Assembly: GCF_011059185.1 (NCBI RefSeq)
Contig: NZ_JAALFE010000004.1
Location: forward strand, 124,001-188,000
Direction of reading: 5' to 3'
Length of the DNA: 64,000 bases
Source of the DNA: Paragemmobacter kunshanensis
GTDB lineage: Bacteria > Pseudomonadota > Alphaproteobacteria > Rhodobacterales > Rhodobacteraceae
Below the pieces are notes generated by a model that was given only the letters and a program-made list of their open reading frames with translations, was not told where the DNA came from and did not search any database. Of the stretch, positions 1-64,000 are shown one piece after another. The position numbers were made by a program, and so were the translations under genes. Numbering within the stretch: the stretch's first letter is position 1; the number at the start of each line of letters is the position of its first letter.

Positions 1-1459
1 TGATCAGGTCATGCGAGATCGCGGACGAGATCGCCAGCAGCAGACCCGCAGCCGTCGAGAGGGCGGCCGCCAGGGCGCCCGCGGCGACCAGAGCCACAAC
101 CCAGCCCGGCAGGGCCGCGATTTCGGGGTTCGCCAGCACCATGATGTCGTTGTTCACGGTGACCAGTTCGTTCCCGTTCAGACCCATCTCGGCAAAGGTC
201 TTGCCGGTGGAACCGACCGTCGCGGTGGCGATCACGCCTTCGCGGGCAGTCGTCAGTTCGGCAATCTTCGCCTCGATCGCGGCCTTGTCGGCGTCGGCGG
301 CTTTCGCCAGTTCCGCAGCCGCCGCATCCAGCGCCTTGGTATTGGCGGCAAGATCGGCCGGTTCGTTCACGTACTGGATCTGGCCGTCCCCGTTCTTGTC
401 GACCATCTTCAGAAGGCCGGTCTTCTCCCAGGTGCGGATCCAGCTCAGTTCCGGCTTGGCGTCGATGTCGGCACGGGTGATCGCCGGGCCGTCAAAGGCG
501 CTGCCCGTCACGGCGGCAGGCCACATCGTCGTCGTCAGGTTCAGACGCGCCATCGAACCCACGGCCGGGGCCACGGTGTAGAGCAGCGCGATGAACACCA
601 GCGCCCAACCCGCCGAGGACCGCGCATCGGCGACCTTCGGAACGGTGAAGAAGCGGATGATCACGTGCGGAAGGCCCGCGGTGCCGATCATCAGCGACAT
701 GGTGAACAGGAACATGTTGAAGTAGTTCGAGCTGTCGGCGGTATAGGCCTTGAAGCCCAGTTCCGTGACAACCGCATCCAGCTTCTCAAGGAAGGCCACA
801 TCGCCACCCGAGGGCGCATAGCCGCCGATCAGGCCCAGCTGCGGCAGGAAGTTGCCCGTCAGCGAAAGCGAGATGAACAGCGCCGGGATGGTATAGGCGA
901 TGATCAGCACGACATATTGCGCCACCTGCGTATAGGTGATGCCCTTCATGCCGCCAAGCACCGCATAGGCGAACACGACCGCCGCCCCGATATAAAGGCC
1001 GGTCGAGGTCGACACTTCCAGGAAGCGCGCGAAGGTCACGCCCACGCCCGTCATCTGGCCGATAACATAGGTCACCGAGATGATGATCAGGCAGACCACC
1101 GCCATCAGACGCGCGCCACCCGAATAGAAACGGTCGCCCACGAATTCCGGCACGGTGAACTTGCCGAACTTGCGCAGATAGGGCGCAAGCAGCAGCGCCA
1201 GCAGCACATAGCCGCCGGTCCAGCCCATCAGATAGGCCGAGCTTTCATAGCCACCAAAGGCGATGATGCCGGCCATCGAGATGAACGAAGCCGCCGACAT
1301 CCAGTCCGCGCCGGTCGCCATGCCGTTCATCACGGGCGGAACGCCCTGGCCAGCGGCGTAGAATTCCGAGGTGGACCCGGCACGGGCCCAGATCGCGATC
1401 CCGAAGTAGAGGGCAAAGCTAAGCCCCACCACGATCAGGTTGAGGGTAAACTGATCCAT
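1..1459 (-). CDS. Sodium:solute symporter, large subunit (acetate-type, partial)
   Basis: Multi-spanning SSS-family cation/solute symporter. The N-terminal part reads from an ATG at 1459 and runs off the window at base 1, so the C-terminus is missing. The many hydrophobic helices and motifs such as GATGADWMSAASFISMAG resemble ActP and the VC_2705-like family. A hydrophilic insert near residue 354 holds a DKNGDGQI loop (EF-hand-like, but the twelfth position is not acidic) followed by an Ala/Lys/Glu-rich stretch that could be helical. It lies 12 bases downstream of a DUF4212 gene, its usual small partner, in a run with adk and acs. I infer acetate or another short carboxylate as substrate; the sequence alone does not prove this. 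Confidence 0.88.
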   Translation of the reverse strand, partial: MDQFTLNLIVVGLSFALYFGIAIWARAGSTSEFYAAGQGVPPVMNGMATGADWMSAASFISMAGIIAFGGYESSAYLMGWTGGYVLLALLLAPYLRKFGKFTVPEFVGDRFYSGGARLMAVVCLIIISVTYVIGQMTGVGVTFARFLEVSTSTGLYIGAAVVFAYAVLGGMKGITYTQVAQYVVLIIAYTIPALFISLSLTGNFLPQLGLIGGYAPSGGDVAFLEKLDAVVTELGFKAYTADSSNYFNMFLFTMSLMIGTAGLPHVIIRFFTVPKVADARSSAGWALVFIALLYTVAPAVGSMARLNLTTTMWPAAVTGSAFDGPAITRADIDAKPELSWIRTWEKTGLLKMVDKNGDGQIQYVNEPADLAANTKALDAAAAELAKAADADKAAIEAKIAELTTAREGVIATATVGSTGKTFAEMGLNGNELVTVNNDIMVLANPEIAALPGWVVALVAAGALAAALSTAAGLLLAISSAISHDLI

Positions 1460-1471
1460 GTTTCCCGCCCC

Positions 1472-1729
1472 TTATTCCTGAACGCCGTGTTCTTTGTCGA
1501 GCTTGTTCATCTTCGCCGCATAGGCAAAGATCAGCACGATGAACACATAGATCGACCCGTTCTGCGCGAACCAGAAGCCCAGATCGGCGCCGCCGATATG
1601 GATTCCCGAAAGCGCGGGACGAAGGATGATGCCCAGCCCGAACGAGCACGCAAACCAGATCGCCAACGAGATGAGGATGATCCGGATATTCGCGGCCCAA
1701 TAGGCGTTGGACGATGTCTTGTCCGCCAT
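1472..1729 (-). CDS. DUF4212 protein, small subunit of sodium:solute symporter
   Basis: An 85-residue membrane protein with two predicted transmembrane helices (about residues 13-35 and 50-72) and a charged C-terminus. Small DUF4212 proteins are known to be encoded directly before VC_2705-type symporters and are called the small subunit. Here the symporter begins 12 bases after this stop, so the pair is almost certainly co-translated. A GGGAG Shine-Dalgarno lies about 10 bases before the ATG. It follows adk by 73 bases; that gap has only a weak C5/G5 hairpin (about 1770-1786), so read-through from acs-adk is likely. Confidence 0.85.
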   Translation of the reverse strand: MADKTSSNAYWAANIRIILISLAIWFACSFGLGIILRPALSGIHIGGADLGFWFAQNGSIYVFIVLIFAYAAKMNKLDKEHGVQE

Positions 1730-1802
1730 GAGTGCTACTCCCTGAGGTTTCTTTTCTCCACATCCGCACCCCCCGAAAGATGGGGGATACGGCCTCCCTT
1801 TC

Positions 1803-2483
1803 TCACGCCGAGACGCGGCTCACGATGGCCGAAAGCGCGCTGCGGATCCCCGCGATGGAGCCCATCGCGTCGATCCGTTCCAGCACGCCCTTGCCCTCGT
1901 AATAGGCGATCAGCGGGGCCGTCTGGGCGTGATAGGCCTTCAGCCTTTCCCGCACCGTCTCGGCATTGTCGTCAGCCCGGCGCTTGAACGCCGTGCCGCC
2001 GCATTTGTCGCAAGTGCCCGCCACGGCGGGCTGCTTGAATTCGTCGTGATAGCCTTCCCCGCAGGTGCCGCAGGTGTAGCGGCCGGACACCCGGCCCACC
2101 ATCGCCTCGTCATCCACCTCCAGGCTGATCGCGGCGGTCACCTTCTGCCCCGCCGCCGCCAGCAGCGCATCCAGCGCCGCCGCCTGCCCGTCGGTGCGCG
2201 GGAACCCGTCCAGGATCACGCCCCTGGCCACATCCGGCGCGGCCATGCGGTCCTTCAGGATCGCCAGCACGATCTCGTCGGAAACAAGCTGCCCCGCCTC
2301 CATCACCGCCTTGGCCTGCTTGCCGGCCTCGGTCCCTGCGGCCACGGCGGCGCGCAGAAGGTCGCCGGTGGAAAGCTGGACCAGACCGAAATCCTCTTCC
2401 AGCATGCGCGCCTGCGTGCCCTTCCCGGCCCCCGGGGGGCCAAGCAGGATCAGGACGGCGGGGGTGGTCAGAACCTCGCTCAT
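1803..2483 (-). CDS. adk: Adenylate kinase (zinc-LID form) linked to acs
   Basis: Interconverts ATP + AMP and 2 ADP in the cytoplasm. The 226-residue protein has the P-loop [10 protein letters not shown] at residues 15-24, the AMP-binding DGFPRT near 92-97 and a long LID with four cysteines (138, 141, 158, 161) in two CxxC pairs, the zinc-binding type. It overlaps the acs stop by four bases (ATGA), so translation is coupled to the AMP-forming acetyl-CoA synthetase. This suggests a dedicated role in recycling the AMP made by Acs. Alphaproteobacteria usually have adk in the ribosomal protein cluster after secY, so this copy may be a paralogue; that cannot be checked from this window. Confidence 0.93.
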
Positions 2484-4444
2484 CCCCGGTTCATCCGGTT
2501 CTCGATCAGCTCATCCACCACCGAAGGATCGGCAAGGGTCGAGGTATCTCCAAGGCTGCCGAAATCGTTCTCGGCGATCTTGCGCAGGATGCGACGCATG
2601 ATCTTGCCCGACCGCGTCTTGGGCAGGCCCGGCGCCCATTGGATCAGGTCCGGCTTGGCAATCGGGCCGATCTCGGTCCGCACCCAGGCTTCCAGCTCCT
2701 TGCGCAGCGCGTCCGACGGTTCCTCGCCTTTCATCAGCGTGACATAGGCATAGATGCCCTGCCCCTTGATGTCATGCGGATAGCCCACCACCGCCGCCTC
2801 GGCCACCTTGGGATGCGCCACCAGCGCGGATTCGACCTCGGCGGTGCCCATCCGGTGGCCCGACACGTTGATCACGTCATCCACGCGGCCCGTGATCCAG
2901 TAATAGCCATCCGCATCGCGGCGGCAGCCGTCGCCGGTGAAGTAATAGCCGCGATACTGGCTGAAATAGGCTTCCTCGAAGCGCGCATGATCGCCCCACA
3001 GCGTCCGCATCTGGCCCGGCCAGCTGTCGGCGATGCACAGCACGCCGTCCGTCTCCGTGGCCTCCTGCACCGCCGCCGTGGCGGGGTCCAGGACCACCGG
3101 CTTCACCCCGAAGAAGGGCTTCGTCGCCGAACCCGGCTTTTGCGGAATGGCGCCGGGCAGCGGCGTGATCAGATGCCCGCCGGTCTCCGTCTGCCAGAAG
3201 GTATCGACGATGGGGCAACGCCCCTTGCCGACATGGGTGTTGTACCAGTTCCAGGCTTCCGGGTTGATCGGCTCGCCCACCGAACCCAGCAGGCGCAGGG
3301 ACGACAGGTCATGTTTTTCCACCCATTCCGTGCCCAGCCCCATCAGGCTGCGGATCGCCGTCGGCGCGGTGTAGAACTGCGTCACCTTGTGCTTGGCGCA
3401 AACCTCCCAGAACCGCCCCGCATCCGGGAAGGTCGGCACGCCCTCGAACATGATCGTGGTCGCGCCATTGGCCAGCGGCCCATAGACGATATAGCTGTGC
3501 CCCGTCACCCAGCCCACATCAGCCGTGCACCAGAACACGTCGCCATCATGGTAGTCGAAGGTCATCTGATGCGTCATCGACGCATAGACCAGATAGCCGC
3601 CCGAAGTATGCACAACCCCCTTCGGCTTGCCGGTAGAGCCCGAGGTGTAAAGGATGAACAGCGGATCCTCCGCCCCCACCTCGGTATAGGCGCAATAGCC
3701 CGAAACCTCGGCCATCTCGGCCTTCAGGTCGATGTCGCGCTCGTCAACCCAGCTCGTCTGGTCGCCGGTATGCTTCACCACCATGCATTTCACATGGTCA
3801 TCGCAATGCAGCAGCGCCGCATCCGTATTGCCTTTCAGCGGCGTCTTCTTGCCCCCGCGCGGCGCCCAGTCGGCGGTGATCACCACCTTGGCTTCGGAAT
3901 CGTTGATCCGGTTGGCCAGCGCATCGGGCGAAAAGCCCCCGAAGACCACCGAATGAATGGCCCCGATCCGCGCGCAGGCCAGCATCGCATAGGCCGCCTC
4001 GGGGATCATCGGCAAATAGAGGACGACCCGGTCCCCCTTCTTCACCCCGTGCTTCTTCAGCACATTCGCCATCCGGCAGGTCTGTTCCAGCAGTTGCGCA
4101 TAGGTGATGTGCTGGGCCGGGGTCTTGGGATCATCGGGCTCCCAGATGATCGCGGTCTGGTTCGCGCGCCCCGTCATGTGGCGGTCGATGCAATTGGCCG
4201 ACACGTTCAGCGTGCCGTCCTCATACCACTTGATCGACACCTTCCCGAGGTCAAAGTTGGTATCCTTGACCTTGGTGTAGTCCCGGATCCAGTCGATCCG
4301 CTTGCCCTGCTCGCCCCAGAAGGCCGCCGGATCGGCCACCGATGCCGCATACATGCGCTCGTAGGCTGCTGCATCGACATGCGCCTTCGCCACGAAATCG
4401 GCCGAGGCCGGATAGACCCCCTGCTGCTGCATCGTATCCGCCAT
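2480..4444 (-). CDS. acsA: Acetyl-CoA synthetase (AMP-forming)
   Basis: Activates acetate to acetyl-CoA through an acetyl-AMP intermediate, releasing AMP and pyrophosphate. The 654-residue length is normal for the family. The adenylate-forming P-loop [10 protein letters not shown], the [14 protein letters not shown] segment, the GEPINPEAW region and the C-terminal [10 protein letters not shown] are present; Lys614 in the last is the conserved lysine inactivated by acetylation in other bacteria. An ATG at 4444 is preceded by a GGAGGAGA ribosome site. It is the first gene of the acs-adk-DUF4212-symporter run, and an AT-rich regulatory region lies upstream. Confidence 0.96.
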
Positions 4445-4808
4445 GGGTTCTCCTCCAGTTTCGCCACGCCGCGCGACCAGCCCGAACCCGGGCCTTCGGT
4501 CACGTGATCGCGATAATAATTGACCCGGAGTTAATTACCAACAAACCTTTGATGTCTATCGTTTATTTTGTCAATTTATTGACGCGGTTTCCGCCATATC
4601 GTAAATTTCTTTACAACCATTCGCCTAACCCCCCGTCCCTGCGCCCGAAATCCGGCCAGCGCATGCGCCACGCGCCCGACGCGCCACGCAGTGGCGGATG
4701 CGTCAAAAAGACCGCCCCTTCCCTGATTGCGCTAACCTCGTCGGGCCCCTTCGGCCCCCGCCTGCACCATCGCGCCCGCGGGCGCCGCGATTCTCGGGCA
4801 GCCGCGCC
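4445..4808. promoter_or_regulatory. AT-rich control region upstream of acs, no gene
   Basis: This 364-base gap separates acs from the end of the next minus-strand gene. Bases 4510-4625 are far more AT-rich than anything nearby and contain a perfect inverted repeat, GTCAAT-TT-ATTGAC, at 4570-4583, plus an ATTGAC half-site near 4519. This is probably a regulator site for acs expression; I do not recognise the regulator. Bases 4626-4808 show nothing gene-like. Confidence 0.4.
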
Positions 4809-5435
4809 TCAGACCGCCCGCCCAAGCCGCGCGAAAAGCCGCAGCGCATGCGCGCCGTCCTGTGCCATCACAGGCAGCACCGGATCATATCCCGCCCGGA
4901 TCACCGCTGCGATCTCCGGTCGCAGCATCGCGCTCCCCGCCTCGGCCAGAACAAGCGGCGACTGTTCCGCAAAGGCCCGGTCGGACCACAACAGGATCAT
5001 CTGCACGGCCTGGCTCAGCGCCAGTGTCTCGACCGGCACCGCCTCAAGATGCGCGTCCATCCGCAGAAAGACAAAGACCGCCCGGATGGCCCCGTCCGGA
5101 TCGAATCGAAAGATCCGGTACTGGTTCGCCTGCGCCGCCGCCAGCCGCGCGCAAAGGTCCTCCAGCCCCGGCACCAGCCGGTCAAGGTTTGGCACCTCCG
5201 GCAGTTCGGCCCAGTCGCGAAAGAAGAAGACCATCAGGTTCGCGCCCAGTTCCGGGTCTGTCTCGGCCATGCGATGCCCCGCCAGCGCGACCACCGCCTC
5301 GACCGCCCCCTTCACCACCGACAGCGTCGCCTCTTCCACACCAAAGACCACCGGCACGATGGGCCGCCCCCAGCGCGCGAAAAGATAGGTTCCGTCCGCC
5401 CGCGTGAACAGCGCCCGCACCGCATCCGGGGTCAT
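4809..5435 (-). CDS. Conserved hypothetical protein
   Basis: A 208-residue soluble protein with no signal peptide or membrane helix. I do not recognise a catalytic motif. It is rich in hydrophobic and acidic residues, and segments such as YRIFRFDPDG and AVFVFLRMDAHLE suggest an alpha/beta fold. I start it at the ATG at 5435; the frame stays open upstream to 5549, but that stretch translates three palindromes and is unlikely to be coding. The gene lies 142 bases after ruvB on the same strand, separated by the hairpin cluster, so it probably has its own control. Probably a lineage-restricted protein of Rhodobacterales (inference). Confidence 0.6.
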   Translation of the reverse strand: MTPDAVRALFTRADGTYLFARWGRPIVPVVFGVEEATLSVVKGAVEAVVALAGHRMAETDPELGANLMVFFFRDWAELPEVPNLDRLVPGLEDLCARLAAAQANQYRIFRFDPDGAIRAVFVFLRMDAHLEAVPVETLALSQAVQMILLWSDRAFAEQSPLVLAEAGSAMLRPEIAAVIRAGYDPVLPVMAQDGAHALRLFARLGRAV

Positions 5436-5468
5436 CTCAGCCTCTTTCACCCGTCTCGCCCCCCTCCG

Positions 5469-5573
5469 GCACCAAAAGTTTTCCCAAAAACTTTTGGTGC
5501 CCCACCGCCGAAAAATTTCGACCCGAAATTTTTCGGCCTCCGCGGGCAAAAATTTTCGTGAAAATTTTTGCCC
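5469..5573. repeat. Cluster of three AT-core hairpins after ruvB
   Basis: Three perfect inverted repeats lie in a row: arms 5469-5482/5487-5500 (loop CCCA), 5507-5520/5524-5537 (loop ACC) and 5544-5557/5560-5573 (loop GT). Each has a 14-bp stem with a core of A and T runs closed by GC at the base, but the three stem sequences differ. The first base of the cluster in transcription order is four bases after the ruvB stop codon. Similar hairpins follow other stop codons in this window. They may terminate or protect transcripts; there is no T-tract. Confidence 0.85.
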
Positions 5574-5576
5574 TGC

Positions 5577-6617
5577 TCACGCCTCGAAGAGATCGTTCTG
5601 TCCCGGCCCCTTCGGCGACTCCAGCCCCAGATGCCGCCAGGCCTTCGCCGCCAGCATCCGCCCGCGCGGCGTCCGCTGGATCAGCCCCTGCTGCAACAGA
5701 TAGGGCTCGATCACCTCCTCGATCGCGTCCCGCGCCTCGGACAGCGCCGCCGCGATGGTCTCCACCCCCACCGGCCCGCCGCCATAATTCTCGGCCAGCA
5801 AGCCCAAATAGCGCCGGTCCGCCCCATCCAGCCCCAGATGATCCACCCCCAGCCGCGTCAGCGCCCGGTCGGCGATCCCCTTGGTCAACCGGCCGTCCCC
5901 CTCGACCAGCACGAAATCCACCACCCGCCGCAGCAATCGCCCCGCAACCCTTGGCGTCCCCCGCGCCCGACGCGCGATCTCGCGCGTGCCGTCTGCATCC
6001 GCCTGCACACCCAGCAGCCGCGCGCCGCGCCCCACGATCAGATCCAGCTCCTCCTCGGTATAGAACTGCAACCGCGTCGGAATCCCGAACCGGTCGCGCA
6101 AAGGCGTCGTCAAAAGCCCCAGCCGCGTCGTCGCCCCCACCAGCGTGAAGGGCTGCAGATCAATCCGCACTGTCCGCGCCGCCGGCCCCTCGCCGATCAC
6201 CAGATCCAGCGCGAAATCCTCCATCGCGGGATAAAGCACCTCCTCCACCACCGGGGACAGCCGATGGATCTCGTCGATGAACAGCACATCGCGCGGTTCC
6301 AGATTGGTCAGGATCGCCGCCAGATCGCCGGGCTTGGCCAGCACCGGGCCGGATGTCATGCGGAACCCCACCCCCAACTCCCGCGCCATGATCTGCGCCA
6401 GCGTCGTCTTGCCCAGACCGGGTGGCCCGTGGAACAGCGTGTGATCCATCGCCTCGCCCCGCATCCGGGCGCTTTCGATGAAGACGCGCAGGTTCGCCCG
6501 CGCCTCCGCCTGCCCCACGAATTCCTCCAGCGCCTGCGGGCGCAAGGCGCGGTCGGTATCTTCCGGCAAACGGTCAGGGCGAAGCGTGGGATCAGGGGTC
6601 ATCATGGGCGGGAACAT
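5577..6617 (-). CDS. ruvB: Holliday junction branch migration ATPase RuvB
   Basis: Hexameric AAA+ motor that drives branch migration with RuvA during recombinational repair. The 346-residue protein has the Walker A GPPGLGKT at 64-71, Walker B DEIH at 115-118, the sensor [18 protein letters not shown] and the C-terminal winged helix ending [10 protein letters not shown]. Three possible ATG starts lie at 6617, 6605 and 6602; none has a good ribosome site, and the family start (MTxPDPTLRP) would suit the later ones. It is last in ruvC-ruvA-htpX-ruvB, 28 bases after htpX. Confidence 0.96.
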
Positions 6618-6645
6618 TCACAGAACGCCGCCCTTTTGGCAAGCC

Positions 6646-7533
6646 TCAGCCGCCCCATGGCCCCCGCGCCGCAACCCCCACCTTGCCCCAGCGCTTCCCC
6701 TCTGCCGCCAGCGCCTCCAGCGCGGCGATCCGGTTCGCCGTCGCCGGATGGGTGGAAAACAGCGCATCCCGCTTGTGCGCGTGCAAGGGGTTGATGATGA
6801 ACATATGCGCCACCGCCGGGTTCCGCTCGGCCTGCACATTGTCGATCCCCTTGGCGAAGGCATCAATCTTCTGCAAGGCCGAGGCCAGCCACATCGGATT
6901 GCCACAGATCGCCGCCCCCACCTTGTCCGCCTCATATTCCCGCGACCGGGAAATCGCCATCTGCACCAGCCCCGCCGCCAGGGGCGCAAAGATCATCACC
7001 GCGATCATCCCCAGCACGCCCCCCGCACGCTCGCGGTTGCCGAAGAACATCGCGAAATTGGCCAGCATCCCGATGGCCCCGGCAAAGGTTGCCGTCACCG
7101 TCATGATCAGCGTGTCGCGGTTCTGGATATGCGCCAGTTCATGCGCCATCACCGCCGCCACCTCTTCCGCCGTCAACCGCCGCAACAGGCCCGTCGTCGC
7201 CGCCACCGCCGCGTTTTCCGGGTTTCGCCCCGTGGCAAAGGCATTGGGCTGATCCGTCTCGATCACATAGACCTTGGGGCGCGGCATCCCCGCCCCATCG
7301 GCCAGCCGATGCACCATCCCCACGAAATCCGGCGCGCTGGCCAGATCCACCTCGCGCGCCCCGGTCATCCGCAGCACGGCCTTGTCCGCATTCCAATAGC
7401 CGAACAGGTTCATCCCCGCCGCAAAGACCAGCGCCAGCACCGCACCGCCCGCGCCGCCGATCATCGCGCCGATCCCCATGAACAGCGCCGTCAGCGCCGC
7501 CATCAGGATGAATGTCTTGCCATACCCGCTCAT
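6646..7533 (-). CDS. htpX: Membrane zinc metalloprotease HtpX
   Basis: Inner-membrane protease of peptidase family M48 that degrades misfolded membrane proteins. The 295-residue protein has two N-terminal hydrophobic segments (about residues 8-26 and 30-46), the zinc motif HELAH at 131-135, two further hydrophobic segments and the downstream REYEAD that supplies the third zinc ligand. The start at 7533 gives the family-like MSGYGKTF; an upstream in-frame extension to 7587 is not family-like. It sits between ruvA and ruvB on the same strand, with 57 and 28 bases to its neighbours, so it is probably in the same transcript. Confidence 0.94.
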
Positions 7534-7590
7534 GCCCGGCCCTCCATCGCCCTGGATCAAAGATGGGCAGGCCGCGCCGCGCTGCAAGCC

Positions 7591-8271
7591 TTACTTCGGT
7601 GCCAAGAGCTTCAGCGCCGCCCGGATCAGCCCCGCCGCATCCGCCTCCGGCATCTCGGCCGCCACCGTCGCCACGGCCTGCGCCGCATCCCCCGCGCCAT
7701 AGCCAAGGTTCGCCAAGGCCGACAGCGCATCCGCACTCGCCGCCGCCCGCGCCTGCGCGGCCCCGTCCACCTTCGCCACCCGCTTCGGCGCGGGCGCGAC
7801 GGGCTCGATCACCGCATCCCCCTCATCCGCCACCGCCGAAACCGCGAGCTTGCCCCCCATCGCCATCAACCCCGGTGCCTTGGCCTTCAACTCCAGTATC
7901 ACCCGCTGCGCCAGCTTCGGCCCCACGCCGGGCGCCGCCTGCACCGCCCGCGCATCGCCAAGGGAAATCGCCCGCGCCACCCCTTCCGCGCCCAGCGCGC
8001 CAAGGATCGCCATGGATGCCTTCGCCCCCACCCCCTGCACGGTCATCAACAGCTTGTGCCACTCCTTCTCCAGCATCGTCGGAAACCCGAACAGCTGCAA
8101 AAGATCCTCCCGCACCAGCAGATCGGTATAAAGCGAAACCGCCTCCCCCACCCCCGGCAGCGCGGCCATGGTGCGTTCATTCACATGAACGATATAGCCA
8201 ACCCCCCGCACATCGATCAGCACCTGATCGCCGCCGCGCCAGTCCAGCCGCCCCGAAATCTTGCCAATCAT
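7591..8271 (-). CDS. ruvA: Holliday junction DNA helicase subunit RuvA
   Basis: Tetrameric junction-binding protein that loads RuvB. The 226 residues begin [20 protein letters not shown], an OB-fold domain, followed by the two helix-hairpin-helix motifs (around [18 protein letters not shown] and [16 protein letters not shown]) and a C-terminal three-helix domain ending at [11 protein letters not shown]-like sequence. Its ATG overlaps the ruvC stop by four bases (ATGA), so translation is coupled. An Ala/Pro-rich linker before the last domain makes it somewhat longer than the E. coli protein. Confidence 0.95.
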
Positions 8272-8786
8272 CCCGCAGCCCTTCTCAGCGCATCCTGCAA
8301 GCGCCCCGCGCTTTGCGAATGATGCGCATGGCAGATCGCCACCGCCAGCGCATCCGCCGCATCCGGGCCCGCCACCTTCACCCCCGGCAGATGCAGCCTG
8401 ACCATGTGATCCACCTGCACCTTCGCCGCATGGCCCACGCCCACCACTGTCTTCTTCACCGCGTTGGGCGCATATTCCCCCACCGTCAGCCCGAACTGCG
8501 CCGGCACCAGAAGCGCGATCCCCCGCGCCTGGCCCAGCTTCAGCGTCGCCACCGCGTCCTTGTTCACGAAAGTATGCTCCACCGCCGCCGTATCCGGCTG
8601 CCACTGCCGCAGCACCTCGGTCAGTTGCGCATGCAGGGACAGCAGCCGCTGCGCCAGATCGCCCTCACCCTCGCCCGGCGCGGAATGGCAGATGCCGTTG
8701 GCGACATGGCTCAGCCGCGCCCCCGCCACGTCGATCACCCCCCAGCCGAGGTTCCGCAGCCCCGGGTCGATCCCCAGCACGCGCAT
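8268..8786 (-). CDS. ruvC: Holliday junction resolvase RuvC
   Basis: Endonuclease that cuts four-way DNA junctions symmetrically. The 172-residue protein starts [16 protein letters not shown], with the first catalytic aspartate at residue 7, and keeps the acidic residues of the RNase H-like fold (VEHTFV and [11 protein letters not shown] near the C-terminus). The in-frame extension to 8825 is not family-like, so the start is placed at 8786. It is the first gene of ruvC-ruvA-htpX-ruvB; the promoter should lie in 8787-8900. Confidence 0.95.
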
Positions 8787-9105
8787 GCCTGCCCCTTTTC
8801 TTCTTGCTTGGGCAAGGATTAGCACGAAACGGGAACATCAGGCAAAGGACTTTTCCGCTTGCAGCCTTTGTAAAGGTTTTGTTATGCAGGTGCAGAACGC
8901 GACGCTGCCCCCGTCGAAACCGACAAAAGCGCAGATCGCCAATCAAAACCCCAACAATTACGGCCCCTTTGGGGCTCTTTCGTCATGCAGCCATTGCAAG
9001 GGTGACTTGCAAGCGCAGCACTGGCTTTGCACATGCAGCAAGATTATATGGCTCTCACGAAGCGAAAACGCTTCAACCATGAGCAGTTTGTAAAGGATCA
9101 ACCCC
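8787..9105. other. Intergenic leader between ruvC and the DUF1127 gene
   Basis: A 319-base gap between divergent genes with lower GC than its surroundings. It contains a short GCCCC-TTT-GGGGC hairpin followed by TCTTT (about 8962-8982), paired TTGCAA words around 8995-9016 and several short A/T runs. A 69-codon frame at 8884-9093 has a passable AAAGG site and four cysteines, but its third codon positions are not GC-biased, so I do not call it a gene. A small RNA or long 5' leader for the DUF1127 gene is plausible. Confidence 0.35.
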
Positions 9106-9309
9106 ATGGCCGCCTATGAAACGACCCGCCCGGCGCCGTTCGGCGCCATTTCGATCTTCCGCGCTGTCCAGTTCATCTCGAACGGCTTCATCGCCTTCTC
9201 GAACTGGAACGACGCCCGCGTCACCCGCAACGCCCTTGCCAAGCTTTCCGATCGCGAGCTTGACGATATCGGCCTGTGCCGCGGCGACATCGAAATGCTC
9301 GGTCGCTGA
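9106..9309 (+). CDS. DUF1127 small protein
   Basis: A 67-residue protein. Its C-terminal half (NALAKLSDRELDDIGLCRGD) matches the DUF1127 motif: an Arg-rich helix, then LsDreLrDIGlsR. Small DUF1127 proteins are common in alphaproteobacteria and have been linked to RNA turnover and to phosphate and stress responses; the exact role here is unknown. An AAAGGA-like site lies 10 to 15 bases before the ATG. It is a single-gene unit followed by a strong terminator at 9334, consistent with a short, abundant transcript. Confidence 0.85.
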   Translation: MAAYETTRPAPFGAISIFRAVQFISNGFIAFSNWNDARVTRNALAKLSDRELDDIGLCRGDIEMLGR

Positions 9310-9333
9310 ACCACAGCCACCGAACGAAATGCT

Positions 9334-9370
9334 GGGCCGTCGTCCGTGGGGGACGACGGCCCTTTGCATT
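9334..9370 (+). terminator. Rho-independent terminator of the DUF1127 gene
   Basis: A perfect 12-bp stem (9334-9345 with 9351-9362), a GTGGG loop and TTTGCATTT after it. It begins 24 bases past the DUF1127 stop codon. Confidence 0.85.
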
Positions 9371-9419
9371 TCAGGCCCGCCCGTTCCGGCAGGGCCAGCC
9401 TGCAAGAGGATCCACCGCG

Positions 9420-9773
9420 TCAGACGCGGCTACGCTCCACGATCAGCGAAATCCCGTCCGAAATCAGCACCGTCACCGGATCCGCCCGCATCAGGAAACC
9501 CTGAACGGCGTCAAATCCGCCCCGCGCCTCGATATCGGCCACGCGCCGGTCAAAGCTGTCGGCCCCCATATGGTAATGGATGGCCCCCTTCATGCCGAAG
9601 CAGAAGCAGAACAGAAAGATGCCGATGCGGAAAACCGGCCTGCGACGCACAGGCAGACGCCGGTAGAAGGACCGGCCCAGCGTATCAGGTGCCTCGAACC
9701 CATAGCCCAGCGCATGCGCCTGCTCGATCCGGCCTACCCGCTTGTAAAAGTCGTCCATATTCGGGTCGGACAT
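9420..9773 (-). CDS. Conserved hypothetical membrane-anchored protein
   Basis: A 117-residue protein starting MSDPNMDDFYKRV at 9773. One hydrophobic segment, about residues 45-62 (GIFLFCFCFGMKGAIHY region), preceded by an Arg-rich stretch, suggests a single inner-membrane helix with the N-terminus in the cytoplasm. A roughly 50-residue alpha/beta tail follows, containing DRRVADIEARGG and an acidic end. I recognise no named family. It lies downstream of prmA on the same strand but 119 bases away, so it is probably transcribed separately. Confidence 0.55.
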   Translation of the reverse strand: MSDPNMDDFYKRVGRIEQAHALGYGFEAPDTLGRSFYRRLPVRRRPVFRIGIFLFCFCFGMKGAIHYHMGADSFDRRVADIEARGGFDAVQGFLMRADPVTVLISDGISLIVERSRV

Positions 9774-9891
9774 GTCTTGCCCCTCGTCACGACCCCCACC
9801 GACGTTAATCACTATTCGGCAATCATGGCGAAATTGCGGCAAAAGGGGCCCTCTGCCGCTTTTCTGCCGCAAGTTTTAATACAACTTTGGT

Positions 9892-10764
9892 TTATTTGCG
9901 CTTCAGAACCAGCGTGGACCATTCGCCGATATCCTCGCGCCCTTCCAGCGCGAATCCCTCGGCCTCATAGGCCGCCGTCACGGCTTCGGCCTGCACGACC
10001 AGCAGGCCGGACAGGATCGCCAGCCCGCCCTTGCCCAGATGCCCCGCCATGTCGGGGGCCAGCTCGATCAGCGGCCCCTTCAGGATATTGGCAAAGACCA
10101 GATCGAAGGGCGCCACCTCGGCCAGACGCGCATGGCCGAACCCCGCCGCCTCAAGGCATTCCAGCCGCCCCTCCAGCCCGTTGATGGCGATATTCGCCTC
10201 GGCCACATCCACCGCCACCGCGTCGATATCCGACGCGATCACCAGGGCATCCGGCAGCACGGCCGCCGCCGCCATCGCCAGCACCGCCGTCCCGCAGCCG
10301 ATATCGGCCACCTTGGCCGGGCGCAGGCCCGCCTCGAACAGCCGGTCAAACGCCCGCAGACAGCCCAGGGTCGTGCCGTGATGCCCCGTGCCAAAGGCCA
10401 CCGTCGCCTCGATCTGCAGCGCCACCCGCCCCTCGGGCACCTTGTCCGCATCATGGCTGCCGAACACGAAGAACCGCCCCGCCTCCACCGGGCTCAACTC
10501 CCGCCGCACCTTGGCGACCCAGTCGATCTCGGGCAGTTCCGACAGCGCGAAGGGCTTCGCGCCAAAGGCCAGCGCGATCACCTCCAGCATCACCATGTCG
10601 GGCTTTTCCAGGAAATAGGCCCCCACTTCCCACAGACCCGAGTCATCCTCGATCTCGAAGACGCCCACCCCCGTGGGCTCCGGCTCCATCCGCTCGATGG
10701 CATTGGCCAGCGCCACGGCGGCATCTTCGCCTTCCAGCGTCGTCAGGGCGGAATAGGTGGGCAT
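9892..10764 (-). CDS. prmA: Ribosomal protein L11 methyltransferase
   Basis: SAM-dependent enzyme that trimethylates ribosomal protein L11. The 290-residue protein has a less conserved N-terminal domain (about residues 1-120), then the class I methyltransferase fold with VADIGCGTAVLAMAA (motif I), an acidic motif II (ASDIDAVAV) and the NILKGPLIELAP motif that corresponds to the NPPY-like N-methylation site of PrmA. ATG at 10764 with GGAG about 8 bases upstream. It follows another methyltransferase gene, 34 bases apart, on the same strand. Confidence 0.92.
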   Translation of the reverse strand: MPTYSALTTLEGEDAAVALANAIERMEPEPTGVGVFEIEDDSGLWEVGAYFLEKPDMVMLEVIALAFGAKPFALSELPEIDWVAKVRRELSPVEAGRFFVFGSHDADKVPEGRVALQIEATVAFGTGHHGTTLGCLRAFDRLFEAGLRPAKVADIGCGTAVLAMAAAAVLPDALVIASDIDAVAVDVAEANIAINGLEGRLECLEAAGFGHARLAEVAPFDLVFANILKGPLIELAPDMAGHLGKGGLAILSGLLVVQAEAVTAAYEAEGFALEGREDIGEWSTLVLKRK

Positions 10765-10798
10765 GGGGGTGTCTCCTCGTGGATCACCCCCGATACCT

Positions 10799-11662
10799 CT
10801 AAACCGAAGCCGGGCGCAACCGCATCAAGAGATAGCGGTTGCTGCGCCGGAACGCCTCGCCCGTCCGCTCATCCCCCGTCAGCCGCCGCATCAGCGACGC
10901 CCGCCGCCGCGCGCCCATCACCCGGCCCAGAACCCCCACGACCAGCCCGCGAAGCCAGGGCCGCTTGGCGCGCAATTCGCGGTCCATGCCCGCCACGCCC
11001 ACGCCCAGCACGTTGAAGAAGGCCTGTTCCACGTCGATCGAGGGGGCCACCTGATCGGTCACATCCTCCTCGGCCTCGATCACCAACCCCTCGCGCGCCG
11101 CGGCTTCCTGAAATTTCTCCACCACATGCCCGCCGCCCACCGTCCGATGCGGGTTCTTCAGCCAATCCCCATCCAGCCTGCGGAAACAGTCGCCGATCAC
11201 GATCGCGCCCCCCGGCGCCAGCAGGGCCTTGGCGCGCGGCAGGCTCTCCGTCAGGGGGATATACTGGAAACTCTCGGAAAACAGGCACAGGTCGAACGGC
11301 CCGGTCACCCGCGCCTCCTCGAACATCGCCTCATGCACCACGGCCTCGGGCGCGTTCACCCGGCAGCGCGCGGCCAGAAAGGCCGACGGCACCACGATCT
11401 CCACCGAATGCCCCATCGCGATCAGCCGCTTCGCCGTCTCGCCCGCGCCGCCGCCGATATCCAGGATCCGCAACCGCCCCTCGGGCAGCAGCGCGAAGAG
11501 CCGCTGGCTATAGGCCTCCTGCGCCGCGCCCAGATTGGCCGCCACAGGGTCCAGCCCCGCCCACAGCCCGTAATGCATATGCTCCTTGCCCGTCAGCCAC
11601 TTGGCCAGCGCACAGCCAGCCTCCAGCCCGACGGCGCGGGTGTCGATGCGCCCAGACGCCAT
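10799..11662 (-). CDS. Class I SAM-dependent methyltransferase, unknown substrate
   Basis: A 287-residue protein with the SAM-binding motif ILDIGGGAGETA near residue 65 and the preceding EHMHYGLW segment, which resembles small-molecule and lipid methyltransferases (ubiquinone, tocopherol or cyclopropane-synthase type). After the Rossmann core comes LFSESFQYIPL and a basic C-terminus rich in Arg (GRVMGARRRASLMRRL). I cannot assign a substrate. It sits between msrA and prmA on the same strand; that does not suggest a pathway. Confidence 0.75.
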   Translation of the reverse strand: MASGRIDTRAVGLEAGCALAKWLTGKEHMHYGLWAGLDPVAANLGAAQEAYSQRLFALLPEGRLRILDIGGGAGETAKRLIAMGHSVEIVVPSAFLAARCRVNAPEAVVHEAMFEEARVTGPFDLCLFSESFQYIPLTESLPRAKALLAPGGAIVIGDCFRRLDGDWLKNPHRTVGGGHVVEKFQEAAAREGLVIEAEEDVTDQVAPSIDVEQAFFNVLGVGVAGMDRELRAKRPWLRGLVVGVLGRVMGARRRASLMRRLTGDERTGEAFRRSNRYLLMRLRPASV

Positions 11663-11702
11663 GTCCCGAAATGTCCCCCAACCCTTGAAACGCTGCCGCG
11701 TC

Positions 11703-12353
11703 TCAGGCGGTCAGTCCGATGGGGCAACTTACCCCCGTCCCCCCGATGCCGCAATAACCGTCAGGGTTCTTCGCCAGATACTGCTGATGGTAATCCTCGG
11801 CGAAATAGAAGACCGGCGCGGGGATGATCTCGGTGGTGATCGCGCCATAGCCCGCCGCCGTCAGCCGCGCCTGATAGGCGGCCTTGCTCTCCCGCGCGGC
11901 CGTAGCCTGCGCCTCGTCATAGACATAGATCCCCGACCGATAGGTCGATCCGATATCATTGCCCTGCCGCATCCCCTGCGTCGGGTCATGCCCCTCCCAG
12001 AAGACCTTCAGCAGCCCCTCATAGGAAATCACCGCAGGGTCAAAGATCACCCGCACCACCTCGTTATGGCCCGTAAGCTGGGTGCAGGTCTCCTTGTAGG
12101 TCGGGTTCGGCGTGAACCCGCCCGCATAGCCCACCATCGTCAGCCAGACGCCCGCGGTCTGCCAGAACTTCCGCTCCACCCCCCAGAAACAGCCCATGCC
12201 GAACATGGCCTCGGCCATGCCCGCAGGCACCGGCGATTTCAGCGGGATGCCCGACAGGAAATGCAGCTCCGCCGTGGGCAGCGGCTCCGCCCGCCCGGGC
12301 AGCGCCTTGTCCGGCGTCACCATTTCCATCTTGCGGCGATCCACGAAAAACAT
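11703..12353 (-). CDS. msrA: Peptide methionine sulfoxide reductase MsrA
   Basis: Reduces the S-isomer of methionine sulfoxide in proteins and free methionine. The 216-residue protein has the catalytic [10 protein letters not shown] motif, the TMVGYAGG and GHNEVVRV segments, [21 protein letters not shown] and the C-terminal DYHQQYL, followed by GTGVSCPIG, whose cysteine can act as a recycling cysteine. The start at 12353 gives MFFVDRRK; the frame continues upstream through a palindrome, which I reject. Repeats at 12399-12443 separate it from the MFS gene before it. Confidence 0.95.
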
Positions 12354-12398
12354 CGGCAGCCCTCCATCGGTTCCCCCCGTATATAGGGCCGCGCCCAC

Positions 12399-12443
12399 CA
12401 AATTTCTTCGAAGAAATTTGCAAAAATCTTCACAAGATTTTTG
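12399..12443. repeat. Pair of AT-core palindromes after the MFS gene
   Basis: A perfect 22-bp palindrome at 12399-12420 (centre TTCGAA) is followed directly by a hairpin with arms 12421-12430 and 12434-12443 and a CAC loop. The cluster begins five bases after the MFS stop codon in transcription order, the same placement as the ruvB cluster. Confidence 0.85.
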
Positions 12444-12447
12444 GCCC

Positions 12448-13689
12448 TCACTCCGCCGGAGCGGCCCTCGGCCCCGCCGACCCGAACACCGTCTCATATC
12501 CCGGCTCGGGATGGCGCGGGATCATCAGGGCCAGCGCCAGCGCCACCAGCGCCATCCCCGCCCCCAGCAGGAACACCCAATCCGGGCTCTTCGCCCACAT
12601 ATAGCCCAAAGCCGCAGGCAGGAAGACCGCCGCGATATGGTTGATCGTAAAGGCCACCGCCGCCGTCGGCGCGATATCGGCCGGATCGGCGATCTTCTGG
12701 AAATAGGTCTTCAGCGCGAAGGACAGCGCAAAGAACATCTGGTCACAGATATAGAGCGCCCCCGCGATCACCAGCCCCCAGCCAAACCAGTAAAGCCCGC
12801 CATAGGCCAGAAACACCAGCGTCAGCCCGACATATTCAAAGGCCATCACCTTGCGCTCGCCGAACCGGCCCAGCGCGCGGCCCATCACCGGCGCGGCCAC
12901 CATCTGCAGCACGTAATTCACCAGCAGCAGCATCGTCATCTCCGAGACCTTCATCCCGAAGCGTTCCACCATCATGAACCCGGCAAAGACCACAAAGATC
13001 TGCCGCCGCGCCCCTGCCATGAACTGCAACGCATAGAACAGCCAATAGCGCTTGCGCAGCACCATGTGCCGATGCTGGGCATGCGGCCCCTCGAACTGCG
13101 GATAGGCAAGGAAACAGAACAGCGCGATCGCCGCCGTGATCCCGCCCGAGGTCAGATAGACCGCATCATAGCTCAGCCCCAAAGGCTCCCACAGCAGCAC
13201 GATCGCCCCATAGGCCAGCAGCGACGCCCCCGATCCCACACCCACGATCCAGCCCAGAACCTGCGGCGCGCGCTGCTTTTCCACCCATTGCAGCTGCAGC
13301 GACTGGTTCACCGTCTCGAAATAATGAAACCCGATGGAGGACAGCAGCGTCACCAGCAGCATGCCCCCAAAGGACGGAAACCACGCCGTCACCGCCGTGG
13401 CCACGCCCAAGAGGCCAAGCGAGGCCACGCCCAGCACCTGCTCGCGCAGGAACAGGATCAGGAAGATCACCCCGATGGCCAGAAAGCCCGGGATCTCGCG
13501 CACCGTATGCAGCCAGCCGATCTCCACCCCGGAAAACTGCGCCGCCTCGATGACAAAGTTGTTCAGCAGCGCCGACCATGTGGCAAAGGCGATGGGCATG
13601 GCAAAGGCCATCAGGAACAGCAGGCTTTCAGGGCGCTGCCAGCGCGGCAGCGTCTCGGCCTCGGCAAGGGTCATCCGGCGCAAGCTCAT
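12448..13689 (-). CDS. Major facilitator superfamily transporter
   Basis: A 413-residue polytopic membrane protein with about 12 hydrophobic helices, a central hydrophilic loop around residues 195-215 ([21 protein letters not shown]) and an N-terminal cytoplasmic tail. Its general shape is that of an MFS permease (first six helices, loop, last six). No substrate-specific motif is visible. Transcribed alone on the minus strand, with its stop next to a palindrome pair. Confidence 0.78.
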
Positions 13690-13764
13690 GGCGCAGTCCT
13701 ACGCCCGCCCGTCCCCGGGTGACAGAAAAAACTTGTGCCCGATACATTCGGCCGGGCGGCGCTT

Positions 13765-14268
13765 CTAGCGCCCGCCGTCTGACGCCCCCCCGCGCCCACC
13801 GCCTTCATCGTGGCTCCGGCTGCCATTCCCGTCGCGGCCCTGCCCGGGCGCCCCGTTATCGGCTGCGGCCGGTGCTTCCAGACTCTTCGCCGCTTCGGCC
13901 GCGGGGGCTTCCTCGGGCGCTTCGGGCGGAGTCTCCGGTTCTGCCGGCAGCGGTTCCTGCCTGCGGAACAGATCCCTCAGCACCTTGCCGTTGCGGGGGT
14001 TCAGGATCACTTCGCGCGTGCCTTCCGGCCCGACGGCCAGGATCCGCACCCGGCCCAGAAAGGTCCGCTCCCGCTCGACGACGGAAAACCCCTCCTGCTC
14101 CAGACTGGCGATCAGATCCGTCTCCGTCACCGCCTGCACGGTCAGCGGGCGCATCACCTCCGGCCCGCCCATGGGCGCATTCGGCCCGACCTGCGCCGCC
14201 GCCGGATCCGGCAGCAGGAACAGGGCAAGGCCAATCGCCGCCCAGCGCAGTTGCCTGTCATTCAACAT
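13765..14268 (-). CDS. Secreted PepSY-like protein with acidic/Gly-rich tail
   Basis: A 167-residue exported protein. Residues 1-25 form a signal peptide (hydrophobic AAIGLALFLL then AAAQ). Residues 42-100 form a PepSY-like domain: ASLEQEGFSVVERERTFLG, VRILAVGPEGTREVIL, then NPRNGKVLRD. The remainder is low complexity, first Pro/Glu/Ala then Gly/Asp/Arg/Ser. A clear paralogue lies at 28556-29035 with the same order: signal peptide, domain and disordered tail. PepSY domains are often periplasmic inhibitors or sensors; the role here is unknown. Confidence 0.65.
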   Translation of the reverse strand: MLNDRQLRWAAIGLALFLLPDPAAAQVGPNAPMGGPEVMRPLTVQAVTETDLIASLEQEGFSVVERERTFLGRVRILAVGPEGTREVILNPRNGKVLRDLFRRQEPLPAEPETPPEAPEEAPAAEAAKSLEAPAAADNGAPGQGRDGNGSRSHDEGGGRGGASDGGR

Positions 14269-14404
14269 TACCGAAGCAACCCCTTGACCTGCCCGTTTCT
14301 TCTGGTCTGCCGGGGCCTATCATCGCCGATTTCGTGTCAGCTTTAAATGAGTATTAATGCCCATTCCCCGCCTCGGCGGAAAAGCCCGCCGGGCCCGTCC
14401 AGCC

Positions 14405-16597
14405 CTAGAGAAAGCTCTGCGGATCAATGTCGATGGCCAGCCTCAGGTTCGCGGGCGGCTTCACCTGCGCCACCCATTCCGCCAAAGCCGCCTGCAGGGG
14501 CACGCCCTTTTCCGCCTTCACCAGAAGCCGCACCCGATGCCGCCCGCGGACCCGCGCAATCGGCGCGGGCGCGGGGCCAAAGACCTGCGCCCCCACGGCC
14601 CGCAAGGGCGCGTCCCGACGCGCCAACTCGCCCGCGAAATCGAACACCTGCGCCACATCCGGGCTGGACAGGATCACCCCCGCCATCCGCCCGTAGGGCG
14701 GCACCCCCGCCGCCCGCCGCTCGGCGGCCTCGGCCCGCCAGAAGGCCTCCTCATCGCCTCCCAGAATGGCCCGGATCACCGGATGCTCCGGCTGATGCGT
14801 CTGCAACAGGGCCACCCCCTTCCGCCCCTCCAGCCGCCCCGCGCGCCCCGCCACCTGCCGCATCAGCTGAAATGTCCGCTCCGCCGCCCGCAGGTCCGAT
14901 CCCTGCAATCCCAGATCCGCGTCGATCACCCCCACCAGCGTCAGCAACGGAAAGTTGTGACCCTTCGCCACGATCTGCGTGCCGATGATGATCTCCGCCT
15001 CGCCCCCCGCAATCGCCTCGATCTGCGCCTTCAAGGCCCGCGCCGATCCAAACAGGTCCGATGACAGCACCGCCACGCGGGCATCCGGAAACCGCGCCGC
15101 CACTTCCTCGGCCAGCCGCTCCACCCCCGGACCGACCGCCGCCATCCGCCCCTCCACCCCGCAGGCCGGGCAGGCCACCGGCACCGGCTTCGTCGCCCCG
15201 CATTGGTGACAGACCAGCCGCTTCTGGAACCGATGCTCCACCATCCGCGCGTCGCAATGGTCGCAGCCCACCTGATGCCCGCAGGCCCGGCAGAGCGTCA
15301 CCGGCGCATAGCCCCGCCGGTTCAGGAACAGCATCGCCTGTTCCCCCTTCTCCACCCGCGCCGCCACCTCCGCCGCCAGCTTCGCGCTCAGCCAGCGATC
15401 CGCAGGCAGCTTTTCGCCCCGCATGTCGATGGCCCGCACCTCCGGCATCTCCGCCGCGCCATAGCGGGCCGACAGGTCCAGCCGGGAATATTTCCCCGCC
15501 TCCACATTCGCCCATGTCTCCAGCGACGGCGTGGCGGATGCCAGCACCACAGGGCAGCCCACGATGGCCCCCCGCAGCACCGCCATGTCCCGCGCGTTAT
15601 ACAGAACCCCCTCCTCCTGCTTGTAAGAGGTGTCATGTTCCTCATCCACCACGACCAGGCCAAGCCGTTGATAAGGCAGGAACAAGGCCGACCGCGCCCC
15701 CACCACCACCGACGCGCCCCCCGTGGCGACCATCTTCCAGACCCGCCGCCGCTCGGTCATCGTGACGCCCGAATGCCACTCGGCAGGCCGCGCCCCGAAC
15801 CGCGCCTCCACCCGCTTCAGGAATTCCGCCGTCAGCGCGATCTCGGGCAGCAGCACCAGGGCCTGCCGTCCCGCCCGCAGGCATTCCGCCACCGCCTCAA
15901 GATAGACCTCGGTCTTCCCCGACCCGGTCACCCCCTTCAACAGCGTCGTCGAATACTCCCCCGCCGCCACCGCCGCGACCAGCGCATCCGCCGCCGCGAC
16001 CTGATCGCCCTGCAACTCCGGCCCGCCCTTGGGGTCCAGAGGCGGGAAAGGCAGATCGCGCGGCGCCTCCTCTTCCACCACCACGCCCAGCTTGACCAGG
16101 CCCTTCACCACCGACGTCCCGCAGCCCGCCTCCTCGGCCAGTTCGCCCAGCGTCATCGGCGCGCCGCCAAAGGCCCGCAGCGCCTCTACCACCCGATGCC
16201 GCGCATCGGTCAGCTGATTGGGCACCGCGCCCCCCAGCCGATAGATCCGCCGCAAAGCCGCCCCCTCCATCAACCCCGGCGCGCGGGTCGCCAGGCGCAG
16301 CATCTGCGGCAAGGGCGTCAGCGTGTAATCCGCGGCCTTGGCAAGGAAGGCCCGCAACTCCGCCCGCATCGGCGGGGCCTCCAGCACGCGCCCCACGGGG
16401 CGCACCTTGGCGATATCCCAATCCCCGCGCCCCCGGCCCCAGACCACCCCCAGCACCCGGCGCGGCCCCAGCGGCACCTCGACGAAATCGCCATCCCCGC
16501 AGCCCCCCTCCGGCGCGCGGTAATCCAGCACCCGCCCCAGCGGCTCGGTCGTCAGAACGCCGACCAGTTCGCCCGCCTGATAGGTCCGGTCATACAA
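14405..16597 (-). CDS. priA: Primosomal protein N', replication restart helicase PriA
   Basis: Superfamily 2 helicase that reloads the replisome at stalled forks. The 730-residue protein has an N-terminal DNA-binding domain, Walker [12 protein letters not shown], the DEEHD box in [13 protein letters not shown], a zinc-binding module with paired cysteines ([13 protein letters not shown] and CHQCG ... CPACG) and helicase motifs V and VI ([22 protein letters not shown]). The only start that fits the family N-terminus is a TTG at 16597 with a GAGGA site about 10 bases upstream; nearby ATGs are out of frame. Confidence 0.94.
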
Positions 16598-16711
16598 ATG
16601 TTTCCATCCTCATACATTTTTATGTCGAGATGCACCGCCCGGCCCTTCCGCCCGACAGCCTCTTGGGGTAAACCCGCCCCCAAAGCCCCGCAACCCATAA
16701 GGACCGCGCCG

Positions 16712-17365
16712 ATGAAATTCTTTGTGGATACCGCCGATGTCGACGCCATCGCCGAGCTGAACGATCTCGGCATGGTGGACGGTGTCACCACCAACCCCTC
16801 GCTGATCCTGAAATCCGGCCGCGACATCCTCGAAGTCACCCGCGAAATCTGCTCCATCGTCTCCGGCCCCGTCTCGGCCGAGGTCGTGGCGCTCAAGGCC
16901 GAAGACATGATCGCCGAAGGCCGCAAGCTGGCCGAAATCGCGCCGAACATCGCCGTGAAAGTGCCGCTGACATGGGACGGGCTGAAGACCTGCAAGGTCC
17001 TGTCCTCGGAAGGCAAGATGGTCAACGTCACCCTCTGCTTCTCGGCCAATCAGGCGCTTCTCGCCGCCAAGGCGGGTGCCACCTTCATCTCCCCCTTCAT
17101 CGGGCGTCTCGATGACATCAACCTCGACGGCCTCGACCTGATCTCCGACATCCGCGAGATCTATGACAATTACGGCTTCGACACCCAGATCCTCGCCGCC
17201 TCCATCCGCACCGCGAACCACGTCACCCAATGCGCCCTGATCGGGGCCGATGTGATGACCGCGCCGCCTGCCGTGATCAAGGCGATGGCCTCCCATGTCC
17301 TCACCGACAAGGGGCTCGACCAGTTCATGAAGGACTGGGCAAAAACGGGGCAGAAGATCATCTGA
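16712..17365 (+). CDS. tal: Transaldolase (small TalC/FSA-type)
   Basis: Class I aldolase of the non-oxidative pentose phosphate pathway. The 217 residues match the short TalC/FSA subfamily: [13 protein letters not shown], the GVTTNPSLI strand, the Schiff-base lysine in [12 protein letters not shown] and the [11 protein letters not shown] motif. Phenylalanine in SPF, where fructose-6-phosphate aldolase has tyrosine, favours true transaldolase activity (knowledge of the family). AAGGA about 10 bases before the ATG. Divergent from priA. Confidence 0.9.
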
Positions 17366-17417
17366 TCTTCTGCTATACTGTCCGGCAAATCACCAAGAAT
17401 ACCGGGCAGTGACACCA

Positions 17418-18113
17418 ATGATCGAACCTGACTTGCGCGACCGGCTCCTGTCGGAGCCAGAGCTTCTGCTGGAAGACCGCGACGTGATGAACGCGCTCAT
17501 CGCCGCGAATGAACGCGCGATGGGCTCGAACATCGTCGATCTGCGCGGCATCGCGATGGAACGGCTCGAGGCGCGGCTGGATCGGCTGGAAGATACCCAC
17601 CGCTCCGTGATCGCCGCGGCCTATGAAAACCTCGCAGGCACCAACCAGGTGCATCGCGCCATCCTCCAGATGCTCGATCCGCTCAGCTTCGAGGATTTCC
17701 TCAAGACCCTCGCCACCGATGTGGCGGGCACGCTCAGGGTGGAATGCGTGCGCCTCGTTCTGGAATCCGTCCAGCCCGAGGACAGCCCCGCCCTCCTGCG
17801 CCGTCTGGGCGATGTCCTTTACGTGGCCGAACCCGGCTTCGTGACCGACTACCTTGCTGGCGGGCGCAACGTGCCCCTGCGCCCCGTTGTCCTGCGGCAG
17901 GTCCAGCCCGACAATGACGCCCTCTATGGCGAACGCGCCGGATGGATCCGGTCCGAGGCGCTGATGCGCCTCGATTTCGGCACCGGCCGCCTGCCGGGGA
18001 TGCTGGTCTTCGGCGCCGAAGACCCGCATCAGTTCAAACCCACCCACGGCACCGACCTTCTGGCCTTCTTCGCCGGGGTCTTCGAACGGACCATGCGCCG
18101 CTGGCTGTCATGA
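17418..18113 (+). CDS. DUF484 family protein (GAF-like)
   Basis: A 231-residue protein of the DUF484 family, usually encoded next to xerC, with a GAF-like domain. The N-terminal part is DLRDRLLSEPELLLEDRDVMNALI followed by a coiled-coil stretch (MERLEARLDRLEDTHRS), then a domain around residues 75-231 ending FFAGVFERTMRRWLS. I place the start at the ATG at 17418; a GTG nine bases earlier is in frame. It overlaps xerC by four bases (ATGA). The function is not established; the coupling suggests a link to chromosome dimer resolution or cell division. Confidence 0.82.
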   Translation: MIEPDLRDRLLSEPELLLEDRDVMNALIAANERAMGSNIVDLRGIAMERLEARLDRLEDTHRSVIAAAYENLAGTNQVHRAILQMLDPLSFEDFLKTLATDVAGTLRVECVRLVLESVQPEDSPALLRRLGDVLYVAEPGFVTDYLAGGRNVPLRPVVLRQVQPDNDALYGERAGWIRSEALMRLDFGTGRLPGMLVFGAEDPHQFKPTHGTDLLAFFAGVFERTMRRWLS

Positions 18114-19033
18114 CGGCCCTCCTCTCGGCGCAGCAGCGCGACGCGCTGGAACGCTGGCTCGCCCATCTGCGCGCGCTGGACGGGGCCGCCGCCAATACGA
18201 TCACCGCCTATGGCCGCGATGTGACGGGTTTCCTCGCCTTCCTCGCCACCCATCGCGGCGGGGCCGAAGGCACCGCCGCCCTCGCCAGCCTGCCCCTGCA
18301 GGACATCCGCGCCTGGATGGCGCATGAACGCGCCCGCGGCCTCTCGGCCCGCTCGCTCGCCCGCGCGCTTTCCGCCGTCAAGCGCTTCACCGCCTGGATC
18401 GCGGATCGCGAGGGCAGCGATGCCACCGCCCTCCTCTCCACCCGCGGCCCGAAATTCCGCCGCAAGCTGCCCCGCCCGCTCTCCGAAGACGGCGCCCGCG
18501 CCATGCTCGATAGCGTGGGCGACCAGTCCCGCGAAGACTGGATCGCCGCGCGCGATACCGCCGTCGTCACCCTGCTCTATGGCTGCGGCCTGCGCATCTC
18601 CGAAGCGCTCGGCCTCACCGGCGCCGCCCATCCCCTGCCCGATATCCTGCGCATCACCGGCAAGGGCGGCAAGACGCGCCTCGTCCCCGTCCTGCCCGCC
18701 GCCCGCGCCGCGGTGGCGGACTATGTCCGCCTCTGCCCCTTCGACCTCACCGCAAGCGAGGCCCTCTTCCGCGGCGCGCGCGGTGGCCCGCTCAACCCCC
18801 GCCTCATCGCGCTGGCGATGGAAAGGACCCGCCTCCAGCTTGGCCTTCCCGCCACCGCCACGCCCCACGCGCTGCGCCACAGCTTTGCCACCCACCTGCT
18901 TTCCGCAGGGGGCGACCTCCGCGCGATCCAGGAACTGCTGGGCCATGCCTCCCTGTCCACGACGCAGGCATATACCGCCGTGGATGCCGCAAGATTGATG
19001 GAAGTCTACGAAAAGGCGCATCCCCGCGCCTGA
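18110..19033 (+). CDS. xerC: Tyrosine recombinase XerC
   Basis: Site-specific recombinase that with XerD resolves chromosome dimers at dif. The 307 residues include an N-terminal SAM-like core-binding domain (about 1-100) and the catalytic domain with the first Arg in LLYGCGLRISEALGL, the Lys in ITGKGGKTRLVP, HALRHSFATHLL, LGHASLSTTQAYT and the nucleophile Tyr in the last. It sits in a housekeeping setting with DUF484 and is not accompanied by phage genes, which supports the chromosomal XerC assignment over an integrase. Confidence 0.93.
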   Translation: MTALLSAQQRDALERWLAHLRALDGAAANTITAYGRDVTGFLAFLATHRGGAEGTAALASLPLQDIRAWMAHERARGLSARSLARALSAVKRFTAWIADREGSDATALLSTRGPKFRRKLPRPLSEDGARAMLDSVGDQSREDWIAARDTAVVTLLYGCGLRISEALGLTGAAHPLPDILRITGKGGKTRLVPVLPAARAAVADYVRLCPFDLTASEALFRGARGGPLNPRLIALAMERTRLQLGLPATATPHALRHSFATHLLSAGGDLRAIQELLGHASLSTTQAYTAVDAARLMEVYEKAHPRA

Positions 19034-19074
19034 CAGGAATTGCACCGGGGTCGTTTTCGGGGCAAACCAAGGAC

Positions 19075-19782
19075 ATGGATATCCGTCTCAAGGCCCTCGG
19101 CGTTCACCTCCTCACCGCGACCGGTGCGGTTCTCTCCATGTTCGCCATGCTCGCCGCCGTCCAGGAAGAGTGGAGCCTGATGTTCCTCTGGCTCGTCTTC
19201 GCGCTGCTTGTCGATGGCATCGACGGCCCCCTCGCCCGCCGCTACGACGTGACGAAGAACTGGCCCACCTATGACGGCGTGTTGATGGACCTGATCGTCG
19301 ACTACCTCACCTATGTCTTCATCCCGGCCTATGCGCTGTTCAAGTCGGGGCTGCTGCCGGGCTGGACGGGCTGGTTCGCCATCATCGCCATCGTCTACGG
19401 CTCGGTCGTCTATTTCGCCGATACAAGGATGAAGACCAAGGACAAGTCCTTCGCTGGCTTTCCCGCCTGCTGGAACATGGTGGTCCTGGTGCTGTTTGCC
19501 GTGCATCCGGCCTGGTGGATCATCCTGTTCATCGTGGTGGCGCTGACCGTGGGGATGTTCACCAACCTGAAATTCGTCCACCCCGTCCGCACCGCCCGCT
19601 GGCGCATGGTCACCCTGCCCATGGCGCTCGGCTGGGTCTTCTTCGCGGGCTGGGCGGCCTGGGTGGATTTCTACCCGCAAAGCTGGGCGCATTGGGGGCT
19701 GGTGATCACCTCGCTCTACCTCACCTTCGCAGGCATCGCCCAGCAGATCATCCCCGACCGCAACATCGACCGCGTGGCGTGA
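19075..19782 (+). CDS. pcs: Phosphatidylcholine synthase
   Basis: CDP-alcohol phosphatidyltransferase that makes phosphatidylcholine directly from CDP-diacylglycerol and choline, a pathway typical of host- or marine-associated alphaproteobacteria. The 235-residue protein has about seven or eight membrane helices and the signature DGIDGPLARRYDV ... YDGVLMDLIVDY, the Pcs variant of DGx2ARx8Gx3Dx3D. Starts at ATG 19075, 42 bases after xerC, so it may be read from the same transcript. It ends at the inverted repeat at 19784. Confidence 0.88.
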   Translation: MDIRLKALGVHLLTATGAVLSMFAMLAAVQEEWSLMFLWLVFALLVDGIDGPLARRYDVTKNWPTYDGVLMDLIVDYLTYVFIPAYALFKSGLLPGWTGWFAIIAIVYGSVVYFADTRMKTKDKSFAGFPACWNMVVLVLFAVHPAWWIILFIVVALTVGMFTNLKFVHPVRTARWRMVTLPMALGWVFFAGWAAWVDFYPQSWAHWGLVITSLYLTFAGIAQQIIPDRNIDRVA

Positions 19783-19783
19783 C

Positions 19784-19843
19784 GTAGGGCGGGGTTCACC
19801 CCGCCATGGCCCAGGGGGGAAGGCGGGGTGAACCCCGCCCTAC
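19784..19843. repeat. GC-rich palindrome pair at convergent gene ends
   Basis: Two 22-base copies of the GGCGGGGTTCACCCCGCC repeat (19784-19805 and, inverted, 19822-19843) form a perfect inverted repeat around 16 bases. Each copy is also nearly self-palindromic. The element lies between the convergent pcs and EamA genes; the EamA stop codon (TAG, 19840-19842) is inside it. It may act as a two-way terminator. Confidence 0.85.
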
Positions 19844-20676
19844 AGCCGCGTCAGCACCACCCCCGCCACGATCACCACCGAGGCCACCGCCTTCTCCACC
19901 CCCATCTTCTCGCCGAAGGCCAGCCAGCCGATCAGTACCGCAAACAGGATCGACGTCTCGCGCAGCGCCGCCACCACGGCCAGGGGGGCCACCGTCATCG
20001 CCCAGACCGACACCGCATAGGCCCCGTATGACGCGGCCGAGGCGAATGTCGCCAACCCCCAGGCCCGGCCGTTCCGGGGGATCACGTCCACCCCCTTCCA
20101 GAGCAGCATCCCCGTGGTGAAGATCAGCCCATCCGCCACAAAGACCCAGGCCACATAGGCCACCGCATCGCCCGACACGCGCGCGCCCAGGCCATCAATC
20201 ATCGTATAGGTCGCCGTCGCACAGGCCGACCCAAGGGCAAAGGGCAGCAGCCGCCGATCCTCTCCGCGCGTGAACACCCCCCGCGCCATCAGCAGGATCC
20301 CCGCGCCCAGCACCGCGATGCCCAGATATTCCCGCCCCGAGATCGCATCGGCCAGCGTGAAGGCCCCCACCAGCGCCACCACCATCGGCGCCGCCCCCCG
20401 CGCGATGGGATAGACCCGGCTCAGGTCGCCCCGCTCATAGGCGAAGACAAGGAAGGACTTGTAGCAGAAATGCGTGCAGCCCGAGGCCAGGATCCACCAC
20501 CAGACTTCCGGCTTCGGCCAGGGACAGAACAGCGCGATGGTCAACCCGATGGGGATCTCGGCAATCGACAGGATCACCATGCCGCCCGCCTTCGACGTGC
20601 CGACCTTGATCAGCGCATTCCAAAGCGCATGCAGGAAGGCCGCCGCCAGAACCGCCAGAAAGACGCCAAAGGTCAC
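19840..20676 (-). CDS. EamA/DMT-family transporter
   Basis: A 278-residue drug/metabolite-transporter-type permease with ten hydrophobic helices in two EamA halves, starting ALWNALIKVG in helix 1. Substrate unknown; the family includes amino-acid and metabolite exporters. The start is a GTG at 20676. Its stop codon is supplied by the GC-rich repeat at 19822-19843, so the last residues may have been altered by repeat insertion. A second EamA gene in the window (36267-37181) is only distantly similar. Confidence 0.8.
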   Translation of the reverse strand: MTFGVFLAVLAAAFLHALWNALIKVGTSKAGGMVILSIAEIPIGLTIALFCPWPKPEVWWWILASGCTHFCYKSFLVFAYERGDLSRVYPIARGAAPMVVALVGAFTLADAISGREYLGIAVLGAGILLMARGVFTRGEDRRLLPFALGSACATATYTMIDGLGARVSGDAVAYVAWVFVADGLIFTTGMLLWKGVDVIPRNGRAWGLATFASAASYGAYAVSVWAMTVAPLAVVAALRETSILFAVLIGWLAFGEKMGVEKAVASVVIVAGVVLTRL

Positions 20677-20786
20677 GATGCACCCGTCATGGAACCGTCA
20701 CGAAACGGCTAGTCCCCCCGCCGCCCAAGGGCAAGCCGCAACAGGGGATTTCCCCCCTCTGGCCTTATCGCAGGGATGATCTGGCC

Positions 20787-20855
20787 GTAGGGCGGGGTTC
20801 ACCCCGCCTTGTAGGGGTTCACCCCGCCTCCGAACGGGTTCACCCCGCTGCCCTA
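20787..20855. repeat. Degenerate array of the GC-rich palindrome
   Basis: One intact copy (20787-20808) and two shortened copies (about 20811-20828 and 20835-20855) of the GGCGGGGTTCACCCCGCC family, in the gap between the EamA gene and the DUF3253 gene. The DUF3253 stop TAG (20853-20855) coincides with the repeat border, as at 19840. Confidence 0.8.
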
Positions 20856-21089
20856 CCGCAACCCCAACCGGATCGGCCCCCGCGCGGCGACCGGGTCCAC
20901 CGGCACGCCCTTCTGCGTGGCCACCACATCCGGATGCCCCGCCGCCACCCGCCGCACATCTGCCATCAACGGCCGCCAATCGGCGGCCAGCGCCTTGGCG
21001 GCCTCGGAGGGGCAAAAGGTCTTCCCCCGGCCCCGCCGCAGCGCAAGGTCCGTCAGGACCGCCGCGATCCCCTCATCCGAGGGCTTCAT
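20853..21089 (-). CDS. DUF3253 small protein
   Basis: A 78-residue protein beginning MKPSDEGIAAVLTDLALRRG at 21089. It matches the DUF3253 pattern, a winged-helix-like small domain with CPSEAAKALAADWRPLMADVRRVA. It overlaps the end of ileS by 17 bases, so its translation is coupled to ileS. Function unknown; possibly nucleic-acid binding, judging from the predicted fold (inference). Confidence 0.75.
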   Translation of the reverse strand: MKPSDEGIAAVLTDLALRRGRGKTFCPSEAAKALAADWRPLMADVRRVAAGHPDVVATQKGVPVDPVAARGPIRLGLR

Positions 21090-24000
21090 CACAGCGCGCG
21101 CAGACGCCCGCATGGGAATGGGTTCCCACATCCGGCAGCACCTGCCAGCAGCGCTCGCATTTCGCACCCTCCGCCGCCCGGAACACCACCGCCACGCCCT
21201 CTACCTCGGCCAGGGCAAAGGCCCCCTCCGGCGCGGGCACCGTCACCACCGCGATATCCGACGTGATGCAGAGATCGGCGAAATCCACCCCCTCCAGCAG
21301 CGCCGCCGTCGCGGCATCGACATGCACCACCGGCGCCGCCTCCAGCGAGGCCCCGATCACCTTCGCCGTCCGCTGCACCTCCAGCGCGCCCGTCACCACG
21401 CGGCGCACCGCGCGGATGCGCTCCCATTTCGCCGCCAGCGCGGGGTTCAGCCATGCGCCGGGCGTTTCGGGAATGTCGCGCAGATGGACAGACTCCCCCT
21501 CACCCGGAAAGCGCGACAGCCAGACATCCTCCATCGTGAACACCAGGATCGGCGCGAGCCATGTCGTCAGCCGGTGAAACAGCGCATCCAGAACCGTCCG
21601 CGCCGCCCGCCGCCGCAGCGCACCGGGCGCATCGCAGTAAAGGCTGTCCTTGCGGATGTCGAAATAGACCGCCGACAGGTCCGTCGTGGCAAAGGTGAAC
21701 AGCTTCTGGAACACGCCCTGGAAATCATAGCGCGCATAGCCCGCGCGCACTTCACCATCCAGTTCCGCCAGCCGGTGCAGCACCCATTGCTCCAGCTCCG
21801 GCATCTCGGCCACATCCACCCGCTCGGCATCGGTGAACCCCGCCAGATTGCCCAGCATGAAGCGCAGCGTGTTGCGCAGCCGGCGATAGCTGTCGGCCAC
21901 GCCCTTCAGGATTTCCTTCCCGATCCGCAGGTCGATGGTGTAATCCGACTGCGCCACCCAAAGCCGCAGGATATCGGCGCCGTATTCGTCGATCACCTCT
22001 TGCGGGGCAACCGTGTTGCCCAGCGACTTGGACATCTTCATGCCCTTCTCGTCCAGCGTGAAGCCATGCGTCAGCACGCCCCGATAGGGCGCGCGCCCCT
22101 TGGTCCCGCAGGCCTGCAGCATGCTGGAATGGAACCAGCCGCGATGCTGGTCTGTCCCTTCGAGATAGAGATCGGCAATCCCGTCCGCCGCCCCATCCGC
22201 GCGATCCCGCAGCACGAAGGCATGGGTCGACCCGGAATCGAACCACACATCCAGCACGTCAAAGACCTGGTCATAGCCCGCCGGATCGACGATCCCGCCC
22301 AGCACCCGCTCCTTGAAGCCCTCCACATACCAGACATCCGCGCCCTCGGCCTCGAACGCCGCCTTGATCCGCGCATTCACCTCGCCGTTCCGCAGCAGGT
22401 AATCGGCATCCGTGGGCCTGGCCCCCTTCTTCACGAAACAGGTCAGCGGCACACCCCAGGCGCGCTGCCGCGACAGCACCCAATCGGGCCGCGCCTCGAT
22501 CATCGAATGCAGCCGGTTCCGCCCGGTCACCGGCGTCCATTCCACCAGCTGGTTGATGGAATTCAGCGCCCTTTGCCGGATCGTCTCGCCATGGGTGGAC
22601 ATGCCATCCTCCAGCACCCGGTCGATCGCCACAAACCATTGCGGCGTGTTGCGATAGATCAGCGGCGCCTTCGACCGCCAGCTATGCGGATAGGAATGCT
22701 TCAGCTTGCCCTTGGCAAACAGCGCCCCCGTATAGGCCAGCTGCTTGATCACGCTCACATTGGCCGGGCCTTCCTTGCCCTCGGGCGTCAGGATCGCCTG
22801 CCCGCCGAAGAGCGGCAGGTCCGCGCGATAGCTGCCATCGGGTTCGACATTATAGGTCATCGGCAGGCCGAATTTCAGGCCCATCTGATAGTCGTCATCG
22901 CCATGGCTGGGCGCGGTATGCACGAACCCCGTCCCCGCATCATCCGTCACATGATCGCCCGGCAGCAGGGGAACATCGAAATCCCACTCGCCCGCGCCAC
23001 CCTCAACCCCCCGGAACGGATGCGCGCAAACCATCGCCGCCAGATCACCCGCCGCCACATCGCAGAGCCGCCGCACGAAGTCCGGCCCCGAAAGCTTGGC
23101 CTGCGTGAACACCGCCTCGGCCAGCTTGTCGGCCAGGATCAGCCGCTGCCCGATGGTCGCCGTGCTGTCGGCAGGCCGCCCGATGATTTCATAAAGCCCA
23201 TAGCCGATCTCCGGCCCGAAACTGATCGCCCGGTTCTGCGGGATGGTCCAGGGCGTGGTGGTCCAGATCACCACATCCGTCCGCGTCCTGGTGAACAGCG
23301 CATCCCCCGCCGCCACCACCGGGAACTTCACCCAGATCGTGTGGCTGGTGTGATCGTGATATTCCACCTCCGCCTCGGCCAGCGCGGTCTTTTCCACCGG
23401 CGACCACATCACGGGCTTCGACCCCTGATACAGCGACCCGTTCATCACGAATTTCATGAACTCATCCGCGATCACGGCTTCCGCGTGGTAATCCATCGTC
23501 AGATAGGGATCGGCCCAGTTGCCGGTCACGCCCAGCCGCTTGAACTCCTCGCGCTGCACGTCGATCCAGCCTTCGGCGAACTTGCGGCATTCCTGACGGA
23601 AGGCCACCACATCCACATCATCCTTGTTCAGGCCCTTCGCGCGATACTGCTCCTCGATCTTCCATTCGATGGGCAGCCCGTGGCAATCCCAGCCCGGCAC
23701 ATAGCGCGCGTCCCGCCCCAGCATCTGCTGGCTGCGCACGATGAAATCCTTCAGGATCTTGTTCAGCGCATGCCCGATATGCAGATGCCCGTTCGCATAG
23801 GGAGGGCCGTCATGCAGCACGAAAGGCGCCCGCCCCTCGGCGCGGCCCCGCTCCCGCAGCCGGTCATAGATCCCGATCCGCGCCCAACGGTCCAGCCATT
23901 CCGGCTCGCGCTGGGGCAGGCCCGCGCGCATGGGAAACTCGGTCTCGGGCAGGAAGACGGTGGAACGGTAGTCGGGCGTATTCGTCGTGTCGGCGCACAT
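21073..24000 (-). CDS. ileS: Isoleucyl-tRNA synthetase
   Basis: Charges tRNA-Ile. The 975-residue class I synthetase has the HIGH-type signature (GHLHIGHALNK, near residue 70), the tRNA and editing domain between, the KMSKS loop (GMKMSKSLGNTV) and an anticodon-binding C-terminus ending with a zinc-finger pair (CERCWQ ... CARC). Length and motif order are typical of the bacterial type. ATG at 24000 with AAGGA about 10 bases before it. No T-box-like leader is visible. Confidence 0.97.
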   Translation of the reverse strand: MCADTTNTPDYRSTVFLPETEFPMRAGLPQREPEWLDRWARIGIYDRLRERGRAEGRAPFVLHDGPPYANGHLHIGHALNKILKDFIVRSQQMLGRDARYVPGWDCHGLPIEWKIEEQYRAKGLNKDDVDVVAFRQECRKFAEGWIDVQREEFKRLGVTGNWADPYLTMDYHAEAVIADEFMKFVMNGSLYQGSKPVMWSPVEKTALAEAEVEYHDHTSHTIWVKFPVVAAGDALFTRTRTDVVIWTTTPWTIPQNRAISFGPEIGYGLYEIIGRPADSTATIGQRLILADKLAEAVFTQAKLSGPDFVRRLCDVAAGDLAAMVCAHPFRGVEGGAGEWDFDVPLLPGDHVTDDAGTGFVHTAPSHGDDDYQMGLKFGLPMTYNVEPDGSYRADLPLFGGQAILTPEGKEGPANVSVIKQLAYTGALFAKGKLKHSYPHSWRSKAPLIYRNTPQWFVAIDRVLEDGMSTHGETIRQRALNSINQLVEWTPVTGRNRLHSMIEARPDWVLSRQRAWGVPLTCFVKKGARPTDADYLLRNGEVNARIKAAFEAEGADVWYVEGFKERVLGGIVDPAGYDQVFDVLDVWFDSGSTHAFVLRDRADGAADGIADLYLEGTDQHRGWFHSSMLQACGTKGRAPYRGVLTHGFTLDEKGMKMSKSLGNTVAPQEVIDEYGADILRLWVAQSDYTIDLRIGKEILKGVADSYRRLRNTLRFMLGNLAGFTDAERVDVAEMPELEQWVLHRLAELDGEVRAGYARYDFQGVFQKLFTFATTDLSAVYFDIRKDSLYCDAPGALRRRAARTVLDALFHRLTTWLAPILVFTMEDVWLSRFPGEGESVHLRDIPETPGAWLNPALAAKWERIRAVRRVVTGALEVQRTAKVIGASLEAAPVVHVDAATAALLEGVDFADLCITSDIAVVTVPAPEGAFALAEVEGVAVVFRAAEGAKCERCWQVLPDVGTHSHAGVCARCDEALG

Positions 24001-24201
24001 GGGCGGCTGTCCTTGCGATCTGTCAGGCAGGGTGTCGGCAGGCGCTGGCCCTGCCGCAGGCGATAGGCGGATCTCCCGGCGGCTGATCAGCGCGCCGGGC
24101 AGCTAATTCGGGCATCCATCGCGAATATCTGCATCATGGCGCGCGTTATAGACGCGCGCCGCGCAAGGGTCCAGTGCGGCAAGGCGGCCATCTGCCCGGC
24201 C

Positions 24202-26964
24202 TCACTTCGCGCCGGGCGCGGCCCCGGTCCGCATCGCCGCCCAGCGGTTCAGCCAGGCCAGCCCCGCCAGCGACAGGCCCAGCGCCAGGAAGGAAAAGAC
24301 CCGCATCAACCCCGACAGCCCGCCCGCATCCACCAGGAAGACCTTCGCCACCGTCAACCCGATCAGGCCCAGCGCCACCCGCCGCAGGCCCACGGAATTC
24401 CGCGCGATGGCCTGCCACAGCAGCACCGCCCCAAGCAGCAGCAGCGCGATCGTATAGGAATACAGCTCCGGCTGGCTCGTCCCCGGCACCGACAGGTCAT
24501 CCCCCCGCCAGAACCGCCGGATCTCCAGCCCGGCATAAAGCGCCACCAGCGCCGCCCCGATCCCGTTCAACCCCAGACGCAGCCAGCCCGGCAGATGCCC
24601 CAGCCGCCCGCGCAGCATCAGGATTGCCGCGCCCGGCAGGGCATAGGCCAGGAACAGGCTGTCCAGAACCAGCGGCCCGCGCACCGTATCGCCATAGACC
24701 ATCGGGTTGAACAGCGTCACCGCCAGCAGCATCCCAAGGCCCCAGACAAGGCCCGAAATCACAGCCAGCCCATAGCGCAGCACCGCCATCCGCCCGCCCA
24801 GCTTCACCCGGTAAAGCTGCGCCAGCGCCATCGCCAGCCAGGGCAGCGCCAGCGCCGCGACCGACCAATGCGCCTCGGGCGGAAACTGCCCCGGCCCGCC
24901 CGCCATCCAGCGCAGGATCAGCACATCCGCCAGCAGAACCAGGGCCAGCACGATCCCGCTTTCCGCAAAGGCCCGCGCCGCCGCCCGCCCCTCGCGCGGC
25001 AACAGCCACAGCGCCGCCGCCAGCCCGATCACCGGCCCCATATAGGCCGCCACCGCCGCCAGCACCGGCGCGTCAAAGGCCCAGATCAGCCCCGGATCCA
25101 CCGCCATCCGCCAGCCCAGCAGGATCGCCCCCGCCTGCACCGCCAGGGCCATCTCGGGCAGGCGCAGCCGCCGGTCCAGCCCCGCCGCCACGGCAACCAG
25201 CACCGCAAGACCCAGCGACAGCGCCGCATGCGACAGGATCAGGAAAAGCGCGAGCGCCATCAGCGACAGCGCCGACAGCGTGAAATGCGCCGCCCGGCGC
25301 AGATCGCCCGCGTCCACCCTCGCGAACCGCACCGCCAGACCCACCATCAGCGCGGCCAGCGCCATCACCTGCAGCGCCCAAGCGTAGGCCCCGACCACGG
25401 CCGAGACCGGCCATGTCAGCTCCAAGAGCAGCGCCGTCACGGGTGCCGCCAGCGCCGCCGCGATCGACAGGATCACCGGATGCGCCGCGCCCCGCTGCGC
25501 CCGCAAGGCCAGCGCGACGGACAGCCCCGCCGCCAGCGCCACCAGCCATGTCACCGTCAGCGGCGCCGCCGTCTCGGGCGGGCGCAGCCCCTCGGCCGCA
25601 TCGACGAACTGCCAGAACAGATCGCCCCCCCGCCCGGGCATCAGCGCCACCAGCGCGATGAACCCGCCCACAGGCACCAGCGGCAGGTCATGCAGCCCCG
25701 GCGCCTCGCCCGACCACAGCGCCAGCACGATGCCCAGCCCCGCCAGCAGCACAAAGGGCAAAAGCCCCCAGCCCGGCCCCGGCATCACAAGGATCAGCAG
25801 CGCCACCGCCGCCATCACCGCCGCCCAGGCCAGCAGCACCGGAAAGCCGGGCCGCCCGCCCCTGCCCTTCGCGATCAGCCCCGCCTGCAGGACCGTCGGC
25901 CCCGCATGATCGGGAAACAGCCGCAGCGCCGGAATGCCCACCGCCATCAGCGCCAGCCCCGTCACCGCCATCATCAGCGCCTCGGCACTGCCCCCGCCCA
26001 GTTGCAACAGGATCCCCGCCGCCAGCGCCAACCCCACCGCCAGCCCGGACACCCAGGCCCAGCGCCGCACCGCATCCACCGCCAGCCCGACCGCCGCCAC
26101 CAGCAGGAAATAGCCCTGCAACCAATCCACGCTTTCCGAATTGCCGCCCACCACAAAGGGCGACAGCGTCGCCCCCACCAGCCCCAGCGCCGCCAGAAGC
26201 GGCCCATGGAACCAGCCCAGCAGGATCGCACCGCCCGCCGTCGCCACCAGCAGGGCAAAGGTGATCTCGGCCCCGATCAGCCCATACATCTGCCGCGCCG
26301 CCAGCACCGCGGCAAAGACCGACACCAGCCCCGCCCCGGAAAAGACCGAAGGCAGATAGGCCGTCGAAGACGCCTCGCCATCGCCAAAGCGCCGCCGCAC
26401 CCGCTCGCCCGCATAAATCAGCGCAAGACCGAAGCCGATCCCCGCCAGCACCCGCACCGCAGGCGGCAGAAAGCCGCGCTCCATCCCGTATTGCACCAAG
26501 AACACCCCGGCCAGCGCCAGCGACAGCCCCGACACGGCATAGACCCAGTTCTCCTGCAACCAGCCCGCAAACCGCGCCATCAGCCCCGGGCTGCGCGGCA
26601 GGGCAGGTGCCGCCACGACAGGCGCCGCCGGCTCCTGCACGCCCGCGCCCGCCACCCCGGTCTCCCCCTCTGCCAAAGCCGCCGCCTCGGGCGGCAGGTC
26701 CACCCGCGGGGCCACGCGCTGCCAGGGCGAAGGGCCGGCCTCGGCCGCGCTCCGCTCCGCCGCGCCCTGTTCTGCCCCCCGCGCGCCGGGGCCCGCCTCC
26801 AGCGCCACCAGCCGCGCCTCGGCCCGGGCCAGCCGCTCTGCCATCAGGGCCATCTGCCGCGACAGGCCCGCAAAGCGCACCCAAAGCGCGATCAACCCAA
26901 CCGGAATGGCCAGCACCGCAAGGATGCCCAGGATCACAGCTTCCAAATCGACACCCCGAAACAT
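24202..26964 (-). CDS. DUF2339 large polytopic membrane protein
   Basis: A 920-residue protein. After one N-terminal helix (residues 5-27) comes a coiled-coil region (RQMALMAERLARAEARL), then an Ala/Pro/Glu-rich linker (to about 120) and about 25 to 28 closely spaced hydrophobic helices to the C-terminus. This matches DUF2339, a family of large bacterial inner-membrane proteins of unknown function. Helix packing is Gly/Ala/Leu-rich throughout. The start is placed at 26964 (MFRGVDLEAVI); the frame continues to 27009. Single gene on this strand, divergent from the DUF2237 gene. Confidence 0.82.
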   Translation of the reverse strand: MFRGVDLEAVILGILAVLAIPVGLIALWVRFAGLSRQMALMAERLARAEARLVALEAGPGARGAEQGAAERSAAEAGPSPWQRVAPRVDLPPEAAALAEGETGVAGAGVQEPAAPVVAAPALPRSPGLMARFAGWLQENWVYAVSGLSLALAGVFLVQYGMERGFLPPAVRVLAGIGFGLALIYAGERVRRRFGDGEASSTAYLPSVFSGAGLVSVFAAVLAARQMYGLIGAEITFALLVATAGGAILLGWFHGPLLAALGLVGATLSPFVVGGNSESVDWLQGYFLLVAAVGLAVDAVRRWAWVSGLAVGLALAAGILLQLGGGSAEALMMAVTGLALMAVGIPALRLFPDHAGPTVLQAGLIAKGRGGRPGFPVLLAWAAVMAAVALLILVMPGPGWGLLPFVLLAGLGIVLALWSGEAPGLHDLPLVPVGGFIALVALMPGRGGDLFWQFVDAAEGLRPPETAAPLTVTWLVALAAGLSVALALRAQRGAAHPVILSIAAALAAPVTALLLELTWPVSAVVGAYAWALQVMALAALMVGLAVRFARVDAGDLRRAAHFTLSALSLMALALFLILSHAALSLGLAVLVAVAAGLDRRLRLPEMALAVQAGAILLGWRMAVDPGLIWAFDAPVLAAVAAYMGPVIGLAAALWLLPREGRAAARAFAESGIVLALVLLADVLILRWMAGGPGQFPPEAHWSVAALALPWLAMALAQLYRVKLGGRMAVLRYGLAVISGLVWGLGMLLAVTLFNPMVYGDTVRGPLVLDSLFLAYALPGAAILMLRGRLGHLPGWLRLGLNGIGAALVALYAGLEIRRFWRGDDLSVPGTSQPELYSYTIALLLLGAVLLWQAIARNSVGLRRVALGLIGLTVAKVFLVDAGGLSGLMRVFSFLALGLSLAGLAWLNRWAAMRTGAAPGAK

Positions 26965-27074
26965 CGCCCGACAATGCGACATCCTTACCCGAGGCCGGGG
27001 ATGATGCAAATCTCCCCTCTCGACTCCGCGCCCGCATGCATTAGCTTTGCCGCCAAAGGATGAAGGGCCGCGCC

Positions 27075-27458
27075 ATGCAGGAAACCTCGATCAATGTCCT
27101 GGGCGGGCCGCTGGAACTCTGCTCTGCCGCGCCGCTGACCGGCTTCTTCCGCAATGGCTGCTGCGATACCGGGCCGATGGATAGGGGCCGCCACACCGTC
27201 TGCGCCGAAATGACCGAGGAATTCCTCGCCCTGTCGAAATACCTCGGCAATGACCTGTCCACCCCGCGCCCCGAATACGGCTTTGCCGGGCTGAAACCGG
27301 GCGATCACTGGTGCCTCTGCGCCGCCCGCTTCCTGCAGGCACATGAAGAAGGCGCAGCCCCCCGCCTGCGCCTTGCCGCCACCCATATCCGCACGCTCGA
27401 CATCGTGCCGCTCTCGATCCTGCGCCAATATGCCGTGGACCTGCCACCCGAAGGCTGA
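27075..27458 (+). CDS. DUF2237 family protein
   Basis: A 127-residue protein matching DUF2237: NVLGGPLELCS, GFFRNGCCDTGPMDRGRHTVCA, FLALSKYLGNDLSTPRPEYGFAGLKPGDHWCLCAARF. These are conserved Cys- and Gly-containing blocks; the family has no agreed function. The start at 27075 has GAAGG 8 bases upstream; an ATG at 27060 is also in frame. It precedes a truncated haemoglobin gene by 85 bases. Confidence 0.82.
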   Translation: MQETSINVLGGPLELCSAAPLTGFFRNGCCDTGPMDRGRHTVCAEMTEEFLALSKYLGNDLSTPRPEYGFAGLKPGDHWCLCAARFLQAHEEGAAPRLRLAATHIRTLDIVPLSILRQYAVDLPPEG

Positions 27459-27472
27459 TCCCGCCCCCCCCC

Positions 27473-27507
27473 GCGACAGCACATCCCCCCTGCGACAGCA
27501 CATCCCC
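27473..27507 (+). repeat. Two direct repeats before the globin gene
   Basis: The 16-mer GCGACAGCACATCCCC occurs at 27473-27488 and 27492-27507 (period 19), between the DUF2237 stop and the globin start. It may be a tandem operator or simply a slippage product; I do not recognise it. Confidence 0.5.
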
Positions 27508-27543
27508 TTGCCCCCGCACCCCGCCCCGGGCAAGCCTGCCGCC

Positions 27544-27945
27544 ATGCTGCCGCCCCGCTTTCCCATCACCGATGCCCAGATCGACACCGTCATCGCGGAA
27601 TTCTACGCCGTGATCCGCAACCATCCGGGCCTTGGCCCCGTCTTCGCCCGCCATGTCACCGACTGGCCCGCGCACGAGGCCCGCATCACCCGCTTCTGGC
27701 GCAACGCGATCCTCCATGAAGGCGGCTACAGCGGCAATCCGATGCAGGTCCACCGCGCCGCCGAAGATATCCGCGAACCGATGTTCGATGTCTGGCTGGG
27801 GCTTTTCGACAGCGTCCTGCGCCGCAACCTGCCACCCGAGACCGCCGCGCAATGGTCTGCCCTCGCCCACCGGATCGGCCGCGCCCTGCGCATCGGCACG
27901 GCCGAGGCCCGCGCCTGCCCGGGCGCCCCGCCCCGGCTGAGGTGA
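27544..27945 (+). CDS. Group III truncated haemoglobin
   Basis: A 133-residue globin. FPITDAQIDTVIAEFYAVIRNHPGLGPVFARHV is the N-terminal helix region; WPAHEARITRFWRNAILHEGGYSGNPMQVH carries the proximal-side pattern of trHb3, with the histidine of MQVH as the likely heme ligand. Group III truncated globins are implicated in oxygen or nitric oxide chemistry; the precise role here is unknown. ATG at 27544. Confidence 0.82.
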   Translation: MLPPRFPITDAQIDTVIAEFYAVIRNHPGLGPVFARHVTDWPAHEARITRFWRNAILHEGGYSGNPMQVHRAAEDIREPMFDVWLGLFDSVLRRNLPPETAAQWSALAHRIGRALRIGTAEARACPGAPPRLR

Positions 27946-27970
27946 ATTTTCGCCCCTCCGGGCTGCGGCC

Positions 27971-28528
27971 TCAGGCCGCCACCGCCGTCGGCCCTGCAGG
28001 CACCGCCGCCGCCGCGCGCGGGCGGATCTGATCCGTCACGTCATCGCGCATCAGATCGTCGATGAACAGCGACAGAAGCTGCGGCCGCCCCGTCACGCCC
28101 GCCTTGCGATAGATCGCGTTGGTCTGCGCCTTGACCGTCCCCTCCGACGTCGCCCGCAGCATCGCGATCTCGGATGTCGACATCCCCTTGATGGCAAACA
28201 GCGCCACATCCCGCTCCGCAGGTGTCAGCGCCCATTCGCCGAACCGCTCTTCCAGCAGATCCATGAACGCCCCGGATGCCCGGCGCAGCCGCTCCTGCGC
28301 CAGATTGCGCTCGCGCAGCAGGCGCCCCAGCAGCATGCCGCCCAGGCCGATGCCGAACAGAAGCCCCAGCGTCGCCCCGATCTCCAGCAGTTCCCGCACT
28401 TCCCAGGGCAGCGGCGCAAGGTAGATCCCCAGCAGCGACGCCGCGATATCGGACACGAAGAACAAGGCGCTCAGCGCCTGGATCATCAGAACCCCGTATA
28501 TGAACCAGCGCCCCGTCACGCGTGGCAC
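27971..28528 (-). CDS. Membrane-anchored LuxR-type transcription regulator
   Basis: A 185-residue protein with two N-terminal hydrophobic helices (about residues 8-35 and 47-66), a short coiled region (RERNLAQERLRRASGAFMDLLEE) and a C-terminal LuxR helix-turn-helix, LTPAERDVALFAIKGMSTSEIA ... TVKAQTNAIYRKAGVTGR. This makes it a membrane-bound regulator without a receiver or autoinducer domain. The start is a GTG at 28528; the correct start is uncertain. It lies 27 bases downstream of a PepSY-like secreted protein on the same strand, so the two probably form an operon. Confidence 0.72.
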   Translation of the reverse strand: MPRVTGRWFIYGVLMIQALSALFFVSDIAASLLGIYLAPLPWEVRELLEIGATLGLLFGIGLGGMLLGRLLRERNLAQERLRRASGAFMDLLEERFGEWALTPAERDVALFAIKGMSTSEIAMLRATSEGTVKAQTNAIYRKAGVTGRPQLLSLFIDDLMRDDVTDQIRPRAAAAVPAGPTAVAA

Positions 28529-28555
28529 CGCCGGCTCATCGGATCAAGGGCGGCT

Positions 28556-29035
28556 TCAGCCACCCGGTCCGCCGTTTCCAGCATCGGTTCTTCCACCACG
28601 GTCATCCCTGGATGTTTCCCCACGGCCGCGGGATCCGTCTTCGCGGCCACCGCCGCGATTGCTCCCCGCTGCACTCACTTTCGCCTCTTCCACCTTGTCC
28701 TTGGTCGCGGCAATGCCGACGCCGCCAGCAAGCGCTGCGGAAGTGTCGGCGGTCTGCAGGATCTGCCGACCCGCGCCGTCGCCGCCGCCCGCTTCCACGA
28801 ACATGTCGCGCAGAATCTCGCCATTGTTCGGATTGACGACGATCTCGCGTTGCCCGGCCTCGCCTTCCGCAATGATCCGGGTCCGGCCAAGCCATGTGCG
28901 CTCGGTGGACACGTTCCGGAATCCTTGCGTCTCAAGCTGGGCCACGATGTTGTCCGAAACGCTGTCGGCAAGGGCCGATCCGGCCCCCAAAGCACCCATC
29001 ACGAGTGCGCCCATAACCTTGCGTGCCATCATCAT
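28556..29035 (-). CDS. Secreted PepSY-like protein with Gly/Arg/Asp-rich tail
   Basis: A 159-residue exported protein. Signal peptide at 1-23 (MMMARKVMGALVMGALGAG then ALA). Residues 28-77 resemble the protein at 13765-14268: VAQLETQGFRNVSTERTWLG, TRIIAEGEAGQREIVV, NPNNGEILRDMF. The C-terminal 35 residues are almost only Gly, Arg, Asp and Ser. It precedes the membrane LuxR regulator. The two paralogues share domain order but differ in tail sequence. Confidence 0.65.
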   Translation of the reverse strand: MMMARKVMGALVMGALGAGSALADSVSDNIVAQLETQGFRNVSTERTWLGRTRIIAEGEAGQREIVVNPNNGEILRDMFVEAGGGDGAGRQILQTADTSAALAGGVGIAATKDKVEEAKVSAAGSNRGGGREDGSRGRGETSRDDRGGRTDAGNGGPGG

Positions 29036-29530
29036 ATACCCCCTCTAGGGCAAGACCGCCCCAAGGCAGTCGTCGCGTTATCCAATGTTAAAAGTGTCGT
29101 GAAATGACCCCGCCGCGTCATTTTCATGGCAATTGCGGCAGGAACCGGGCCAGCCCGCAAACGGCCCCGCCGCCCGCCCTGCCGGCCGTCCTGCCGCCCC
29201 CGCCCCAGGCCCCCCGCCGGGGCCCTGCTGCTGTCTCGGTCCATCTCCGCACCATCGCCTTTCCGGGCCGGTCACGCACAGGCAGGCAGGGGCCGCACCG
29301 GCCCCGCCCTGCCCTGCCCGGGGTGATTCCCGGCCGACGGCCCGCCTTGCCACGGGACAGGCGCGCGTGCCTATCAACCGGGGGCCTAGACGGCTCAACC
29401 CCCGGTCCCTTCCCCGCGATAAACGCAAGTTTACGGCCCCGCCGCCGTCCTCCCGCGCAGCAAAAGGCCCCCGCCCTTCACAGGACGGGGGCCTTTGGCC
29501 ATTCCCGGCAGGTCGCGCGCGCCCCGCGCG
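29036..29530. other. Long intergenic stretch before the trpB terminator
   Basis: About 495 bases with no supported gene. It is GC-rich, and frames on both strands are Arg/Pro-rich without family features. Bases 29060-29110 could hold the promoter of the PepSY gene. The only clear structure is the terminator at 29463-29496. Confidence 0.5.
29463..29496 (-). terminator. Rho-independent terminator of trpB
   Basis: Perfect 11-bp stem (29463-29473 with 29486-29496) and a 12-base loop; on the minus strand it is preceded by the trpB stop 34 bases earlier and followed by a TTTT run. Nearly symmetrical, so it may also act on the plus strand. Confidence 0.85.
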
Positions 29531-30763
<1,233 letters not shown>

Positions 30764-31086
30764 CGCCCGCACTCCCTGTTCTCTCCCCCCCGATGTAGCG
30801 CCCTTGGCCGCCACAGGAAAGGCGGAGTTTGACGCAAACTCCGGTCCGAAATCTGACGCAGATTTCGCCCCCATCCCGCATCGCCCGCACACCCGGACAT
30901 CGACCCGATGTCCCCCCCGGAATTTGCGCCAGATTCCGCCGCGAATGTCTCGCCTCAGAATTCGCCTCGCCCAACCGCCCGCCCAACCGCCCGCCTCTGA
31001 CGCTTTCGTGAACACCGCCCGCTGAAACTCCGCCCGCCTCGCTTACGTAGCTCCGCCCGTTGCAATCAATGGACAGGAGCAATGCC
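30764..31086. other. Hairpin-rich region between trpB and the DUF4394 gene
   Basis: A 323-base gap upstream of trpB holding hairpins at 30823-30843, 30847-30867 and (imperfect) 30918-30938 and 30941-30964, plus direct repeats of CCGCCCAACCG-type sequence near 30967-30995. The promoters for trpB (minus) and for the DUF4394 gene (plus; AGGAG at 31074-31078) should lie here. A 12-base match, GTGCGGGCGATG, occurs at the trpB start and again about 120 bases upstream, hinting at partial duplication. Confidence 0.55.
30823..30867. repeat. Pair of AT-core hairpins upstream of trpB
   Basis: Arms 30823-30831/30835-30843 and 30847-30855/30859-30867, each a perfect 9-bp stem with loop ACG. Unlike the other members of this set they lie 60 to 100 bases upstream of a start codon, in the place where the end of trpF would be in an uninterrupted trpF-trpB operon. 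Confidence 0.8.
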
Positions 31087-31866
31087 ATGAAGACGCTTAC
31101 GACAACCCTCATCCTCGCCGCCGCCGCCACGGGTGCGGCCCATGCCGAAACTGCGCTGGGTCTGTCGGGCGACCGCACGCTGTTGATGATCGACACCGCC
31201 ACCGCCGCCGTGACGGGCAGCGTCGAGGCGCAGGGTGTCACCCGTCTGCTCGGCATCGACTACCGCCCCGGCACCGGCAAGATCATCGGCGTCACCGATG
31301 CCCAGACCATCGTGGAAATCGACCCGATGACCGGCGCCACCATGGAAATGGCCAAGATGAACACCATGCTGCCCGTCGCCGACGGCGCCGCCGTGATCGT
31401 CGATGTGAACCCCGCCGCCGACAAGCTGCGCTTCATGTCCGGCACCACGAACCACCGCGTCGACATGGCCACGGGCGAAGTCACCGTGGACGGCGCGCTG
31501 AACTTCGATCCCGCCGATGCCAATGCCTCGGTCCTGCCGATGGTCGTCGCCGTTGCCTATACCAACAGCTACGGCAAGCCGGAAAAGACCGCGATGTTCG
31601 ACATCGACGCGGGCCTCAACGCGCTCCTGCAGCAGACCGCGCCGAATGACGGCACGCTTGCCACCATCGGCAGCCTCGGCGTCACGCTGGACGGCCCCGT
31701 CGCGATGGATATCGCCACCACCGCCGATGGCACCAACACCGCCTGGATCGCAGCCATGGGCGGGCTGCACAAGCTCGACCTCGCCACCGGCATGGTTTCC
31801 GGCACGATGCCGATCACCGGCACCGACCAGCCGATCCGCGACCTGACGATCCTGCCCGCGATGTAA
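31087..31866 (+). CDS. Secreted DUF4394 protein
   Basis: A 259-residue exported protein with a signal peptide at 1-20 (LTTTLILAAAATGAAHA) and repeated beta-strand units, such as GLSGDRTLLMIDTA, GIDYRPGTGKIIGVTDAQTIVEIDP and VDVNPAADKLRFMSGTTNH. This pattern fits DUF4394, a beta-propeller-like family of unknown function. AGGAG lies 8 bases before the ATG at 31087. It is on the plus strand, inside what is normally the minus-strand trpF-trpB unit, so it looks like an insertion. Codon use is not obviously foreign (GC-rich third positions). Confidence 0.78.
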   Translation: MKTLTTTLILAAAATGAAHAETALGLSGDRTLLMIDTATAAVTGSVEAQGVTRLLGIDYRPGTGKIIGVTDAQTIVEIDPMTGATMEMAKMNTMLPVADGAAVIVDVNPAADKLRFMSGTTNHRVDMATGEVTVDGALNFDPADANASVLPMVVAVAYTNSYGKPEKTAMFDIDAGLNALLQQTAPNDGTLATIGSLGVTLDGPVAMDIATTADGTNTAWIAAMGGLHKLDLATGMVSGTMPITGTDQPIRDLTILPAM

Positions 31867-31899
31867 GCGGTCCCCGATCCCGGGACGCTCCCCCCGGGA

Positions 31900-32171
31900 T
31901 CACCCCGCCGCCCGGACAAAGGCCGCGATCCTCCCCGCATCCTTCTGTCCGGGCGCGCTTTCCACGCCCCTGCCCACAAGGCACCGAACGGCCCCAACCG
32001 GAATTTGCATCAAATTCCGTCGCGAATTCTGCGGCAGAATTCGCACCCCCTGCGCCGCCCGCACGAAATCCGCGATCCGGGCCGCACCCCGCGCCCCGGC
32101 CCGCCCGGTATCGAACGGCCGCAAACCGGAATTTGCGTCAAATTCCGTCGCGAATTCTGCGACAGAATTCG
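31900..32171 (-). pseudogene. Two degenerate copies of the trpF 3' end with hairpin pairs
   Basis: Just beyond the trpF stop the sequence repeats the last part of trpF. A second copy with the same [12 protein letters not shown] peptide (32049-32078) lies 128 bases after the first and a third, more diverged copy (GVESAPGQKDAGRIAAFVRAA, about 31900-31970) follows. Between them are hairpin pairs, at 31999-32044 and 32127-32172. Copies 2 and 3 are in the same frame as each other but not as trpF, and neither has a start. They look like relics of tandem or replacement recombination at the gene end. Confidence 0.75.
31999..32044. repeat. Hairpin pair between trpF 3'-end copies (distal)
   Basis: Arms 31999-32007/32011-32019 (loop CAT) and 32022-32031/32035-32044 (loop CGG). 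Nearly identical in sequence to the pair at 32127-32172, unlike most hairpins of this class in the window. Confidence 0.85.
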
Positions 32172-32172
32172 C
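32127..32172. repeat. Hairpin pair at the trpF stop codon
   Basis: Arms 32127-32135/32139-32147 (loop CGT) and 32150-32159/32163-32172 (loop CGA). The last arm base is the final base of the trpF TAG stop codon, so the hairpin begins exactly at the gene end. Confidence 0.85.
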
Positions 32173-32813
32173 TACCCCTGCGCCGCCCGCACGAAATCCG
32201 CGATCCGCGCCGCATCCTTCACCCCCGGCGCGCTTTCCACACCCGATGCCACATCCACCTGCCGCGCCCCCGTCAGACGCACCGCCTCGGCCACGTTCCC
32301 GGGCGTCAGACCCCCGGCCAGCATCCAGGGCTTCAGCCATTTCCGCCCCACCAGCAGCCGCCAGTCGAAGGCCAGCCCGTTCCCCCCCGGCAGCACGGCA
32401 TCCTTCGGCGGCTTGGCGTCGATCAGCAACTGATCCGCCGCCAGCGAAATCTCGGTCAGCGCGGCCAGATCCGCCTCGCCCGCCACCCCGATCACCTTCA
32501 TCACCGGCAATCCATACCGCGCCCGGATCTCGGCCACCCGCGCCACGCTCTCATGTCCATGCAGTTGCAGCATGTCCAGCGGCACCCCCGCCACGATGGC
32601 ATCCAGCGTCGCGTCATCCGCATCCACCACCAACGCCACCTTGCACAGCCCCGGCGGCGCAGCCAGCGCCAGCGCCCGCGCCGCCTCCACCGTCACGAAA
32701 CGCGGCGAGGGGGCAAAGAAGTTGAACCCCGCATAACCCGCCCCCGCCGCCGCCACGGCATCCACATCCGCCACGGTCCGCAGACCGCAGATCTTCACCC
32801 GTACCTCTGCCAT
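32172..32813 (-). CDS. trpF: Phosphoribosylanthranilate isomerase
   Basis: Third step of tryptophan synthesis, an Amadori rearrangement on a TIM barrel. The 213 residues contain [13 protein letters not shown] (general-base Cys), [23 protein letters not shown], the [12 protein letters not shown] loop and [22 protein letters not shown] with the general-acid Asp. ATG at 32813, three bases after the lapA stop codon ends, so it is co-translated with lapA. Its own stop abuts hairpins and degenerate copies of its 3' end. Confidence 0.94.
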
Positions 32814-32816
32814 GGC

Positions 32817-33176
32817 TCAGCCCGCCTTGCGCTTCTCGATCAGCGCCAGCACATCATCCCCCGGCACCGAGCGGGAATCCCTCATCACCTCAAGCTCCCG
32901 CTCCAGCCGCGCCAGGTCCCGCCCGCGCTGGCTTGCCGTCTTGCGATGCTTGTGTTCGCGCAGCCATTCCCAGGTGAACCCGATCAGCACACCGGCCGCC
33001 ACCCCGCCCAGGATCACCAGGAACAGCGGCAGTTCCATCTGCCAGGACAGGCCCAGCAGCGCCCCCACATCCTCGGGCAGGAACCGCACCGGCACCACGG
33101 TCCGATTGGCCAGCGCCATGGTCAGCAGCACCAGCAGCAAGACGGCGATCAGGGCATAACGAAGCGTGCGCAGCAT
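32817..33176 (-). CDS. lapA: LapA-domain (DUF1049) membrane protein
   Basis: A 119-residue protein with two hydrophobic helices (about residues 5-24 and 45-68) and a charged C-terminal tail (EWLREHKHRKTASQRGRDLARLERELEVMRD) that should form a coiled coil. This matches LapA/DUF1049; in E. coli LapA works with LapB in controlling lipopolysaccharide synthesis. Between ihfB and trpF on the same strand, a position known from relatives. No LapB is in view. Confidence 0.82.
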   Translation of the reverse strand: MLRTLRYALIAVLLLVLLTMALANRTVVPVRFLPEDVGALLGLSWQMELPLFLVILGGVAAGVLIGFTWEWLREHKHRKTASQRGRDLARLERELEVMRDSRSVPGDDVLALIEKRKAG

Positions 33177-33253
33177 CCCAGGGTCCTCATCCTTGAACCC
33201 CGACTATCGCGCCAGCCCACCCCGCATGCAAGACGCAGGGCCCGGGAAAAGCA

Positions 33254-33538
33254 TCAGACCTTGCCGTTCAGCCGGTCGCGCAGCAGCTTTCCGGTCTTGA
33301 AGAAGGGCACCTTCTTGTCCTCGACCTTCACCGCCTCGCCGGTGCGCGGGTTGCGGCCCAGCCGCGCATCGCGCGACTTCACCGAAAACGCGCCGAAACC
33401 GCGCAGCTCGACCCGGTCCCCCTTGGCCAAGGCTTCGATGATTTCCTCGAAGACCGTGTTCACGATGCGCTCGACATGGCGCTGCGTGAGATGCGGGTTC
33501 TCATCCGCGATCTTCTGGATCAGTTCCGAACGGATCAT
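33254..33538 (-). CDS. ihfB: Integration host factor beta subunit
   Basis: DNA-bending protein that with IhfA shapes the nucleoid and regulatory complexes. The 94 residues start [17 protein letters not shown] and contain the HU/IHF arm, [25 protein letters not shown]. The start at 33538 gives the family N-terminus; the 13 earlier in-frame residues are rejected. Lies between rpsA and lapA, the conserved rpsA-ihfB order, but a strong terminator after rpsA separates the two transcripts. Confidence 0.95.
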
Positions 33539-33731
33539 CCAAGTCCCCCCTGTGGTCCCGTTATGCCCGGTTGCCACGCTGTTGTTTGCCTTGGACTATA
33601 GGCAAAAAATGCCATCGCACAACGAAAACGAAACAGACCATCCGTTTGGCCCGCTGCTATGGCCGCCGGGCAACCGCCATCCGGCCACAGCTTGCGCCAG
33701 CAAGGGCCCCCGGAACAAGCCCGCCGAAACA

Positions 33732-33759
33732 GAAAGGCCCCGCCGAAGCGGGGCCTTTC
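33732..33759 (-). terminator. Rho-independent terminator of rpsA
   Basis: Perfect 12-bp stem (33732-33743 with 33748-33759) closed by a TTCG tetraloop on the minus strand, 24 bases after the rpsA stop. The following bases are CTGTTTCGG; the T-tract is short. Confidence 0.85.
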
Positions 33760-33783
33760 CGTGTTTTCAGACCGAAGTCAGGC

Positions 33784-35463
33784 TCAGTTGCCGCCCTTCA
33801 GCGCCGCGCCAAGGATATCCCCCAGCGATGCACCCGAATCGGACGAGCCATACTGTTCCACAGCCTCTTTCTCTTCGGCGATCTCGCGCGCCTTGATCGA
33901 CAGGCCCAGACGGCGGGTCTTCGGGTCGATGTTGGTCACCCGCACATCGACGGAATCACCCACCTGGAACCGCTCGGGCCGCTGGTCGGCCCGATCACGC
34001 GACAGGTCGGACCGGCGGATGAACGACTTGGCGCCGTTATACTCCACCTCGATCCCGCCATCCTCGATCGCCGTCACGGCAACCGTGATGACCGAACCGC
34101 GCTTCACGCCATCCACCGCATCGGTGAACGAATCGTCGCCCAGTGCCTTGATCGACAGCGAGATGCGCTCCTTCTCCACATCCACCTCGGTGACCGCGGC
34201 CTTGACCGTGTCGCCCTTGCGGTAGTTCTGGATGGCATCCTCGCCGCGCTGATCCCAGGACAGGTCCGAAAGGTGGACCATGCCGTCGATATCGTTGTCC
34301 AGGCCGACGAACAGACCGAATTCGGTGATGTTCTTGACTTCGCCCTCGATGGTCGACCCGACCGGATGGGTTTCCGCAAACACTTCCCACGGGTTGCGCT
34401 GCGTCTGCTTCAGGCCCAGCGACACGCGGCGCTTGGCGCTGTCGATCTCCAGCACCATGACGTCCACCTCCTGCGAGGTAGAGACGATCTTGCCGGGATG
34501 CACGTTCTTCTTCGTCCAGCTCATTTCCGAGACATGGACCAGACCCTCGACACCGGCTTCCAGCTCCACGAAGGCGCCGTAATCGGTGATGTTGGTCACG
34601 CGGCCCTTGTGGACCGAACCCAGCGGATAGGCGCGCTCCACGGCATCCCACGGATCGGCCTGCAGCTGCTTCATGCCCAGGCTGATGCGGTGCGTGTCCT
34701 TGTTGATCTTGATGACCTGCACCTTGATCGTCTCGCCGATGGCCAGGATCTCGGACGGGTGGTTCACCCGGCGCCAGGCCATGTCGGTCACGTGCAGCAG
34801 GCCGTCCACGCCGCCCAGATCGACGAAGGCGCCGTATTCGGTGATGTTCTTCACCACGCCGTCGATGGTCTGGCCCTCGGTCAGGTTGCCGATCACTTCG
34901 GCGCGCTGTTCCGCACGGCTTTCCTCAAGGATCGCACGGCGCGAGACAACGATGTTGCCGCGGCGACGGTCCATCTTCAGGATCTGGAAGGGCTGCTTCA
35001 TGCCCATCAGCGGGCCCGCATCACGCACGGGGCGCACGTCAACCTGCGAACCCGGCAGGAACGCAACAGCGCCGCCCAGATCCACGGTAAAGCCACCCTT
35101 GACGCGGCCGAAGATCGCGCCGTCGACGCGGGTCTCGGCGGCATAGGCCTTTTCAAGGCGATCCCAGGCTTCCTCGCGGCGGGCCTTCTCGCGGCTGATG
35201 ACCGCTTCACCGCGGGCATTCTCCACGCGGTCCAGATAGACCTCGACCTCGTCGCCCACATTGATGTTGGGCTGCTCGCCGGGATTTGCGAATTCCTTCA
35301 GGTCGATGCGGCCTTCCATCTTGTAGCCCACATCGACGATGGCCTGGCCCGCCTCGATGGCGATGACCTTGCCTTTGACAACCGTTCCCTCTTCGGGGGT
35401 GTCAATCTCGAAGCTCTCCTTCAGAAGGGCTTCGAATTCTTCCATAGCGTTTTTCGCGCACAT
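33784..35463 (-). CDS. rpsA: 30S ribosomal protein S1
   Basis: Binds mRNA at the ribosome. The 559 residues carry six S1 (OB-fold) repeats: two N-terminal divergent repeats (about 28-95 and 115-180), then four clear ones with GRVTNITDYGAFVELE-type motifs (for example VKNITEYGAFVDLGG, VKNITEFGLFVGL), and an acidic, flexible tail. Three starts are in frame; the ATG at 35463 has AAAGGAC about 8 bases before it and is preferred to the ATG at 35484. In relatives it follows cmk directly; here four genes intervene. Confidence 0.97.
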   Translation of the reverse strand: MCAKNAMEEFEALLKESFEIDTPEEGTVVKGKVIAIEAGQAIVDVGYKMEGRIDLKEFANPGEQPNINVGDEVEVYLDRVENARGEAVISREKARREEAWDRLEKAYAAETRVDGAIFGRVKGGFTVDLGGAVAFLPGSQVDVRPVRDAGPLMGMKQPFQILKMDRRRGNIVVSRRAILEESRAEQRAEVIGNLTEGQTIDGVVKNITEYGAFVDLGGVDGLLHVTDMAWRRVNHPSEILAIGETIKVQVIKINKDTHRISLGMKQLQADPWDAVERAYPLGSVHKGRVTNITDYGAFVELEAGVEGLVHVSEMSWTKKNVHPGKIVSTSQEVDVMVLEIDSAKRRVSLGLKQTQRNPWEVFAETHPVGSTIEGEVKNITEFGLFVGLDNDIDGMVHLSDLSWDQRGEDAIQNYRKGDTVKAAVTEVDVEKERISLSIKALGDDSFTDAVDGVKRGSVITVAVTAIEDGGIEVEYNGAKSFIRRSDLSRDRADQRPERFQVGDSVDVRVTNIDPKTRRLGLSIKAREIAEEKEAVEQYGSSDSGASLGDILGAALKGGN

Positions 35464-35752
35464 ATGCAGTTCGTCCTTTGTCATGGTTTTCGGGCCATGC
35501 GGTTGTCTCCGCAGGTCTTTGGCTGGCCCCTCCGGAAAAAGACCGCCGCCGCCGGAAACCGGCCCTGCCGCGACTCTCCCATCAGGATTGGGGGCCTATA
35601 GTCCCTCGGGCCAAGGAAAACAAGCGCCAAGCGCCGCCCCCGCGGGAAACCGCCCGCCGCTTCGCCCTAAGGAAACGGGCGGCGCGGACGTCTTAACCGA
35701 ATGTCAGGCCCTCATCCGCCAGGATGGTCGCCACCCCGGACGGAGTCGCAAG

Positions 35753-36103
35753 ATGAACACCTATCACTGCCTCATCGAACTGAAACCCGAGGCCCGCGCC
35801 CTCTCCTTCGCCCATGCCGTGGGCCTCTGGCTCAACCATCTGGCCAGCCTGAACCTCGTCTCCGACTGGCGCCTGATGCGCCGCAAGTTCGGCCTCGCCT
35901 CCGGCCGCCACACCGATTTCGTGCTGGAGATCGAAATCGAAGGCATGGCCGCGCTGGATGCGGCCTTCACCGCGCTGGCCGATGCCGATGATCACGCGGT
36001 CCAGCTTTACGAAAAGATGCATGCGATGATCGAAAGCGCCGAAATCGGCCTCTACCGCCCCTATCCCGACCCGTCCCAGCGCGAACGCATCGCCCTCATC
36101 TGA
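35753..36103 (+). CDS. DUF6614-like conserved protein
   Basis: A 116-residue soluble protein: MNTYHCLIELKPEARALSF, then AVGLWLNHLASLNLVSDWRLMRRKFGLASGRHTDFVLEIEIEGMAALD. It has an alpha/beta ferredoxin-like feel with HxxxE features; I think it is the family listed as DUF6614 but cannot confirm. GGAG lies about 8 bases before the ATG. It is followed 31 bases later by four GC-rich repeats. Function unknown. Confidence 0.6.
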   Translation: MNTYHCLIELKPEARALSFAHAVGLWLNHLASLNLVSDWRLMRRKFGLASGRHTDFVLEIEIEGMAALDAAFTALADADDHAVQLYEKMHAMIESAEIGLYRPYPDPSQRERIALI

Positions 36104-36134
36104 CCCGCGCCCCCCACCCCGAAGCACCGCACCT

Positions 36135-36276
36135 GTAGGGCGGGGTTCACCCCGCCACCCCCAAACCCACACCCGTAAGGCGGGGGTCTCCCCGCCACCC
36201 CCAAACCCACACCCGTAAGGCGGGGTTCACCCCGCCCCCCCAAACCTCACACCCGTAAGGCGGGGTTCACCCCGCC
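36135..36276 (+). repeat. Four tandem GC-rich palindromes, 40-base period
   Basis: Copies of the GGCGGGGTTCACCCCGCC family start at 36135, 36175, 36215 and 36255, exactly 40 bases apart, with CCCCAAACCCACACCCGTAA-type spacers. The second copy has a changed loop (GGTCTC for GGTTCA). The fourth copy contains the EamA stop codon at 36267-36269. Confidence 0.9.
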
Positions 36277-37181
36277 CCCCCGACCCACCCCAACCGCCGC
36301 AGCACCCGACCGTCGACCGCCAGCAACCCCAGCCCGATCAACCCCATCCCCGCGTAATGCTGCCCCCCCAGCCGCTCGCCCAGAAACAGCCAGCCCAGGA
36401 CAATCGCACTCGGCGGGATCAGCAGCGTCACCAGCGCGGTGTTCACCGCCCCTACAGAGGCCAGCAGCCGAAAGAAGATCACATAGGCCAGCGCCGTCGA
36501 CACCACCGCCAGCGCCACCACCGCGCCAATCACCGGCAGACCCGGCATCGCAAGGGCCCAGGGCCGGTCGATCACCCCCGCCACCGGGATCATCATCACC
36601 GCCGTCGCCGTCAACTGCCCCAGCGCCACCTGCGCCGATGACAGGCCCATGCCCCGGAAGCGGCGGCCAAAGCTCGCCGCCACGCCATAGGACAGCGCCG
36701 CGCCAAGGCAGGCCAGCATGCCCGTCAGGGCGAGCCCCTCCCCCACAAGCCCGGGATGCCCGATCAGAACCACCACGCCCAGGAAGCCGAACCCGATGCC
36801 GATGGCCCGCTGCGCCGTCATCCGCTCATCGGCCAGCACGACATGCGCCACCAGGATGGAAAAGATCGGTGTCGTCGCATTCAGGATCGCGGCAAGGCCG
36901 CTCGGGATCATGGTCTGCGCCCAGAACAGCAGGCTGAAGGGAACCAGGTTGTTCAACAGCCCCATGATCGCAAAGGCGGGAACCGCCCGGCGCAGAAGGG
37001 GCCAGGCATCGCCGCCCGGCCGGATCACCGCGGCCAGCACCAGCGCGGCAATCCCCGTACGCGCCAGAACGATGGTCAGCGGCGGCACCTCCCGCACCGC
37101 GACCGCCGCAAGGAAAAAGGCCCCGCCCCACAGAAAGGACAAAAGGATCAGCAATCCCCAATCCCGCACCGTCATCTGCAT
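36267..37181 (-). CDS. EamA/DMT-family transporter
   Basis: A 304-residue polytopic protein with ten hydrophobic helices in two EamA units; LLILLSFLWGGAFFLAAVAV is the first and VLADERMTAQRAIGIGFGFLGVVVL lies at the end of the first unit. Substrate unknown. The start is one of two ATGs at 37181 and 37175. The reading frame ends inside the GC-rich repeat (GGGGTGA), so the native C-terminus was probably changed by the repeat. Stands in the block that separates cmk from rpsA. Confidence 0.82.
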   Translation of the reverse strand: MQMTVRDWGLLILLSFLWGGAFFLAAVAVREVPPLTIVLARTGIAALVLAAVIRPGGDAWPLLRRAVPAFAIMGLLNNLVPFSLLFWAQTMIPSGLAAILNATTPIFSILVAHVVLADERMTAQRAIGIGFGFLGVVVLIGHPGLVGEGLALTGMLACLGAALSYGVAASFGRRFRGMGLSSAQVALGQLTATAVMMIPVAGVIDRPWALAMPGLPVIGAVVALAVVSTALAYVIFFRLLASVGAVNTALVTLLIPPSAIVLGWLFLGERLGGQHYAGMGLIGLGLLAVDGRVLRRLGWVGGAG

Positions 37182-37305
37182 CCCGCCTGCCCTCCCGTCT
37201 CTGCCCCGCCTGCCTAAAGGCCCGCCCGTCCCCTGTCTGGCAGGTTTCGGACCTCATCACATCTTGCGCCTCGCCACATCGCGGGGCTTGGCCTAACCTT
37301 GGCCC

Positions 37306-37902
37306 ATGCTGGATTTCGACACATGCAACACGGCCCGGCTGCGGCGCGACCCGGATTATGACGGCCGCTTCTTCACGGCGGTCCGGACAACCGGCATCTA
37401 TTGCCGCCCCGTCTGCCCGGTAAAGCAGCCGCTCACCCGGAACGTCTCCTTCTTCCCCACGGCGGCGGCGGCGGAACGGGCGGGCTACCGGCCCTGCCTG
37501 CGCTGCCGCCCGGAAACCGCCCCCTTCTGCCCGGCCTGGAACGGCACCAGAACCACCGTCGAACGCGCCCTGCGCATGATCGAGGATGGCGCCCTCGATC
37601 ACGCCACGGTCGAGACGCTGGCCCATCGCCTCGGCATCGGCGCGCGGCACCTCTCGCGCCTCTTCCTGCGCCATCTCGGGGCCTCCCCGCTTCAGGCCGC
37701 CCGCACCCTGCGCATCGGCCGGGCCAAGCGGCTGATCGACCAGACCGATCTGCCCATGGCCGAGATCGCGCTTCAGGCAGGCTTCGGCAGCATCCGCAGT
37801 TTCAACGCCGCCTTCCGCACCCTCTATGGCCGCGAACCCTCCGCCCTGCGCCGCGGGCCGGGCAGGCAAGGGGCGGCTCTCTGCGCATCAGCGCACGCTT
37901 AA
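37306..37902 (+). CDS. AdaA-like methylphosphotriester repair regulator
   Basis: A 198-residue two-domain protein. Residues 5-70 are the Ada N-terminal zinc domain with cysteines 33, 37, 64 and 67; the first is expected to accept a methyl group from DNA phosphotriesters. Residues 80-185 form an AraC-type helix-turn-helix pair (VETLAHRLGIGARHLSRLF and AEIALQAGFGSIRSFNAAFR). It lacks the O6-methylguanine transferase or AlkA domain that often follows in proteobacteria, so it resembles the short AdaA of Bacillus. It should sense alkylation damage and activate repair genes; no target is in the window. Confidence 0.8.
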   Translation: MLDFDTCNTARLRRDPDYDGRFFTAVRTTGIYCRPVCPVKQPLTRNVSFFPTAAAAERAGYRPCLRCRPETAPFCPAWNGTRTTVERALRMIEDGALDHATVETLAHRLGIGARHLSRLFLRHLGASPLQAARTLRIGRAKRLIDQTDLPMAEIALQAGFGSIRSFNAAFRTLYGREPSALRRGPGRQGAALCASAHA

Positions 37903-38041
37903 CCACGATCACCCCACCTCGCCTGCCGGAATTTGTATGCACACCCGTCTGCACTGGCGTGCTGCACTGGAAAGCTGAACAGTCGCCAACCGTGATTCCA
38001 GCCAAAAACCCTTTGCGATCAGCCCGTTAACCAAGCCCGGC

Positions 38042-38815
38042 TCAGGGCATCAACTGCCCGCCATTCACCTCGATCACCTGCCCCACGACATATCCCGACA
38101 GGCTCGCACAGGCCAGAAACAGATAGGCCCCCACACAATCCTCCGGCCCGCCCAGCCGCCCCGCCGGGATCGTGGCAAGCTGTGCCTGCAATTGCGCTTC
38201 GGTCGAATAGCGCTCATGGAACGGCGTGGTGATCACCCCCGGCGCCACGGCGTTCACCCGAATACCGAACGGAATCAACTCCTTGGCCATCCCCCGCGTC
38301 ACATTGTGGACAAAGGCCTTGGACGAACCATAAAGCCCCGCCCCCCCGCTCGCCCCGTTCCGCGCCGCGACCGAAGTGGTATTGATGATGAACCCGCCCC
38401 CCGCCGCCTTCAGGGGCGCGATGGCGGCCTGCGAGGCCACCACCACCGACCGCGCGTTCAGATCCATGATCTCGTCATAATCCGCTTCGGAAACAAGGGC
38501 ATAGGGCACCCGCCGCACCATCCCGCCCGCATTGTTGATCAACCCGTCCAGCCGCCCAAAGGCCCCCAAGGCCCCCTCCACCGCCGCCCGCGCTCCCGCC
38601 CCGGTGGACAGATCCGCCCGGATCAGCACCGCCTCCCCGCCTGCCGCCTCGATCTCGTAAGCCACTGCTTTCGCAGCATCTTCGCTGGAATTGTAATGCA
38701 ATCCCACCCGCGCGCCCTGCGCCGCGAAGGCCCGCGCCACCGCCGCCCCGATGCCCGTGCTGGCCCCCGTCACCAGCACCGCCTTGCCCTGCAACTCCGG
38801 CAACCGCATGCCCAT
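38042..38815 (-). CDS. SDR-family oxidoreductase
   Basis: A 257-residue short-chain dehydrogenase/reductase. GASTGIGAAVARAFAAQGARVGL (cofactor loop TGxxxGIG), NNAGG, the catalytic Ser in NTTSVAARNG, YGSSKAF (Tyr-x3-Lys) and the family C-terminus GYVVGQVIEVNGG. The sequence after the second strand (HYNSSEDAAK) suggests NADP(H) preference. Substrate unknown. Its ATG overlaps the cmk stop by one base (TGATG) with GGAGGGG before it, so it is translated with cmk. Confidence 0.85.
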   Translation of the reverse strand: MGMRLPELQGKAVLVTGASTGIGAAVARAFAAQGARVGLHYNSSEDAAKAVAYEIEAAGGEAVLIRADLSTGAGARAAVEGALGAFGRLDGLINNAGGMVRRVPYALVSEADYDEIMDLNARSVVVASQAAIAPLKAAGGGFIINTTSVAARNGASGGAGLYGSSKAFVHNVTRGMAKELIPFGIRVNAVAPGVITTPFHERYSTEAQLQAQLATIPAGRLGGPEDCVGAYLFLACASLSGYVVGQVIEVNGGQLMP

Positions 38816-39405
38816 CACCGCCCCTCCATCCGTGCCTGAACCACAGCAATGGCCCGCTCCACCGCCTCCTCGACGCTCATCTCACTGGTATCCAGCACCA
38901 CCGCATCCGCCGCCGCCTTCAGCGGCGCATCCGCCCGCCCCATGTCGCGCGCATCCCGCTCCCGCACCTCGGCCAGCACAACAGATAGGTCCCCGCCCAC
39001 CTCCAGCCACCGCCTATGGGCCCGCACCTCGGCCGAGGCGGTCACGTAAAGCTTCACCTCCGCCTCCGGGCAGATCACCGTCCCGATGTCCCGCCCGTCC
39101 AGAACCGCCCCCCCTTCGGCCCGCGCAAACCGCCGCTGGAACGCCACCAAGGCCGCCCGCACCTCCGGTATCGCCGCCACTTTCGAAGCCGCCTGCCCCG
39201 CCTCCAGCGTCCGCAGATCGCCCCGCTCCAGATCGGCAGGCGCCAACCCCACAGCCGCAGCCACAGGATCACCGCCCTTGGCCCCAACGGCCCGATAAAG
39301 AAGCCCGGTATCCAGATGCCGGAACCCGAACCGCGCCGCCACCGCACGCGAGATCGTCCCCTTGCCCGCCGCTGCAGGCCCGTCGATTGCCACCGTGAAG
39401 ATCAC
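38815..39405 (-). CDS. cmk: (d)CMP kinase
   Basis: Phosphorylates CMP and dCMP. The 196 residues begin [18 protein letters not shown] with the P-loop GPAAAGKGT, followed by the NMP-binding region and [30 protein letters not shown]. The start is a GTG at 39405; a GAGG site precedes it by a few bases, close to the end of an intergenic repeat. In relatives cmk is followed by rpsA; here SDR, Ada, EamA and DUF6614-like genes lie between. Confidence 0.94.
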
Positions 39406-39415
39406 CGCCTCGCCC

Positions 39416-39437
39416 CTTCATCCTGGCCAAAATACCC
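39416..39437. repeat. TGGCC-type intergenic repeat, copy between aroA and cmk
   Basis: CTTCATCCTGGCCAAAATACCC, read here in parts as CTTCATCCTGG and CCAAAATACCC, is a shortened copy of the element seen at 47062 and 59937, without their shared downstream part. The start of the element forms the cmk ribosome-site region on the minus strand. Confidence 0.65.
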
Positions 39438-39481
39438 TCAGGGGGTGAGCCCCGCAGGGGCGAGGGGGCCGACAGCCCCCT

Positions 39482-39500
39482 GATTTTTCGCAGAAAAATC
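39482..39500. repeat. AT-core hairpin next to the aroA stop
   Basis: Arms 39482-39489 and 39493-39500 with loop GCA; it begins two bases after the aroA TAA on the minus strand. An 8-bp member of the stop-adjacent hairpin class. Confidence 0.75.
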
Positions 39501-39501
39501 G

Positions 39502-40848
39502 TTACCCGCGTTCCAAAGTCGCGCCAAGCCCCGTCATCAGCCCCTCGAAGATCGGGAAAGATGTCAGGATGGGCGACGCGTCATCCACCGATACCGGCTT
39601 CTTTGCCGCCATCCCGCAGACCAGGAAGCTCATCGCGATCCGGTGGTCCAGATGCGTGGCACATGTCGCCCCACCCGGCACCCCGCCCGCCCCCATCCCG
39701 TGAACGATCAGCGTATCCTCATCCTCCTCGATCCGCACGCCACAGGCCTCCAGCCCGCGCGCCATGGCGTCGATCCGGTCGCTTTCCTTGACCCGCAACT
39801 CCTTCACGCCGCGCATCACCGTGACGCCCTCGGCAAAGGCCGCCACCACCGACAGGATCGGATATTCGTCGATCATCGACGGCGCCCGTTCCTCCGGCAC
39901 CTCTATCCCCTTGAGATCTGGCGAAAAACGCACCCGCAGGTCGGCCACCGGCTCCCCGCCCTCTTCCCGCGGGTTCAGGAACGCGATCTCCGCGCCCATC
40001 TCGACCAGCGTCAGATACAACCCGTTCCGCGTCAGGTTCTGGCTTACCCCCGGAACGGTTATATCCGACCCTTCCACGATCAGCGCCGCGCAGGTCGGAA
40101 AGGCCGCACTCGACGGATCGCGCGGCACCGCCACGGTCTGGGGCCGCAATTCCGGCCGCCCGGTCAGGGTGATGACATTCCCCTCTGCCGTCTTCTCCAC
40201 CACCAGTTCCGCACCAAAACCCAGCAGCATCCGCTCCGAATGGTCGCGCGTCGGCTCTTTCTCGATCACCACCGTCTGGCCCGGCGCGTTCAGCCCCGCC
40301 AGCAGCACCGCGCTTTTCACCTGCGCGCTGGCAACAGGCAGCGCATAGCGCACCGGCACCGGGTCCGAAGCGCCCACCACCGTCATGGGCAACCGTCCGC
40401 CCTGCCGCCCATAGGCCCGCGCCCCGAACAGCGACAGCGGGTCCGTCACCCGCCCCATCGGCCGCTTGCGCAAGGACGCGTCGCCGGTAAAGGTCGCCGT
40501 GATCGCAGAGGTCGCCATCGTCCCCATGATCAGCCGCACGCCGGTTCCGGAATTGCCGCAATCAATCACATCCGAAGGCTCGCGGAACCCGCCCACACCC
40601 ACGCCATGCACCGACCATTCTCCTTGGCCGTGCCGCGTGACCTCGGCCCCGAAGGCCCGCATGGCCTTGGCCGTGTCCAGCACATCCTGCCCTTCCAGAA
40701 GGCCCGTCACCCGCGTCTCGCCCACGGCCATGGCCCCAAAGATCAGCGCGCGGTGGCTGATCGACTTGTCGCCCGGCACCTCGGCCACGCCATGCAGGGG
40801 GCCGGATTTGCGGGCGATCATGGGTTGCGCGTCTCCGTGGCCGGACAT
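39502..40848 (-). CDS. aroA: EPSP synthase, class II type
   Basis: Sixth step of the shikimate pathway: adds enolpyruvate from PEP to shikimate-3-phosphate. The 448-residue protein follows the class II order seen in CP4-type enzymes ([83 protein letters not shown]). Unlike the glyphosate-tolerant CP4 enzyme, the PEP-site loop reads GNSGTG, with Gly where CP4 has Ala. The start at 40848 has AGGGAG about 7 bases before it. First gene of the aroA-cmk transcript. Confidence 0.95.
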
Positions 40849-40953
40849 CTTCATCTCCCTGTCATACCGGCCCGCCTGATAGCGCAACCGCCGCCAACGG
40901 TCCATGCCCCGCGCGCGGGTTGAAAACCTTGAACGAACCCGCATATCCAAGAC

Positions 40954-42015
40954 ATGAACCGCCGCCGCTTCCTTACCCGGACTGCCCTTCTCGCCGCTGG
41001 CGCTGCCGCCGCCGCAACCGGAGCCTTTGCCCTGTCCCCCGCCCGCAACCGCTATTACCAAGGCCCACCAGGCCCGAATTTCGATGGCACCCGCTTTTTC
41101 AACCCCGGCGGCAGCCCGCCCAAGGGCTTTGCCGATCTTCTGAAATGGCAGACCGGGGGGGGACGCGTGCGCTGGCCCGACAGTGTTGGGATACGCCCGG
41201 CGATCCCTGCGCCCAGGGTCGATGACCTGATCATCACAATGGTCGGCCATGCGACATTGCTCGTTCAGGTCGCGGGCCTGAACATCCTCACCGATCCGGT
41301 CTGGTCAGATCGCGCAAGCCCCTTCTCCTTTGCCGGTCCCCGCCGCACCACTGCCCCCGGCATCCGGTTCGAGGCATTGCCCCGCATTGATGCGGTCCTG
41401 CTCAGCCACAATCACTATGACCATCTCGACCTTGCCACTCTCGCCCGGTTGAAACAGGCCCATGATCCATTGGTGATCACGCCCCTTGGCAACGACACGA
41501 TCGTGAAGGACGCCGTTCCCGACATGCGTATCGTCACCGGCAACTGGGGCCATACCGTCGCCCTTGGTCCCGCAACGGTGCATTTCGAACCCTGTCACCA
41601 TTGGTCGGCACGCGGCACGCGTGATAGGTCCATGGCGCTTTGGTCGGCCTTTCTGATCGACACGCCCGCAGGGCGCATCTTCCATATCGGTGATACGGGT
41701 TTCGATCAGGGCCGCCCCTACCGCGACCTGCCGCAGAAACACGGAAAGATTCGCGCCGCCATCCTGCCCGTCGGTGCCTATGAACCCCGCTGGTTCATGC
41801 GCGACCAGCATCAGGATCCGGCCGAGGCGGTGGAAGGCTTCCTGTTGTCCGGCGCGACCCATGCCGTGGGCCATCACTGGGGGACGTTCCAATTGACGAA
41901 TGAAGGCCGCGACGCCCCTCCCCGCGCCCTCACCGCCGCGCTGGAGGCGAAAGGGATCGGCCCCGACCGTTTCCGCGCGCTGGCCCCCGGCGAATGGTGG
42001 GCGATCCCGGCGTGA
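40954..42015 (+). CDS. Exported MBL-fold hydrolase (NAPE-PLD/UlaG-like)
   Basis: A 353-residue protein with a twin-arginine signal, [24 protein letters not shown]. The metallo-beta-lactamase fold has [10 protein letters not shown], the metal motif HNHYDHLD, the later His in [10 protein letters not shown], Asp in HIGDTGFDQ and a C-terminal His in VGHHWGTF. This metal-ligand set is that of NAPE-phospholipase D-type and UlaG-type hydrolases. Probably a periplasmic or membrane-associated phosphodiesterase or lactonase; the substrate is unknown. Confidence 0.82.
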
Positions 42016-42022
42016 ACTTGGC

Positions 42023-42724
42023 CTAACCCTTCCGCCGGAAGGTCAGGTAGTGGGGCGACCGCCCCTCGCGCAACGCCTTCTGCTCATAGCGGGTCGAAAG
42101 CCAATCCTCCCACGCGCCCCCTGCCCCGGCCTGCGCCACCAGATCGAAGCCCGCACCGGGCACCTCTTCCAGCGTCTGGCGCACGTAATCGGGGATATCC
42201 GTGGCAACCCGGAACTCTGCCCCCGGCGCCATCACCCGCGCCAGCGCGCCAAGGTATCCCTGCGTCACGAAGCGCCGCCGATGATGCCGCGCCTTGGGCC
42301 AGGGATCAGGATAGTTCAGGAAACACTTCGCCACCGACGCAGCGGGCAGAACGTCGAACAGATCGCGCACATCGCCCGGATGGATCGCCAGGTTCTCCAC
42401 CCCTGCCGCGCGGATCTTGCCCAGAAGCATGGCAACACCGTTCACGAAAGGCTCGCAGCCGATGATGCCCACCTCCTGGTATCGCGCGGCCATATGAACC
42501 AGATGCTCCCCTCCGCCAAAGCCGACCTCCAGCCAGAGGGGCCGCCCGCCGAAGAGCCCGGCCGTGTTAAGGGGAACGCGGCCCGGATTGTCCTCGACTG
42601 ACACGCCTTGCAGCCGGACCTTGCCCAGATCCTCGGCCAGATAGCCCTTCTGGCTGGCCCGCAGGGTCTTGCCATGAACGCGCCCATAGAAATTGCGCCG
42701 CTCGGTCACAGGCTGGTCTGACAT
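42023..42724 (-). CDS. trmB: tRNA (guanine-N7)-methyltransferase
   Basis: Makes m7G46 in tRNAs. The 233-residue protein has the TrmB features LWLEVGFGGGEHLVHMA, GCEPFVNGVA, the KCFLNYPDPWPKARHHRRRFV block and a family C-terminus. ATG at 42724. The codon is preceded immediately by the metK terminator and its T-tract; no clear ribosome site is seen, so expression may depend on read-through or on coupling to folding. Confidence 0.93.
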   Translation of the reverse strand: MSDQPVTERRNFYGRVHGKTLRASQKGYLAEDLGKVRLQGVSVEDNPGRVPLNTAGLFGGRPLWLEVGFGGGEHLVHMAARYQEVGIIGCEPFVNGVAMLLGKIRAAGVENLAIHPGDVRDLFDVLPAASVAKCFLNYPDPWPKARHHRRRFVTQGYLGALARVMAPGAEFRVATDIPDYVRQTLEEVPGAGFDLVAQAGAGGAWEDWLSTRYEQKALREGRSPHYLTFRRKG

Positions 42725-42726
42725 GG

Positions 42727-42754
42727 AAAAGGCCCCGGAATTGATCCGGGGCCT
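42727..42754 (-). terminator. Rho-independent terminator between metK and trmB
   Basis: 10-bp stem (42730-42739 with 42745-42754), ATTGA loop, followed on the minus strand by TTTT and then, two bases later, by the trmB ATG. Either metK ends here or the structure acts as an attenuator for trmB. Confidence 0.8.
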
Positions 42755-42785
42755 CTAACCCTGTCACTGCCTTGGGGTCAAGCCG

Positions 42786-43955
42786 TCAGCGGATGGCCTT
42801 CTTCAGCGCATCCACCAGATCGGTGCGTTCCCAGCTGAACCCGCCATCCGCCGTGGCCTCGCGCCCGAAATGGCCATAGGCCGAGGTGCGCGCATAGATC
42901 GGTTTGTTCAATCCCAGCGTCGTGCGGATGCCGCGCGGCGTCAGGTCCATGCATTCCGCCACGGCCTTTTCAATGGCTGCGGCATCCACCGCGCCCGTGC
43001 CATGCGTATCCACGTAGATCGACAGGGGCTTTGCCACGCCGATCGCATAGGACACCTGCAGCGTGCAGCGATCCGCCAGCCCCGCCGCGACCACGTTCTT
43101 CGCCAGATAGCGCGCGGCATAGGCGGCCGAACGGTCCACCTTGGTGGGATCCTTGCCCGAAAACGCCCCGCCGCCATGCGGCGCAGCCCCGCCATAGGTA
43201 TCCACGATGATCTTCCGGCCCGTCAGACCGGCATCCCCGTCAGGCCCGCCGATGACGAACTTGCCCGTCGGGTTCACCCACCATTCCGTCTTCCCGGTGA
43301 TCCAGCCCGCAGGCAGGATCTCGCGGATATAGGGCTCCACGATGGCGCGGATGTCGTCGCTGGTCTGCGCCTCGTCCAGATGCTGGGTGGACAGCACGAT
43401 CGACGTCACCTCGACGGGCTTGCCATCCTCATAGCGCAGCGAAAGCTGCGACTTGGCATCCGGCCCCAGCGTGGGTTCGGTGCCATTCTTGCGCACCTCG
43501 GCCAGCCGCCGCAGGATCGCGTGGGAATACTGGATCGGTGCCGGCATCAGTTCCGGCGTCTCGCGGCAGGCATAGCCGAACATGATGCCCTGATCGCCCG
43601 CGCCGTCCCGGTCCACGCCCTGCGCGATATGGGCCGACTGTTCGTGCAGCAGGTTGTGAACCTTCAGGGTGTTCCAGTGGAACTTGTCCTGTTCGTATCC
43701 GATGTCCTTCACGCAGTCGCGGACGATCCCCTCGACACGTGCAAGCATCGCCTTGGTGGCCGCCTCGGTGGACAGACCCACTTCCCCGCCCACGACAACC
43801 GTATTGGTGGTGGCAAAGGTTTCACAGGCTACTCGGGCATTCGGTTCTTCCGACAGGAAGGCATCCAGCACTGCGTCAGAGATGCGGTCACAGACCTTGT
43901 CGGGATGCCCCTCCGAAACGGATTCGGAGGTGAAGACATAATTCGTACGGGACAT
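42786..43955 (-). CDS. metK: S-adenosylmethionine synthetase
   Basis: Makes SAM from methionine and ATP. The 389 residues contain [20 protein letters not shown] at the N-terminus, [48 protein letters not shown] and [22 protein letters not shown] at 43955, preceded by GGAGC that is part of the riboswitch pseudoknot. Expression should fall when SAM is high. Followed by a terminator and trmB. Confidence 0.97.
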
Positions 43956-43960
43956 GGGAA

Positions 43961-44006
43961 GTGCTCCATTGGGTTACCCCCGTCACGCCAGGAAGCCGTT
44001 GTGACG
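43961..44006 (-). promoter_or_regulatory. SAM/SAH riboswitch controlling metK
   Basis: On the minus strand the metK leader reads GTCAC, then AACGGCTTCCTGGC, then GTGAC, a P1 stem with conserved loop, followed by a spacer (GGGGGTAACCC) and AATGGAGCAC. These match the SAM/SAH motif described upstream of metK in Rhodobacterales: GGCTTCC in the loop pairs with GGAGC to make a pseudoknot. GGAGC is also the ribosome-binding site, so ligand binding should block translation. The spacer can form its own small hairpin. Confidence 0.88.
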
Positions 44007-44043
44007 GTTCGATGCGCCTCACTAGACCCGGCATCCGCCCGCG

Positions 44044-45549
44044 TCAAGCAACCTTCCGGCGCTGGGTCAGCACCCCGACCGCAAGCAATCCCAGCAGGAT
44101 CAGCAGAAGCGGCACCTCTCCCCAGCGCGCATAGGGCGTGGGCGGCAAGGCCCCCGGAAGGCGGACATCCATATAGCCCGCCTCGCCCTGGGGCAGGCTG
44201 TCCAGAATCCGCCCGCGTGCATCGGTCACCACGGTGATCCCGGTATTGGCCACGCGCACAAGGGGCAGCCCCTGTTCGATCGCCCGAAGCCGGGCCTGGG
44301 CCAGATGCTGCTGCGGGCCGGACCATGTGCCGAACCAGGCATCATTGGTGATCTGCAGGATCCAGTCGGCGCGGAGGGGCGCGTTGCGCACGTCCTGCGG
44401 AAAGATCGCCTCATAGCAGATCAGGGGAAGGACACGGCCAAGTCCGCCCCCGAGGTCCAGCACGGCAGGGCCGGGACCGGCCGAATACCCATTCCCCTGC
44501 TGTGCTGCAAAGGCCACCAGACCGAACAGGTCATAAAGGATGTCACCGGCGGGGATGTATTCGCCAAAGGGAACAAGGTGATGCTTGTCATAGCTTGCGC
44601 CAACCCGTCCGTCCGGCCCGATCACGGCCAGGCTGTTCCAGAACTGCCAGCCGTCAACCCGCTGCACGCCCACGGCGACCGGGCTGCCACGGCCCGCCTC
44701 GGCAATCCGCAGGGCCACCTCGGGATAGTCTTCCAGAAGATAGGGCACCGCCGTTTCCGGCCAGATCGCCAGATCCGGCCGCGATCCCGCCGCCGTGTAG
44801 TCAAGCTGTCGTTCAAAGAACATCCGCGCCAGTTCGGGATCCCATTTCAGCCCCTGCTCGGCATTGGGCTGAACCAGGCGCAGCACCGCAGGGCGTGGCT
44901 CGGGCAGGGGCAAGCTCTCGCGCCAATGCCCCAGACCGAAGGCCGCCCCCAGCAGGATGACGGCGGCAGCACCAGAAAGGACACTGCGCCGGGCAAGCAG
45001 GGCCGCCACAGCCAGCGTGAACAGCGTCAGCCCCCCGGGGCCGACATAGGCGGCCAGTTGTGCCGGGGCGAAGCCGATCCAGACATGCCCCGGCATGGCC
45101 CAGGGAAAGCCCGTCAGGACATGCCCCCGCGCCAGTTCCGCGCCCGTCATCGCGATGACAAGCATGCCCAACCCGTGCAGGCCTTCCCGCGCGATCTGTC
45201 CTGCAGCAAGGGCCGCCACCGCCCAGAACAGCGCCAACCCGAATGAGAGAAGCACCACGGCAAAGGGCGCCATCCAGCCATGCACCCACGGTTCGATCAG
45301 GAACGGCTCCACGATCCATGCCAGGGCCGCGGCGAAATAGCCCGCCCCGCCGAACCATGCGACCCAGCCGCGCCCGGCCCTGGCCCGCATGATCCTGTCC
45401 ATCAGGAACGCCATCGCAGGCAGGGCCAGCCACCACCAGCCAAGCGGTGCCTGCCCTGCGGCCGCCACGGCCCCGGCCAGCATGGCCAGCCCAAGGCCGC
45501 GCCAACCCGGGAACGACGCCCGGGCCCTGCCGCGAAAAGCCCCGATCAC
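44044..45549 (-). CDS. lnt: Apolipoprotein N-acyltransferase
   Basis: Third step of lipoprotein maturation in the inner membrane: acylates the N-terminal cysteine. The 501-residue protein has six or so N-terminal membrane helices and a periplasmic nitrilase-type domain with the catalytic triad residues Glu in IWPETAVPY, Lys in SYDKHHLVPFGEYIP and Cys in LICYEAIFPQ, then ITNDAWFG. The GTG start at 45549 overlaps the corC stop (GTGA). Part of phoH-ybeY-corC-lnt. Confidence 0.95.
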   Translation of the reverse strand: MIGAFRGRARASFPGWRGLGLAMLAGAVAAAGQAPLGWWWLALPAMAFLMDRIMRARAGRGWVAWFGGAGYFAAALAWIVEPFLIEPWVHGWMAPFAVVLLSFGLALFWAVAALAAGQIAREGLHGLGMLVIAMTGAELARGHVLTGFPWAMPGHVWIGFAPAQLAAYVGPGGLTLFTLAVAALLARRSVLSGAAAVILLGAAFGLGHWRESLPLPEPRPAVLRLVQPNAEQGLKWDPELARMFFERQLDYTAAGSRPDLAIWPETAVPYLLEDYPEVALRIAEAGRGSPVAVGVQRVDGWQFWNSLAVIGPDGRVGASYDKHHLVPFGEYIPAGDILYDLFGLVAFAAQQGNGYSAGPGPAVLDLGGGLGRVLPLICYEAIFPQDVRNAPLRADWILQITNDAWFGTWSGPQQHLAQARLRAIEQGLPLVRVANTGITVVTDARGRILDSLPQGEAGYMDVRLPGALPPTPYARWGEVPLLLILLGLLAVGVLTQRRKVA

Positions 45550-46472
45550 CCGGCGGCCATCCTTACCTTTTCGGCCACCGCTTCCGGCAGGCGGATCCGC
45601 ACACGCTTGATCCGGCGGGGGTCGGCATCGACCACCTCGAATTCGGCGCCGCTTTCATGCGGAACGATCTCGCCCCGCGCCGGCACACGCCCGGTGCGCA
45701 GGAAGACGATCCCGCCGAGGGTGTCGATCTCCTCGTCATCCTCGTCCTGGCGCAGTTTCAGGCCCAGCGCAGCCTCGATCTCTTCCAGCGGCGCATTGGC
45801 CATGGCGACAAAGATGCCGGGCCGCTCTTCCTTCCAGAGCGCGCCTTCCTCTTCGTCATGTTCATCCTCGATCTCGCCGATGACGGTTTCGATCAGGTCC
45901 TCGATGGTCACAAGGCCATCAACCCCACCATATTCGTCAATCACCAGCGCCATATGCACCCGCTCGCGCTGCATCTTCTGCAGCAGCACGCCGATGGGCA
46001 TCGAAGGCGGCGCGTAAAGCACCGGCCGCAGCAGCTTTTTCAGCGAGAACCGCCCCGCCGTGCCAAAACCGTGCTGCAGGGCAAGATCCTTCAGCAGGAC
46101 AAGGCCCTGGGGATGATCCAGCGTTCCCTTGTAGACAGGCACGCGGCTGAAGCCATGTTCGCGGAACACCTCGACAAGGTCGTCCTTCCCGATATCCAGC
46201 GGCACCGCCACGATATCGACCTTCGGCACAGCCACATCATCCACCCGCAGGCGCCGCAGGTTGCCGATGCCCGGCAGCCCCGCACCCGGCGCCGCGCTGG
46301 CGGCCTGCGGCGAGGGCGGCTGCACATCGCCCGGGCTTGCCGTTTCGCTTGTCGGGGAAAAGGCGCTCAACAAGCGCCCGAAAAAGCCGCGTTGTGCTGG
46401 CTCCGGTTCGTCTTCATGGGTCGTTCCCTGCGCGCGCTGCGCTGCATTAGACCCGTCGGTGCTACTGCCCAT
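45546..46472 (-). CDS. CorC/TlyC-like CBS-domain protein
   Basis: A 308-residue soluble protein. An N-terminal Pro/Ala/Ser-rich segment (to about 85) precedes two CBS domains (VDIVAVPLDIGKDDLVEVFREHGFSRVPVY and HMALVIDEYGGVDGLVTIEDLIE) and a C-terminal CorC-HlyC domain. CorC proteins are linked to magnesium/cobalt export or to membrane lipid handling. The ATG at 46472 has GAAGGA directly before it; a TTG five codons earlier is less likely. It is translated with lnt and follows ybeY. Confidence 0.88.
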   Translation of the reverse strand: MGSSTDGSNAAQRAQGTTHEDEPEPAQRGFFGRLLSAFSPTSETASPGDVQPPSPQAASAAPGAGLPGIGNLRRLRVDDVAVPKVDIVAVPLDIGKDDLVEVFREHGFSRVPVYKGTLDHPQGLVLLKDLALQHGFGTAGRFSLKKLLRPVLYAPPSMPIGVLLQKMQRERVHMALVIDEYGGVDGLVTIEDLIETVIGEIEDEHDEEEGALWKEERPGIFVAMANAPLEEIEAALGLKLRQDEDDEEIDTLGGIVFLRTGRVPARGEIVPHESGAEFEVVDADPRRIKRVRIRLPEAVAEKVRMAAG

Positions 46473-46496
46473 CTGTCCTTCGTCCAAAACACCCCG

Positions 46497-47015
46497 TCAG
46501 GCGGGGCCCCGCAAATATGGGTCAGGAAGGCCAAGGCTGGCAAGTATCTCCACTTCCAGACCTTCCATCAGGGATGCATCGGCATCCTCGACATGATCAT
46601 AACCCAGACAATGCAACAGCCCGTGAACGACAAGATGCGTCACGTGATCCTGCATCGGCTTGCCCTGCTCCTCGGCCTCGCGCAAGCAGGTCTCCCAGGC
46701 GATGGCGATATCGCCCAGTTCGCACGGCTCATCCGAATCGCCCGCCTCCGGCGGCTCGGGTGCCTCGCCCGCAATCTCGGCCGCCCGCTCTTCCGATGGC
46801 CAGGACAGCACATTCGTCGGCTGCGGCTTGCCCCGGAAATCGGCATTCAGCACCGCGATGCGCGCATCGTCGCAGCCCATCAGCACGACGCAATACCCTT
46901 CCACGCCCAGCCCCGCGCCCTGCAGAGCCGCCGCGCAGGCGCGCTCGGCCAGCGCCTCCAGACCAAGGGCCTCCCAGCGCGCATCCTCGATGACGATGTC
47001 CACGATCCCGCTCAT
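46497..47015 (-). CDS. ybeY: Endoribonuclease YbeY (16S rRNA maturation)
   Basis: Single-strand RNase needed for 16S 3'-end processing and ribosome quality control. The 172 residues have the zinc motif HGLLHCLGYDH at the C-terminal third and NADFRGKPQPTNVLSWP in the core. The start at 47015 gives the family-like MSGIVDIVIEDARW. It stands between phoH and corC, the usual place. The gap to phoH (179 bases) holds a repeat and the phoH terminator, unusual for this otherwise compact operon. Confidence 0.94.
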   Translation of the reverse strand: MSGIVDIVIEDARWEALGLEALAERACAAALQGAGLGVEGYCVVLMGCDDARIAVLNADFRGKPQPTNVLSWPSEERAAEIAGEAPEPPEAGDSDEPCELGDIAIAWETCLREAEEQGKPMQDHVTHLVVHGLLHCLGYDHVEDADASLMEGLEVEILASLGLPDPYLRGPA

Positions 47016-47061
47016 GCCCGCGCTCCTAGCCGAAGCCGAAGCAATGCGCAAACGCCCTGCC

Positions 47062-47194
47062 CTTCATCCTGGCCCGAAATACCCCGGGGGTTTGGGGGCA
47101 GCGCCCCCATCACCCGAGCCGCAGCGCGAAGGCGCGAAGGCGAGACAAAAACCTTGCGCGGGCCCCGCCTCGCGGGGGCCGCGCACAATTCTCT
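47062..47194. repeat. Intergenic repeat with terminator, phoH-ybeY gap
   Basis: Begins CTTCATCCTGGCCCGAAAT, then ACCCCGGGGG, then a stretch (GCGCGAAGGCGCGAAGGCGAG) and a GC-rich hairpin. The 59937-60036 region has the same order with about 70 to 80 percent similarity by eye. The conserved order and the position beside a stop codon suggest a mobile or selfish intergenic element that carries a terminator. Confidence 0.7.
47147..47184 (-). terminator. Rho-independent terminator of phoH
   Basis: GC-rich hairpin 47156-47184 with a bulge, followed on the minus strand by GG then TTTTT (plus-strand A-run 47147-47151). It begins 10 bases after the phoH stop. Confidence 0.75.
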
Positions 47195-48214
47195 TCACGC
47201 CGAGGGCGTCTCGTCCGCCTCATAGGCCTCGATAATCCGCGCCACCAGCGGATGGCGCACCACATCCTTGGCGGTGAAATAGTTGAAGGTCACGCCCTTC
47301 ACCCCTTTCAGGATCCGCTCGGCATCCTGCAGGCCACTGGGAACCCCGCGCGGCAGGTCGATCTGCGTCCGGTCGCCGGTGATCACCATCCGGCTGCCTT
47401 CGCCAAGGCGCGTCAGGAACATCTTCATCTGCATGGTCGTGGCATTCTGCGCCTCGTCCAGCACGATGAAGGCATTGGACAGCGTCCGCCCGCGCATGAA
47501 GGCCAGGGGGGCGATCTCGATCCGCTTTTCCTCCATCAGCTTCTGCACCTGCTTCTGGGGCAGGAAATCGTTCAGCGCGTCGTAAAGCGGCTGCATATAG
47601 GGATCGACCTTCTCCTTCATGTCGCCGGGCAGGAAGCCAAGGCGTTCGCCCGCCTCCACGGCCGGACGGCTCAGGATGATCTTTTCCACCGCGCCGGAAA
47701 TGAACATGGTCACGCCCACGGCCACCGCGAGATAGGTCTTGCCCGTCCCCGCAGGCCCGATGCCGAAGCCCAACTCGTTCTGGAACAGGTTCGCGACATA
47801 GGCCTTCTGCGCCTCGGTCCGCGGTTCGATCGGCTTCTTGCGGGTGCGCAATTCCAGATTGCCGCCGCCGAACATCTCGATCTGTTCGCCCTCGGCCATC
47901 GGCCGGTCTGGCATCGGCCTGCCCATCCGCATGGCACCGTCGATATCGCCCGCCGCCACGCCACGCCCGGATTCCAGCCGCGCATAAAGCGATCGCAGCA
48001 CGCCTGCCGCCTGATCCCTTGCACCCTTCTCACCGATGACAGCCAGACGGTTCCCGCGCCTCAGGATATGCACCCCGATCTGATGCTCGATCTGCGCCAG
48101 GTTGCGGTCGAATTCGCCGCACAGGTCGATCAGCAAACGGTTGTCCGGAAATTCGAGCAGCGTTTCCACAACGTCCTCGGAACGGGTCGGGGGGGTCAGC
48201 GCGCTGATGCCCAA
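47195..48214 (-). CDS. phoH: PhoH family ATPase
   Basis: A 339-residue cytoplasmic P-loop ATPase with GPAGTGKTYLAVAVG (Walker A), SRPAVEAGERLGFLPGD and the DEAQNAT box, followed by GDRTQIDLP. An N-terminal domain (about 1-110) precedes the ATPase core. The PhoH role is linked to RNA metabolism and it is usually next to ybeY. The start is TTG at 48214 with AGGAGA about 7 bases upstream; no in-frame ATG gives the expected length. Confidence 0.93.
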   Translation of the reverse strand: MGISALTPPTRSEDVVETLLEFPDNRLLIDLCGEFDRNLAQIEHQIGVHILRRGNRLAVIGEKGARDQAAGVLRSLYARLESGRGVAAGDIDGAMRMGRPMPDRPMAEGEQIEMFGGGNLELRTRKKPIEPRTEAQKAYVANLFQNELGFGIGPAGTGKTYLAVAVGVTMFISGAVEKIILSRPAVEAGERLGFLPGDMKEKVDPYMQPLYDALNDFLPQKQVQKLMEEKRIEIAPLAFMRGRTLSNAFIVLDEAQNATTMQMKMFLTRLGEGSRMVITGDRTQIDLPRGVPSGLQDAERILKGVKGVTFNYFTAKDVVRHPLVARIIEAYEADETPSA

Positions 48215-48352
48215 AGGGCTCTCCTTCTACAAGGGCTTCGCCATATCTTGATGATGTGCCGCGTTTGGCCACAAGGCAAGCATCATTCACAGACATGGCC
48301 AGAGTCTGCACAAGGATTGTGCAAGAAGCATGACATCATGGCCGGCAAGCGA

Positions 48353-48380
48353 AGGGGCCGCGCCTTTCGGCACGGCCCCT
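48353..48380 (-). terminator. Terminator-like hairpin after the lipoprotein gene
   Basis: 8-bp perfect outer stem (48353-48360 with 48373-48380), 28 bases past the lipoprotein stop, between it and phoH. There is only a TTCGC run after it, so strength is uncertain. Confidence 0.6.
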
Positions 48381-48407
48381 GCATCGGACGGTCCTGCACC
48401 GCCGGGA

Positions 48408-48755
48408 TCAGTTCGAAGGCACCCAGTCCCGCAGGGTCCTCGACTTCGTCTCGTAGTTGCCGATCACGGTTCCCGGGGGATAGCGGTTGTTGCAGATCGG
48501 CAGGCCACTCGCCGGGTCGTAGCGCGGGCTCGAATATCCCTCGATCCCGTCATCAATGATCCAGTTCTGGCATCCATCCGGATCATAGGCGATTGCCGCC
48601 TCGCCGTTGACCAGCGCGCCCCGGTCCAGAAAGCCCCGGTCGTTTCCGGTTGCGATCACATCGTTCGGGCCACTGTAGGGCCGGATCCCGCAGGCCGAAA
48701 GGCCAAGGCCCATAACCAGCACCAACCCAATACGGGCCATGTTCACACCAACCAT
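48408..48755 (-). CDS. Small lipoprotein sharing a Cys/Trp motif with OmpA neighbour
   Basis: A 115-residue exported lipoprotein: hydrophobic stretch then lipobox LSAC, modified Cys at residue 22. The mature part has a block reading DPDGCQNWIIDDGIEGY, then SPRYDP and GLPICN, which lines up with the neighbouring OmpA-like protein. The ATG at 48755 overlaps the upstream stop (TGATG), so it is translated with the OmpA gene; an ATG 15 bases later is possible. Probably sits in the outer or inner membrane. Function unknown; the shared block may be a binding or scaffold module. Confidence 0.68.
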   Translation of the reverse strand: MVGVNMARIGLVLVMGLGLSACGIRPYSGPNDVIATGNDRGFLDRGALVNGEAAIAYDPDGCQNWIIDDGIEGYSSPRYDPASGLPICNNRYPPGTVIGNYETKSRTLRDWVPSN

Positions 48756-49324
48756 CACCGACCCCACGTATAGCAGACAACTTCGACCCGGCGGTTCTGC
48801 TGCATGCCTTCCGCCGTCGCATTGCTGGCCCGGGGCTGCCGCTCACCGTAGCCGATCATCCGTTCCACCGGGGCCCCGACGGATTGCGCCACGGCAGCAA
48901 CCGCTGCCGCGCGGCGCTGTGACAGGCGCATGTTGTATTCATCCGAGGCGCGGCTGTCGGTATGGCCGTAGATGGCATAGCCGAAGGCCCCCGCCGACTG
49001 GAAGAAGCTCTGCAACCGCGCACGGCCATGGGCCGTAAGCTGGGCGCTGTCCGTGGCGAACAGCGTGTCGGTATTCTCGACAAGGCAGAGATTGCGCTTC
49101 AGGCAGACCGGCTTGCCGGTCGCAGGGTCACGGCGGGGCACCATGTAGCCCTCGACCCCGCCATCGGCCCACCAGTGCATGCATCCATCATCGTCGATCC
49201 ATGCACCCCAATCTATCTTGCCCTTCACCTCGGGCGCTGACTGGGCTTTCAGATCTGCCGGGGCACCTGCGGCCACGAACAGACAAAGCGCGCCGAAAAT
49301 CGCGCGCATCGAGTACCGAAACAA
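48755..49324 (-). CDS. OmpA-family protein with N-terminal Cys/Trp motif
   Basis: A 189-residue exported protein. After a signal peptide (about 1-28), residues 43-75 form the block DDDGCMHWWADGGVEGY, then VPRRDP and GKPVC. The C-terminal OmpA domain (about 85-185) has the peptidoglycan-binding HTDSRASDEYNMRLSQRRA motif. So it should anchor to the cell wall. Start: a TTG at 49324 with GGAGG 8 bases before; the ATG at 49309 lacks such spacing. The next gene encodes a lipoprotein with the same block. Confidence 0.75.
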   Translation of the reverse strand: MFRYSMRAIFGALCLFVAAGAPADLKAQSAPEVKGKIDWGAWIDDDGCMHWWADGGVEGYMVPRRDPATGKPVCLKRNLCLVENTDTLFATDSAQLTAHGRARLQSFFQSAGAFGYAIYGHTDSRASDEYNMRLSQRRAAAVAAVAQSVGAPVERMIGYGERQPRASNATAEGMQQNRRVEVVCYTWGR

Positions 49325-49513
49325 GCCGAAGCCCTCCTCGTTAACAGATCACCACATACAGATACTCACCCGCAGGATTGCCGTTGCTTGGCCGACAAAG
49401 CAAGCAGATTCATGGCCCTTGCAAGGGACCAGGGCAAAGGCCCGCAGCCAAGGTTCGCACAATTGCGCCATTCCAGCGGGATTGTCGCAGGATCGGAAAC
49501 CGCGCGCCCTGCG

Positions 49514-50830
49514 TCAGAGCCTTTCACCCGCAAGCGAATTGGGCGCAGACGCCTTGATGCGTACACGCACCAGATCGCCCACCCGCGCTTCGGGATCGGT
49601 CACATGCACGGCATGGAGATGGTCGGACTTGCCCACCATCTGCCCCGGCAGTCGCCCGGTCTTCTCGTAAAGCACACCCACCTCGCGGCCGACCATCGCC
49701 TCTTGCGCCGCGCGCTGCTGCGCCGTGATCAGCGCCTGCAAGTCCTGCAGGCGTGCATCGGCGACCTCGGCCGGAACCGGTGCCTTCTCCGCAGCCGGCG
49801 TGCCGGGCCGGGCAGAATACTTGAAGCTGAACGAAGCGCCAAAACCGACCGTGCGGATCAGATCCATCGTATCCGCGAAATCGGCATCACTTTCGCCGGG
49901 AAAGCCCACGATGAAATCCGAAGACAGCAGGATATCGGGTCTTGCGGCGCGGATACGCTCCACCAGGCGGAAATACTGCTCGCGCGTGTGCTTGCGGTTC
50001 ATCGCCTTCAGGATCCGGTCCGATCCGGATTGCACCGGCAAGTGCAGGTAGGGCATCAGTTTCGGCTCGTCCCCATGCGCGGCGATCAGGTCGTCTTCCA
50101 TGTCATTGGGATGGCTGGTCGTGTAGCGGATCCGCTCCAGCCCGTCGATGCGTGCCAATTCCCGCACCAGCCGGGCCAGGCCCCAATCCCCCCCGGCGCC
50201 GGCACCGTGATAGGCATTCACGTTCTGCCCCAGAAGGGTGATCTCGCGCACGCCCCTGTCCACCAGCGCCCGCGCCTCGCGCAAGAGACGCTCCACCGGA
50301 CGGCTGACCTCGGCCCCCCGCGTATAGGGAACCACGCAGAAGGCACAGAACTTGTCACACCCTTCCTGCACCGTCAGAAAGGCCGACGGCCCGCGAAGGA
50401 CCTTGCGTTCGGGCATATGATTGAACTTGTCCTCGGCGGGGAACTCTGTGTCCACGGCCTTGCCGCCCTGCGCCAGCTTGTCCACCATCCCCGGCAGGCG
50501 ATGATAGCTTTGCGGGCCGACAACCAGATCGACCAGCGGCATCCTGCGCAGGATCTCGTCGCCCTCGGCCTGCGCCACGCAGCCTGCCACGCCGATCTTC
50601 AGATCCGGCTTTGCCGCCTTCAGGGGCTTCAACCGACCCAGATCGGAATAGAGCTTCTCCGATGCCTTTTCACGGATATGACAGGTGTTCAGCAGAACCA
50701 TGTCCGCCTCTTCCTGCACATCGGTCGTGACATAGCCCTCTGCACCCAGGACTTCTGCCATGCGCTCGCTGTCATAGACATTCATCTGACAGCCATAGGT
50801 CTTGATGAAAAGCTTCTTCGGTTCAGCCAT
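49514..50830 (-). CDS. miaB: tRNA-2-methylthio-N6-dimethylallyladenosine synthase
   Basis: Radical SAM enzyme that methylthiolates A37 in tRNAs. The 438 residues have the N-terminal UPF0004 domain with three Cys (TYGCQMN, NTCHIRE, GCVAQ), the radical SAM cluster [12 protein letters not shown] and a C-terminal TRAM domain. Start at 50830, the family-like [17 protein letters not shown]. It lies upstream of the OmpA/lipoprotein pair on the same strand, 189 bases apart. In relatives miaB usually stands close to phoH. Confidence 0.96.
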
Positions 50831-51015
50831 GGCGCACCCCTGTTCCGCAGCTTCGCCCCTTACACGCAAAAGCCGAGGCTCTGCAATCATCCGGGACTTG
50901 CGACCTTTCCACACCGCGGGGCTTGCAAATCGCCCGTCCATGCCGGACCTTGGCGGCGATCGCCCGCAGCCACCAGTCGCGGGCACTGTGCTGTTCGGGG
51001 TCTCGGGGCAGGTCC

Positions 51016-51885
51016 ATGCAATATGAAAGCCTGTCGGGCTATATCACCGCGATGGCGGCCACGCCACCCAAGGGCCCCATGGCCATCATCCTGGCCGAAG
51101 ACCCGACCGAGGTGGATACCACGCTTCGCCATCACCTTCAGGCCGGTTTCCGCGATGTCCTGATGCTTGCGCCAGAGGGGATCGACCTGCCACCCGGCCT
51201 GGAAGGCCAGGTTCATCGCATCAGCCACGACACCCATGCCGAGAATTCGCTCGTTACCGCCGTGAACCGCCTGATCGAGGCCTTCCCCGGCCTTTGGATG
51301 TATTACTGCTTCAACGGCGAATACCTTTTCTACCCCTTCTGCGAGACGCGCACCGTGCGCGACCTGATCGCCTTCCATGCCGAAGAACGGCGCGATGCGA
51401 TGCTGACCTATGTGATCGACCTCTATGCCGAAGATCTCGATCGCTTTCCCAATGCGGTCAGCCTCGAGAATGCCCATCTCGACAGATCGGGTTATTATGC
51501 CCTCGCGCGCCAGGATCCCGAAAACAACTGGCACCCCAAGGAACGCCAGCTGGATTTCTTCGGCGGCCTGCGCTGGCGGTTCGAGGAACATGTTCCGTGG
51601 ACCCGCCGAAAGATCGACCGCATCTCGCTGTTCAAGTCGCGCAAGGGGCTGGTCCTGTCACCCGATTTCGTCTTCTCGGATGAAGAGTACAACACCTATG
51701 CCTGCCCCTGGCACAACAACCTGACGGCCTGCGTCTGTTCCTTCCGCACGGCCAAGGCGTTGAAGACGAATCCCGGGTCCAGATGGGAAATCAACAGCTT
51801 TCGCTGGCACAATTCCACCGCCTTCCAGTGGCCTTCGCAGCAGCTTATGGATCTGGGCCTTATGGAACCCGGTCAATGGTTCTGA
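51016..51885 (+). CDS. Conserved hypothetical, glycosyltransferase-like
   Basis: A 289-residue soluble protein with no signal peptide. Its N-terminal half ([37 protein letters not shown]) looks like a Rossmann-type domain, and [15 protein letters not shown] offers a DxD-like acidic cluster; together they suggest a GT-A glycosyltransferase relative. The C-terminal half is rich in Trp and Phe ([29 protein letters not shown]). I am not sure of the family. Divergent from miaB, with 185 bases between the two. Confidence 0.5.
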
Positions 51886-51922
51886 CACCTGCCCCGGTTG
51901 ATCGAGGCCGTCGCAGCCCGCG

Positions 51923-52558
51923 TCACCAGCGCAGCAGCCGCCTGCCGACAAGCGCCGCGAAGATCGTCACGGACAGGATCGCCACGCCGTACCAGGTCAC
52001 ATAGAAAAGCGGGTTGTCCTGCGTGCAGAACAGCGAATATCCGGCGGCAATCCCGGCACCGACCGTCAACCCGGCCATGCCACCGGCCAGCAGGGGTGAT
52101 GCCGGGGCCCCGCGCCGCAGCACCATGAAGGCAGGAACAAGCGCAGGCAGCGACAGGCCGATGATCAGGCCCAGGCATTCGGTCAGCGCGAACCGCGACA
52201 CATCGGCAAAGCGCAGATCCCCGGGCAAGCTGGCAAAGGCCATGGCCCAAAGCCCCGCCGCAAGGACAGCAGGCAGGATCAGGGCGCGCGGCAACCGGGG
52301 CAGGCGTTCGGGCCGCATCATCCCCACCGTCACGGGCAGCGCCAGCAGGAACAGCATCAGCGGCAGCGCGGACTTCGCCGCGATCACCGGCTGGCCCAGC
52401 GCCGTCATCAATCCCGCGCGCGGGCCTGCCATCACAAGGAAGACCGCCGATACAACGACAACAGCCCCGATCAGGGCGAGCCCCGCCAAGCCCGGCCGCA
52501 ATCTCCGCGGCGGCTGCGCATCGGCCGCAAGGACCCGGATCAGATCATCGGTCTTCAT
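51923..52558 (-). CDS. NrsF-like (DUF1109) anti-sigma factor
   Basis: A 211-residue protein with six hydrophobic helices and a short cytoplasmic N-terminus (MKTDDLIRVLAADAQPPRRLRPG). It fits the DUF1109/NrsF family, the membrane anti-sigma partner of SigF-type ECF factors in Caulobacter. Its ATG overlaps the sigma factor stop by four bases (ATGA), so the two are made together. A Cys in FCTQDNP lies in the last loop and may be part of the sensor, but I see no pair of conserved cysteines. Confidence 0.8.
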   Translation of the reverse strand: MKTDDLIRVLAADAQPPRRLRPGLAGLALIGAVVVVSAVFLVMAGPRAGLMTALGQPVIAAKSALPLMLFLLALPVTVGMMRPERLPRLPRALILPAVLAAGLWAMAFASLPGDLRFADVSRFALTECLGLIIGLSLPALVPAFMVLRRGAPASPLLAGGMAGLTVGAGIAAGYSLFCTQDNPLFYVTWYGVAILSVTIFAALVGRRLLRW

Positions 52559-53100
52559 CGCTCCAGCCCTCTCGCCAGTCGCGCCATCTTCTGTATCGCC
52601 CGATGCAGGGCCACCCGCACCGCGCCTTCCGTCATTTCCATCCGCGCCCCCACTTCGGCCGTGGAATGGCCATCCAGACTGACCGCCCGCACGATGGCCG
52701 CGGACCGCGCGTCCAGTTGCCCGATCAGCCTGGCACTGTCACGGGCCGCCAGCAGGTCGGGGCCTGTCTCGGCCTCCAGCACATCGGCGAAATCCTCGAT
52801 CGACAGGTGAAGCGAACTTCCCTTCCGCCGGTAGGCATCCACGATCTTGTGCCGCGTCACCGCATAGAGCCAGGGCAGCAACGGGGCCGTCTGATCCCAG
52901 GTGTGGCGCTTGGTGTGAATGGCGATCAACACCTCCTGCAACACATCCTCTTGTCCTTCCACCCCCAGCGTCCGCCCGCGCGCCCGGACAATGCCCCGCA
53001 GAACCGGCGTGATCTGGCCAAGGAAAAGGGCATAGGCCTGCCCGTCCCCTGCCATTGCCGCGCGAAGCAATGCCGACCAGTTCGTTTCGCGATCCGTCAT
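52555..53100 (-). CDS. ECF sigma factor, SigF-like
   Basis: A 181-residue extracytoplasmic-function sigma factor. Region 2 lies around residues 20-95 (DVLQEVLIAIHTKRHTWD, PLLPWLYAVTRHKIVDAYRR) and region 4 around 120-175 (LDGHSTAEVGARMEMTEGAVRVALHRAIQKM). It is coupled with the NrsF-like gene. Caulobacter SigF regulates responses to heavy metals and oxidation; the stimulus here is unknown. A likely self-regulated promoter lies just upstream. Confidence 0.85.
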   Translation of the reverse strand: MTDRETNWSALLRAAMAGDGQAYALFLGQITPVLRGIVRARGRTLGVEGQEDVLQEVLIAIHTKRHTWDQTAPLLPWLYAVTRHKIVDAYRRKGSSLHLSIEDFADVLEAETGPDLLAARDSARLIGQLDARSAAIVRAVSLDGHSTAEVGARMEMTEGAVRVALHRAIQKMARLARGLER

Positions 53101-53110
53101 CCAGTCAGCC

Positions 53111-53138
53111 TATACGCGGATCCCACGGGATCTGTTAC
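53111..53138 (-). promoter_or_regulatory. Candidate ECF promoter of the sigma factor operon
   Basis: On the minus strand GTAACA (53138-53133) and CGTATA (53116-53111) are 16 bases apart, close to the GTAACC-type -35 and CG-type -10 elements reported for SigF-like factors. The start codon is only 10 bases after the -10 box, so the mRNA would be leaderless or almost so. Confidence 0.4.
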
Positions 53139-53203
53139 ACATCACCTGCAACCTCGCGCCATTGCGCGGGCATCTTCCGCGGGCCCCTGCCCGGCACGCC
53201 ACC

Positions 53204-53689
53204 CTAGTCGTCGCCCGGTGTGACATCGGGATCACCCTGCGCCGCGATGCTGCGCAGCACAGCGTCGATCTGCGTGGCCACACCGTCCCCCAGTCTCTTC
53301 CGCAACTCCGCATCATAGGCCAGCGCACGCTGGCCCAGGTCGCGGAAAACCCGCCTGCCCCCGTCCGTCAGCGACAGGATCTCGGCTCGTCGGTCTTCAG
53401 GACTGGTCGCCCGCTGCAACAGACCCTCCGCCTCCAGCGCCGCCACGGCACGGCTGACCTTGGTTTTCTCGATATGGCTGATGCGGCAGATGTCGCGCGC
53501 CGTCATCGCCCCGAACTTGCCCAGATTGGCCAGCACCCGCCATTGCGTGCGCGTCATGCCATATTCGGCCTTGTAGCTCGCCTGAAAGGAGCGCGAGGTC
53601 GCCTCCGCGGCCTGGTTCAACAGATAGGGCAGAAACCCCTCGAGATCGAACTCCTGCCCGGTCTCCCGCTGCTTTGGCACGTCACTCAT
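53204..53689 (-). CDS. MarR-family regulator of homogentisate genes
   Basis: A 161-residue winged-helix regulator. MTRTQWRVLANLGKFGAMTARDI is the core, followed by KTKVSRAVAALEAEGLLQRATSPEDRRAEILSLT (recognition helix and wing). It lies next to maiA and hmgA. A MarR-type palindrome overlaps the hmgA promoter, so it is likely a repressor released by an intermediate of aromatic degradation. The regulated genes are inferred from position only. Confidence 0.78.
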   Translation of the reverse strand: MSDVPKQRETGQEFDLEGFLPYLLNQAAEATSRSFQASYKAEYGMTRTQWRVLANLGKFGAMTARDICRISHIEKTKVSRAVAALEAEGLLQRATSPEDRRAEILSLTDGGRRVFRDLGQRALAYDAELRKRLGDGVATQIDAVLRSIAAQGDPDVTPGDD

Positions 53690-53732
53690 CGCCCACTCCG
53701 CTTGCCGGGCCAGACTGCCATGCCCGGGGCCA

Positions 53733-54371
53733 TCATGCCAAGGGTTTCACCCTGTCGGGATGGGCCTCGGAGACGGCTGCCAGACGGTCCAACCTTTCGC
53801 AGATCGCCGACAGGCGCGGATAGGGGGAAAGATCGACATGCCAGCGCCACGCATTATAGACCTGCGGCACAAGGCAAAGATCGGCCAGCCCCGGCCTGTC
53901 CCCATGGCAGAACTGGCCTTCGGGACCCTGGCCCAGCAGCCCCTCGAACCCTTCCAGACCCAGCGCGATGAAATGGCGCATCCATCCTTCCATCGTGGCC
54001 TCCCCGCCAAGCGCCACGGCATGACGCGCCACGCGCAGGTTGCAGACGGGCTGCGTTTCCATCGCGATGGCATGGGCCAGCGCGCGCACCCGCGCCCGCC
54101 CTGCGGCATCGGCCGGCAGGAACCCGGCCAGGCGCGTCTCATCCAGATATTCAAGGATGGCAAGGGATTGGGTCAGGCGCAGGCCGTCGATCTCCAGCAC
54201 CGGCACAAGGCCCTGAGGATTGGCGGCCAGATGGTCCGCGCCCCGTTGCGCCCCGGCAACCAGATCCACGGCAACGCGCCGATAGGGCAACCCGATCAAG
54301 TTCAGCCCGATCCGCACACGATAGGCCGATGACGACCGCCAGTAGTCGTGAAGAACGATATCCTGCCGCAT
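53733..54371 (-). CDS. maiA: Maleylacetoacetate isomerase
   Basis: Zeta-class glutathione transferase that turns maleylacetoacetate into fumarylacetoacetate. The 212 residues have the N-terminal thioredoxin-like domain with [17 protein letters not shown] (SSxSxRVR active-site motif, variant SSAY) and [13 protein letters not shown], the [10 protein letters not shown] helix and a GST-C domain. Divergent from hmgA with 103 bases between; the intervening palindrome may regulate both. Confidence 0.92.
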
Positions 54372-54408
54372 CCCGCACCCAATCCGATTTGCCAGAGTCA
54401 GCTTTACC

Positions 54409-54436
54409 TTGACTTGGTTGCAGATGCAACTAATAC
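54409..54436 (+). promoter_or_regulatory. hmgA promoter with overlapping MarR-type operator
   Basis: TTGACT (54409-54414) and TAATAC (54431-54436) are 16 bases apart, a good sigma-70 promoter. Between and over them lies the inverted repeat TTGGTTGCA-GA-TGCAACTAA (54414-54433; one mismatch), which has the GTTGCA/TGCAAC form of many MarR operators. A repressor here would block polymerase, and this fits the adjacent marR gene. Confidence 0.7.
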
Positions 54437-54474
54437 TGGAGCCCGGACACTGTCGCGTGATGCCAGAGGATCAG

Positions 54475-55836
54475 ATGACCAGTCACACCCTTCCCGCGGG
54501 CATGATCCGCGCCGTCAGCAACCTTGGCCCGCATGAAGGCTATATGCCCGGCTTCGGGAACGACTTCGAAACCGAAGCCCTTCCCGGCGCGCTGCCACAA
54601 GGCATGAACAGCCCGCAGAAATGCAATTACGGCCTTTATGGCGAACAGCTTTCCGGCACCGCCTTCACCGCGCCCAGCCATCAGAACGAAAGGACCTGGT
54701 GCTATCGCATCCGGCCCTCGGTGAAGCACACCCATCGCTTCCGCAAGATCGACGTGCCGCTCTGGAAATCCGCCCCTTGCATCGACCCCGAGATCATCAG
54801 CCTTGGCCAGTATCGCTGGGATCCGCTTGCCGTTCCGGATGAGCCGCTGACATGGATCACCGGGATGCGCACCATGGTGACGGCGGGCGATGTGAACACG
54901 CAGGTCGGCATGGCCAGCCATGTCTATCTGGTGACCGAGTCGATGAAGGACGAATATTTCTTCTCGGCCGATGGCGAGTTGCTGGTCGTTCCGCAGGAAG
55001 GCCGCCTTCGCTTCTGCACCGAACTTGGCATCATCGACATCGAGCCGCAGGAAATCGCCATTCTGCCGCGCGGCCTTGTCTACCGCGTCGAGGTGCTGGA
55101 AGGCCCCTGCCGCGGCTTCGTCTGCGAGAATTACGGCCAGAAATTCACCCTGCCGGGCCGTGGCCCCATCGGGGCGAACTGCATGGCCAACCCGCGCGAT
55201 TTCAAGACGCCGGTCGCCGCCTTCGAAGACCGCGAGGTTCCCTCGACCGTCACCGTGAAATGGTGCGGCCAATTTCATCAGACCGCAATCGGCCACAGCC
55301 CGCTGGACGTGGTCGCCTGGCATGGCAACTACGCCCCGTGCAAATACGATCTGCGCACCTATTGCCCCGTGGGCGCCATCCTGTTCGATCACCCCGATCC
55401 GTCGATCTTCACCGTTCTGACAGCGCCTTCAGGTATCGAAGGCACGGCGAACATCGACTTCGTCCTGTTCCGCGATCGCTGGATGGTGGCCGAAAACACC
55501 TTCCGCCCGCCGTGGTATCACAAGAACGTCATGTCCGAACTGATGGGCAATATCCATGGCATCTACGACGCCAAACCCAAGGGATTTGTCCCCGGCGGGA
55601 TGAGCCTGCACAACTGCATGCTTCCGCACGGCCCCGACAAGCAGGCCTTCGAGGGCGCGTCGAATGCCGATCTGAAGGCGGAAAAGCTGGAAGACACCAT
55701 GTCCTTCATGTTCGAAACCCGCTTTCCGCAGCACCTGACGCCCTTCGCCGCCCAGGCGGGTCACCTGCAGGAAGACTATATCGATTGCTGGGGCAGTCTC
55801 GAAAAGAAATTCGACGGCACCCCCGGCGTAAAGTGA
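54475..55836 (+). CDS. hmgA: Homogentisate 1,2-dioxygenase
   Basis: Opens the ring of homogentisate to maleylacetoacetate with an Fe(II) centre. The 453 residues follow the family: [19 protein letters not shown], then the ligand region [13 protein letters not shown] (His and Glu) and MLPHGPD (His), with [22 protein letters not shown] before them. The start is the ATG at 54475, with AGAGGA just before it; an ATG at 54460 is also in frame. First gene of hmgA-fahA-MBL-monooxygenase-DUF2783. Confidence 0.95.
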
Positions 55837-55890
55837 TCGTGGCGGGGGAACACCCCGCCCGACAGCCCCCAAATCTGCAAAGGAAGGCAT

Positions 55891-57144
55891 ATGGGCCTGC
55901 TCCGTTCCTGGGTGCAAAGCGCGAATGCGCCGGACTGCCCCTTTCCCCTGAACAACCTGCCCTGCGGCGTCTTCTCGACAGCCGAGGACGAGCCACGCTG
56001 CGGCATGGCCATCGGGGATTTCGTCCTCGATCTGGCCGGGCTGGAAGAGGCGGGCCTTGTCACCTTCGACGCAGGCCCCCTACTGGATGTGCCCTTCTGG
56101 AATGACCTGATGGAAGCGGGCCCTGCGGTCTGGGCCGACCTGCGCGCCCGGATCACCGAACTTCTGGCGGAAGGCGCGACAGAAAAGGCCGCAGTCGAAC
56201 CCTTCCTTGCGCCACTGTCCGAAGTGACGCTGCACATGCCGTTCCTCGTCAGCGAATACACCGACTTTTACGCAGGCCGGCACCATGCCACCAATGTGGG
56301 CACCATGTTCCGCGGGGCCGAGAACGCCCTGCCGCCAAACTGGCTTCACATTCCCATCGGCTATAACGGGCGTGCCTCCTCCGTCATCGTGTCGGGAACC
56401 GATCTGCGCCGCCCCTGGGGCCAGGTGAAGGGACCGGATCACCCGGCCCCGTCCTTCCAGCCGTCACGCCGCTTCGACATCGAACTGGAGATGGGCGCCG
56501 TCGTGGGCACTTCCTCCACCGGCCCCGTCACCGTGGCCGAGGCGGATGCCATGATCTTCGGCTATGTCCTGCTGAACGACTGGTCCGCCCGCGATATCCA
56601 GGCGTGGGAATATCAACCGCTCGGCCCGTTCCAGGCCAAGGCCACGGCCACCACCATCTCGCCATGGATCGTGATGAAATCCGCGCTGGAACCCTTCCGC
56701 GTGCCCACCCCGCAACGCGAGGTGCCGCTTCTTCCGCACCTCCGGGAACCCGGCCCGATGCTTTACGACATCGCGCTTGAGGTGGGGATCACGCCAGAAG
56801 GCGGAACCGAAACCATCATCGCGCGCACCAACTATCGCGAGATGTATTACTCCGCCGCCCAGCAACTTGCCCATCACACCACCAGCGGCTGTCCGATGAA
56901 CACGGGTGATCTGCTGGGGTCTGGCACCATCTCCGGCCCCGACAAGGACAGCCGCGGCAGCCTGCTGGAACTGTCCTGGGGCGGCAAGGAACCCATCGCC
57001 ATCACTGGCGGGACCAGAACCTTCATCGAAGACAACGACACCCTCACCCTGCGCGGCCACTGCGCCGGGGATGGCTTCACCATCGGCTTCGGCGCCTGTG
57101 TCGGGAAAGTCCTGCCCGCGCTTGCCGACCCCTACGCAAGATAA
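55891..57144 (+). CDS. fahA: Fumarylacetoacetase
   Basis: Last step of tyrosine degradation: hydrolyses fumarylacetoacetate to fumarate and acetoacetate. The 417 residues have the N-terminal SH3-like domain and the FAH core with SEYTDFYAGRHHATNVG (metal and active-site His), FDIELEMGAVVG, DWSARDIQAWEYQPLGPFQAK and GDLLGSGTISG. AAGGAAGG is just before the ATG at 55891. It follows hmgA by 54 bases. Confidence 0.95.
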   Translation: MGLLRSWVQSANAPDCPFPLNNLPCGVFSTAEDEPRCGMAIGDFVLDLAGLEEAGLVTFDAGPLLDVPFWNDLMEAGPAVWADLRARITELLAEGATEKAAVEPFLAPLSEVTLHMPFLVSEYTDFYAGRHHATNVGTMFRGAENALPPNWLHIPIGYNGRASSVIVSGTDLRRPWGQVKGPDHPAPSFQPSRRFDIELEMGAVVGTSSTGPVTVAEADAMIFGYVLLNDWSARDIQAWEYQPLGPFQAKATATTISPWIVMKSALEPFRVPTPQREVPLLPHLREPGPMLYDIALEVGITPEGGTETIIARTNYREMYYSAAQQLAHHTTSGCPMNTGDLLGSGTISGPDKDSRGSLLELSWGGKEPIAITGGTRTFIEDNDTLTLRGHCAGDGFTIGFGACVGKVLPALADPYAR

Positions 57145-57155
57145 GGAACATCCCC

Positions 57156-58106
57156 ATGGCCAAGGCCTTTGCCTCGCAGGGCGACCTCAGCGAAAAGAAG
57201 ATCAGCTTCACCGAAATCGGCGAGGGCCTCTATGCCTTCACCGCCGAGGGCGATCCCAATTCGGGCGTCATCATCGGCGATGACAGCGTGATGGTGGTCG
57301 AGGCGCAGGCCACCCCGCGCCTTGCGCAAAAGGTGATCGACTGCATCCGCAGCGTCACCGACAAACCGATCAGCCATGTCGTGCTGACCCATTACCACGC
57401 CGTCCGCGTGCTGGGGGCATCCGCCTTCAACGCGCCGCAGATCATCATGTCCGAAGCCGCCCGCAACATGGTGGCCGAACGCGGGCAGGAAGACTGGGAC
57501 AGCGAGTTCCAGCGCTTCCCCCGCCTGTTTCAGGGCCATGAAAGCATCCCCGGCCTGACCTGGCCCACCACCACCTTCAACGGCAAGATGACGGTCTGGC
57601 TGGGCAAGCGCCGGGTGGATATCTGCCAGCTGGGCCGCGCCCATACGGCGGGCGATGCGGTGATCCATGTGCCCGACCAGAACGTGATGTTCACCGGCGA
57701 CATCGTCGAGGCGCATTCCGCCTGCTATTGCGGCGACGGCCATTTCGCCGATTGGGGCAACACACTCGAGGCGATCCGCGCCTATGACCTTGCCGCCATC
57801 GCACCGGGGCGGGGCGATGCCGTGATCGGCTCTGCCGCCGTCAATGCCGCGCTCGACCGGACCAAGGATTTCGTCGACAGCACCTATCGCCCCGTCGCCC
57901 GCGTCGCCGCCCGCAATGGCAGCCTGAAAGAGGCCTGGGATGCCTGCCGCGCCGAATGCGACCCGAAATTCAGGGATTACGCGATCTACGAACATTGCCT
58001 GCCCTTCAACGTCGCCCGCGCCTATGACGAGGCGCGCGGCATCCACCATCCCCGCATCTGGACCGCCCAGCGCGATCTGGAGATGTGGGCAGCCCTGCAG
58101 GGATAA
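57156..58106 (+). CDS. MBL-fold protein of the homogentisate operon
   Basis: A 316-residue metallo-beta-lactamase-fold protein. The fold signals are present (GLYAFTAEGDPNSGVIIGDDSVMVVEA, MFTGDIVEAH), but the metal motif reads THYHAVRVLG where the family has HxHxDHxG, so the Asp and third His are replaced. Later ligands LGRAHTAGDAV and GD are kept. It may bind one metal or act on another chemistry. The AAGGAA site and the close spacing (11 bases from fahA, 6 to the next gene) show one operon. Role in aromatic degradation is not known. Confidence 0.75.
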   Translation: MAKAFASQGDLSEKKISFTEIGEGLYAFTAEGDPNSGVIIGDDSVMVVEAQATPRLAQKVIDCIRSVTDKPISHVVLTHYHAVRVLGASAFNAPQIIMSEAARNMVAERGQEDWDSEFQRFPRLFQGHESIPGLTWPTTTFNGKMTVWLGKRRVDICQLGRAHTAGDAVIHVPDQNVMFTGDIVEAHSACYCGDGHFADWGNTLEAIRAYDLAAIAPGRGDAVIGSAAVNAALDRTKDFVDSTYRPVARVAARNGSLKEAWDACRAECDPKFRDYAIYEHCLPFNVARAYDEARGIHHPRIWTAQRDLEMWAALQG

Positions 58107-58112
58107 TCCGGC

Positions 58113-59741
58113 ATGACGATCCAGCAACGCTACGACCTGGCCTTCACCCTCTACCCCTACGCCCATTCGCCCGATCAGGATGCCCCCGGGCCGCGCCGCC
58201 ACAAGGTCGTCGTGGTGGGGGGTGGCCCCATCGGGCTGGCCATGGCGCTGGACCTTGGCCGCCGGGGCGTGCCTGTCCTGCTGCTGGACGATCACGAAGG
58301 GGTTGGCGCGGGCAGCCGCGCCATCTGCTTTGCCAAACGCACGCTGGAGATCTGCGACAGGCTCGGCGCGGCGGGCCCGATGCTGGACAAGGGCGTTGTC
58401 TGGAATGTCGGCAAGGTGTTTCACGATGACCGCCTCCTCTACGAATTCAACCTGCTTCCCGAAGACGGCCATGCCTTCCCGGCCTTCATCAACCTGCAGC
58501 AACCCTGGTTCGAGAAATTCCTGCACGATGCCATCCTTCAGGCGCAGGCCGCCGGCGCCCCGATCGAGATCCGGGGCAGGAACCGCGTCGATGCGGTCAC
58601 CCATGATGACAATGGCGCCCTGCTGGACGTCACCACCCCCGATGGCCCCTACCAAATCGCCGCCGACTGGCTGATCGCCTGCGACGGCGCGCGCAGCCCG
58701 CTTCGGTCCATGCTGGGGCTGAATTTCGATGGCCGGGTGTTCGAGGACAACTTCCTGATCGCCGATGTCCGCATGAACGCCCCCTTCCCGACCGAGCGCT
58801 GGTTCTGGTTCGAACCGCATTTCCGATCGGGCGACTCGGCGCTCTTGCACAAGCAACCCGATGGCATCTGGCGGATCGACTTCCAGCTTGGCTGGAACAT
58901 CGACCGCAAACACGAACTGGAACCCGCCAATATCCGCCGCCGCGTCGATGCCATGCTGGGCCCGGATGTGGAATATGATCTTGTCTGGACCTCGATCTAC
59001 ACCTTCCAGTGCCGCCGGATGGAACGCTTCTGCCATGGCAGGGTGATCTTTGCGGGCGATGCCGCGCATCAGGTATCCCCCTTTGGCGCACGCGGGGCCA
59101 ATTCCGGCATTCAGGACGTCGACAATCTGGGCTGGAAACTCGCCGCAGTGATCAATGGCAACGCCCCCGACCGCCTGCTCGACAGCTATGATGCCGAACG
59201 CGTGCAGGCCGCGGACGAGAACATCCTGAATTCCACACGTTCGACGGATTTCATCACGCCGAAATCGACCGTGTCGAAACTCTTCCGCAACGCCGTTCTC
59301 GATCTGGCGGCCCAACTGCCCTTTGCCCGCACCATCGTGAATTCCGGTCGCCTTTCGCTGCCCTGCACGCATGACGGCTCCGCGCTGAACGGGCCGGACG
59401 ATCCCTCCCTTCCCATGCGCAGCCGCCCGGGCAGCCCCTGCCCCGATGCGCCCACGCCCGAAGGCTGGCTGCTGAACCGCCTGTCACCGGGCTTCACCCT
59501 GTTGACGATTGATGCCGATGCCCCCGACACGACCGTTGCGCATGGCCAGACCATCCCCCGCCTTGCGCTGACCGCGGCTGACAACCCCGCGCTGGCCAGC
59601 CGCTACCTCGGCGATGCCGCCAGCGCCGTCTACCTGATCCGGCCCGATCAGCATGTCGCCGCTCGCTGGCAGGCCCATGACGCCCCCGCCATCGCAACAG
59701 CCCTTGCCCGCGCCCTGTCCCTGGAGCCTGCCGGATGCTGA
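58113..59741 (+). CDS. FAD-dependent aromatic monooxygenase (MhpA-like)
   Basis: A 542-residue flavoprotein hydroxylase of the PHBH/MhpA class. It has the FAD Rossmann motif VVVVGGGPIGLAMALDLGRRG near residue 30, the DG motif in WLIACDGARSPLRSM and the GD motif in VIFAGDAAHQVSPFGARGANSG. A C-terminal thioredoxin-like domain (about residues 420-542) is also usual for this class. It should hydroxylate a phenolic substrate with NAD(P)H. The homogentisate route does not need it, so it may feed another aromatic into the pathway (inference). Confidence 0.82.
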   Translation: MTIQQRYDLAFTLYPYAHSPDQDAPGPRRHKVVVVGGGPIGLAMALDLGRRGVPVLLLDDHEGVGAGSRAICFAKRTLEICDRLGAAGPMLDKGVVWNVGKVFHDDRLLYEFNLLPEDGHAFPAFINLQQPWFEKFLHDAILQAQAAGAPIEIRGRNRVDAVTHDDNGALLDVTTPDGPYQIAADWLIACDGARSPLRSMLGLNFDGRVFEDNFLIADVRMNAPFPTERWFWFEPHFRSGDSALLHKQPDGIWRIDFQLGWNIDRKHELEPANIRRRVDAMLGPDVEYDLVWTSIYTFQCRRMERFCHGRVIFAGDAAHQVSPFGARGANSGIQDVDNLGWKLAAVINGNAPDRLLDSYDAERVQAADENILNSTRSTDFITPKSTVSKLFRNAVLDLAAQLPFARTIVNSGRLSLPCTHDGSALNGPDDPSLPMRSRPGSPCPDAPTPEGWLLNRLSPGFTLLTIDADAPDTTVAHGQTIPRLALTAADNPALASRYLGDAASAVYLIRPDQHVAARWQAHDAPAIATALARALSLEPAGC

Positions 59742-59935
59742 CCACCACCCCGAACCTGACCCGCCCCGATGACAGCTACGCCGCCCTCATCGCCGCCCAT
59801 GACGGGCTGACAGAGGCGGAAAGCCACGCGCTGAACGCCCGCCTGATCCTGATCCTGATGAACGAAGTGGGCGATCACGCGACCATCGCCGAAGCCATCC
59901 GAACGGCGCGCGAAACAACCGGCAGCGCGGCCTGA
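59735..59935 (+). CDS. DUF2783 small protein
   Basis: A 66-residue protein: LTTTPNLTRPDDSYAALIAAHDGLTEAESHALNARLILILMNEVGDHATIAEAIRTAR. It matches DUF2783, small helical proteins found next to flavin monooxygenases of aromatic clusters. Overlaps the monooxygenase by seven bases, so it is translated with it; CTGGAG lies about 10 bases before the ATG. Perhaps an assembly or regulatory partner of the monooxygenase (inference). Confidence 0.8.
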   Translation: MLTTTPNLTRPDDSYAALIAAHDGLTEAESHALNARLILILMNEVGDHATIAEAIRTARETTGSAA

Positions 59936-59936
59936 T

Positions 59937-60036
59937 CTTCATCTTGGCCCAAATACCCCAAAAAACCTGAGCCAAGCGCGAAGGCGCGCAGGCGAGGCAA
60001 AATCAATGCGCGGACCCGCCCCCGGCGGGGCCGCGC
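59937..60036. repeat. Intergenic repeat with terminator, DUF2783-hpd gap
   Basis: Begins CTTCATCTTGG, then CCCAAATACCCC, then GCGCGAAGGCGCGCAGGCGAGGC and the GC-rich terminator hairpin. Same order as the element at 47062-47194. Confidence 0.75.
59999..60036 (-). terminator. Rho-independent terminator of hpd
   Basis: GC-rich hairpin 60008-60036 with GCGCGG/CCGCGC outer stem, preceded by the hpd stop and followed on the minus strand by a short TTTT run (59999-60002). Confidence 0.7.
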
Positions 60037-60046
60037 TCAATTCACT

Positions 60047-61144
60047 TCAAACCGGCTGCAGCACGCCGCGGTCGATCTGATCCTGTTCGATGCTTTCGAA
60101 AAGCGCGCGGAAATTGCCCTCTCCGAACCCGTCATCGCCCTTGCGCTGGATGAATTCAAAGAAGATCGGCCCGATCACCGTCTTGGAGAAGATCTGCAGC
60201 AGGATCTTCGTCGCGCCGCCATCCACCACGCCTTCGCCATCAATCAGGATGCCATGCTTCGCCATCCGGTCGACGGGCTCGCTGTGGCCCGTGACGCGGG
60301 TCCGGGACAGGTCGTAATAGGCCATCGGCGGCTTTGGCATGAACTTCAAGCCACGCTCGGCAATGGCATCGGTGGCCGAATAGATGTCATCACAGCCCAC
60401 CGCGATGTGCTGGATGCCTGCGCCATTATAGCGTTTCAGGTATTCGACGATCTGCCCCGTCTCGCCGCGATCCTCGTTCACCGGGATGCGGATGCGGCCA
60501 CAGGGGCTGGTCAGCGCGCGGGAATGCAGGCCGCTGAACTTGCCCTCGATGTCGAAGAACCGGATCTGGCGGAAATTGAACAGGCGACCGTAGAAGTCGA
60601 ACCACTTGTCCATATTGCCGCGATGCACGTTATGCGTCAGGTGATCAAGATAGTGGAACCCCACACCCGCAGGCTTCGGCGCAGAGACCCAGTCGAAATC
60701 TGCGTCATAGGGGCTGCTGCCATCACCATATTGATCGGTGAGATAGATCAGGGATCCGCCGATCCCCACAATCGCGGGCAGATCCAGCACCCGGTCCGCC
60801 CCGGTATAGGGCGTGGCGCCCAGGGCCACGGCATGGGCATGGGCATGGGCCGCATCCGCCACCCGCCAGCCCATCGACGGCGCGCAAGGGCCGTGTTCGG
60901 CGACAAAGCGGCGGGCATGACTGCCCGGTTCGTCGTTCAGCACATAGGTGATGTCGCCCTGCTGCCACAACTCCACCGCCTTGGTCTTGTGCCGCGCGGT
61001 CAGGGCATAGCCCATCCGCGCAAACAGCGCGCGCAACTCATCCGGGTTGGGATGGGCGAATTCCACGAATTCGAACCCGTCTGTCCCGGCCGGATTCTCC
61101 GGGCTGATGCTGGCGCGGGGGGCGTGATGCGGGAAGGGGCCCAT
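60047..61144 (-). CDS. hpd: 4-Hydroxyphenylpyruvate dioxygenase
   Basis: Converts 4-hydroxyphenylpyruvate to homogentisate with Fe(II) and oxygen. The 365 residues start MGPFPHHAPRASISPENPAGTDGFEFVEFAHP and contain the C-terminal metal ligands His in LDHLTHNV, His in GIQHIAVGCDDI and Glu in FFEFIQRKG. ATG at 61144, with AAAGGAA about 6 bases upstream; the longer frame to 61264 is not family-like. Divergent from an Lrp gene, which probably controls it. Confidence 0.95.
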   Translation of the reverse strand: MGPFPHHAPRASISPENPAGTDGFEFVEFAHPNPDELRALFARMGYALTARHKTKAVELWQQGDITYVLNDEPGSHARRFVAEHGPCAPSMGWRVADAAHAHAHAVALGATPYTGADRVLDLPAIVGIGGSLIYLTDQYGDGSSPYDADFDWVSAPKPAGVGFHYLDHLTHNVHRGNMDKWFDFYGRLFNFRQIRFFDIEGKFSGLHSRALTSPCGRIRIPVNEDRGETGQIVEYLKRYNGAGIQHIAVGCDDIYSATDAIAERGLKFMPKPPMAYYDLSRTRVTGHSEPVDRMAKHGILIDGEGVVDGGATKILLQIFSKTVIGPIFFEFIQRKGDDGFGEGNFRALFESIEQDQIDRGVLQPV

Positions 61145-61284
61145 CGGAATTCCTTTCAGAAAGCGGATACATCCATGATGTTCGCATCTTTCCCACGCGT
61201 CCGGCGCGCGAAATTCGGCTTCTCTTTCGTAATATATGCGCGCAATCTCCGCGAAACCCACCAATCACGCGGATTTCCTGCATC
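61145..61284. promoter_or_regulatory. Divergent hpd/Lrp control region
   Basis: 140 bases between the two start codons. It is AT-richer than its flanks (GTAATATATGCGC near 61230) and probably holds both promoters and Lrp binding sites. No single operator is clear enough to name. Confidence 0.4.
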
Positions 61285-61737
61285 ATGGATGAGATCGATT
61301 CCCGCCTGCTCGCCACGCTGCAACGCGAGGCAGACATCACGGCCCAGGATCTGGGTGATCGGCTCGGCCTTTCTGCCAGTCAGGCCGCCCGCCGCAAGGC
61401 GCGGCTCGAGGCGGACGGGTTCATCACCGGCTACAGCGCCCGCCTCGCCCCGCCGCGGCTGGGTCTGACCGTGCAGGCCTTCGTGCAGGTGCAGATGGCC
61501 GCCCACAGCCCCGAAACGGCACAGGGCTTTCTGCGGCTGATCGGCACCCTGCCCGAAATCGTGGCCTGCTGGACGCTGACAGGCGAGGCCGATTACCTTC
61601 TGCGGGTCTGGTGCGCCGATCTGCCCGCGCTGAACGCGCTGATCCACCACCGCCTGCTGCCCCACCCCGCCGTGGCGCGCGTGCAAAGCCAGATCGTGAT
61701 GGATCAGCCCAAGGCCGATGCGGGCCTGCCGGTCTAG
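61285..61737 (+). CDS. Lrp/AsnC-family regulator (hpd-linked)
   Basis: A 150-residue regulator with an N-terminal helix-turn-helix (MDEIDSRLLATLQREADITAQDLGDRLGLSASQAARR) and a C-terminal RAM/AsnC domain (AQGFLRLIGTLPEIVACWTLTGEADYLLRV). Divergent from hpd, so it likely senses an aromatic amino acid and controls hpd. Its end overlaps the ferredoxin gene (opposite strand) by four bases. Confidence 0.85.
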   Translation: MDEIDSRLLATLQREADITAQDLGDRLGLSASQAARRKARLEADGFITGYSARLAPPRLGLTVQAFVQVQMAAHSPETAQGFLRLIGTLPEIVACWTLTGEADYLLRVWCADLPALNALIHHRLLPHPAVARVQSQIVMDQPKADAGLPV

Positions 61738-62048
61738 ACGGCTGGAACCTGAACCACGATCCCGTCCAGCGCGGCCGTCATCGTGATCTGGCAGGACAGG
61801 CGCGATGTGGGTTGCCGCTCCGCCTCGGTGATGTCCAGCATATCCGCCTCGAACACGCCCGGCTTCCCCGCCCGCGCCGCCCAGTCCGGATCAACAACCA
61901 CATGGCAGGTCGCGCAGGACAGCGACCCCCCGCATTCCCCCACCACCCCCGGAATGCCGCGCGCCACGGCGGCCTGCATCAGGTTCATCCCTTCGGCCAC
62001 GTCCAGCGTGATCGCGCGCCCATCGGGCAGTTTCCATGTCGCCTGCAT
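61734..62048 (-). CDS. 2Fe-2S ferredoxin
   Basis: A 104-residue electron carrier of adrenodoxin/putidaredoxin type. Cluster ligands are in GECGGSLSCATCHV (Cys-x5-Cys-x2-Cys) and in LSCQITM. GAGGGGG lies about 6 bases before the ATG at 62048; a second ATG 18 bases earlier has no such site. The next gene upstream, a GS-like enzyme, ends 10 bases before it, and P450 precedes that, so this is probably the redox partner of the P450. Confidence 0.88.
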   Translation of the reverse strand: MQATWKLPDGRAITLDVAEGMNLMQAAVARGIPGVVGECGGSLSCATCHVVVDPDWAARAGKPGVFEADMLDITEAERQPTSRLSCQITMTAALDGIVVQVPAV

Positions 62049-62058
62049 GACAGCCCCC

Positions 62059-63351
62059 TCAGACATACCAGATGTAATAGTCGCGCAGCGCCGCCCCTTC
62101 GAGGCCCGCCGTCTTGTCCACCTCGATCCGCTTCATGAAGATGTGGTGTTCGGCGATCTCTGGCCCCAGGGCTGCGCAGAGCGCGGTATCTGCCTCAAGA
62201 TCATCCATCGCCTCGGCCAGCGAAGCCGCGACGCCAAAGCCTGCATCAATGCGGTCAAAGCAATCTCCCGCCTCGGCCTCTGGCAGGGGATAGGCGTTCT
62301 CCATCCCCAGACGCGCCGCCTGCAACAGGGCGGCCAGCGCGGTGTAGGGGTTGCAGGAGGCATCGGCCATACGGTGTTCCAGCCGGGTCTTCGCCCCGCC
62401 CTCTTCCGACACGCGCACGGTGACGCCACGGTGATCGCCGCCCCAGTTGCACCAATAGCCGGACATCGAGGCCGGTTGCAGGCGCAGATAGGATCCGACC
62501 GTGGGCGCCAGGATACCCGCCAACCCCTTGTGATGCCGCATCCACCCCGCCACGCAGCCCCGCGCCAGATCGTTCATGTGATCCGGGCCGCCCTTCGGCC
62601 CGGTCGCCAAGGCGTTCTTGCCAGCCGCATCCGCGAAAGAGAGGTTGAAATGCAACCCCGATCCGCCCTTTTCCAGAATGGGTTTGGGCAGGAAGGTCAG
62701 AAGGATCCCATGTTCCAGCGCCACTTCGCGCGCCATCTGCCGGAACAGGACCATCTCGTCGACAGCCTTCACCGCCTCGTCATAGGCCAGTGTGAATTCA
62801 TATTGCGGGGTGTCGTATTCGGCGGTGATCAGTTCAAGCCGGAACCCCGCCTCTTCGGCCCGATGCCAGATCGCATCGGTGAATCCGGCCGGATCGGCAA
62901 AGGGGCCGGTGCCATAGACGATGCCGCCCGGCGCATGCAGGGGCGACAGGCCGCCATCTTCGCCAATCTCGAAGGCGAAGGCCTCAAGCTCGATCCCCAC
63001 CTTCGGGGTCAGGCCATGCCGTCCCCAATCCGCCACCGCACGCTTCAGCGCGCCGCGCGGGCAAAGCGGCAGCGGCGCGCCGTCGCTGTCATACAGATCG
63101 CCCGTCACCACCCTTGTGCCCGGCTCCCATCCATCGCGGATTTCGGTGCCGTCCCAGCGGAACTCCATGTCGGGGATGCCTTCGCGGCATTTCGTATGGG
63201 GCGCATCAAGGATCAGGTCCTTGTCCCAATGCACGCTGAAGGTCGGCCGTGCCAGCCGGGTGCCATCGGATTTCATCTTCGACGCGGGCAGATACTTGCC
63301 GCGCATCAGGCTGAGATGGTCGCAGAACATGGCCCTGAGGCGGTCCGCCAT
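62059..63351 (-). CDS. Glutamine-synthetase-like enzyme
   Basis: A 430-residue protein of the glutamine synthetase superfamily, GlnA/PuuA side. ELEAFAFEI (metal-binding Glu pair), GGSGLHFNLSF (Gly, His), LEHRMADASCNPYTALAALLQAARLGMENA and a C-terminal catalytic segment are present, but the length and sequence differ from canonical GlnA. PuuA/IpuC-type members ligate glutamate to amines. Between P450 and ferredoxin genes on the same strand, it may make gamma-glutamyl amides of an amine substrate (inference). GGGAG lies about 9 bases before the ATG. Confidence 0.82.
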   Translation of the reverse strand: MADRLRAMFCDHLSLMRGKYLPASKMKSDGTRLARPTFSVHWDKDLILDAPHTKCREGIPDMEFRWDGTEIRDGWEPGTRVVTGDLYDSDGAPLPLCPRGALKRAVADWGRHGLTPKVGIELEAFAFEIGEDGGLSPLHAPGGIVYGTGPFADPAGFTDAIWHRAEEAGFRLELITAEYDTPQYEFTLAYDEAVKAVDEMVLFRQMAREVALEHGILLTFLPKPILEKGGSGLHFNLSFADAAGKNALATGPKGGPDHMNDLARGCVAGWMRHHKGLAGILAPTVGSYLRLQPASMSGYWCNWGGDHRGVTVRVSEEGGAKTRLEHRMADASCNPYTALAALLQAARLGMENAYPLPEAEAGDCFDRIDAGFGVAASLAEAMDDLEADTALCAALGPEIAEHHIFMKRIEVDKTAGLEGAALRDYYIWYV

Positions 63352-63383
63352 GATGTTACTCCCTGTTCACTGTTTTTCTTGGT

Positions 63384-64000
63384 TCATTTCAATGTCACGC
63401 GGACAGGCAGCGATTTCAGCCCGGCCACGAAGTTGGATCGCAGGAATTTCTGTTCTCCCGCAGGTTCGATCGACTTGATCCGCTTGGCGAGTTCCTGAAA
63501 CAGCACCCGCACCTCCAGCCGCGCCAGCCACATGCCCAGGCACAGATGCGGCCCGCCCTGCCCAAAGGCCAGGTGGCGGTTGGGCGTGCGCGCCAGATCC
63601 ACGCGGAAGGGTTGATCGAAGGCCGCCTCGTCGCGATTGGCCGAGGCATACCAGTAAAGCACCTTGTCGCCCGCCCTGATCTGCTTTCCATGCATCTCGA
63701 AATCGCGCGTCGCTGTCCGGCGGAAATAGGATGTGGGCGACGCCCAGCGGATGATCTCGTCTGCCATGGTGTCATCCACCGCCCCGCTCTGGATCTGCGC
63801 CAGAAGTTCGGGCTGATGCGCCAGCGCCTGTATGCCCGCCGCGATGGAATAGCGCGTGGTGTCATTGCCCGCCGCCACGATCAGGCAGAAGAAGTTGCGA
63901 AACTCGTTCTCCGGCAGGACAGATCCATCGGGACCGGGTTGCAGGATCAGGTGCAACACCCCCGACGTATCCCCCGCCGCGGTTTTCCGCTGCATCAGAT
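63384..64000 (-). CDS. Cytochrome P450 (partial, C-terminal part)
   Basis: The C-terminal 205 or so residues of a P450; the N-terminal part lies beyond base 64000. The I-helix (CLIVAAGNDTTRYSIAAG), the ExxR in ADEIIRW and the heme loop FGQGGPHLCLGMWLARLE are all present. It is followed on the same strand by the GS-like and ferredoxin genes, so it is a bacterial class I system. Substrate unknown. Confidence 0.92.
   Translation of the reverse strand, partial: LMQRKTAAGDTSGVLHLILQPGPDGSVLPENEFRNFFCLIVAAGNDTTRYSIAAGIQALAHQPELLAQIQSGAVDDTMADEIIRWASPTSYFRRTATRDFEMHGKQIRAGDKVLYWYASANRDEAAFDQPFRVDLARTPNRHLAFGQGGPHLCLGMWLARLEVRVLFQELAKRIKSIEPAGEQKFLRSNFVAGLKSLPVRVTLK

Follow-up and report, generated by a model that had tools for sequence, protein, structure and literature searches.

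Extra trpF ends, hairpin doublets and a convergent DUF4394 gene between trpF and trpB of Paragemmobacter kunshanensis

In the genome of Paragemmobacter kunshanensis (G000), the intact trpF gene is followed by two further trpF-like ends, several hairpins and a convergent DUF4394 gene before trpB is reached. How did this interval come about? The original prediction, made from the letters of one stretch of DNA, had proposed serial replacement or recombination at the trpF end with the hairpins as junctions, and had taken DUF4394 as an intruder where trpB should follow. We examined this stretch (the window, 64,000 nucleotides; positions count from its first letter) together with 18 relatives of the same genus (G001-G018; 19 genomes in all). 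Along the direction of trpF, the order is trpF, hairpin doublet 1, spacer S1, a first extra gene end (relic2), doublet 2, spacer S2, a second extra gene end (relic3), a terminator-like hairpin, DUF4394, a four-hairpin element and trpB (Table 1). The trpF stop codon TAG occupies 32174-32172, its G being the first base of doublet 1.

Table 1. Features of the trpF-trpB interval, listed along the direction of trpF (window positions).
Feature	Position	Strand	Remarks
trpF	32172..32813	minus	Intact; mostly of clade-B (G006/G018) type by identity and informative sites; PF00697, E 2.5e-40
Clade-B tract, approximate extent	32193..32861	minus	Informative sites 44 B:11 A; limits chosen post hoc
Hairpin doublet, copy 1 (FF half of a four-hairpin element)	32127..32172	minus	Fold z -6.3
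Spacer S1, doublet 1 to relic2	32105..32126	minus	
Relic2, putative second copy of the present trpF end (last ~58 nt)	32047..32104	minus	53/60 aligned positions alike to trpF 32175-32233
Hairpin doublet, copy 2	31999..32044	minus	44/46 alike to copy 1; fold z -5.2
Spacer S2, doublet 2 to relic3	31970..31998	minus	Partly like S1: 17/23 aligned positions, first 22 nt
Relic3, probable older clade-A trpF 3' end with its own TGA stop	31900..31969	minus	Mismatches 2/60 to G003, 10/60 to the present trpF
Terminator-like hairpin of the clade-A trpF/DUF4394 junction	31876..31901	minus	Similar one after trpF in G003 and G007; fold z only -1.75
DUF4394 gene, convergent with trpF	31087..31866	plus	PF14339, E 4.7e-54; common neighbour in the genus, adjoins trpF in 9/19 genus genomes
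FF doublet, degenerate, of the four-hairpin element upstream of trpB	30918..30965	minus	Element at the same place in G001, G010, G011 and G016
RR doublet of the four-hairpin element upstream of trpB	30823..30867	minus	Fold z -5.4
trpB	29531..30763	minus	PF00291, E 7.1e-42

The extra gene ends and the DUF4394 neighbour

Similarity of both relics to the 3' end of trpF is far above chance. By self-blast, relic2 (32047-32104) aligned with trpF 32175-32233 at 88% identity (E 2e-15) and relic3 (31906-31969) with trpF 32181-32244 at 83% identity (E 9e-14). The copies predicted behind the intact gene are thus real, copy 1 and copy 2 are spaced by 128 nt as had been claimed, and neither copy is in the trpF frame, both lying inside one minus-strand open reading frame (31900-32340) that differs in frame from trpF. 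Because trpF terminates ahead of both relics, no function is expected of either. An extra trpF end downstream of trpF was found in only one of 99 trpF loci, that of this genome (19 genus loci plus 80 from a named collection, some genomes being in both sets; the search reached at most 1600 nt downstream, less at contig ends, and L020, a second locus of this genome, was excluded beforehand). The further claim that each copy is flanked by a pair of hairpins held for relic2, which has a doublet on both sides; relic3 has one on the trpF side only, and the terminator-like hairpin (31876-31901) on the opposite side.

DUF4394 proved to be an ordinary neighbour. It adjoins trpF in opposite orientation in nine of the 19 genus genomes, this one counted (loci extending 1.5 kb beyond trpF), and trpB is visible past it in eight of these nine, the G007 contig ending within DUF4394. 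Of 80 loci from the named collection, 11 carry it between trpF and trpB, including records under the names Paracoccus haematequi (a MAG), Pseudotabrizicola formosa and Szabonella alba. Where DUF4394 is absent, the trpF-trpB gap is short or holds other genes (by eye). An insertion peculiar to this genome is ruled out by these counts, and the notion of an intruder has to be given up. Sisters that share the gene have an intact trpF followed by DUF4394 without relics.

In the element before trpB (30823-30965), one half is degenerate (30918-30965) and the other perfect. Upstream of trpB in G003 and G006, a palindromic repeat of another kind (arms around GAGGATATTTG) occupies the place of the four-hairpin element of G000, G001, G010, G011 and G016. 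By eye, the spacer upstream of trpB in G010, G011 and G016 resembles S1 and S2. Elsewhere in the window there are AT-rich hairpin clusters without a TGACGCA centre (three at 5468-5573, two at 12399-12443).

Clade affinities of trpF and relic3

We compared relic3 and the present trpF with the relatives over 60 nt starting from the GVES codons; 15 of the 18 relatives were comparable (G009, G012 and G015 failed to match the anchor). Relic3 was closest to G003 (2 mismatches), followed by G016 (4), G010 and G011 (6 each), G007 (7), G008 (11), and G006 and G018 (13 each). For the present trpF the order was nearly the reverse, with 3 mismatches to G006, 5 to G018, 7 to G008, 10 to G007, 12 to G003 and G016, and 14 to G010 and G011. 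The two differ from each other at 10 of 60 positions. The stop codon, the hairpin and the DUF4394 end behind relic3 likewise resemble their counterparts in G003 and G007, so that relic3, together with its stop and its terminator-like hairpin, has the look of the native trpF/DUF4394 junction in sister species. It is preceded by a doublet and a spacer, which the clade-A sisters do not have at this place.

Informative sites were defined as those at which G003, G010 and G016 agree with each other (A) against an agreement of G006 with G018 (B), five sites of neither type being set aside. ihfB plus lapA gave 23 A:11 B, trpF 11 A:40 B and relic3 8 A:2 B (Fisher 3.5e-5 and 7.7e-4); when the boundary was shifted post hoc into lapA, the counts became 23 A:7 B, 11 A:44 B and 8 A:2 B (Fisher 4.9e-7 and 4.6e-4). 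The change from A to B sites falls at about 32915-32861, at the end of lapA and the start of trpF; this blurred change would be the homologous boundary of a foreign tract. The mosaic is noisy, with 11 A sites inside the B tract. The wider region is also mixed (rpsA 22 A:16 B, relic3 plus DUF4394 18 A:10 B, trpB 5 A:4 B), indicating that exchange or lineage mixing is general here. From the clade-B trpF tract between clade-A flanks, we infer that a clade-A trpF was probably replaced by a relative's clade-B copy, with a putative non-homologous junction on the right-hand side. The original idea of repeated replacement or recombination at the trpF end is thus supported in part, for one probable replacement, since relic3 resembles the trpF of a different clade than the present gene does; relic2 needs no second one, because a local tandem duplication of the gene end with its doublet, of a kind encountered at five other loci, suffices.

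The donor itself was not seen. When 394 genomes of the family, about one for each genus, were searched at the DNA level, only this genome's own match, among the matches listed, crosses the joint between trpF and the doublet, and none of the relatives among them is closer than G018. Elsewhere in the genus, a doublet at the trpF stop occurs only in G001 (P. amnigenus HSP-20), in the same TAG-CGA arrangement; the trpF of G001 is not of clade-B type.

The four-hairpin repeat family and duplicated gene ends

A doublet consists of two hairpins at a distance of 24 nt, both with TGACGCA at the centre. The usual element is a doublet, a spacer and an inverted doublet, four hairpins in all; each trpF doublet is half an element. 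At least one doublet was present in 39 of the 43 regions fetched from this genome's hits, and both orientations in 23, giving 64 doublets in total, most of which start with GCG. The arms are highly variable yet complementary (one pair, for example, reads TA 42, AT 18 and GC 4 times). The hairpin filter used to list doublets favours complementary arms; the exact pattern search does not require arms, and all 35 exact matches in the fetched regions had paired arms in both hairpins. The genome's 36th exact match (C23:55788, outside the fetched regions) looks unpaired by eye. One full element, folded as DNA, gave z -10.0. Doublets do sit at the junctions of the trpF end, as predicted, but they are not special to it, being dispersed throughout the genome.

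The exact pattern occurred in 18 of the 19 genus genomes, 3 to 68 times where present, with no exact match of the reversed control in the genus. With two mismatches allowed, 135 places in this genome matched the pattern and 33 the reversed control; these looser counts were therefore not used. Outside the genus, the exact pattern is at chance level (147 sampled family genomes): it was found in 7 of 149 genomes, two of which belong to the genus, the other five having 1 to 5 matches each that are unpaired or hardly paired by eye, and the reversed control matched once in each of four genomes. Elements often start at a stop codon. Among 47 recognisable gene ends (83 element edges; crude coding filter, without control), 20 had a stop codon from 4 nt before to 12 nt after the first hairpin base.

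Some REP systems have an associated RAYT (Y1_Tnp) transposase gene, and REP hairpins carry a conserved GTAG-type tetranucleotide at the foot. A search for Y1_Tnp (PF01797, RAYT-type) found no gene in this genome, the control search finding PF01797 in 5 of 14 named genomes, and a RAYT-driven REP was rejected on this ground. Palindromic elements of the Rickettsia type insert in frame inside genes that stay open; this type does not fit, as the trpF stop codon instead takes its last base from the doublet. No Rfam family reached the gathering score for the element (5 of the 43 regions submitted), and no description of this repeat family was found in the titles and abstract openings searched in an open-access library.

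At trpF, copies 1 and 2 make up a 128-bp unit whose parts are alike to different degrees: the gene end at 53 of 60 positions, the doublet at 44 of 46 and the first part of the spacer at 17 of 23. Relic2 has the clade type of the present trpF, and the two are identical over its last 33 nt. The spacers are less alike than the gene end or the doublet, which a single plain duplication would not require. We read relic2 with its doublet as a probable 128-bp tandem duplication of the trpF end plus doublet. Similar duplications were found at five other loci: dgkA (L223) and L227 in this genome, L272 and L273 in G002, and L278 in G017. All five keep an inverted partner doublet, and their unit begins outside the element and ends inside it; no inverted partner is left at the trpF end. 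The spacing is 155 bp at dgkA and 95 bp in the mirrored array of L227. In G002, L272 has a 140-bp unit that is 99% identical, and the gene ends of L273 are 86-87% alike with unequal spacing. The dgkA relic was considered as a second xenologous case; over 30 positions it has 4 mismatches to its own gene, 3 to G008 and to G018 and 4 to G013 (14 relatives compared; G012, G005 and G007 left out).

Same-strand doublets served to find the five arrays. The presence of a doublet within the unit is thus built into the search, and the list is incomplete and favours units that contain a doublet. Among 134 exact doublets of G006, G010, G011, G012 and G017, same-strand neighbours were seen only at the G017 site (by eye). 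A blind test for direct repeats across elements was unconvincing: 3 of 42 loci had them, as did 7 of 215 random places, which is no clear excess. The case for duplication rests on the duplicated doublets.

The dgkA locus (PF01219; L223:1702-2321, G000:C22) begins with the gene end and a doublet; about 76 nt on, these are followed by a diverged gene end, an identical doublet and the inverted doublet. It is a second case of the trpF-end anatomy in this genome. The G017 array (L278:1418-1915) holds 6.0 tandem copies of an 83-bp flank-plus-doublet unit with 94% matches; the gene ahead of it is a putative groEL by the reading of its end. In G002, the 3' part of dgkA (about 75 codons) has undergone a recent plain tandem duplication with a truncated copy and without hairpins (L264:1000-1900). 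Three identical tandem copies of a tRNA-gene-like stretch lie at 104-bp spacing in L228:1590-1875 (G000:C24). At L252:1919-2147 (G000:C107), identical 29-bp direct repeats flank a four-hairpin element, perhaps as a long target duplication. In this genome, a single hairpin repeated within the element of L250 and an isolated weak extra hairpin in each of L212 and L248 were not counted as duplicated ends.

Possible origins of the trpF end and known systems

The reading we favour, with a probability of roughly 0.6, is a scar of two layers, a clade-B replacement of trpF that left relic3 and a later tandem duplication that gave relic2. The relics, their difference in clade, the repeat family and the recurrence of such duplications are observed; the order of events, the doublet-carrying donor and both molecular mechanisms are what we infer by comparing sequences. 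Donor DNA with a clade-B trpF, apparently carrying a doublet at its stop codon, would have recombined into a clade-A chromosome. The left exchange would lie within homologous sequence at the lapA end and trpF start (about 32915-32861), and the right end would have been attached within the resident trpF without homology, in the manner of homology-facilitated illegitimate recombination; the sequential displacement model for Vibrio cholerae immunity arrays (PMC5361080) offers a precedent for this step. The last ~70 nt of the resident gene, its stop and the terminator-like hairpin would then have stayed in front of DUF4394 as relic3. Afterwards, the 128 bp of new trpF end, doublet and spacer would have been duplicated in tandem to yield relic2 and doublet 2, perhaps via backward template switching as nascent-strand hairpins folded.

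An alternative that we regard as unlikely, though the strongest of the others, is that two replacements followed each other, as the original prediction would have it, an incoming trpF-doublet-spacer being joined twice into the resident 3' end and leaving relic3 and then relic2. The spacers behind doublets 1 and 2, homologous-looking yet less alike than their flanks, are what two related donors could give, and sequential displacement, as proposed for the T6SS immunity arrays of Vibrio cholerae (PMC5361080), is a precedent. However, the clade type of relic2 and its 33 identical terminal nucleotides make a second donor unnecessary, as is also the case for the 99% identical duplication of like kind in G002, and both non-homologous joints would have to fall at nearly one place in the spacer. 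Somewhat less probable again is an origin in place, by which an inserted hairpin element came to lie between duplicates of the trpF end and later homologous recombination turned the upstream gene into clade B, leaving relic3 unconverted. Such a mosaic needs ordinary recombination only, and L252 illustrates that identical 29-bp repeats can flank an element; but what lies behind relic3 is no doublet but a sister-type hairpin and DUF4394, and the clade-B type of relic2 would call for duplications both before and after conversion. Chance similarity is hardly credible given the self-alignment E values of 2e-15 and 9e-14. The same goes for an assembly artefact: the genome is a draft of 117 contigs, but the locus lies within a contig of 262,677 bases, substitutions distinguish the copies, and relic3 has a better match in another species than in its own genome.

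The leftover end of a sister-type trpF and the tandemly duplicated end beside a hairpin repeat suggest that the trpF end was reshaped by both gene replacement and hairpin-linked local duplication. The locus would then record in legible form how a biosynthetic gene apparently gave way to the copy of a relative, and the repeat family marks several sites of gene-end duplication; together they would give a testable system for hairpin-provoked duplication in bacterial chromosomes. One might go further and imagine the four-hairpin element as a genus-specific driver of 3'-end turnover, which sits on stop codons and provokes tandem duplication of the adjoining gene end, giving spare tails and junctions for related copies to recombine into. 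We consider this a long shot; if true, C-termini and stop codons would evolve faster wherever the element sits.

Among the relatives, the corresponding region of Tabrizicola sp. TH137 (G006) has the same gene order with a convergent DUF4394, the extra trpF ends occurring only in the present genome (99 loci). The doublets are short palindromes in many dispersed copies (64 in the 43 fetched regions), in this like REP and BIME repeats. They differ from these in having four hairpins, TGACGCA centres and freely varying complementary arms, in being at chance level outside the genus (147 sampled genomes) and in the lack of a Y1_Tnp gene in this genome. The REP/BIME repeats of Escherichia coli are likewise dispersed intergenic hairpins, and there 22 of 90 sequenced novel junctions fell at REP, secondary structure being suggested as the cause (PMC3161906). 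For the immunity arrays of V. cholerae, the sequential displacement model of Kirchberger et al. (2017, PMC5361080) leaves orphan 3' genes. The trpF scar resembles that model, and homology-facilitated illegitimate recombination, a process that follows uptake and integration of linear DNA, in that one side would be homologous and the other joined without homology, with the 3' part of the resident gene lying downstream of the incoming one; in both cases the mechanism is deduced from sequence. Unlike in the arrays, the gene at trpF is a biosynthetic one that would have given way to the copy of a relative, the relic left behind is a stub without coding function, and the junction bears a hairpin doublet.
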